Below are positions 1-37,174 of a stretch of 37,174 nt of DNA, in pieces. The DNA is taken from NCBI GenBank assembly GCA_025453925.1, contig JALOPK010000004.1, positions 1 to 37,174 on the forward strand. Direction: 5' to 3'. The notes under the pieces are model-generated. The model had not been told where the DNA came from. It did no database searches and saw nothing but the letters and a program-made list of their open reading frames with translations. The position numbers and the translations under genes are program-made. Position 1 is the first letter of the stretch. Every line of letters begins with the position of its first letter. This DNA is from Candidatus Eiseniibacteriota bacterium. GTDB taxonomy: Bacteria > JAFGKV01.

Positions 1-17
1 TGCATGACGTCTCCTAT

Positions 18-1673
18 CTACATGCGTTCGGGCGCCTCGACACCCAGGAGTGAGAGCCCCCGTGCCAGCACCAGGCGGGTCGCGCGCACCAGCCCAAGCC
101 GCGCCCACGACAACTCCCTGTCGTCACCAATCACCCGGTGATGCTGATAGAACTGGTGAAACGCGGTGGCCACGGTGCGGAGGCACACGGTAATCTTCTG
201 CGGTTCCAACGATTCCGTCACCTGACGAAGAACCACCGGAAACTGGAGGATTTCACGGATCAACGCAAGTTCCTCCCGCTGCGTCAGGACGGTGGGATCG
301 AACGGCTCTTCCCCACCGATCCCGCTCTCCGCCGCGAACCGGAGAATGCCGGCGGTGCGTGCATGGGCGTACTGCACGTAGAAGACGGGGTTCTCCTCAC
401 TCTGTCGGAGCGCCAGATCAATGTCGAATGCCAGATGGCTGGATCGGACGCGCAGAAGGAAGAAGTACCTGACGGCATCAACTCCCACCTCGTCCAAGAG
501 CCAGTCAAGGGTCAGGAACTCGCCAGAGCGCTTCGACATGCGCACGTCCTGCCCTCCGCGTTTCACGGTCACGAACTGGTGAATCAGCACCTGGAAACGC
601 GAAGTGTCCCCTCCGAGGGCTTGCACCGCCGCAAGCACCACCGGATAGGTGGCCTGGTGATCCGCCCCGAACACGTCAACGACGAGATCGTACCCGCGCT
701 CCAGCTTGTGCCGGTGATATGCGATGTCGGGCAACCGGTAAGTTGGTTCCCCCGTGCCCCGAACCATGACCCAATCCTGATCGAGTCCGAGGCTCGTCCC
801 GGCAAGCCACTCCGCGCCGTCCTTCACGTAGGAAACCCCTACCTCCCGCATGGCTCTGAGCGTATCCGCAATGCGCCCGGTCTCGTAGAGGCTGGCTTCG
901 CTGTAGTAGGAGTCAAACCGGACGCGCAACCTCTCAAGTGTCCTTTGTATTCCACCGAACGCCGCGTTCTTGCCAAAATCCGAAAAGACGTCGACGTCGG
1001 TCTCCCCCTCGGCATCTCCCCGGTCGGCGCGAAAGGCCTCGGCGATCCCCCTGACGTACTCACCATGGTAGCCCCCCTCGGGCACATCAGCGGGTCGGCC
1101 AAGCAAGGTGAGGTACTGGGCTCGGACTGATTCGCCCAGCATCCGGATCTGCCGGCCTGCATCGTTGAAGTAGTACTCGCGATCCACCTGATAGCCCGCA
1201 TTGTCCAAAACGCGGGCGATAGCGTCACCCAGGACAGCCTGGCGCCCGTGACCGATGGTGAGAGGTCCGGTAGGATTGGCGGACACGAACTCCACCTGTG
1301 CCCGCAGTCCTCTGCCCGTCGACAGACGCCCGAACGCCTCTCCTTGCGACAACGCCGCCATCAATCCCCGCCGGAGCACAACCGGCGAAAGCGTCACGTT
1401 GATGAACCCGGGACCGGCGATCTCGACGCCGTCAACCACCTCCGGCGGGAGCCGCAGGCGCCCCACGATCCCCTCGGCGATGGCGCGGGGCGATTCGTGC
1501 AGCACGGGGGCCAGGAGAAGGGCGAGATTCGAGGCGAAATCGCCGTGCTCGGTGTCCTTCGGCCGCTCGAAGGCGCTGGGCATCCCCGCGGCCGCCTCCC
1601 CGGCGGCGGCATGAAGCGCAGCCTTGATGAAGTCGACAATCTGTTCAATGCTCTCAATCGTCGGCATCATCAT
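18..1673 (-). CDS. argS: Arginyl-tRNA synthetase
   Basis: 551-aa ORF with class I signatures FVSANPTGPLTIGHGRQAVLGDAIARVL and MSKRSGEFLTLDWLLDEVGVDAVRYFFL; C-terminal anticodon-binding-type region; TAG stop at 18-20. Confidence 0.97.
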   Translation of the reverse strand: MMMPTIESIEQIVDFIKAALHAAAGEAAAGMPSAFERPKDTEHGDFASNLALLLAPVLHESPRAIAEGIVGRLRLPPEVVDGVEIAGPGFINVTLSPVVLRRGLMAALSQGEAFGRLSTGRGLRAQVEFVSANPTGPLTIGHGRQAVLGDAIARVLDNAGYQVDREYYFNDAGRQIRMLGESVRAQYLTLLGRPADVPEGGYHGEYVRGIAEAFRADRGDAEGETDVDVFSDFGKNAAFGGIQRTLERLRVRFDSYYSEASLYETGRIADTLRAMREVGVSYVKDGAEWLAGTSLGLDQDWVMVRGTGEPTYRLPDIAYHRHKLERGYDLVVDVFGADHQATYPVVLAAVQALGGDTSRFQVLIHQFVTVKRGGQDVRMSKRSGEFLTLDWLLDEVGVDAVRYFFLLRVRSSHLAFDIDLALRQSEENPVFYVQYAHARTAGILRFAAESGIGGEEPFDPTVLTQREELALIREILQFPVVLRQVTESLEPQKITVCLRTVATAFHQFYQHHRVIGDDRELSWARLGLVRATRLVLARGLSLLGVEAPERM

Positions 1674-2055
1674 CCCCGAGGGCCTCTGCGGTCTCCACCG
1701 AGAGTTGCTTCGACTCGATCATGGTGCGGGGCGCATCCCCCCAGAGCTCCTCCAGCGAGAAGAACGCCCGTGTTTCCGGATGCATCATGTGCACCACCAC
1801 GTCGAAGTAGTCCAGCAGGATCCATCGCGACCCGGGATCTCCCTCCCGGTGATGCGGAGCAGCTCCGTCTTCCCTCAGCCTCTCCTCGATGCCTGCGGCG
1901 ATGGCCTGCAGGTGCATGTCTGAGGAACTGGAGGCGATCACGAAGAAGTCAACGACGTCGCTCAGGGTACGCAGGTCCAGAACGAGGATGTCAGTCGCAA
2001 GTTCGTCGGCTGCACAGGCGGCAGCAGCCATGGCCAGCGCCTCGGATTCCTTCAC
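1654..2055 (-). CDS. rsfS: Ribosome silencing factor (RsfS/Iojap family)
   Basis: 133 aa; ATDILVLDLRTLSDVVDFFVIASSSSDMHLQAIA ... WILLDYFDVVVHMMHPETRAFFSLEELWGDAP is typical RsfS. Overlaps the argS start by about 20 nt. Confidence 0.93.
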   Translation of the reverse strand: MKESEALAMAAAACAADELATDILVLDLRTLSDVVDFFVIASSSSDMHLQAIAAGIEERLREDGAAPHHREGDPGSRWILLDYFDVVVHMMHPETRAFFSLEELWGDAPRTMIESKQLSVETAEALGDDDADD

Positions 2056-2199
2056 GCGGGCTCCTTTCGGGATTGCGGAATGTGCGCGGGTGGCGGATCA
2101 CATAACATCCAACTCCCCATGGAACGACACCCGGCCGCCGTGTCAAGTACGGGAGAGGTCCGCCGCGTCAACGAATGATGAGGGTCCGGGTGGCTGAAC

Positions 2200-3981
2200 C
2201 GCAGGGGGCAGGGCGCCCACGCCAGCAGGCGGGCGCCGGATGATGACGGGTTGGGCCACGGTCCCTCCAAGACCAAGGCGGAGGGGGTGCCGGCGTTCGG
2301 GCTGCCCAAAGGCACCTCGTCAACCCGGCAGAGCAACCAGTGCTTCGGATCGATGGCCATGGCCGTCACCGGCTGGTCCAAGACCAGTTACGCGAAGGAA
2401 ACGGCCTCTCGGGTCCATACGGGCTGAATGAGCGAGGTCCCGTCCTGCCGCGTGTACCGGACATCGAGGGGCATCTCGAACAGCGTGGTGTTGGTCTGCA
2501 CCTGTTCGATGCAGGATGGTTCTCCAGGTCGCATCGTCCGCGGCGCATGCCCAGCCGAATTCGTACCGGGGGTAGTACGCACCAAAGATCCACTGGTCGA
2601 AGAACCAGCCGAGACTGATCCCGTGCGAAGTCTTCAACGGCCTCCCGAAGATCGTCTGTGCGGGCCGACGAGTAGGCAGACCGCGCGCCGTATGCCCTCC
2701 GGGCGTCGAAAACAAGGACTGTCGCCGACCACGTGCCGCAGCATGTGCAGAACGTGGGCGCCCTTCTGGTAGCTCAGTCCGTAGTCGAAGATGTCGTCGG
2801 CCTCGGGGTTTTCGACATAGACGGTTCCACCCCCCCAATACGCGTTCCCCGCCATGGCGGCGTGATAGGCGCCGACACCGCCCTCCACCTCCTGCCCTAG
2901 CGCCTCCCCGTAGGTGGCGAACCCCTCGTTGAGCCAGACATCGTGGAACGACGCGCAGGTCACCATGTCGCCCCGCCACTGGTGCCCCAGTTCGTGCACG
3001 ATGATCCACTCCCATCCTCCGTAGGCCGCCCATCCACCCATGCTGGTACACGTCTGATGTTCCATGGCGCCCCCCAACGGAAACAGGGCCTGGCCGTACT
3101 TCTCCTCGGGAAATGGGTACGGCCCGAAGCGTGACGCCAGATCACCCATTGCGGGCACCGTGACGCCAAATGCCCCGGCGTTGCCCGCCAGTTCGGGGTA
3201 GAGATAGTGGACGACCGGCACGGAGTCGCTCTGCTGGGGTACATACCATTCGGTAATGGCCACGTAGTCAGTCGGTGATGGCCAGCGAAACGAGGTAGGT
3301 GGCGATAGGGTAGGATTCTCGCCATCGGTAGCGGGCGCGGGCCCCTGGAAGTTGATCAACCCGGAGGAGCCGCCCGTTGGACGCGACCACCAGGTTTGCG
3401 GGAACCGTGATGGCCAGCGAAACCCCATCAGCCTTGTCATCCGGCCGGTCCTTGCATGGCCACCAGTTGCGGGCTCCGAACGGCTCGCTCAGCGTGGCGA
3501 CCAACGGCACGCCGTTGCGGTCACTGAAGAACGGGACTCCGAATGAGGAGTACAGAGGGGAGCCATGGTACGAGACGACCAGATCAAGCGAGTCGGCGAC
3601 CGCGGCGGGATGGGAAAGGTCGATCGTGAGCTCATCTCCGTCGAGACGCCAGGCGTCAACTTGGCCGGCGATGCTGTCCGCTGCCAGTCAGGTGCTGTTC
3701 ATGTCCAGCATCACGGATGTCAGCGGTTCGACGATGTCCGCTACGACCCGCACGGAGCCTCGGATCTGGCGGGCGGCAGGGTCGATATCGAGGACGATGT
3801 CGTAGCGGCGCACATCGATGCCGAAGCCCGACCGAAACGACGCCGGCGATTCCGGGGACGCCAAGAAGGCCCGGTGCGCCCGTTTCCTTGCCTCGGCCGC
3901 CGCGCGGAGAACCTCGGGAGACCGGGGAGGTGGCGCGTACCCGGAAACCATCAGCCCGGCGATCATCAGGAGGAGGATCAT
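2200..3981 (-). pseudogene. Degraded M1-family (aminopeptidase N-like) metallopeptidase
   Basis: M1 signatures split over several minus-strand frames: RYDIVLDIDPAARQIRGSVRV, PFGARNWWPCKDRPDDKADG, HELGHQWRGD...NEGFATYGEAL, GISLGWFFDQWIFGAYYPRYEF. In-frame TGA at 3688-3690, in-frame TAA at 2388-2390, frame changes near 3268, 2700, 2640 and 2515. Outer boundaries approximate. Confidence 0.9.
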
Positions 3982-4109
3982 GCATGCTCCTTGGTGTCGT
4001 GCCACGCCCCGGTGCACACCGGCAAGAATGGGTCTGCTCCGCGGGGGTCAAGCACGCTGCGTTGTGGCGCGGGATGGGGCGCTCTATCTTGACCGACCGG
4101 AGGTTGATC

Positions 4110-7100
4110 ATGTGGCGAACGGCCGTGCTCCTAAGCATCATTGCCGCCTCAGCGTGGAGTGCCATTTCGTCCGACGCTGGCGTTGGCGTCTACTGGGTGA
4201 GGTTCGTGGATAAAGGACCTCAAGGGGCGACCGCGGCCCGCACGTCCCTGTCGGACCGCTGCCTCAGACGACGGGCCAAGGTGCGCCCTGCGGACCGCCT
4301 CATCGATTCAGGCGACCGTCCCGTGCACGAACCTTATGTCGCCCGCGCTCTGCCGCACGTGAAGCGTGTGCGGCATCGGTCGCGGTGGCTCAATGCCATC
4401 TCTGTTGAGGCAACGCCGGAACAGGCTGCCGCCTTGCGCCGCCTACCCATGGTGCGGGCGGTCCATCCGCTGGCGCGGTTTGCCCGCCCGCCCGAGCCTT
4501 CGCAGGCCCGCGCGGTGACGCCCGACTACGGCGCGGCGGCTGACCAGCTCCGCCAGATTCGCGTTCCCTACCTGCATGACCTGGGCTTCACCGGGCGGGG
4601 AGTGCTCGTCTGCCTCCTGGATACGGGGTTCTACAGAGACCACGAGTCGCTGAGGGATCTGCCCGTTGTCGCCGAGCGGGACTTCGTATTCGGCGACAAT
4701 GACACCCAGCGTGATCCATCCAGTCCGGAGGACTACAGCGATTCCCATGGCACCGCGGTCTGGAGTGCATTGGGCGGCAACGGGCCAGGCCATGTGGTGG
4801 GTCCTGCATACGGCGCGTCGTTCCTCCTGGCCAAGACGGAGGATCTGCGCTACGAACTGCCCATTGAAGAGGATCACTGGGTTGCCGCGGTCGAATGGGC
4901 GGATTCGGCGGGCGCCGATGTGGTGAGCAGCAGCCTCTCGTACACGGTGTTCGACGATGGATCTCGATACTCGTTCGACGATCTCGATGGCGACACGGCG
5001 GTCACCACGATCGCGGCCGATCGGGCGGCTTCCTTGGGCATTGCGGTGGTGATTGCCGCCGGGAACTACGGGTCAACGTCGTGGGGCCACATCGGGACCC
5101 CGGCGGATGGCGACAGCGTCATCGCCGTGGGCGCGGTCGATGCATCAGGCGCCATCGCCTCATTCAGCTCCCCAGGGCCCACCGCGGACGGGCGCATCAA
5201 ACCGGAGGTCTGCGCACGCGGCGTGGCGACTGCCTGCGCCTCGAATGCCACCCCCAGCAGTTATGGGTCGTCTTCCGGTACATCCCTGTCCACACCATTG
5301 GTCGCCGGGGTCGCCGCGCTCCTCCTGGAGGCCAACCCCACGTGGGCAGGAGCCGATGTCCGGGAGGCCCTCATGGCAACGGCCGACCGGGCGAGTTCGC
5401 CCGACAATCGCCATGGATGGGGGATCGTGGATGCATTTGCCGCCTCAGGCGTTCAGGCACCCATCATTCTCACCGCGGGAGCCGTCATCAATGACGACGA
5501 CGACGGTGAGAGCATCGGAAACGGCAACGGAATGGTAGAACCGGGCGAGCGTGTGGAGATATCTCTGTCCCTCGCCAACGATGGCTCTGCCGACAGCGGG
5601 GAACTCACCTGCGCACTCTCAACACAGGATGAGGCGGTGGGACTGGTGCGGAGCACGGTCACCGTCGCATCGCTGAGCCCTGGCGACACCGCGCAGGCCG
5701 GCCAGACGCTGGTGTTCGACTATGCGCCGTGGGGACCGGTGGATACCTCCGTGTCATTCTCGCTATCGGTACGAGGCGCGATGGGCGATACGCTGGCGCG
5801 GACCGTGCTCGTATTCCCCGTCGTCCGCCTCCATCTACTCTTGGGGAGCGTCGTGGAGACCGGAGCTTCCACGGTCTCGGGCGCCACGGTCCGCGTAGTG
5901 CCCGCGGGCGAATCGCCCATCCCCGATACACTCGAAGTTGACGCCGGCGGCATCTTCTCGGTGTGGCGAGCGGAGGGGGTATATGCGCTCCAGGCACGCG
6001 CCCCCGGTTTCATCAGCCCTGATGCGCTGACGGTGCTCCTGCCCGGTGATGATGCCGCGATCCTTGAACTGTCGCGACCGCGCATGGTGACCAGCCCCGA
6101 CATCATCGCCATCACCCTCGTTGCGGACTCCAGTGCCACGACGCAGCTGACCGTCGGGAACACCGGCACGGGCATCCTCCGCTGCGTCAGCCAGGGCGCA
6201 CCCCAGGGTGGCCCGACCCGCTGGCGGGATTCCTTCGTGAATCTCCGCGCCGATCCACGCGAAGGGGGGAGTCCGGATCTGGTGAGACTGACGGGGTCCG
6301 CCACCGGGGAGACCCTGCGTCTCCGCCTCCACGCCGGCGGCGTCTGGAGTGCCGGTGATGTCACGCTCAGGGTCGGCCTTGACGTCGATGGAGAGCCGGG
6401 GAACGGGCGCGACGCTGCGGGCCTCGATGCCGACTACGCCCTGGAATGGGACGGTGACGCCACGCTCCTGGAGGCGATCGGAGGCCGTTGGATAACCGTC
6501 ACGGAAATCGAGGCTTCCTTAGCCGATTCGGTGCTCACTCTGGCGGTTCCGACCTCCCTCATCGGCTCCCTCACGCCGATGATCCGCCTCGCCGCTGCAG
6601 TGGAACGAGATGGCACTCCTTCCCCCGTCCTGCTTGACCGCCTTCCCGATGACGGAGGTACGGATCCCGTGGTGTGGCATCTCCACGCGCCAACCTGGCT
6701 TCAGGACGACCAGGAGGAACTCGCTATCGCTCCGGGAGCCTGGGCCGGTCTCACCGTGTCGGTTGACACCCATGGGTTGGAGCCCGGCGCCTACCGCGCG
6801 GAGGTGGTCTTCCAGGGTGGATTCGAGGCGGGCGATCCCGTGCCGATACTCCTCACGGTGACCGGGTCCGACAGTGTGCCCTCCGACCGCCCGGCAGCGC
6901 TGGAACTCTGCGCGCTCGCTCCGAACCCCGCCAGTGACGAGTTCCACGCGCGCATCGGTCTTCCTGCACCGGCTCCCGTGGTGCTTGAACTCATCGACGT
7001 TGCCGGGCGCCGCTTGGCGCAATGGGCCGTGGGAACGCTTCCGGCCGGCTGGAGCTCCGTGACCGTCCCCTTCGCCGCGGATAGCCCCCGGGGTGCGTTC

Positions 7101-7157
7101 TGGCTGCGCGTGACGACGCCGTTGGGGAACGACGCACGCATTCTGGTCAGGAACTGA
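4110..7157 (+). CDS. Secreted subtilisin-like (S8) serine peptidase with C-terminal FlgD/T9SS-type sorting-like domain
   Basis: Triad motifs VLVCLLDTGFYRDHES (Asp), YSDSHGTAVWSAL (His), SSSGTSLSTPLVAGVAALL (Ser). C-terminus LAPNPASDEFHARIGLPAPAPVVLELIDVAGRRLAQW. ATG at 4110 preceded by GGAGG at about 4099; signal peptide MWRTAVLLSIIAASAWSAISS. Confidence 0.93.
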   Translation: MWRTAVLLSIIAASAWSAISSDAGVGVYWVRFVDKGPQGATAARTSLSDRCLRRRAKVRPADRLIDSGDRPVHEPYVARALPHVKRVRHRSRWLNAISVEATPEQAAALRRLPMVRAVHPLARFARPPEPSQARAVTPDYGAAADQLRQIRVPYLHDLGFTGRGVLVCLLDTGFYRDHESLRDLPVVAERDFVFGDNDTQRDPSSPEDYSDSHGTAVWSALGGNGPGHVVGPAYGASFLLAKTEDLRYELPIEEDHWVAAVEWADSAGADVVSSSLSYTVFDDGSRYSFDDLDGDTAVTTIAADRAASLGIAVVIAAGNYGSTSWGHIGTPADGDSVIAVGAVDASGAIASFSSPGPTADGRIKPEVCARGVATACASNATPSSYGSSSGTSLSTPLVAGVAALLLEANPTWAGADVREALMATADRASSPDNRHGWGIVDAFAASGVQAPIILTAGAVINDDDDGESIGNGNGMVEPGERVEISLSLANDGSADSGELTCALSTQDEAVGLVRSTVTVASLSPGDTAQAGQTLVFDYAPWGPVDTSVSFSLSVRGAMGDTLARTVLVFPVVRLHLLLGSVVETGASTVSGATVRVVPAGESPIPDTLEVDAGGIFSVWRAEGVYALQARAPGFISPDALTVLLPGDDAAILELSRPRMVTSPDIIAITLVADSSATTQLTVGNTGTGILRCVSQGAPQGGPTRWRDSFVNLRADPREGGSPDLVRLTGSATGETLRLRLHAGGVWSAGDVTLRVGLDVDGEPGNGRDAAGLDADYALEWDGDATLLEAIGGRWITVTEIEASLADSVLTLAVPTSLIGSLTPMIRLAAAVERDGTPSPVLLDRLPDDGGTDPVVWHLHAPTWLQDDQEELAIAPGAWAGLTVSVDTHGLEPGAYRAEVVFQGGFEAGDPVPILLTVTGSDSVPSDRPAALELCALAPNPASDEFHARIGLPAPAPVVLELIDVAGRRLAQWAVGTLPAGWSSVTVPFAADSPRGAFWLRVTTPLGNDARILVRN

Positions 7158-7158
7158 G

Positions 7159-9036
7159 GTGCACTTCCGCGCGGCGGCGCAGACAGCCATCGACGCCCTG
7201 GCCGGCTCGCCTCATCTCCTGCCCGATTATCTGCTGGACCGCGTGGAGGACCTTGATCCCGACGCATTGAAGGAGCTGGGATTCAGCAATGTGATATTCG
7301 ATTACGACAACACGCTGGCTCGCTGGCGGAAACCGGATTTGCCGCCTCCCGTCGCGGACCTGATTCTCCGTCTCCTCCAGGCAGGAATTGGTGTTGCGGT
7401 CGCGTCCAACGGTTTCGCCGGGAGGTTCGGGAGATTGGCGGACGCGTGGAGCGGGAGTCTGCGGTTCGTAGGCGGGTGCGGCAAACCCGACCCCGGGCGC
7501 GTCCGGCAGATCATGGAGGAGGCGGGGTGGGATCCGCAGGCGACCATTCTTGTGGGCGACAATACCCTGACCGATGTCGCCGCAGGGCGGGCGGCAGGGT
7601 GCGCGACGGCGTTGGTGCGACCTCTTTCGTGGTTCGAGGCGCCTCCTACCAAACTGTGGCGAGTTCTGGAACGGATACACCGGTTGCGGAGGCCCGAGTG
7701 GGCCACCATCCCCCGTCTAGGCCCTGAGCGGATCCGCCCCAGACCGGCTCTGGGTCTCTCCGGACTTGCCCTGATGCTGGCTCTGGCGGTGCTGTTCCTG
7801 ACACCCCTGATACGATCGGCGGCCCCGGGTTCCGAATCCTCCAGCTATCAGCTTGGTATGGCACACGCTTTCGCGAAGGGTTGGCCGGACACCAAGTCTC
7901 CTGAGCCTGAGCGATCACTGCTCATCATGGCCATCCTTGCTCCTTTGCCCGACCACGCGGCGCCGCCGCCTGCGCTGGCCGGGGCGTTCCTCGCAATCCT
8001 CCTGGTGGGAATCGCAGGCTGTCCCTTCGCCCTGCTGCGGGGCGCCCCTCTTTGGGCTGCGGCCGGTGCGCTCCCTATTCTCTTCGCTCCTGCGACCATT
8101 GCGGCGGCCGGCGAGATCTCACCCTCGGCGCTGGAACTGCTGTGCGCCGCGTCTGCGTTGACCATTGCCGTCTCGCCGCTGTCTGCCGCGGGATTGTTCT
8201 TCATCGCGGTGCTGAACGGCTTGTCCGGCATGGCCCTTGCCCCCGTGTTTCTCATTCGGTCTCCCGCCAGGTTGCGCATCGCAGTGGCACGGGCGTTGGC
8301 CCTTGCCGGCCTCCTTGCCGCGGCGTGCTGGGTACTCGCCCTCTCAAGGTCTCCAGCTTCTTCGCCGGCGTGGGACTACTCGCTCGGGGAGGGAGCTTCG
8401 TTCTTCTCTTCTCCTGGAGGGCTGGGCGGGCTCACCGTAGTCGAGAGGTTCGTGCTTCTGGAACAGGGCCTTCGGCGGGGGCTCTTTGGCCGTGCCGAGG
8501 GTCTTGGGAAGTTGCCGCTGACGGTGATGGCGGTGGTGTGCGCGCTGCCGTCGCTCGCCCGTCGTTCTCCGGGTGCCGCCGTCTACATCGCCGCACGGGC
8601 GGCCCTTGCCGTCATGCTCCCGGGGCTGTTCCACCGGGAGATGCTCACTGTGGTGTTCATTCCATTCATCGTGCTGTCCATGAGCGCGGTGTTTTCGCGA
8701 CTGCTGGGCGGCAGGGGGCCGGTGGTGTTCTCCGTGCTGCTGGCGGCGATCATCCTCACCCATGCCCCTGCCGTCAGGCGCCAGGTTGTTTCAGCCCGGC
8801 AGGCCTACCGGGCGAACACGGAACTCACGGCCCTGGCGCGGGCGGCCCGATCGCTTCCCGAGGAGTCACTCATTGCGACCTCCGAACCGGCCCGGGTCTT
8901 CCTGATTTCCGGCCGCGGCACCGAGGCACGTCGCGCGGACGGCGGCGGATTTGCCACCCATGCTATTGCTCCCCGCCTCGACCCCATCGCCGGGGAGTGC
9001 CTCGCCACCAGATCACTGATGCTGTGCCCGCGGTAA
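7159..9036 (+). CDS. HAD-superfamily (YqeG-like) phosphatase domain fused to a polytopic membrane domain
   Basis: GTG start just after the S8 stop. N-terminus FSNVIFDYDNTLARW...VAVASNGF...GKPDPGRVRQIMEEAG...ILVGDNTLTDVAAGRAAG (HAD motifs). From about residue 200 many hydrophobic segments. Confidence 0.82.
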   Translation: MHFRAAAQTAIDALAGSPHLLPDYLLDRVEDLDPDALKELGFSNVIFDYDNTLARWRKPDLPPPVADLILRLLQAGIGVAVASNGFAGRFGRLADAWSGSLRFVGGCGKPDPGRVRQIMEEAGWDPQATILVGDNTLTDVAAGRAAGCATALVRPLSWFEAPPTKLWRVLERIHRLRRPEWATIPRLGPERIRPRPALGLSGLALMLALAVLFLTPLIRSAAPGSESSSYQLGMAHAFAKGWPDTKSPEPERSLLIMAILAPLPDHAAPPPALAGAFLAILLVGIAGCPFALLRGAPLWAAAGALPILFAPATIAAAGEISPSALELLCAASALTIAVSPLSAAGLFFIAVLNGLSGMALAPVFLIRSPARLRIAVARALALAGLLAAACWVLALSRSPASSPAWDYSLGEGASFFSSPGGLGGLTVVERFVLLEQGLRRGLFGRAEGLGKLPLTVMAVVCALPSLARRSPGAAVYIAARAALAVMLPGLFHREMLTVVFIPFIVLSMSAVFSRLLGGRGPVVFSVLLAAIILTHAPAVRRQVVSARQAYRANTELTALARAARSLPEESLIATSEPARVFLISGRGTEARRADGGGFATHAIAPRLDPIAGECLATRSLMLCPR

Positions 9037-9334
9037 CCGGCACTGACATTCCGCTCTCCTGCATCGGTCCATTGAACCTCCCGGTCCGTCTCGGCGTGGA
9101 CGGGCACCTCCCGGGGGGAAGATCCGTCCGACACGTCCTGAAACGCGATCAGTCCCCGCCGGCTGGAAAATGCCTCCGGGTTTCTTGCTCCCGCGCCCGA
9201 AACCGCAAACCCCGGCCGCGCGACCCACGACCATCGGCGCCATATATCATGACAAGGTCACGCACATCGGGGTCAGACCGGATGAGCGACTACTCCCCCG
9301 GGCGGGGCCGTGATGCCGCAGGCCGAGAGCAATG

Positions 9335-10975
9335 CTATACGGTGCGGCCCCTGTCTTGGGCGGTTTCGGGCGGGACTTTCGCGCTTTTGCTTGGGTACAG
9401 GAAGCGTTTGATCTTCTGGTTGGGGGTCTTCTCGAAGGGCTCCTTCTGGATCTGGATCTTCCCGATGCGGCTGAATGCGGCCAGGCGCGGATTGATTTCC
9501 TTTCGAATCGCCTCCAGCAGTTCACCGGCATCATCAAGCTGGTCAGCCATGGCCGCTTCGAGGGTCTCGATGGCTTCCGGTTTCAGGTGAACAAGGGCCG
9601 CCACGCCGTTCCCGTCACCGTAGACCAGGGAATCCGCCACATAGTGGTGGGCGTTGAGGAGCGACTCGATTTCCTCGGGATAGATGTTCTCGCCGGTCGC
9701 ACTCAGGATCATGGTCTTGGATCGGCCCCGAATGTAGAGATTCCCCAGTGTGTCGAAGTAGCCGAGATCGCCCGTCTTGAACCATCCGTCCGGAGTGAAG
9801 GCCTCAGCAGTCCTCACGGGATCCTTGTAGTATCCAGGCATCACATTGGGACCTTTGGCCTGAATCTCGCCCTCGTTCGTATGCGGGTCGGGATCCGCAA
9901 TCCGGAGATCGACCCCTTTCATGGCGGGGCCGGTGGACCTGAGGACGGTCTTGCTCGGGTGGCTGCCCGCCAGGAGCGGCGCTGTCTCTGTCAGACCGTA
10001 GCCGATGGCGTAGGGGAACTTGGCGTCTTTGAGAAACTGCTCGACGTCTGCCGCCAGAGCGGCTCCGCCGATGCCGAAGAACCGCAGCTTCCCGCCGAAC
10101 TTCCTCATGAGCTTCTTGCCCGCCATCCGGCAGAGAAGCTTCCGGAACAGGGGGTGCTTGTACAATGCCACCTTCTCCAGGGACGGCTTTACGCTCGCGC
10201 GATAGGTCTTCTCTATGATGATCGGGACGGTGAGCATGATGGTTGGACGAATGGCTTCCATGGCCGGAATCAAAACCGACGCCACTGGCGGCCTGTCCAG
10301 ATACCAGATGGAGGGGCCCTGCAGAATGGGGCCCAGCATGCCGATGGTGCATTCATAGGCGTGCGCCAGAGGCAGGATCGAGAGGACACGGTCGTTCCGG
10401 TGCTGCTTGATGATGGTGCGGGTGGCCCAGGCGTCCCAGACAAGGTTCTTGTGGGTCATCACGACACCTTTTGAGTTGCCCGTCGTGCCCGAGGTGTACA
10501 GGATGACCGCCAGGCTGCTCTCGCCAACGGGCGTGAACACCGACGCGGGATCCGGATCGGGGCCGCCGTGAGGCACCAACAGGTCTTCAATCGCCAGCGC
10601 CGTGGGTGATGCAGGGCCCAGCTTGGCCCTCAGTTTTTCGGACACGATGATGGCCTTCGCTTCGGAATGAGCGAGGATGTTTGCTATCTGCTCCGTTCCG
10701 AAATCAGTGAGGATCGGCACGCCAACGAAGCCGGCGGCCGTGATGCCGAAGTATGCCACGACCCATTCCGGTCGGTTCTCGGAGAGGAGGGCAATGCGGT
10801 CGCCCGCCTGGTAGCCCCTCTCCCGCAGGGTGATGGCGAGTTTGGCCGCGGCCGCCCCCAGAGCGCGATAGCTTGTGCCCTCCCCTCCCACGAAGCCCAC
10901 GGCAGGTTTGTCCCCGTAGTGGGCGGCGCTGTTGACGATGACCTCACGAAGCGTGAACGACGACAGCCTGTACAT
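9335..10975 (-). CDS. AMP-dependent long-chain acyl-CoA synthetase/ligase
   Basis: VILYTSGTTGNSKGVVMTHKNL, AIGYGLTETAPLLAG, GWFKTGDLGYFDTLGNLYIRGRSKTMILSATGENIYPEEIE. Likely start MYRLSSFTLREVIVNSA at 10975. Confidence 0.95.
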   Translation of the reverse strand: MYRLSSFTLREVIVNSAAHYGDKPAVGFVGGEGTSYRALGAAAAKLAITLRERGYQAGDRIALLSENRPEWVVAYFGITAAGFVGVPILTDFGTEQIANILAHSEAKAIIVSEKLRAKLGPASPTALAIEDLLVPHGGPDPDPASVFTPVGESSLAVILYTSGTTGNSKGVVMTHKNLVWDAWATRTIIKQHRNDRVLSILPLAHAYECTIGMLGPILQGPSIWYLDRPPVASVLIPAMEAIRPTIMLTVPIIIEKTYRASVKPSLEKVALYKHPLFRKLLCRMAGKKLMRKFGGKLRFFGIGGAALAADVEQFLKDAKFPYAIGYGLTETAPLLAGSHPSKTVLRSTGPAMKGVDLRIADPDPHTNEGEIQAKGPNVMPGYYKDPVRTAEAFTPDGWFKTGDLGYFDTLGNLYIRGRSKTMILSATGENIYPEEIESLLNAHHYVADSLVYGDGNGVAALVHLKPEAIETLEAAMADQLDDAGELLEAIRKEINPRLAAFSRIGKIQIQKEPFEKTPNQKIKRFLYPSKSAKVPPETAQDRGRTV

Positions 10976-11619
10976 TCGTGGTCCTTCCGAAAGACACTGC
11001 CCTGGTGCAGGTGTGCCACGGATGCGCCTGTTCCACTCACCACCCATACCCAGGAGTCCAGTGGAAACGAGGCAGCCCTTGTTATGCCGGTGCCGATGGG
11101 GTTTCGCTCACCGGCGGATGGAATCGGCAGCTCTGGGGGCCAGTAGTTGCAGCGAACGCTGTCCTTGTCAAGATCACGAGGTTCGAGGGGGCCGTCCTGC
11201 GTCAGGGTACTCGCAGATGGCGACGGAGCGGAGGCGGGCTGCCCGCGGGAGTTGTTCGGGTATCGGTGTGTGCTGTCTGCTTTCCGCAGCCGGCAATCGG
11301 GCGGAAAGCCCAGGTTCCCAGGCTCACGGAACATCTGAACAAGGGGTTGGGTGCGACGCAACGCCGGGGACACGAGCCTAGAGCTGCGAGCCTCCCCTAG
11401 GGTGGGCCAATCTGCAGGACCGGCGGAGAACTGAACCACCAATCCTCCAAGCAAGACTCGCAGTATCACATGTTCCGTGTCGGCCGTGAACTTCCCCGGA
11501 GGCCCGGGTTCACCCTCATCCCGCGTCCAGCCGCCAGGGATCCGCATGTGCTCGCGCGGTTTGCGGACGCCGGTCGGCGGTGTCTCCCGTTCCTCTCCGG
11601 CAGTGTGCGAGATGGGCGG

Positions 11620-11730
11620 CTACGCGGACTTCTTCGTCTGCTTCTCCTGCACCTTCTTGGTCTGCTTGTCGTGCTTCACGGCCTTCTGCTTCAGCCCCTT
11701 GTCTTTGTCCTTCTTGCCTTTGTCGCCCAC
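11620..11730 (-). CDS. Small lysine-rich protein, 36 aa (GTG start), uncharacterised
   Basis: GTG-GDKGKKDKDKGLKQKAVKHDKQTKKVQEKQTKKSA-stop; AGGAAGG Shine-Dalgarno-like sequence just upstream of the GTG on the minus strand; lysine-rich composition against a GC-rich, Arg/Ala-rich background. Confidence 0.55.
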   Translation of the reverse strand: MGDKGKKDKDKGLKQKAVKHDKQTKKVQEKQTKKSA

Positions 11731-12209
11731 AGCAACCTTCCTCTCCGATTGGGCCTCGTCGCGTCCCCACGTCAGTGGGGGCTTCTCTACACGTTCACGC
11801 CAGCTGCGCTCGAACCACTTCCGCCTGGGGGAAATCGAGCCTCGCGCCTCGACGTAAGAACGCCGGATGGCGGCATTTCGCATCAAAAAACGTGCGGAAA
11901 GCGGAAAAAGCCGGCGGCGGCCTCCAGAAGGAAGGCGGGAGCCACCCCAACATCAAGCACTGGATGTTCCGTGAAGCAGCGCGCGGCGTCCCGAAACGCA
12001 TCGATGAGAACCCGCAGCAGGGCGGGTGGCCCGACCTGTTCGAGAGGACGTGGATCCGCCGACCGATCGCTATCGTAATCACCACCGCGGTCGAATCCAC
12101 GGATAGTGTGTCAGCCCCGGCAACGACAGCGACCCCGAACCCTGAGCGAAGTTCGCCCTGTCACCCGTGCACGGGAATCACCCCGCGTCGCCCCCGGAGG
12201 GGAGCGGGC

Positions 12210-13379
12210 TCAGAAGTTCATGGCGAACAGCCTGCGGAGGAAGGCCGCCGCCGCCGCGGCAGGGCCGTTCCCGCCGGTGAGCGACGCCACGGTCTCAGCA
12301 ATCGCCCCCGCGGCGATGAACAGCATGGCCAGCAACTTCCCGACATCCTGCCCCTTGAGACTCCCCAGCATCCGCGGTTCCTGCGACAGGTAGGCACTGG
12401 CGGCGAACAACTCCTCCCCGATCAGGGTGTAATCGCAGGCGGCCACGAAAAACGGAAGTTGGGCCGGCATGGCCGTGCCCGAGACCTGAATCGCGCCGAT
12501 GGAGTTCCCGGTCTCGGCGAGGACGAGGCTCTCCGCGAAGAACGCGCCCAGATAGAAGGTCGCGGCAGGACGCTCCCGCACCATGATCCCGTCCACGGCG
12601 GCAACGTATCCGAACTGCGCATCGGTAACGTAGTGGACGCTGTCCTCACGGTAGGCGTCGGGCCTGCCGGCCGCCAGGTAGGCCTCTTTCACGGTCTCCC
12701 GGGCGGCACTCATGACCAGCGACCGCGAGACCGGAACGTCCAAGGGAGTATCGTACTCCGCCGTGGTGCGCGCGATGGTCTGGAGAATGGAAAGCCCTGC
12801 CAGGGTCTGCACGTCGTCCATGTCGTTGATGCCCGGGACGAAGAGCACTGCCCGGCCCATCTCGGTCGCCCGACCGACCGCCTCCTCGATCGCCTCCAGC
12901 CCGGCGATCCTGCGTATGAACAGGCGCCGTCCTCGTTTGGCCCTCTCGATGTAGATGATCACGGCAAACGACAACAGCAAGGTGATCACCAGCAAATTCG
13001 CCTTGGCCTGATTGAACCACTGAACCCGCGAGGCAACGGGTGGGGTGGGAATGCTGGGAATCCGACGGCCGATTCCATCGACCAGGACGATCCGGTACTG
13101 CGACGGAACGCCATTGGGCAGATGGTCGATCACGGCGGAGGAGGCGAAAGCCGGAAGCGAATCAACCACGACGAATTGGCCCGGAGAGGTCGCCCTCTGC
13201 ACAAGCTGCCAACGGATTCGCGCCGCGTCTTCCGCCCTGACCTGCCAGGTGAGCGAAATCGCCCCGCCTTTGTCGTTCGGCACATCGGCGGCAACCAGAG
13301 CCCCGACGGGGTGGGGTGGCGAATGGCCCCCCGGATCAGCCGTCAGCAGGCAGGTCAGAAGCCAGGCCGTCAGGGCCAA
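12210..13379 (-). CDS. DUF6754-like membrane protein
   Basis: 389 aa; signal/TM N-terminus, FnIII-like region, TM LLVITLLLSFAVIIYIERAK, then AVLFVPGINDMDDVQTLAGLSIL...FYLGAFFAESLVLAETGNSIGAIQVSGTAMPAQLPFFVAACDYTLIGEELFAASAYLS, as remembered for the DUF6754 family. Confidence 0.72.
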   Translation of the reverse strand: MALTAWLLTCLLTADPGGHSPPHPVGALVAADVPNDKGGAISLTWQVRAEDAARIRWQLVQRATSPGQFVVVDSLPAFASSAVIDHLPNGVPSQYRIVLVDGIGRRIPSIPTPPVASRVQWFNQAKANLLVITLLLSFAVIIYIERAKRGRRLFIRRIAGLEAIEEAVGRATEMGRAVLFVPGINDMDDVQTLAGLSILQTIARTTAEYDTPLDVPVSRSLVMSAARETVKEAYLAAGRPDAYREDSVHYVTDAQFGYVAAVDGIMVRERPAATFYLGAFFAESLVLAETGNSIGAIQVSGTAMPAQLPFFVAACDYTLIGEELFAASAYLSQEPRMLGSLKGQDVGKLLAMLFIAAGAIAETVASLTGGNGPAAAAAAFLRRLFAMNF

Positions 13380-13595
13380 GGGACGCCCTCAGGAAGGCGC
13401 TGATCTCTCATGAGGGTCACTCTCCGTGCGGCATGCACGCATTCTCCTCCAGATCGTGGGCGGGAGCACCCTGAAGCCGGCAGGGCTGCACGACGCGAGG
13501 TGGATCGATACCGCGCGGCTGCCAGACCGATCGAACCACATGGCCTATCGGCACGCGGAGACGGCCAAATGCCGTCACGTGCCTGACCATGACTA

Positions 13596-15350
13596 CTATG
13601 GGGCCGCACCGGTGGTGTCAAGGGAATCGCCCGCTCCCTTGGCGTCATACAGGGCGCTCCTCCACGCAGGCGGTATCTCGCCAGGGATCGACTTCCAACG
13701 CTTCCTCTCCCGCTCTTCCCCGACCGGTTCACGCCCCGTCTCGTCCGCCAGGAGCCCGGCTTCGCGCACAAGCCAACGCCATGATGTCCCCAAGCCCCGT
13801 GCGATCTCCAGCGCGTTCAGCGCCACGTCATGAGCCTCGCCCCGTCGTCCCTCGTTGGCCAACCGCCACCCTTCGACCACCTGGTCCGCCGCATGGCGTC
13901 CCTGGACCTCTTCGCCTTCTCTCCCTGCAGCCCCCACCACCACGCCTCTCCCCGCCAACACGGCGCGGAGGCTGTCTGGATTCAGCGTGGTGCCGAGGAT
14001 CAGGTATGTCCCGTCAGGCATGCGGACCGAGATCTTCTCCCATGCGGCCGAAGCGTCGCGGCGCACCTCGGGCTGTCCCACCAGCCAGACCACCCTCCGG
14101 CGGGCAAGATACTCATAGGGCGCCACGCGCTCGTGGCCTGCCGCGGCACTCGAGGGGACGCCGTGACGGGCGACCCAGCGGTCGGTGAGCCCCAGCATAT
14201 CCACGGCGGGCAGCCGGGAGAAGAACGGAATGGCCCCTGCGGGCCCCACGGCGATCAGGTCGTCCGGATCGGCCATGGCGCCAAGGAACTCCCCCACTCG
14301 GGACCACCCGGAGGCGCTGGCGGCCAGTTCGTCGATGCTTTCGATCATGTAGGGCGACGAAGCCTGACGGTAGCCGACCATCGTGGGCAACCATGTGCCG
14401 GCGACCGATCCCAGCGCCAGAACCACGGCCATCCCGCGCCGCAGCCGGGGCAGCAGACCCGCCATCAGCGCCAGGGAGAGCACGATGACGGGGACCATCA
14501 TCCTGAACTCCATGAAATCGCCGCCGACGGCCACGAGGTACGCAAGGTAGACCGTCAGCGGCGTCGCCACGCGCCAATCCCTGCCCGCCAGTGCGGCCAG
14601 GGGTGCCCAGAGGGGGATACCCGGATGGGTTCGAAGGAACTCCCCGAGATAAAAGAGCCCTCGCCCCAGGTTGATGGCGCCCTTGGCATGGAAGGTATTG
14701 GGCAGCCAGTCGCCGTAGTAGCCGGCGCGGAACGACTGAAGCGGGATGAGCATGACCAACGCGATGCCGACACGCACGCCCGTCGCGCGGAAAGAGCGGC
14801 CCTTGAGGACGCCTGCCACCCAGAGCAGTCCCTCCGGGCGGGTCAAGGCCGCCAGTCCCGCGATCCAGACGGAAAGCGGGCGGTGATCTCCCTCTCTCTC
14901 CACGGCGCCCCGCCACGCCGAAGCGGTGATCAGGAAGACGAACAGGCTTGTCTCGAGACCGCTGATGCTCCACGCCCCGAGATCGTGGGACAGACAGAGG
15001 GCGGCCGGGATGAGCGCCGCCCAGAGCGGCGGGGAGACTCTCCGCGCAAATCCGTATGCCGCCACGATGGTGCCAACGCCCGCCAGGAGCCCCAGCGCGG
15101 GCGCAACGACTTCAGGGGGCGCGCCGATCATCGCGGCTGATGCCAACAGGTACACCCAGAGGGGGTTGGTGTACCCCTCGACCCGTTCGCCAGGGTTGAA
15201 CACCGGGCCGTGGCCCTCTGCCACCGACCGGGCATAGCGAAAGCTGATGAACGCGTCGTCGGTAATGAACCCCCTGGCCGACATGCGCCCTGCGAAGGCC
15301 AGACAGCAGCCTGCGAGAACGGCGATGTCGAGGGCGAGCCGACGATTCAC
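13596..15350 (-). CDS. Polytopic membrane glycosyltransferase-like (GT-C fold) protein
   Basis: FITDDAFISFRYARSVAEGHGPVFNPGERVEGYTNPLWVYLL plus many TM segments. GTG start at 15350 gives a 4-nt GTGA overlap with the upstream gene. Confidence 0.8.
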   Translation of the reverse strand: MNRRLALDIAVLAGCCLAFAGRMSARGFITDDAFISFRYARSVAEGHGPVFNPGERVEGYTNPLWVYLLASAAMIGAPPEVVAPALGLLAGVGTIVAAYGFARRVSPPLWAALIPAALCLSHDLGAWSISGLETSLFVFLITASAWRGAVEREGDHRPLSVWIAGLAALTRPEGLLWVAGVLKGRSFRATGVRVGIALVMLIPLQSFRAGYYGDWLPNTFHAKGAINLGRGLFYLGEFLRTHPGIPLWAPLAALAGRDWRVATPLTVYLAYLVAVGGDFMEFRMMVPVIVLSLALMAGLLPRLRRGMAVVLALGSVAGTWLPTMVGYRQASSPYMIESIDELAASASGWSRVGEFLGAMADPDDLIAVGPAGAIPFFSRLPAVDMLGLTDRWVARHGVPSSAAAGHERVAPYEYLARRRVVWLVGQPEVRRDASAAWEKISVRMPDGTYLILGTTLNPDSLRAVLAGRGVVVGAAGREGEEVQGRHAADQVVEGWRLANEGRRGEAHDVALNALEIARGLGTSWRWLVREAGLLADETGREPVGEERERKRWKSIPGEIPPAWRSALYDAKGAGDSLDTTGAAP

Positions 15351-17008
15351 GGGAGGACGAGGAGTGTATCGTTCGGTGGCGAGTGGTAGATCCAGACGCC
15401 CCCGCTCTGGTGGGCAAGGCGGGGCGAGAGCCGCTCTCGCACCGCGAGCCACTGACTCCCACAGGAGTCCTGCGTGGTGCGGCATACGGCGTGAAGTGTG
15501 CTTTCGCCGAGTTCGAGGACCCGATAGGTTCGACCGCCGCCGCCGCGTGGGAGGAGATAGTCCCAGACGTACCGCTCTCCGGTCACGACCAGGTCATCCC
15601 GGCCGGCGCATCCTGCCGCGAGCAGCCATTTCGCCGCTTCGGCCCGGTGCCGGTAGCCCACGCCGTAGGCCGGCGTGCCTCCCAGCGATTCGAGATCCCG
15701 GGCACGGTCGACGAGCAGCGCCAGGTTGACCAGGCATGCGGCGGCCAGGGCGATCCGGCCGATCCGCGCGACACCGCCGATGCCGGACACCGCGCGTGCC
15801 GCAATGAGTGCCGGCAGCGGGAAGAAGACGAGGTAGAAATGGTAGGAGTCGCTCACACCCCGCAACCGGGTGCAGACAAGCATGGGGAGCGTCAATAGCA
15901 ACAGGACAGACGCCGCGCGGTCGCCGCGGACGGCATCGGCAGCCAGAAGGGAAAACCCGCCAAGCACCAGCACCAGAAGCATCAACGAGACCGCCGTGTC
16001 CGCCCAGAATCGCACTCGCATGCCGGGAGGATCGGCGCCGTGCAGACGCACCCTCTCCGGCAGGTCTTGAAGGCGGAACGATCGCGTGATGTTCTGAACT
16101 GGCCCCTTCCAGTACATCGCCAATGCGCCGTTCTGCCGGAGCGCGGGCGAATCCGCGGCCAAGCGTGCCGCCGCGGAACGATCCAGGAAGTCGTCTCCGT
16201 AGTTGCATGTGGACAGGGGCGGGAGATACGGAAGCGGCCAGCAGATCGGGGCAGGGAGCCCCTGATTCTCCTGGGCTGGCTCTCCCGGGGTGACGACTCG
16301 CTGAAGCACCTCGGCCAGCCGCCTTGTGCGAAGCCAGTCGCGGGACGCATCATTGACGAAGAATGGCGCCAGCGGCGCGGCGAGGAGAACAAGCCCCAGG
16401 AGCAGTGCCTTCGGGCGTTTGCGACCGACGGCCACGGCAACCGCGGCCAGCGGAAGCAACGCCAGGCCGGAGAGATGCAACTGAAGGGCGATCCCGGCCA
16501 TCGCCAGTGAAATCAGCAGACCGAAGCGCGAGGCCCGCAAGAGCCACAGGCTCAAGGAAAGGAAGAACGCCACGGAGAAGACGGGCAGTAGATCGGGATT
16601 CCAGATCCGTCGGCCTGCGAGCACCCAGACGGGCGACGTTGCGGCGAGAAGCGAAGCAAGGAATGACGCCGAGGGCCTCATGAACAACCGGGCAAGGAAG
16701 AATGTCGCCACAGCGGCCAGGGTGCTCAGACCGGCGGTGAGGAGCAAACCGCTCAAGGGCCGGGGATGCAACTCGTACGCACCCGCGAGCAGGAGGTAGT
16801 AGAGCCCGCCCGGAAGCCGGGCTCCTTCACCGGTGGTGATCGCCGCATCTGGGCCGAGCCACCAGGGCTCGCGCCCGAGCGCCACGTTCCTCGCCCGGGC
16901 CCAGTCGCGAATGTCGTCCGGATCCCCGAAGGGCGCCTGATCGATCTTCCAGATTCTCACTCCTCCTGCGACCAACGCGAGGAGCAGGAGGATCGCCACG
17001 TGTCGCAT
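15347..17008 (-). CDS. GT39/ArnT-like membrane glycosyltransferase
   Basis: Short TM N-terminus then FGDPDDIRDWARARNVALGREPWWLGPDAAIT...LPGGLYYLLLAGAYEL, many TM segments. Confidence 0.78.
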   Translation of the reverse strand: MRHVAILLLLALVAGGVRIWKIDQAPFGDPDDIRDWARARNVALGREPWWLGPDAAITTGEGARLPGGLYYLLLAGAYELHPRPLSGLLLTAGLSTLAAVATFFLARLFMRPSASFLASLLAATSPVWVLAGRRIWNPDLLPVFSVAFFLSLSLWLLRASRFGLLISLAMAGIALQLHLSGLALLPLAAVAVAVGRKRPKALLLGLVLLAAPLAPFFVNDASRDWLRTRRLAEVLQRVVTPGEPAQENQGLPAPICWPLPYLPPLSTCNYGDDFLDRSAAARLAADSPALRQNGALAMYWKGPVQNITRSFRLQDLPERVRLHGADPPGMRVRFWADTAVSLMLLVLVLGGFSLLAADAVRGDRAASVLLLLTLPMLVCTRLRGVSDSYHFYLVFFPLPALIAARAVSGIGGVARIGRIALAAACLVNLALLVDRARDLESLGGTPAYGVGYRHRAEAAKWLLAAGCAGRDDLVVTGERYVWDYLLPRGGGGRTYRVLELGESTLHAVCRTTQDSCGSQWLAVRERLSPRLAHQSGGVWIYHSPPNDTLLVLP

Positions 17009-17168
17009 GCACTACCTCCATCGCCGCCGCGAAGCGGAGAAGTAGAGCCACACGGAAGGGTAAGGCAAATGAAGCCGATTGACAGGGACGGCCGTGCCCG
17101 AGATGTTCACACGGCTCGATTCGTCGACATACCACCGGCTCACCATGCCCTCACTACGAGGTGAAACA

Positions 17169-18662
17169 ATGCGCATCACTCTCTCGTCGTCACCCTTCAC
17201 TAGCCTCCAGGCCGGTGACACGCTGGCCCTCCTGTGCACCCCCGAGACCGTGGCCGGCGATGCGGCGTTTCTCGAGCTCGACCGCGCCCGCGGCGGAGCG
17301 CTGTCCACGGCGATGGCGGAGGAAGGGTTCAAGGCCGCCTGGAAGAAGACCTCTCTCCACCGACCCGGAGCACCGGGCCCCGGCCGGCTGGTCTTCATCG
17401 GCATCGATGAGCCTCCACTGCCGCTGAGGCTGGCGCTCAAGCAGGCGGCCGGGCTCGCGGTCGGACGCGCGCAGGACCTCAAGGCGACGCGCCTCACCAT
17501 CGCCCTGCTGGGGTCGCTCCCCGGAGACCTGAGCCGTGCGACGACCACCCGGCTCCTGGTCGAAGGCGCCCTGCTTGCAGCCCATCAGCGTCTGTCCTAC
17601 AAGCACCGCGAGAATGATAGCCCGACGTTGGTCGAGCTGGTGATCTGCTGGCCCGGCCAGGACACATTGGCGCTTCGCGACGCTGCGGCCAGGGGCGAGC
17701 TGGTCGCCAACGCCGCCAATACCACCAGGGATCTCGTGAACGAACCGGCCGGAACTCTCACGCCCGAGGTGTTCGCCGGCAAGGTGGCGAACCTGGCCGG
17801 GTCGTCACTCTCGGTGGAAACACGGGATCTACGCTGGCTGCAGGACAAGGGCATGGGCGGCATCATCGGCGTCGGCAGGGGAAGCGCCAATGAGCCGCGT
17901 CTAGTCGAAGTCGGCTACCGCCTCGGGGAAGGGGGAAACGACACGCTGCTTCTGGTCGGCAAGGGCGTGACCTTCGACTCAGGCGGCATCAGCCTGAAGC
18001 CGGCCGACAGCATGAAGACGATGAAGGACGACATGGCCGGTGCGGGGGCTCTGGCGGGCCTGGTGAGCGTATTGGACCAGCTCCGTCCCGAGAGGCCGGT
18101 CAGAGTTCTCCTGCCGTTGGTGGAGAACATGCCGGATGGCCGCGCCATCAAGGTAGGCGACGTGCTCCACATGTACGGCGGCAAGAGTGTGGAAGTGCTG
18201 AACACCGATGCGGAGGGCCGCCTGATCCTGGCGGATGCGCTGGCCTACGGCGAGGAAGCGGCTCCCGCGGCCATCATCGACATGGCGACTTTGACGGGCG
18301 CATCGGTGGTGGCGCTAGGCCTGCTGTGCGCCGCTGTCATGGGAAATCGGCCGGAGCTGGTGCGCGATGTGCTTTCCGCGGGGGAACGGGCTGGTGAAAT
18401 CATGTGGCAACTCCCGCTGATCGACGCGTACAAGAAGATGCTGGAAAGTAAGATCGCCGATCTCAAGAATGTGGGAGATCGGTGGGGCGGCGCGATCACC
18501 GCAGGCATTTTCCTGCGCGAGTTCGTGGGCGGAAAACCGTGGGTGCACATCGATCTTGCGGGGCCTTCGTGGTCAGAGAAGGACGAGCCTGCCTTCCCCG
18601 AGGGAGGCTCAGGTTTCGGCGTCGCTTCGATCATCGAACTCCTCTCACCGATGGCGGGCTGA
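17169..18662 (+). CDS. pepA: Leucyl (cytosol) aminopeptidase, M17 family
   Basis: KGVTFDSGGISLKPADSMKTMKDDMAGAGAL and NTDAEGRLILADALAYGEE; ATG at 17169 (MRITLSSSPF) preceded by GAGGTG. Confidence 0.95.
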   Translation: MRITLSSSPFTSLQAGDTLALLCTPETVAGDAAFLELDRARGGALSTAMAEEGFKAAWKKTSLHRPGAPGPGRLVFIGIDEPPLPLRLALKQAAGLAVGRAQDLKATRLTIALLGSLPGDLSRATTTRLLVEGALLAAHQRLSYKHRENDSPTLVELVICWPGQDTLALRDAAARGELVANAANTTRDLVNEPAGTLTPEVFAGKVANLAGSSLSVETRDLRWLQDKGMGGIIGVGRGSANEPRLVEVGYRLGEGGNDTLLLVGKGVTFDSGGISLKPADSMKTMKDDMAGAGALAGLVSVLDQLRPERPVRVLLPLVENMPDGRAIKVGDVLHMYGGKSVEVLNTDAEGRLILADALAYGEEAAPAAIIDMATLTGASVVALGLLCAAVMGNRPELVRDVLSAGERAGEIMWQLPLIDAYKKMLESKIADLKNVGDRWGGAITAGIFLREFVGGKPWVHIDLAGPSWSEKDEPAFPEGGSGFGVASIIELLSPMAG

Positions 18663-19520
18663 GTGATTCCCTTCGGCGGGGTGTCTATGCGGGCGGGCAC
18701 TCCCGCCCGCATCACGGTTGTTCCCTGCGGGTTCGAGGTGTCGACAACCTTCTACCAGGGAACGCGGTTCGGCCCGCGCAGGCTGCTGGAAGCAAGCACC
18801 GAGATGGAGTTGTTCGATCTGGAGCTGGGCTTCTCACCATGGGACGGCGGCATCACCACGCTGGAGGAGCCGCCGCTCTCCGATTCGGCGGGTCCTGTGG
18901 TCGACGCCTTGGCGAGTGTCATCGGAGAGCAGCTGGATGCGGGCCTCTTCCCGCTGCTTCTGGGAGGCGAACACACAGTGGCGGTCGGGGGAGCCCGGGC
19001 CGTGGCGCCACGGGTCCCGGGGGTCGGATTCCTCCACGTTGACGCCCATGCGGATTACCGCTTCACCTATCATGACAATCCCCTGAACCATGCCTGTGCT
19101 GCCAGGAGGCTGTCCGAGCTCGGCCCCGTGGTCATGGCCGGCATTCGAAGCGTCAGCGCCGAGGAGTGGGATGAATTGAGGGCCAGCTCCGACATCGCGG
19201 TGTTCCCCGCACATGAATTGCGGGAGCGGGGCTGGCAGGCGCGGGTCGTCGACGCCCTTCCTCCGGTCGTCTATCTGACCCTTGACCTCGACGGCCTCGA
19301 TCCGTCGGTGATTCCCGGAGTCGGCAATCCCGAACCAGGGGGCATCGGTTGGAACGAGTTCATCATCCTCCTGCATGAGCTTTTCGAGAACCGTCGCGTC
19401 GTGGGAGCGGATATCTGCGAGCTCAGGCCGATACCGGGAAGTCCCCAGTCGGAAAGCGCCGCCGCCCGTATCGCGCAGAGGATCTGCGGCCTCCACCTGC
19501 GCCAGATCCACGGCCGGTAG
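18663..19520 (+). CDS. speB: Arginase/agmatinase (ureohydrolase) family protein
   Basis: GGEHTVAVGG, FLHVDAHADYR, LTLDLDGLDPSVIPGVGNPEPGGI (Mn-ligand motifs). GTG directly after the pepA stop; an internal ATG at 18687 is also possible. Confidence 0.85.
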   Translation: MIPFGGVSMRAGTPARITVVPCGFEVSTTFYQGTRFGPRRLLEASTEMELFDLELGFSPWDGGITTLEEPPLSDSAGPVVDALASVIGEQLDAGLFPLLLGGEHTVAVGGARAVAPRVPGVGFLHVDAHADYRFTYHDNPLNHACAARRLSELGPVVMAGIRSVSAEEWDELRASSDIAVFPAHELRERGWQARVVDALPPVVYLTLDLDGLDPSVIPGVGNPEPGGIGWNEFIILLHELFENRRVVGADICELRPIPGSPQSESAAARIAQRICGLHLRQIHGR

Positions 19521-19534
19521 AGGGCAGGAGGGGA

Positions 19535-21142
19535 TCAGCGGGCCTGATCGGGCCCAGTGATCACGATCTCCCCCAAGGGAAACCGAAGTTCGCCCCTCGG
19601 CACACGGTGCGCATCGGCCGGCCCGGGGAGAAGCCGGCTCTCTCGATCCCCGGGAATCCACATGCCAGTGTACACGGTATAGCGTCCCGGCGGGGCATCG
19701 GCGGGCATCGCCACCCGTGTTGTCGCCACGGCCACCTCACCGACCGGCCAGTGCGCCGTAGCATCCCGCCGACCCTCTGGCCAGAAGTCGGCGACCTTGC
19801 GCCACCGGGGAGGCGCATCCAGATCCAGATGCAGGATCACGTGCATTCCCGGGAGGGGTTTGGTGGGCGCCCAGGCCGTCGAGATGGTAAGGGTGTCTCC
19901 CGCCGAGGCCGGGTCAGGCGCGCAATCCCACGACAGAAGCCATACCGTGTTACCCAGGACCACGCCGTCGCCGATCCGTCGTCCCGGGACGGGCGGAGGC
20001 GAGCCCGAGGCCAGCCCGAGCTCCATGTGGCGTGGGAACTCCCTTGCGCCGCGCAGGATCAACGCGTGCGCGGCTGCCTGCCCGGCCGACGGCTTTTCCG
20101 CCCGGGCAAGCCGGTACATGGTCTCACCCGACAGGCCCGCCGACGCCCCGGGCGCGAGGAGCTCCACGGCGAGGCTGTCTTCCCCGGCTTCATCGGCCAA
20201 CCATCCCGCCAGCTCCCGCACTTCCGGGCTCACGCGCGTCTGCTGCCGAAGAAGCTGCCGCGCCTGCGCCGCGTGTCCTCTCCGCCACAATTCAACAGCC
20301 ACCGGCCGAACGGCCTCGATCGGAAGTCCGGTGAGCAGGCAGTGCCCCGAGGCCTGGAGCCCCGCCAGATCCCTCCACAGGCCGAGGCTCATCGACGTCA
20401 GTTCCCGGCCTCGCGCACACGGGTTCTCCCGCGCGGGCCTGACCAGATAACCCTTTCCGAACGCGGCATGGGCGCCTTCCCGGTTTCCCGCATCCAGTTC
20501 GCGCCATCCGAGAGCCGCCCATGTTCCGCTCACCCATGGGTCGATCCTCAGCGCCTCACGGAGATCCTCGACCCTGGAGAAAGAGCGATCCTGCGCATAT
20601 CCGGTCGCACTCCGCGGCATGGTGCCCTCCCGCGCTGAGATGTCTCTTCCTGCAGCGGCGAGCACTACCATGACAAGCGCCAAGGGCATCGCGGGGGCTA
20701 AGCCCCACCGAAGGAATCGCGCGGATCGGACATCTCTCCCCAACCGCACGGCAAGCAGCCATGCCACCGCCATCGTCATGGGCAGCTGGGGCCGAGAAGT
20801 CAGCCGAAGCACAGCACCGAAGGACGCCATGGCGATGACCACCATCGCGCCACTTAGCACCCCCCAGTCCAAACCGGATTGAGGGCGTCGCACGCCGAGG
20901 AGGATCAACGCGAGCACTGCCGCGCCCATGATGCCCAGCGTGGCCGACGGCCCTGCGCCGGCTGCCAGGGCGGAGAAGCCCAGCAGCCATCCCGCCGTCA
21001 ACGCCCAAGGCGCCGCGCGGCGGGACAGCATCCATGCAATCAGCAGGCTCGCGGTGATCTGCCCGTCCGCGCCCCGGACGAAAGTGCCACTCCACCCCAT
21101 CAGCAGGGCAAGGGCCACAGCCGGCATTGCTCTGTTCATCAT
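19535..21142 (-). CDS. Membrane protein with TPR-like middle and C-terminal Ig-like domain, envelope polysaccharide-associated
   Basis: 535 aa; N-terminal TM segments, alpha-helical repeat-like middle (EALRIDPWVSGTWAALGWRELDAGNREGAHAAFGKGYLVRP), beta-rich C-terminus (GDTLTISTAWAPTKPLPGMHVILHLD...PPGRYTVYTGMWIPG). Confidence 0.65.
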   Translation of the reverse strand: MMNRAMPAVALALLMGWSGTFVRGADGQITASLLIAWMLSRRAAPWALTAGWLLGFSALAAGAGPSATLGIMGAAVLALILLGVRRPQSGLDWGVLSGAMVVIAMASFGAVLRLTSRPQLPMTMAVAWLLAVRLGRDVRSARFLRWGLAPAMPLALVMVVLAAAGRDISAREGTMPRSATGYAQDRSFSRVEDLREALRIDPWVSGTWAALGWRELDAGNREGAHAAFGKGYLVRPARENPCARGRELTSMSLGLWRDLAGLQASGHCLLTGLPIEAVRPVAVELWRRGHAAQARQLLRQQTRVSPEVRELAGWLADEAGEDSLAVELLAPGASAGLSGETMYRLARAEKPSAGQAAAHALILRGAREFPRHMELGLASGSPPPVPGRRIGDGVVLGNTVWLLSWDCAPDPASAGDTLTISTAWAPTKPLPGMHVILHLDLDAPPRWRKVADFWPEGRRDATAHWPVGEVAVATTRVAMPADAPPGRYTVYTGMWIPGDRESRLLPGPADAHRVPRGELRFPLGEIVITGPDQAR

Positions 21143-22257
21143 CCTTCCCTCAGCACAACCGCTTCGTTACTTTCGATCCATGTTCGAGAATCCCGAATCG
21201 TGAGGAATGCAAGATAGGCTGGTCGACCATCATTCGCATACTCCTGCTCGGCGCCATGGCAATGGCCGCGCAGCAGGCGCCATGGCCAGGTGCTCCCGAC
21301 CTCCAGGGATACGTCCCGGCTGCTGCCGGAGCGGCCCTGGTCGTGGGGTTGGTCACCGGCGAGCTGCGGTTCCGGGCACTGCGCATGCCGCCGGCCCTGG
21401 CCCTGTTGCTCAGTCTGGGCGCACTGAGCGCGCTGACCTCCCCGGCGCCGTGGATAGCGATACCCGCGTTCATCGAGAAGACGCTCTGGGTAGTGGGAGC
21501 CGTGTTGCTCGTGTCCCTCTTCTCTCCCGCACCGGCGCGGCGGGCAGCCCTCCCCGTTCTCGTGCTCCTGACGTTCGAGCAGATAGCCATGGCCCTGCAC
21601 CAGTCGATCTCACTTCGACGCGAAGCATGGGGCTCCCTTGGCACCCCTAATGCACTAGCCCGCTACGTGCTGATGGTCTGGCCGTTAGTCGCTCTGCCGC
21701 TTTTGGCCTCCGGCAAGGCTCTCCTCCGGCTGAGCGGCTTGCTCCTCGGCGGAGCACTGTCGGTGGTGCTGGTGCTGTCATCCTCCCGCATGGCCTGGGT
21801 CGCATTCAGCGTCCAGTGGTTGCTCATCGTCGTGCGCTGGAGGCCGAAGATCGGCGTGGGCGTGGCCATTGCCGCTCTTATCGGGATGATCGTGTTCTGG
21901 CACGGGTCCCTGATCCGGGCAGACGATATGCAGCGCATCATGGCGTGGAAGACTGCGCTGGCCCTCGCGCTGCAGCACCCGCTGCTCGGCACGGGTCTCG
22001 GCACCTTCGGCTCGTATTACCAGCTTGTGCCCCCCTCACCCACCGCCGACGCGCTCCAGACGCCGCACAACCTGCTCCTCCACTTGGCGTGCGAGTTGGG
22101 ACTCATGTCCATCCCGCTCCTGATGTGGCTCATGGCGGCCGGCTGGTGGCACCTCGTGTCTGCGGAGCGCCGCGTCGACCGGTTCGATGGCGCGTTCCTC
22201 CTTGCTGCCCGAGTCATCATTGTTGGCCTGGCGGTTCAGTCGCTGGTGGAATACTGA
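21127..22257 (+). CDS. O-antigen ligase/polymerase family (Wzy_C-like) membrane protein; start uncertain
   Basis: Multiple TM segments and HPLLGTGLGTFGSYYQLVPPSPTADALQTPHNLLLHLACELGL. True start probably downstream of 21127 because it overlaps the divergent gene start; ATG at about 21256 is one candidate. Confidence 0.8.
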   Translation: MLCSSSFPQHNRFVTFDPCSRIPNREECKIGWSTIIRILLLGAMAMAAQQAPWPGAPDLQGYVPAAAGAALVVGLVTGELRFRALRMPPALALLLSLGALSALTSPAPWIAIPAFIEKTLWVVGAVLLVSLFSPAPARRAALPVLVLLTFEQIAMALHQSISLRREAWGSLGTPNALARYVLMVWPLVALPLLASGKALLRLSGLLLGGALSVVLVLSSSRMAWVAFSVQWLLIVVRWRPKIGVGVAIAALIGMIVFWHGSLIRADDMQRIMAWKTALALALQHPLLGTGLGTFGSYYQLVPPSPTADALQTPHNLLLHLACELGLMSIPLLMWLMAAGWWHLVSAERRVDRFDGAFLLAARVIIVGLAVQSLVEY

Positions 22258-22258
22258 G

Positions 22259-23833
22259 GTGGAGGTGCTCCATAGCCTGTCGCGTCCGCGGTTTCTCGTA
22301 TTCGTCGTGACCTGCGCCGTGCTGCTCCGTCTACCCGCGCTTATCCTGCCCATCATCGACACCGACGAAGCAGGGCATGGCGTCTGCGCCCGCGAGCTGC
22401 TTGAGGGCGGAAGGCTCTACGTCGACTATGCCGACAACAAGCCGCCCCTGTTGTATTGGATCTACACGGCAGTCATGGCCATCGGCGGTCGCAGCGTCCT
22501 GGCGGTGCACTGGGTCGGCCTGGCCTGGATTCTCGTGGGAGCGTGGGCGACGGGCCTTCTCGTACTCCGGACGGGATTCGGTAATGACGCGCGGAGGTGG
22601 GCGGTGCTCGCCTACATCGTCGGCTCATCGGTCTATCTGCCGAACGACATGCTCGCCACCAACGGTGAGCAGCTCATGAACCCGTTTCTCGTCCTGGCAG
22701 TCCTGGCGTGGTGGGACGGGCGGAGACCGCTGCTGTCGGGTATCCTGGCCGGTCTGCTGGGATTCGCCGGCGGGCTCTGCTATCAGAAGGGATGGATCGT
22801 GCTGCCCGTCTTGGGGGCCTGGGGTCTGTGGCGTATGGCGCGAACGCCGGAACGCCGAGATTGGTTGACGCGTCTTGCCGGGCTTGCCGGCGGTGGAGTG
22901 CTGGGCACCGGTGCCGTGGGTGCCATACTGGCGGGCCAGGGGGTCCTTGACGAGGCGCTGTACTGGAACTTCGGCTCGAACCTGCGGTACATCGGTGCCG
23001 GTTCGGGCATTGCTTCGTTTTCGCTGGAGGATGCACAGCCTCACGGCACCATCCGCGTGGCGTTCTACGTGCTGGCCAATCTCCTGCCCTTGCGGGCGAT
23101 CTGGATGGGATTCCGTCACGGTTGGGGTTCGTTCACTGCACGGCAACGGGATCTTCTGGCATTCCTTCTGATCTGGCTGGGCGCATCCTTCGCGGCCCTG
23201 AGCCTGGGCGGCCGCTACTTCGGCCACTACTTCCTCCAGACGGTTCCTGCCTGGAGCGCGCTGTTTGGTGTCACGTTCCCCCTTGTGGCTCAGCGCGTGG
23301 ATCCGAAGCGGTTCCGCCGGTTGCTGCGGTCCGGCTTTCCCCTCGCAGGGCTCGCCGTGTTCTCCCTCGCGTGGGTCGCCATAGGAGGCCTTGAGTCGCA
23401 GCATCCGCTGCTGCGCGACCTCGCAATGCACGCCTCCTCCCACACGCACCCCGGCGATCGGATCTTTGTCTGGGGCTATGCGTCCCCTGTGTACTACTAT
23501 GCGGATCGCCAACCTGGCGCCCGGTTCGTGTATCCTCAGTCCCTGGCGGGCTATGTCCCCGGTGTTCCTTCGAGCCTGAGACAGGACACCGACCCCTTGC
23601 CCTTCGTGGTGTGGAAGAACTGGCCGATCGCACTTGAGGACCTGCGGGCCAAACGCCCGGCGATCATCTACGACACTGCTCCGGCCCGATTCCACTACTG
23701 GGGCAAGTTTCCCGTCAGCCTCTATCCATTGGGGGCCATGCTGGATTCGCTCTACGCGCCCGTCGACGCCATCGGGGGAGTGGTCGCATACCAGCGCATC
23801 CACGGGATTCCACTGACTTCCGAGGCGGATTAG
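22259..23833 (+). CDS. GT39/PMT-like membrane glycosyltransferase
   Basis: DTDEAGHGVCARELLEGGRLYVDYADNKPPLLYWIYTAVMAIGG; many TM segments; GTG start (22259 or 22265) right after the ligase stop. Confidence 0.82.
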   Translation: MEVLHSLSRPRFLVFVVTCAVLLRLPALILPIIDTDEAGHGVCARELLEGGRLYVDYADNKPPLLYWIYTAVMAIGGRSVLAVHWVGLAWILVGAWATGLLVLRTGFGNDARRWAVLAYIVGSSVYLPNDMLATNGEQLMNPFLVLAVLAWWDGRRPLLSGILAGLLGFAGGLCYQKGWIVLPVLGAWGLWRMARTPERRDWLTRLAGLAGGGVLGTGAVGAILAGQGVLDEALYWNFGSNLRYIGAGSGIASFSLEDAQPHGTIRVAFYVLANLLPLRAIWMGFRHGWGSFTARQRDLLAFLLIWLGASFAALSLGGRYFGHYFLQTVPAWSALFGVTFPLVAQRVDPKRFRRLLRSGFPLAGLAVFSLAWVAIGGLESQHPLLRDLAMHASSHTHPGDRIFVWGYASPVYYYADRQPGARFVYPQSLAGYVPGVPSSLRQDTDPLPFVVWKNWPIALEDLRAKRPAIIYDTAPARFHYWGKFPVSLYPLGAMLDSLYAPVDAIGGVVAYQRIHGIPLTSEAD

Positions 23834-24008
23834 GGGGTACGACCGCCGACATCAAGACGGCCCCACGTCAGGTCGAGTCAGTCGTCATTGACATCCCCCC
23901 GGGTGACGCGGTGGTGTGTCAACTCGTCCAGGCGGGCAGAGTGAACCTTCTCCCGTTCCAAGTCATAGGCAAGGTGCGACACGTACCGGTCCACTCCAAG
24001 GGAGTCCC

Positions 24009-24593
24009 ATGAGCGACGATCACGATGAACGGCTTCTTCGGGAGTTCCAGTCCGGCGACGAGGGAGCGTTCGATCGATTGGTGCGTCGCCACCAGGACGT
24101 GATCTACCGCCTGGCCCTGCGGCACCTGTGCGACGAGGATCTGGCAGTGGAGGCGACACAGGAGGTGTTCATCCGTGCATGGAGGAAGTTGCCGCGATGG
24201 AAACCGGGGCCGGGAAGCGTCTTCACCTGGCCGTATCGAACGACCACCATGGTGTGCCGCGAACTCGGACGCGGGAGACAGCGACTTCGCCTGGGCAGAC
24301 CGCTGTGCGACGTCGGGGATATCCCCGACGACCGCGGGCTCCTGGCGCGTGACACCGAGGAAGCTGTGGCACGGCTCCAATCCCTTGTGAGACGGCTCCC
24401 TCCGCGGCAGCAGGATGTGGTCTGGCTCCATGCCTATGAAGGCTTGGCCCTCAAAGACGTGGCTGCTGCTCTCGGCATTCCTCTGGGAACCGTGAAGAGC
24501 AACTACCATAAGGCCCTCTGTTCGCTAAGGGTGTGGTGGAGCATCCTCGATGATGCCGGGATGTCGGTTCCACCAACGGGAGGTGTCCGGTGA
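24009..24593 (+). CDS. ECF-type RNA polymerase sigma factor (cassette 1)
   Basis: MSDDHDERLLREFQSGDEGAFDRLVRRHQDVIYRLALRHL...EATQEVFIRAWRKLPRW (sigma2) and LPPRQQDVVWLHAYEGLALKDVAAALGIPLGTVKSNYHKAL (sigma4); GGGAG upstream. Confidence 0.92.
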   Translation: MSDDHDERLLREFQSGDEGAFDRLVRRHQDVIYRLALRHLCDEDLAVEATQEVFIRAWRKLPRWKPGPGSVFTWPYRTTTMVCRELGRGRQRLRLGRPLCDVGDIPDDRGLLARDTEEAVARLQSLVRRLPPRQQDVVWLHAYEGLALKDVAAALGIPLGTVKSNYHKALCSLRVWWSILDDAGMSVPPTGGVR

Positions 24594-25129
24594 CGGTTCA
24601 TGAACGCCACCTCGACGAGGAGACCATGGCGTCGTTCGTCCGAGGAGAAAGCGATGAAGAGGCGACACATGTCATCTCGCAGCATGTGAGAGAGTGCCCA
24701 CTCTGCGTGTCCAGGATCGCTGATCTGACTGCGATCCTCAACACGTTCGACATCCTTGGAGGGATTCACCGGCAATCCCGGTACCCAGGCGACCTGGCCT
24801 CCGAGCTCCGGAAGAGCCGCATGATCCGTGCTGAGGTCCACCCACACATTGCGTGGCCGCTTCATGCCGCGGCCGCGGCGGTCGTAGCGATTGTGTCGCT
24901 GGTCGTGCTTCACCAGAGGCCACCTGACCGCCAGCTACCCAGCCGTGCGCACCTGCACCTCGCCTTGCCGGTGAGCCCTGGCAGCATGCCGAGCCTGTCC
25001 CGGCTTGCCCATGCGAAACCGGACGTCCGCGCCTCGCTCTCGATGATCTCAGTCCCTACAGGAGTGCCAACGCGGCCGCCCGGCCGCTTGGCGCCTCCGA
25101 GGATTCCCAGGAAAGGAGACCACGTATGA
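24590..25129 (+). CDS. Anti-sigma factor with N-terminal zinc-finger-like motif and one TM
   Basis: HVISQHVRECPLCVSRIADL (H-x3-C-x2-C-like ZAS motif), one TM (AAAAVVAIVSLVVL); GTGA overlap with the sigma gene. Confidence 0.82.
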   Translation: MTVHERHLDEETMASFVRGESDEEATHVISQHVRECPLCVSRIADLTAILNTFDILGGIHRQSRYPGDLASELRKSRMIRAEVHPHIAWPLHAAAAAVVAIVSLVVLHQRPPDRQLPSRAHLHLALPVSPGSMPSLSRLAHAKPDVRASLSMISVPTGVPTRPPGRLAPPRIPRKGDHV

Positions 25130-25584
25130 ACCACCAACCCCGAATCATCCCAGCGCTTGGGTTGACACTCATGACGCTACTCGCACTCGGCTCCTCACCA
25201 GCCGCCGCTGCTGGCCACGAACCGTCACCGGAGGTTCTGGCGATGCAGGACTTCATGGATCTGATGGAGCAGTACATAGTGCTCACGGAGCAGTTCCAGC
25301 ACATCTCCGCCGACGGGGAGAGAGCCGCCGGGTTCGCGGTGTTCCAGCTCAAGGATCTGTGTCAGGAAACGAAGGGGTCGGACGAGGCGATCAAACTCTT
25401 CAAGAATCTTCTCAAGAAGACCGAGAACAACACGATCCAGAACCTCATCAGCCTCCAGCTCGCCGAGATGCTCAAGGATCGCGGTCGCCGGGATGAAGCC
25501 ATTCAGGTGCTGACGCAAGTGGTTCTCGACAACTGCAAGCGACTCGGCGCACACGAGGCGCAGGAGGGGCCGAAGTCCAAGTAG
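25126..25584 (+). CDS. Small secreted helical/TPR-like protein
   Basis: 152 aa; signal peptide (LTLMTLLALGSSPAAAAG), helical repeat-like body; ATGA overlap with the anti-sigma gene. Confidence 0.78.
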   Translation: MNHQPRIIPALGLTLMTLLALGSSPAAAAGHEPSPEVLAMQDFMDLMEQYIVLTEQFQHISADGERAAGFAVFQLKDLCQETKGSDEAIKLFKNLLKKTENNTIQNLISLQLAEMLKDRGRRDEAIQVLTQVVLDNCKRLGAHEAQEGPKSK

Positions 25585-25591
25585 CCGCCTC

Positions 25592-25624
25592 GGTCGGTGC
25601 GCGGAGCTCTTCCGCGCACCGACC
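25592..25624 (+). terminator. Strong hairpin downstream of ECF cassette 1
   Basis: Perfect 14-bp stem GGTCGGTGCGCGGA-GCTCT-TCCGCGCACCGACC just after the 25584 stop; no poly-T tail, so a hairpin rather than a canonical intrinsic terminator. Confidence 0.6.
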
Positions 25625-25861
25625 ACCCCCCTCTTCGCACACCCATCGTCCGAAATCGGACAGCCTCGTCCTTTCCCGCCTGCGTGTGCGCCCCAGTTGC
25701 CCTGCCAGTCCGATATGTGATGCCGTGCATCCCACGACCATGAGGCGTTGTCGAGGCCCATGGGCGTGGTTCTTGCTGAGATAACCCACACTGTGTATGG
25801 CAGGTGGGCTCGCGTTCATGCAGTGCGCGATAGACCTGGTTCGCGTCCCTTGAGCAAGGAG

Positions 25862-27724
25862 ATGGTGATGAGATCAATGCTGTGGGTGTGCGGCGGTTGT
25901 TCCCTCCTGATCATGACTGCCGCCTCCTTCGCCGACACCGTACCATTCGATTCCCCACAGTGGGTGCTGGAGAACACCGAGATAGTCGAGCACCTGGGCA
26001 GAACAAGCCTGAAGGGCGCGGCATACCTGCCCGATGTGGAGTTCGCGAATGGGATCATCGAGGTGGATCTGGCGGTAACCAATGACCGTTCCTATCCGGG
26101 AATCATGTTCCGGCGGCACTCCGACGGGAACTACGAGGAGTTCTACATGAGGCCGCACCGATCGAAGTTCTACCCCGATGTACTCCAGTATGCGCCGACC
26201 TTCAACGGCATCTCCGAGTGGCAACTCTACAGTGGCCCCGGCTTCACCGCGGGGGCCGTTCTCCCGCGGGATCAGTGGATCCACCTCAGGCTGGAGGTGC
26301 TCGGCAGCCAGGCCCGGGTGTTCATCGACTCGGCCGCGACGCCTGCCCTGGAGATCCCTGAGCTCCAGCACGGCGTCAGTCGGGGAGCTATCGGCCTCAC
26401 AGGTCCGCGAGACGGCACTGCGCACTTCTCGAACTTCCGCTACGAGCTGACCGACAGCCTCGGCTTCGATCCTCCCGATGTGCGAGGTGCGCCCTACGGC
26501 ATGATCGCCGACTGGGAGTTGACGCAAGCGTTCAACGCGGGGCAGGTCGACCTGGAGCGAACGCCTGAGGCGCAGGGTCTCTCGGGCATCGTGTGGACGC
26601 CGGTGCGAGCCCTCTCCACGGGGCTCGTCGACATCGCGAGGCACACGGGGAGAACGACCAGAGTGGCGGACTGCGTTTTCGCCCGCACCACCATCCGGTC
26701 CGAGCAATTGCGCACGATGCGGCTGCGCTTCGGCTACAGTGACGCGGTGACCGTCTTCCTCAATGGTTCACCCGTCTTCTCAGGAAGCAGCACGTATCAA
26801 GGCAGGGACCCCTCATTCCTCGGAATCGTCGGGCTCAACGATGAGGTCTACCTGCCGCTTCTCGAGGGTGAGAACGAACTGGTGTGTGCGGTCGCTGAGT
26901 CGTTCGGGGGTTGGGGGTTCATGTGCCAGGACGCTGACGCTGTTTTCGTGCACAATGCGCTGAGCGCGGCCTGGGAGCTCCCCCGTACGCTGCGGATGCC
27001 CGAGTCTGTCGTGTACGATCCCGCGCGCGACGTCCTCTATGTCTCCAACTACTTCAACGACGGTCAGGAGTTCCTCTCGAAGTTCCGGCCTGATGGTACG
27101 CTCGAGATCCTGGAATGGGTCACAGGACTCAACATGCCCACAGGGCTGTGCCTTAGGGGCGACACCCTCTACGTGGCAGAGCGCAGGACAATCGCCAAGG
27201 TCGACGTCACTACTGGTGTGGTCACAGCGCATGTTCCCGTTCCCGACGCGGTATTCCTCAACGATCTCGACTTCGATGCCGAGGGCAGCCTCTACGTGTC
27301 GGACTCCCGCGGCAACAAGGTGCACCGGCTCAAGGGCGGGGTGTTTGAGACATGGCTGGAGGCAGGCGAGATCCGCGACCCCAACGGGCTTTGCATCGAC
27401 GGTAACGAACTGCTGCTGGGTAACTCCGGTGATGGCTCGCTGAAGGCTATCGATCTGTCCACGAAGGAGATCCGCACCGTCGCCCGATTCGGAGCGGGGT
27501 CCGTCATGGACGGGCTTCACCTTGACGGCCGGGACAACTACCTCGTGTCCGACTTCAATGGCCGGCTCTTCAGGGTATCGCCGGGCGGTGCAACCGAGCT
27601 CCTGTTGAATACCTCTGCCCCACAGCGTTTCTGCGCGGACTTCGCGTACATCCGTGAGTTGAAGCTGCTCGTGATTCCGACCCTGTACGACAACCAAGTG
27701 ATCGCGTATCATGCGGATCTGTGA
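25862..27724 (+). CDS. Secreted two-domain protein: LamG/DUF1080-like N-terminal region plus SMP-30/NHL-like beta-propeller C-terminal region
   Basis: Signal peptide; GIIEVDLAVTNDRSYPGIMFRRHSDGNYEEFYMRPH...QWIHLRLEVLGSQARVFID (concanavalin-like); LYVADRR-type strands such as DTLYVAERRTIAKVDVTTG, NDLDFDAEGSLYVSDSRGNKVHRL, DPNGLCIDGNELLLGNSGDGSLKAID. Confidence 0.75.
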   Translation: MVMRSMLWVCGGCSLLIMTAASFADTVPFDSPQWVLENTEIVEHLGRTSLKGAAYLPDVEFANGIIEVDLAVTNDRSYPGIMFRRHSDGNYEEFYMRPHRSKFYPDVLQYAPTFNGISEWQLYSGPGFTAGAVLPRDQWIHLRLEVLGSQARVFIDSAATPALEIPELQHGVSRGAIGLTGPRDGTAHFSNFRYELTDSLGFDPPDVRGAPYGMIADWELTQAFNAGQVDLERTPEAQGLSGIVWTPVRALSTGLVDIARHTGRTTRVADCVFARTTIRSEQLRTMRLRFGYSDAVTVFLNGSPVFSGSSTYQGRDPSFLGIVGLNDEVYLPLLEGENELVCAVAESFGGWGFMCQDADAVFVHNALSAAWELPRTLRMPESVVYDPARDVLYVSNYFNDGQEFLSKFRPDGTLEILEWVTGLNMPTGLCLRGDTLYVAERRTIAKVDVTTGVVTAHVPVPDAVFLNDLDFDAEGSLYVSDSRGNKVHRLKGGVFETWLEAGEIRDPNGLCIDGNELLLGNSGDGSLKAIDLSTKEIRTVARFGAGSVMDGLHLDGRDNYLVSDFNGRLFRVSPGGATELLLNTSAPQRFCADFAYIRELKLLVIPTLYDNQVIAYHADL

Positions 27725-27794
27725 CCGGCCGAAGGACTCGCCCGGAGTGCTGCGATCCTCCGGAGTGGCCGCCCACAGACCTTTGACGATCATG

Positions 27795-28113
27795 CCCCTT
27801 CTCCCCGCGGGAGAAGGCGGGGATGAGGGGGCGGATACGCGAGGAACGCGGGCGAAGCCCTTGGGCGCCCTCACCTTCTTCCTCTCCCGTTGGGCGAGGA
27901 GATGCGTGTGCTTCAAGGCCTGTAGCCAAGGCAGTCTCTGCCGTGCCGGCACCGGTGACGGGGCAGGTATCGCGATGGGGGCGATAGTGGTGGATCCGAT
28001 GTCAGTGATGGCATACGCCCCTTCTCCCCGTGGGAGAAGGTGGGCGTGGTCCCGGTTGCCCCCGCACCTTCGGATGCGGTGCACCGCCGGATGCGGGAGA
28101 TGAGGGGGCGAGG
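27795..28113. repeat. Cluster of REP/MITE-like palindromic repeats (three related copies)
   Basis: CCCCTTCTCCCCGCGGGAGAAGG...GATGAGGGGGCG at 27795-27833; inverted relative GCGCCCTCACCTTCTTCCTCTCCCGTTGGGCGAGGA at 27865-27900; CCCCTTCTCCCCGTGGGAGAAGG at 28018-28040 with GGGAGATGAGGGGGCG at about 28095-28110. Confidence 0.7.
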
Positions 28114-28169
28114 ACTGGCACGTTATTTCTGCCAAGAGCTACTTCCCGCGATGTCGAAAGGAGATCCGC

Positions 28170-29420
28170 ATGCGCACTTTGACCTCACGTTCCGTCCTGG
28201 CGTCCATTCTGCTGCTATCTTTGACAGCCCGTTCCGAGGAGCCTCTTGTGTTTGAGACAAAGCAGCTTGCCGACCACATCTACGAACTGAGCACCGACGC
28301 CGGTGGGTACCCGGTGAAGGTCATCGCATCCGTGGGCGACGATGGCGTGTTGCTCGTTGACACGGGGGAGAAGGAGAAGATCGACGACCTGAAAGCTGCC
28401 GTGCTGGCATTCGGCAAGGGCGTGCCCAGGATCATCATCAGCACCCACGCGCACGTGGAGCACATCGGTGGTAACGCGACATTCGGCGGGGATGCCGTCA
28501 TCATCGGCCACGAGAACCTGCGCAAACGGCTCAGGACCGGTCTGTACCTGTTCGACGAATTCCCGGAAGAAGCCCTCCCCGACATCTGCCTCACCGATTC
28601 GCTCTCGCTGTACTTCAACGGTGAACAGATCAAGGTTCACGCGTTTCCCGGCGCCCATGACGACAGCGATCTCATCATCTGGTTCACGACGTCGAAGGTG
28701 GTGTGCGTGGCAGGGCTCTGCAACGGGCGGCACTTCCCGTCGGTCGACAAGGTGGGCGGCGATGTCTTGGAGTATCCTGAGACGGTCCAGCGAGTGATCG
28801 ACCTCCTGCCGGAAGACGTGACCATCGTGCCGGGCCACGGCGAGGATGGCACGATCGAAGACTACCGGGCGTTTCATGCCATGCTGGTCGCGACGACGGA
28901 TCTCGTGCGGAAGGGCATCGAGGCTGGAAAGGATCGCGATACGCTCATCAAAGAGGATGTGCTGCACGACTGGAAGGCATGGGAAGCGAGCTACGTGAGT
29001 GCGGATCAGTGGATCGAGTACCTCGCCGAGGGCATCACAGGGGTCGACCGCAAGCCCATGGTCTTCGAGCCGATCTACTACGCGATTCGCGATCTGGGAG
29101 CTCCCGCCGCCGTCCTGTACTACCACGATCTCAAGAAGAACAAGGCAGACGAATACGCATTCGACGAGAACGACCTGGTGTACATCGGGTACAAGCTCTT
29201 CAAGAACGACCGGGTCGAGGAGTCCATCCCGTTTCTCGAGGCGTCCTTGAAGGAGAGCCCCAAGGGCACCTACGCGTATCTCTGCCATGACTACCTGGGC
29301 CGGTGGCACACGACGCAGGGCGACACGGCCCGCGCGATCCGTGCGTACGAACGCTCCCTGAAGCTGAACCCGGAAAACACCCATGCCGCGGACATGCTGA
29401 AGGAGCTCAAGAAGAAGTAG
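28170..29420 (+). CDS. Secreted metallo-beta-lactamase-fold protein with C-terminal TPR-like region
   Basis: Signal peptide; VLLVDTGEKEKIDDLK, IIISTHAHVEHIGGNATFGG, FPGAHDDSDLIIWF, VTIVPGHGEDG; C-terminal YLGRWHTTQGDTARAIRAYERSLKLNPENTHAADMLKELKKK; AAAGGAG upstream of ATG. Confidence 0.85.
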   Translation: MRTLTSRSVLASILLLSLTARSEEPLVFETKQLADHIYELSTDAGGYPVKVIASVGDDGVLLVDTGEKEKIDDLKAAVLAFGKGVPRIIISTHAHVEHIGGNATFGGDAVIIGHENLRKRLRTGLYLFDEFPEEALPDICLTDSLSLYFNGEQIKVHAFPGAHDDSDLIIWFTTSKVVCVAGLCNGRHFPSVDKVGGDVLEYPETVQRVIDLLPEDVTIVPGHGEDGTIEDYRAFHAMLVATTDLVRKGIEAGKDRDTLIKEDVLHDWKAWEASYVSADQWIEYLAEGITGVDRKPMVFEPIYYAIRDLGAPAAVLYYHDLKKNKADEYAFDENDLVYIGYKLFKNDRVEESIPFLEASLKESPKGTYAYLCHDYLGRWHTTQGDTARAIRAYERSLKLNPENTHAADMLKELKKK

Positions 29421-29502
29421 ACACAGACCGTTGGGTCGGGAGGGCAGAGCCGCTCTCCGCTACGAGGCTTCTCGGCACGTCCGGGGAGTCTCGACGCGCA
29501 TC

Positions 29503-29530
29503 GGCACTATTCTCATATGAGAATAGTGCC
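29503..29530. promoter_or_regulatory. Perfect 28-bp palindrome (operator-like or hairpin)
   Basis: GGCACTATTCTCAT|ATGAGAATAGTGCC, both halves exact reverse complements; AT-rich core in a GC-rich context. Confidence 0.6.
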
Positions 29531-29722
29531 ACAGGACGGAGAACGCCCCGACCTCAGGGGACACACCGGGCTCATCGCGCTCAGCCACACGGACGCGACA
29601 GAGCACGTCCCTCCAGGGGCATCACCCATTCCCCTGTTCCGTGTATGGACGTTCGATGTTCTTCCCCTGTCCATCCTTGTCCCATGAATGGAGGGACGAC
29701 CTCCGTGTCGTCCGCCGCCGCT

Positions 29723-32046
29723 CTACGGGATGTCCGCCTCGAAGTCGGCTTCGCCAACACGGTTGGAGATGGCAAGGACTGCTTCCGCCGCATCCACCGC
29801 CATGACCAGGTAGGTCCATTCAATAGCGGCATCACCGACTCCATTCGAGCTGGACCACGTCGTCGTTGTGGAGGGGAGAACGGTGATTCGGAACTGATAG
29901 CCTGGGCCGCTGCCCGGCACGAACCAGGGCAGGCCGGAGGCGCCATAGACCCAGTAGTCATGCGTCCCCGTCACCGAGTTCCACGTGAGCTGCACTGCGC
30001 CGCCCGCCAGCACCCCGTTGAGCTGGAACATCTGGGGCCCAATCATCCGTGCGTACTTGAGATCATTGTTCGTCTCATCCCGGTAACTGATGTGCGGATA
30101 GCCGAGGCTGTCCAGTTCCAGGGAAGTCCACGAACCTACCTGCGCCTGGGAGTCTACGGTCTGCAGGCGCCAGCCCGATGTGTCTTGGTATGCATATCTC
30201 AGATCGTCGTTCGTTTCGTCGTGGTAGCTGATGTGAGCAAAACCCAACGCGTCTAGCGCCAGCGATGTGAACGTGCCCACGTTGCCCCCCGCATCCACGG
30301 TCTCGGCGTGCCAGCCCGCCGCGTCGCGGTAGGCGTATTTCAAGTCGTCGCTCGTGTCGTCGAAATAGCTGATGTGGGGCTCGCCTGACCCGTCCAGGGC
30401 GAGCGAGGTATGCCAGCCCACGTCTCCCAGCGCATCCACGGTTTCGGTGTGCCAGCCAGAGGCATCACGATAGGCGTACTTGAGATCGCACTCACCATTC
30501 TCCCCCCCGGCACAATAGCTGATGCGGGGCTGTTCCGAGGCGTCCAGGTCCAATGAGGGGTAGTAGCCTACGTTCCCCCCCGCCGCGTCCACGACCCCGG
30601 TGTGCCAGCCGGATGCATCCTGGTACGTGTACTTCAGAGTGCGGTTCCCCTGGTCGTGGTGGCTGATGTGGGCCCAGCCCCATCGATCCAGGGCCAGCGA
30701 CGTGCACAGGCCAACCTCCGACGGTGAGGCGTTCGCGGTGTCGGTGTGCCAGGCTGTGGCACTGCGGCAGGCGTACTTCAGGTCGTAGCCCGGGTAGGCG
30801 TTGTAGTAGCTGACGGCGGGATACCCTGAGTCGTCCAGCGCGAGGGAGGTCCACCGCCCCACATCCCCCGCCTCATCCGCCCTTTCGGTGTGCCAGCCGG
30901 AAAGGTCACGGTTTGCGTACTTGAGGTCCCCCCTCTGCTCATCGTAGTAGCTGATGTGGGGTCGACCTGATCCATCCAAGGCCAACGAGGTGTGCGACCC
31001 CACATCCCCTTCCGCATCAACGGTCTGGATGTGCCATCCCGAGTCGTCCTGGCACGCGTACTTGAGACCCCCGTAGCTGATATGCGGATAGCCCGCATCA
31101 TCCAAAACCAGAGAGGTGTGCGTGCCACCCTCCACATCCACAGTCCGGATGTGCCAGCCGACCGTATCCTCGTAGGCATACTTCAGATTATCGGTGGAGC
31201 CGTTCCAGCTGAGGTAGCTGATGTGTGCATGGCCCAAGGCGTCCACGATAAGGGTGAAACGTCTAGCGCAAGCGACGTGTACCAGCTCCCATCCCCCGCG
31301 GAATCCACCGTCTCGAGGTGCCAAACAGTCGAGTCTCTGCGCGCGTGCTTGAGGTAACCGTTCGTGTAGTCATGGTAGCTGATATGCGGGTTGCCTGAAA
31401 CGTCTAGGGCAAGGGACGTGTACCAGCCAACGTGGCCGTCAGAGTCGATAGTCTCAACGTGCCATCCCTCAGCATCCTCGCATGCGTACTTGAGATCGTG
31501 GTTCGTGTGGTCGTAGTAGCTGATGTGGGGATTGCCTGAGGTATCCAAGGATAGGGAGGTGTAGAAGCCCACACTACCTGTCGAGTCGATGGTCTCCAGG
31601 TGCCAGCCACTGGCATCACGCCACGCGTACTTCAGATCGGAGTTCGTGCCGTCGTAGTAGCTGATGTGGGGCCACCCCGAGGCGTCAAGGGAGTTCGTGC
31701 CGTCGTAGTAGCTGATGTGGGGCCACCCCGAGGCGTCAAGGGCCAACGACGCACTCCAACCCACATCCTGCGACCAGTCCGCCACCTCGTAGTGCCACGA
31801 TGTCCCGTCGTGGAAAGCGTAGTACAGGTGATCCTGTCCGTAGGCAAGGTGGGGGCGACCCGCCTCGTCGATACGAAGACATCTGTCGGTCATGCCGTCG
31901 ATCTGCTTCCCGTACTCCACCACCTCGATCTCCCAGGTCTGAGCGAGGGCTGGGTCTACGCCCAGGGAGGAAGACAGGACGACGGACAACAGGGAGAGGA
32001 AGGTCCGGGAACGTTGGCGGTACTGGCGTGAATACGAAGGATTCAT
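29723..32046 (-). pseudogene. Secreted tandem-repeat (probable beta-propeller) protein interrupted by a frameshift
   Basis: ORFs 31183-32310 and 29723-31324 carry one continuous series of about 12 x 47-aa repeats (SLALDxSGxPHISYYDxTNxDLKYAxxDxSGWHxETVDxxGxVGxYT). Frame change is explained by a 20-bp insertion at 31241-31260. Start ATG at 32046 (MNPSYSRQYRQRSRTFLSLLSVVLSSSLGVDPALAQ signal peptide). Confidence 0.85.
31640..31741. repeat. Perfect 51-bp tandem duplication (two copies: 31640-31690, 31691-31741)
   Basis: gagttcgtgccgtcgtagtagctgatgtggggccaccccgaggcgtcaagg occurs twice head to tail; encodes LDASGWPHISYYDGTNS twice, in frame. Confidence 0.98.
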
Positions 32047-32208
32047 CGGAGACCCCTTTCCTGCATGTGGCGACGGACCGGTCCTGAAGCGGGACCCTTG
32101 CCACCGTGCTCGAAACCGCAAGGAAGGGATCGTCGCTTCCGAAGTCAATCCCCTGCGGCGTTCCACGGAGCCAGGCTCCCCTGGAATGGACTCGGCCCCA
32201 CAATTCCC

Positions 32209-32233
32209 TGAACAAACATCGCCTTCCTGCGTA
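32209..32233 (+). promoter_or_regulatory. Candidate ECF-type promoter upstream of sigma gene 2
   Basis: TGAAC (32209-32213)-N16-CGTA (32230-32233), resembling the AAC/CGT-type ECF consensus; about 70 nt upstream of the GTG at 32304. Confidence 0.35.
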
Positions 32234-32303
32234 CTAGTGTTCCAGAGCGTGCAACTGTGGGCCGTGCACGCCCGAATCACGACACGACCAAAGGAGTCGC
32301 AGG

Positions 32304-32858
32304 GTGACACCTGACCTGGATCAACTGGCGCTCAGTCTGAAGATGGGAGACATCGAATCCCTGAAGGAGCTGATCGATTTGCTCACCAGGAGGCTTATCG
32401 CCGTGGCGTATCGATACACCGCTGATTGGGAGATGGCCCGCGATCTCACGCAGGATACGTGGCTCAAGGTACTCCAGTCCATCCATCGGTACGATCCCTC
32501 CCGGCCATTCGAGCAATGGCTGGCCACGATCCACCGCAACGGCTGCATCTCCTACCTGCGGCGATCGTCGCGCCGTATGGAACAACCTGAACCGGCCGAT
32601 GTGATCGAGAGGGCAGCAGATACTGTCGCGGACGGGCCGGGGCGTGACCTTGAATCACGCGAGTTTGCCGCCCGGCTCGCCGGCGCCGTGCGCCGTCTGA
32701 GTCGCAGGCAGCAGGAGGTCTTCAGCTTGGTCGATCTGGATGAGGTGCCGCAGGCGGAGGCTGCGCGAACGCTGCATATGAAGCCGACCACCCTGCGGAG
32801 CACGCTGCATGCCGCACGACGACGCTTAGCCTCACGGCTCAGTCACGGAGAGGTGTGA
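32304..32858 (+). CDS. ECF-type RNA polymerase sigma factor (cassette 2)
   Basis: MARDLTQDTWLKVLQSIHRYDPSRPFEQWLATIHRNGCISYLRR (sigma2) and RRLSRRQQEVFSLVDLDEVPQAEAARTLHMKPTTLRSTLHAARRRLA (sigma4). Confidence 0.92.
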   Translation: MTPDLDQLALSLKMGDIESLKELIDLLTRRLIAVAYRYTADWEMARDLTQDTWLKVLQSIHRYDPSRPFEQWLATIHRNGCISYLRRSSRRMEQPEPADVIERAADTVADGPGRDLESREFAARLAGAVRRLSRRQQEVFSLVDLDEVPQAEAARTLHMKPTTLRSTLHAARRRLASRLSHGEV

Positions 32859-33646
32859 CGATGGGGAAGATACCATGCAAGGACCTGGACGCGCGGATCG
32901 ATGATCTGCTGCGCCATCGCCTGCCGGAATCGGAACAGCGCGAACTCCATGACCACATCGCCCAGTGCCCGCGGTGCGCGTCGCTGCTCGAGCTACGCCG
33001 GGCACTCATGACCAACGATCTCGCATCGCTGCAAGACAGGGTTCCCGCGGAAATGGTCGCCGTGATGTGGGAATCGATCCAGGGCGCGCTGATGTGGCGT
33101 GGCGGTCGAACTCCACATACTCGGACCTGGGTGAGGCACGTGGTTCCCCTGCTGGCCGCCGCCACGGTGGTCGCGTCGTGCCTGGGCGGCTACCTCGCAG
33201 ATGAGCTCCACTCCTCGCGAGAGCGGGAGTCTCACCTACTGGGAATGGTACAGCGTCAGGAACGTCTGCTTGCGGCGACCTACCGCGGGTCTGCGAACGC
33301 CATGGGTGGCCGTCTTGAAGACAGAGGCCCGACTGCGGCCGCCCGCTGGATACTGCCACCGGATGCCACCGTGGGCACGCTGACCGCCCTGCTCGATCGG
33401 TTGCCCGACGACTTCACCGTCGTCTCAGCGATGCAGGCTCGGCAGTACGGGTATTGGGGTTTGGCGCAGGTCCTGGCCTCCCGCCTTCGCGGCGCCGTTG
33501 CCGTTGAGGATGGACTGCAGGCGGGAGAGATCCGGAGAGCCATTGAGATGTATGGGGTTGACGCGGACACGCCGATCAACCCGCACCGTCTGCTCCGGCG
33601 GATGGAACTATGGAACGATCGACCCGTGAAATCGGGCCGCACCTGA
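32855..33646 (+). CDS. Anti-sigma factor with zinc-finger-like N-terminus and one TM
   Basis: ELHDHIAQCPRCASLLELRRAL (H-x3-C-x2-C), one TM (VVPLLAAATVVASCLGGYLA); GTGA overlap with the sigma gene. Confidence 0.82.
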   Translation: MTMGKIPCKDLDARIDDLLRHRLPESEQRELHDHIAQCPRCASLLELRRALMTNDLASLQDRVPAEMVAVMWESIQGALMWRGGRTPHTRTWVRHVVPLLAAATVVASCLGGYLADELHSSRERESHLLGMVQRQERLLAATYRGSANAMGGRLEDRGPTAAARWILPPDATVGTLTALLDRLPDDFTVVSAMQARQYGYWGLAQVLASRLRGAVAVEDGLQAGEIRRAIEMYGVDADTPINPHRLLRRMELWNDRPVKSGRT

Positions 33647-33657
33647 GGAGGCTTACA

Positions 33658-34611
33658 ATGAGTCGCGGAATTCGCAGAGCCTGGCTGGGCGTCGTGGTCG
33701 TTGGGTTGCTCCTTACGGCAGGATGCAAGGATTTCATCATAGAGACCGGGATTAACCCCGACGGCAGCGGTACCCGTGCGATCACTCTGGAGGCGGGTTC
33801 GCTTGAGAACGATGACACCGGCCTCACACTCGACCAGTACCGGCAACTCCTCGGGGTCACCGAACAGCGCGGATGGCACCTCGTCTGGGAAGAATCTCCC
33901 CAGGATGGGGAGAGAAATGCGGTGTTCTCCCGCAATGCACGCATCCCGGGAATCGATTCCTGGAGCGGGGCCTCGGGTGATATCACTCTCCAGGGCGCTC
34001 TCGCGGGTTCCCCCTTCGCGTCTGTGCGCGGTGTGAACGAGGTGCGGGCTACCACCGCACGGGGTGCCCAGAGCACCACATACGAGTACCGCGAGACCTT
34101 CGACTGGCGCGGCCTGCGCGAAGCGCTGGTGGACTTCGTGGCTGCACGACTCGTGGAAGAAGTAGCGCGGGAGTTCCCCGGCATCACGCCGGAAGATCGC
34201 GCCGAATTGCGGGGATTGGCCGCCGGGGCGACCGCCATGGACCTCCCCAGGCTCTTTGATGTCTCGGATGAGGAGCGGGCATCATTGCCGATGGTCAGAA
34301 CGGTAGGGATCTACGGGACGCACGTTCTGTCACGGCGGGGCATCGCCGCGGCGCCCGCCGACCTCGAAGCGATCGCCGCGCGTGTCTTGGACGATCCGGA
34401 GAGCCGGCTGGAAGACTTCCTTTCTACGAACCTCCCGGGAGTCTATGCGGTCGCCCTGACCAATGTGTCGCTCTCCGTGACCCTCCCGGGCACCATCGTC
34501 GAGTCCAACGCGGATGCAGTGGAAGCCAGCACGGTCAAGTGGGAGTTCGGGATCCTCGACGCGCTACGCGGACCGGTCACCATGCACGCAACCTCCGAGC
34601 TGCGCAAGTAG
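33658..34611 (+). CDS. Predicted lipoprotein of unknown function
   Basis: MSRGIRRAWLGVVVVGLLLTAGCKDF lipobox (LTAGC); GGAGG Shine-Dalgarno; follows the sigma/anti-sigma genes. Confidence 0.8.
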   Translation: MSRGIRRAWLGVVVVGLLLTAGCKDFIIETGINPDGSGTRAITLEAGSLENDDTGLTLDQYRQLLGVTEQRGWHLVWEESPQDGERNAVFSRNARIPGIDSWSGASGDITLQGALAGSPFASVRGVNEVRATTARGAQSTTYEYRETFDWRGLREALVDFVAARLVEEVAREFPGITPEDRAELRGLAAGATAMDLPRLFDVSDEERASLPMVRTVGIYGTHVLSRRGIAAAPADLEAIAARVLDDPESRLEDFLSTNLPGVYAVALTNVSLSVTLPGTIVESNADAVEASTVKWEFGILDALRGPVTMHATSELRK

Positions 34612-34655
34612 ACGGAGGGTGCCGCGGCAGCCGCAGCACCTTCGACCGGTGGAGC

Positions 34656-34694
34656 CGGCACGTCCGCCGGGATCCTGCCCGAGCGGACGTGCCG
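34656..34694 (+). terminator. Hairpin downstream of ECF cassette 2
   Basis: Stem CGGCACGTCCG / CGGACGTGCCG (11 bp) with 17-nt loop; no clear T tract. Confidence 0.4.
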
Positions 34695-34803
34695 TGCGGC
34701 GCATTTCCCGGCGCGTGCACTCCTCTTGACGTAGACCCCTACGCCGCCCCTGAATAGCCGCGTTCAGAACACTGCTGAGGTACGAACGCGAGAGGGAGCT
34801 TGC

Positions 34804-36753
34804 GTGCAGCGACGACCACCATTGCCGCGTGAAGAACCGGAAAAGCGCCCGTGCGTACCCGTGTTTGCCGCGCCGCTGAAGCGGAGCCACGAAACGGTCG
34901 TGCTCGGCGTCATCCTGCTGCTGTGCCTTGCGATGTGCGGGTGGTACCTGGCCGACGCGTGGAGGTTGAATCACGGGTTGGGCTTCCCGCTGGATGACTC
35001 GTGGATTCATCTGACGTTCGCGCGCAACCTCGCGATGCACGGTTCGGTCGCTTACTATCCCGGCTATCCTCCCGTGGCCGGCTCGACCTCGCCCCTCTAC
35101 ACCGGCCTTCTGGCGGCGCTCTACCGGATCGGCCACAACGAGTTTGTCATCAGCTACCTCCTGGGTGTAGCGGCCTTTGTGGCTGCCACGCTCCTCTTCC
35201 ATGCCCTGCTGAGATGTGAGCTCCCCGGCGAGCCCTGGCTCGCGTTGGCAGGAACCCTGCTCCTCGCCACCCAGCCACGCCTTGTGCTCATCGCTCTGTC
35301 GGGGATGGAGACGACCCTGTTCATCGCGCTGATTGTCGGCTCGCTGCTGGCGTATCGCACCCGACGCGCCGTCAGCCTCGGCGTGTGCCTCGGGCTCCTC
35401 GTGTGGTGCCGTCCCGACGGTCTTGTGTTGTGGCTGGCCATTGGCACGGATTGGGTGGTGCGGCTGCTCTCCCGTCGGCATCCCGACGCGCATCGCTGGC
35501 CAATCCGCCCCATGCTTACGTCATTCGCCATCGGCATCATGCTCCTGGGGTGCTATGCTCTGTTCAACTGGGCGCTGTCCGGCTCCCCGCTTCCCACCAC
35601 GTTCGGCGCCAAGGGGGCGTACTACCGTGCAACCATGACCAGGGAGCACTTTCTCCTGACTGAAGTCGCCGAAACGTTCGGGGGAAGAGAACTCTCCATG
35701 CTCTGGGTGTTCGCGGTGGCCGGTTTCATTCTCGTCGTATGGCGGACCTTGGAGCACTCCGCCCCCTCCCGGTTGGTCGACGCGCTGTTCGTCCTGGGCT
35801 TGATCGGCGCGTACTACCTTGCCCTTCCGTTCGCGCACCGGTTTGCCAGGTACATCCTACCAGCGTTGCCATCCTTCCTTCTCGTGGCAGTCTGGGCGGT
35901 ACGCAAAGTCTCGTGGGCTCTGGCCAAGCGGGAACGGCTCTGCGTGCTGGTGCGCTGGGTGCCCGCTGTCCTTCTTTGCGCCCTCCTTGTGCAGTGGGGA
36001 ACCAGCGCACCTCACTTCGCGGATGTATATGCGTATTGCTGCGCATACCATAAGACCCATCACGTCGCAGCAGCCCGCTGGATCGCCGCCAATACGCCCA
36101 CCGACGCAAAGGTGGGTACCCACGACATAGGTGCAGTGGCGTTCTACGGCGGCAGGCGCGTGGTCGATATGGCCGGAATCGTGAGCCCGGAGGTTGTCGC
36201 GCACATCGGGAAGCCCGATTTCACCTCCTATCTCGATGACCTCCTTTCCCGATTGGGCGTCACCCATACGGTGACCATGGGAGACTGGTTCGTACCCGCC
36301 AACTCCCCTGTGCTCTTTGTTCCTTCGCCTGAACCGGAGGTCTTGTTCGTCCATGAATTCATTCCGGGTGTCTCTCACATCGAGCTCCCGATCGTCGCCA
36401 GCCTGAATGCCCGGGCGGGAAACCTGCTGGATGAAGGGAGATCCCAGGAAGCGCTGGGGCTTCTCGCGGAGGCCCTCAGGCTCGACTCGCGTTCCTCCCG
36501 CGCCTTCCTTCTCGCCGGCGTTGCCCACGCCATGCTCAGCGACGATGCCCGTGCCCAGCCCTTGCTCGACCGCTCGCTGGAACTGTTCACCGGAAGCGCG
36601 CTTACCCACTTCGAGTTGGCGCGACTTCACCTGCGTGCCGGAAACCTCGCCGAAGCGGTGACCCGCCTCCGTGCGAGCCTCGTGCTCGACCCCTCCTTCG
36701 AACCCGCACAACGGCTCCTGGCGGAGATCTCGCATGGGTACGCCGTGAACTAG
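34804..36753 (+). CDS. Polytopic GT-C-like membrane protein with C-terminal TPR region
   Basis: FPLDDSWIHLTFARNLAMHGSVAYYPGYPPVAGSTSPLYTGLLAALY, many TM segments, C-terminal tetratricopeptide-like repeats (LARLHLRAGNLAEAVTRLRASLVLDPSFEPAQRLL). Confidence 0.8.
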   Translation: MQRRPPLPREEPEKRPCVPVFAAPLKRSHETVVLGVILLLCLAMCGWYLADAWRLNHGLGFPLDDSWIHLTFARNLAMHGSVAYYPGYPPVAGSTSPLYTGLLAALYRIGHNEFVISYLLGVAAFVAATLLFHALLRCELPGEPWLALAGTLLLATQPRLVLIALSGMETTLFIALIVGSLLAYRTRRAVSLGVCLGLLVWCRPDGLVLWLAIGTDWVVRLLSRRHPDAHRWPIRPMLTSFAIGIMLLGCYALFNWALSGSPLPTTFGAKGAYYRATMTREHFLLTEVAETFGGRELSMLWVFAVAGFILVVWRTLEHSAPSRLVDALFVLGLIGAYYLALPFAHRFARYILPALPSFLLVAVWAVRKVSWALAKRERLCVLVRWVPAVLLCALLVQWGTSAPHFADVYAYCCAYHKTHHVAAARWIAANTPTDAKVGTHDIGAVAFYGGRRVVDMAGIVSPEVVAHIGKPDFTSYLDDLLSRLGVTHTVTMGDWFVPANSPVLFVPSPEPEVLFVHEFIPGVSHIELPIVASLNARAGNLLDEGRSQEALGLLAEALRLDSRSSRAFLLAGVAHAMLSDDARAQPLLDRSLELFTGSALTHFELARLHLRAGNLAEAVTRLRASLVLDPSFEPAQRLLAEISHGYAVN

Positions 36754-36828
36754 CTCAGAACGCCAAGCAGGGTCGCCCGTGGTGCACCATGGCGTTGATG
36801 TCCCATGCCACGCGTCTTGACAAAACGC

Positions 36829-36858
36829 GAATCAGTATGATTCTTACCTCAGAATCAT
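36829..36858 (+). promoter_or_regulatory. Putative Fur/PerR-type operator upstream of the Fur-family gene
   Basis: ATGATTCT-TACCTC-AGAATCAT (36837-36858) overlapping GAATCA-GTA-TGATTC (36829-36843): three alternating half-sites; TTGACA at 36817-36822. Confidence 0.65.
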
Positions 36859-36877
36859 TCCTACATAGGAGGAGTTC

Positions 36878-37174
36878 GTGCGACTTCAGGAACCCGAAAT
36901 CCGGCAACGGGTCCAGCGGTTCAGGGAAGCCTGCACCGCGGCAAGGGTGAGGCTGACCCACCAGCGTCTGGAGATCTTCCGGGAGGTGGCCGGCACCGGC
37001 GACCATCCCGACGTCGAGGCGATCTGGAGGGCGGTACGGAAGCGCATCCCCACCGTGTCGCTGGACACCGTCTACCGGACGCTCTGGCTGCTGAACGACG
37101 TCGGCGCCATCACCACGCTGGGGCTCCCCCGCGAGCGAATCCGCTTCGATGCCAACACGACTCCGCACCATCAC
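36878..37174 (+). CDS. Fur/PerR-family transcriptional regulator, truncated at the window edge
   Basis: Manual translation from GTG 36878 (AGGAGG at 36868-36873): MRLQEPEIRQRVQRFREACTAARVRLTHQRLEIFREVAGTGDHPDVEAIWRAVRKRIPTVSLDTVYRTLWLLNDVGAITTLGLPRERIRFDANTTPHHH..., with the RLTxQR and VSxDTVYRTLxLL motifs. Not in the supplied ORF track. Confidence 0.93.
   Translation, partial: MRLQEPEIRQRVQRFREACTAARVRLTHQRLEIFREVAGTGDHPDVEAIWRAVRKRIPTVSLDTVYRTLWLLNDVGAITTLGLPRERIRFDANTTPHHH

Follow-up and report, generated by a model that had tools for sequence, protein, structure and literature searches.

What does an array of tandem 47-amino acid (aa) repeats, interrupted halfway by a change of reading frame, encode? 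Such an array occupies positions 29723-32046 (minus strand) of the DNA stretch analyzed here (37,174 nucleotides in full length; hereafter the window), which derives from a metagenome-assembled genome (MAG) of Candidatus Fermentibacteria. A preliminary description of the sequence had proposed a single oversized beta-propeller that might belong to a variable surface system. The analysis presented below indicates instead that it encodes a protein from an expanded family with two seven-bladed propellers in tandem, in a copy that is either damaged or wrongly assembled.

The blade array and its relatives

The features identified within the gene are listed below (all on the minus strand).

29723..32046, minus: whole gene, predicted to encode a secreted two-propeller protein with a C-terminal module; contains a mid-frame break (ORFs, translation)
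31942..32046, minus: signal peptide of approximately 35 aa with putative cut ALA / QTWEIEV (read from the sequence)
31909..31935, minus: N-terminal half-blade WEIEVVEYG (profile positions 30-41; same arrangement in relatives)
31756..31878, minus: blade 1, a short form conserved in 14-blade paralogues (best match is blade 1 of the paralogues)
31561..31749, minus: blade 2, longer through the 51-bp duplication (TRF and HMM)
31639..31742, minus: 51-bp tandem duplication (TRF: 2.0 copies, 100% match; in frame, adds 17 aa)
31420..31560, minus: blade 3 (HMM E 8e-25)
31279..31419, minus: blade 4 (HMM E 1e-21)
31241..31278, minus: junction, passing from TSLALDVS out of frame to TLIVDALG (blade starts 20 bp apart)
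31127..31252, minus: blade after the junction, in the second frame (HMM E 1e-12)
30044..31117, minus: eight more blades, the last being a half-blade (HMM E 1e-11 to 2e-25)
29726..30022, minus: C-terminal module of 99 aa, last residues SNRVGEADFEADIP (63 aligned copies, three genomes)

The first frame (31183-32046), starting with an ATG at 32046, codes for 287 aa and comprises a signal-like start, four full blades and the beginning of a fifth, while the second (29726-31324; stop at 29723) covers the rest of the array together with the C-terminal region. When the two were compared with a blade profile, nine blades plus the C-terminal module were found in one frame and five blade matches in the other. 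An HMM trained on the 47-aa unit, the type of profile search that had been suggested earlier, recovered the blades, and most domain E-values lay in the range from 1e-11 to 1e-25, which places the array far beyond chance. The repeat period is 47 aa, and each unit folds into four strands in predicted models. As assembled, 13 units are visible (with the partial duplicate merged), and 14 if one blade is taken to have been lost at the junction. The tandem propeller repeats, the N-terminal signal peptide of a secreted protein (judged by reading the sequence), the disrupted frame and the exact, in-frame 51-bp duplication all agree with the preliminary description. The C-terminal region had been described as FnIII-like; no FnIII model of Pfam or NCBIfam matched these approximately 99 residues.

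About 20 blade-bearing paralogues of the window protein were detected in the source genome. Further relatives are present in two sister genomes, G001 (Zod_Metabat.355, same genus) and G002 (CSMAG_2897, same family), and weaker ones in several other lineages; a scan of named genomes with the single protein as query gave no sequence match. Direct counting in complete relatives revealed 14 blades in eleven proteins and 7 in nine or more, and several more arrive at one of these two numbers if a gap of double length is read as one missed blade. An intact 14-blade member is encoded at L127:4639-7080 in Zod_Metabat.355. The repeat number, the earlier suggestion of variability notwithstanding, is mostly held at 7 or 14 in intact relatives, the exceptions being two proteins with 13 blades and single proteins with 9 and 5. 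The relatives begin with a half-blade (W-I-E-V type) and also finish with one. A half-blade at each chain end is the usual means of closing a propeller ring; in the window protein, the C-terminal half-blade spans 28 profile positions and pairs with the N-terminal half-blade WEIEVVEYG in this manner.

Searches of Pfam, NCBIfam and PDB sequences with the window protein returned only sub-threshold or irrelevant matches; PDB profile matches to designed TIM barrels were rejected as an artefact of repetitiveness. The family, poorly covered by Pfam and present in about 20 copies in one genome, mostly holds its blade number while its sequence and C-termini vary. A second probable propeller protein (SGL / NHL matches) is encoded close to the array gene, at positions 25748-27724 of the window.

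A separate observation concerns two orthologous blade proteins from different species, L016 (G000:C233:3-983) and L071 (G001:C231:227-2008, minus strand), whose genes share an in-frame TGA at equivalent sites. The codon falls within the linker that follows blade 4 (VDPPPS*GQDRAHSSLALDG in L016 and ADVPPGG*VVYGEHSSLALDG in L071) and, in L071, it is surrounded by 4+3 = 7 blades. Upstream and downstream of the TGA alike, the two genes differ mostly at third codon positions; the preceding blade has a conserved Cys as well. SelB scored over the cut-off in these genomes; RNA folding downstream of the conserved TGA showed no unusual stability. The pair may be regarded as a candidate for either UGA recoding or a split gene.

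The frame break and the question of variation

The frame is disrupted at a 20-bp segment (31241-31260) that is unique within the window. This segment had been described as an insertion; it is indeed present, but the term is probably wrong. Consecutive blades of this gene start 126-150 bp apart (mostly 141 bp), whereas SLALDVS and TLIVDALG at the junction are separated by 20 bp. The left flank of the junction is identical to the start of the preceding blade (blade 4) at 30 of 32 nucleotides, after which the two sequences diverge abruptly. A random 20-bp insertion would have to continue the previous blade on one side and supply the start of a fitting strand on the other. As judged from the sequence, the loss of approximately 121 bp from one 141-bp blade probably fits the junction better than a 20-bp gain: it would explain both edges and would set the original blade number at 14.

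As assembled, this copy is unable to make the full protein, and it is either a pseudogene (or decaying copy) or the product of an assembly error. We infer decay, in the course of which (i) most of one blade would have been lost out of frame and (ii) an exact 51-bp partial blade would have been gained. The median blade-to-blade identity of the window copy (53.6%) is the highest among the 14-blade proteins compared, which is consistent with recent exchange among blades and a tendency to gain or lose pieces. New copies in the family may have arisen by gene duplication combined with such exchange among similar blades.

Assembly error is a serious rival of decay, given that the source genome is a short-read MAG of 502 contigs that is 82% complete. 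According to this explanation the true gene encodes an intact 14-blade protein, and both the break and the 51-bp repeat were created when short reads of a repetitive gene were assembled. The contig names of a sister genome point to a short-read assembler run with k=87, several blade genes are located at contig ends, and a single gene holds both anomalies. On the other hand, each anomaly is below or near read length, and other full-length paralogues were assembled in the same MAG without such breaks. We consider an artefact a real possibility, though one that falls somewhat short of an even chance.

A further rival is a phase- or antigen-variable surface protein, in which changes in repeat number and frameshifting switch the product on and off or alter its face; the preliminary description had raised variability as a possibility. 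The high internal repeat identity and the exact 51-bp duplication would suit such a protein. Of three homopolymers with 7 bases or more found in the whole window, two lie in the gene, and this is the only hint of slippage. These two tracts, the longest in the gene (7 bases each; a mild excess), lie away from the break, and the reading frame continues uninterrupted through each. No simple-sequence repeat, and hence no slippable tract, was found at 31241-31260, while the 51-bp change preserves the frame and intact relatives are mostly fixed at 7 or 14 blades. A search for a second allele identified none (apart from the gene itself, the best match reached 64% within the source genome and 54% elsewhere in the genus). 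The species was not represented by any further genome, and the lineage is an uncultured one without a known host. A variable system is therefore highly unlikely.

The array gene had also been linked to a neighboring gene for an ECF sigma factor. The presence of this gene (32304-32858) was confirmed by matches to Sigma70_r2 and r4_2, and it is followed by a gene for a zf-HC2 anti-sigma-like protein. However, this neighbor is not conserved: the sigma factor has no close counterpart in either sister genome, where its matches did not exceed 32% identity, and no sigma-like ORF was observed in the other blade loci fetched, many of which have short flanks. ECF sigma control of the blade family was consequently dropped. 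The 37-kb window contains a second ECF-type sigma gene (23916-24590), and there are approximately ten or more ECF-like matches per Fermentibacteria genome.

Ring architecture and probable ligand

The question of one ring or two was addressed with the relatives of the window protein. In the eleven 14-blade proteins, blade 7 clearly scores lowest of the internal blades (mean of 27.7 bits, with 42-58 bits for the remaining ones), with a within-protein permutation p of about 1e-4 (6e-4 without one orthologue), values that are approximate for proteins related to each other. The window copy departs from this pattern, its weakest full blade occupying a position other than 7. An AlphaFold2 model of a 14-blade relative (L127) has confident blades, and its confidence falls below 50 at residues 330-334, between strands 2 and 3 of blade 7, which suggests the place where a second ring would start; this model was built from an alignment of four rows, has a pTM of 0.51 and leaves the C-terminal module unfolded.

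When the L127 model was compared with PDB structures using Foldseek, the best single-domain matches were seven-bladed PLL lectins (TM 0.71-0.75 over approximately 350 columns). The E-values for this fold, about 1e-11, refer to predicted models only. Multi-propeller proteins (e.g. BT4663 and Elp2) were matched as well. The model of the second frame of the window gene contains about nine blades and matches PLL lectins and BT3686; one of the higher TM scores it obtained was with a designed propeller, Cake10. The ring size seen in this second model was set aside, as a fragment may close on any blade number that it holds. No similarity at a lag of seven, the expected mark of a propeller duplicated as a whole, was detected among the blades.

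On this basis, we conclude that the intact 14-blade form makes two consecutive seven-bladed propellers, whereas 7-blade members of the family make one; the single oversized propeller proposed previously finds no support in the relatives, which mostly have 7 or 14 blades, or in the weak blade at the 7/14 seam. The intact form would consist of a signal peptide, 14 four-stranded blades arranged as two propellers and the C-terminal module, and in each ring, closure would come from pairing between the half-blades located at its two ends.

This architecture has a known precedent, which makes the repeat array an ordinary one. Natural propeller rings are reported to contain 4-12 blades. The WRAP domain of Nostoc Npun_R6612 (WD40 group) has 14 predicted blades that form a pair of seven-bladed propellers, and relatives of it interrupted by frameshifts or stops are on record (PMC9218822). 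It resembles the window family in blade number, in the division into two rings, in amplification at the level of blades and in the existence of disrupted relatives (PMC9218822). It differs in that its blades are of WD40 type, about 40 aa long and near-identical, and are carried on a STAND ATPase, whereas the window family has 47-aa blades of another sequence family, is secreted and ends in the C-terminal module. One giant ring of 12-14 blades, for which contiguous blades without an obvious linker might be cited, is scarcely tenable in view of the blade-7 seam, the free-standing 7-blade relatives, the match of half of the model to seven-bladed PDB structures, the natural range of ring sizes and the two rings of the 14-blade WRAP.

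The double propeller is probably an extracellular or surface-held binding platform, a localization that we infer. By analogy with its fold matches, its ligands are most likely glycans, which it would bind or, alternatively, process in the manner of propeller-type polysaccharide-acting proteins. This assignment is drawn from (i) the lectin and polysaccharide-acting fold matches and (ii) weak profile matches of BNR_4/BT3686 type in relatives. The PLL-type lectins (Photorhabdus PLL, PLL2, PLL3, PLL5 and PHL) are the best single-domain fold match (TM not above 0.75, over one ring), but they share 11-16% identity, and no significant sequence match emerged when the window protein was searched against the PDB. 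Among BNR_4/GH145-like propellers (PF15892, BT3686), BT3686 is one of the fold matches, at 17% identity. Pfam BNR_4 matched about half of the relatives weakly, exceeding the cut-off in three of those that were scanned individually, whereas the window protein itself had no match. A lectin-like fold of the blade proteins does not prove sugar binding. Taken as a whole, the reading of a secreted, glycan-related double-propeller family, with a decaying or mis-joined copy in the window, appears to us a likely one.

The C-terminal module

The 99-aa module is recognized by neither Pfam nor NCBIfam. A profile search counted 75, 62 and 44 copies in the three genomes of Fermentibacteria; each of 38 other genomes yielded one copy or none. 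It is a terminal element: in a first set of 63 aligned copies, 31 end at the last residue of the protein and 11 a single residue earlier, most of the others finish only a few residues short, and no tail exceeds 15 residues. Its carriers are diverse and include arylsulfotransferase-like, FG-GAP, PNGase F-like, phosphoesterase and beta-helix proteins. Apart from the window gene (29726-30022), the module with SNRVGExDF at or near the stop was found at loci L132 and L134-L137. Proteins of Chloroflexota also end in the module, with a near-identical SNRVGEFDF a few residues before the stop.

In some sister blade proteins, the position of the module at the C-terminus is taken by Por_Secre_tail or FlgD_ig, i.e. 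the type A sorting domain of type IX secretion (T9SS). The window module differs from this domain, ending in SNRVGExDFxxxIP, and neither Por_Secre_tail nor FlgD_ig was found in the window protein, which thus lacks the hallmark of T9SS type A cargo. The T9SS marker SprA is present in Fermentibacteria genomes, together with 20, 35 and 42 Por_Secre_tail matches. T9SS genes have been reported to be absent outside the FCB group (PMC11285876).

The module probably serves export or anchoring. It may represent a second signal for sorting or anchoring, or else a domain that is common at protein ends and has no function of this kind. In the former case, its alternation with type IX domains on similar propellers and its occurrence at the ends of Chloroflexota proteins would imply a reader other than, or additional to, T9SS. 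We propose only tentatively, as a possibility with appreciably less than an even chance, that it is an undescribed signal read by a system beyond or besides type IX secretion. A sorting signal of this kind would mark a large part of the secreted proteins in two poorly studied bacterial groups, and would provide a handle on their export or surface retention in both.

A similar type of C-terminus (SEPVGEFDYLQSIP) was noticed in an open-ended protein encoded at L127:11744-13036 (minus strand), the start of which resembles, by eye, the end of a C25-type peptidase.
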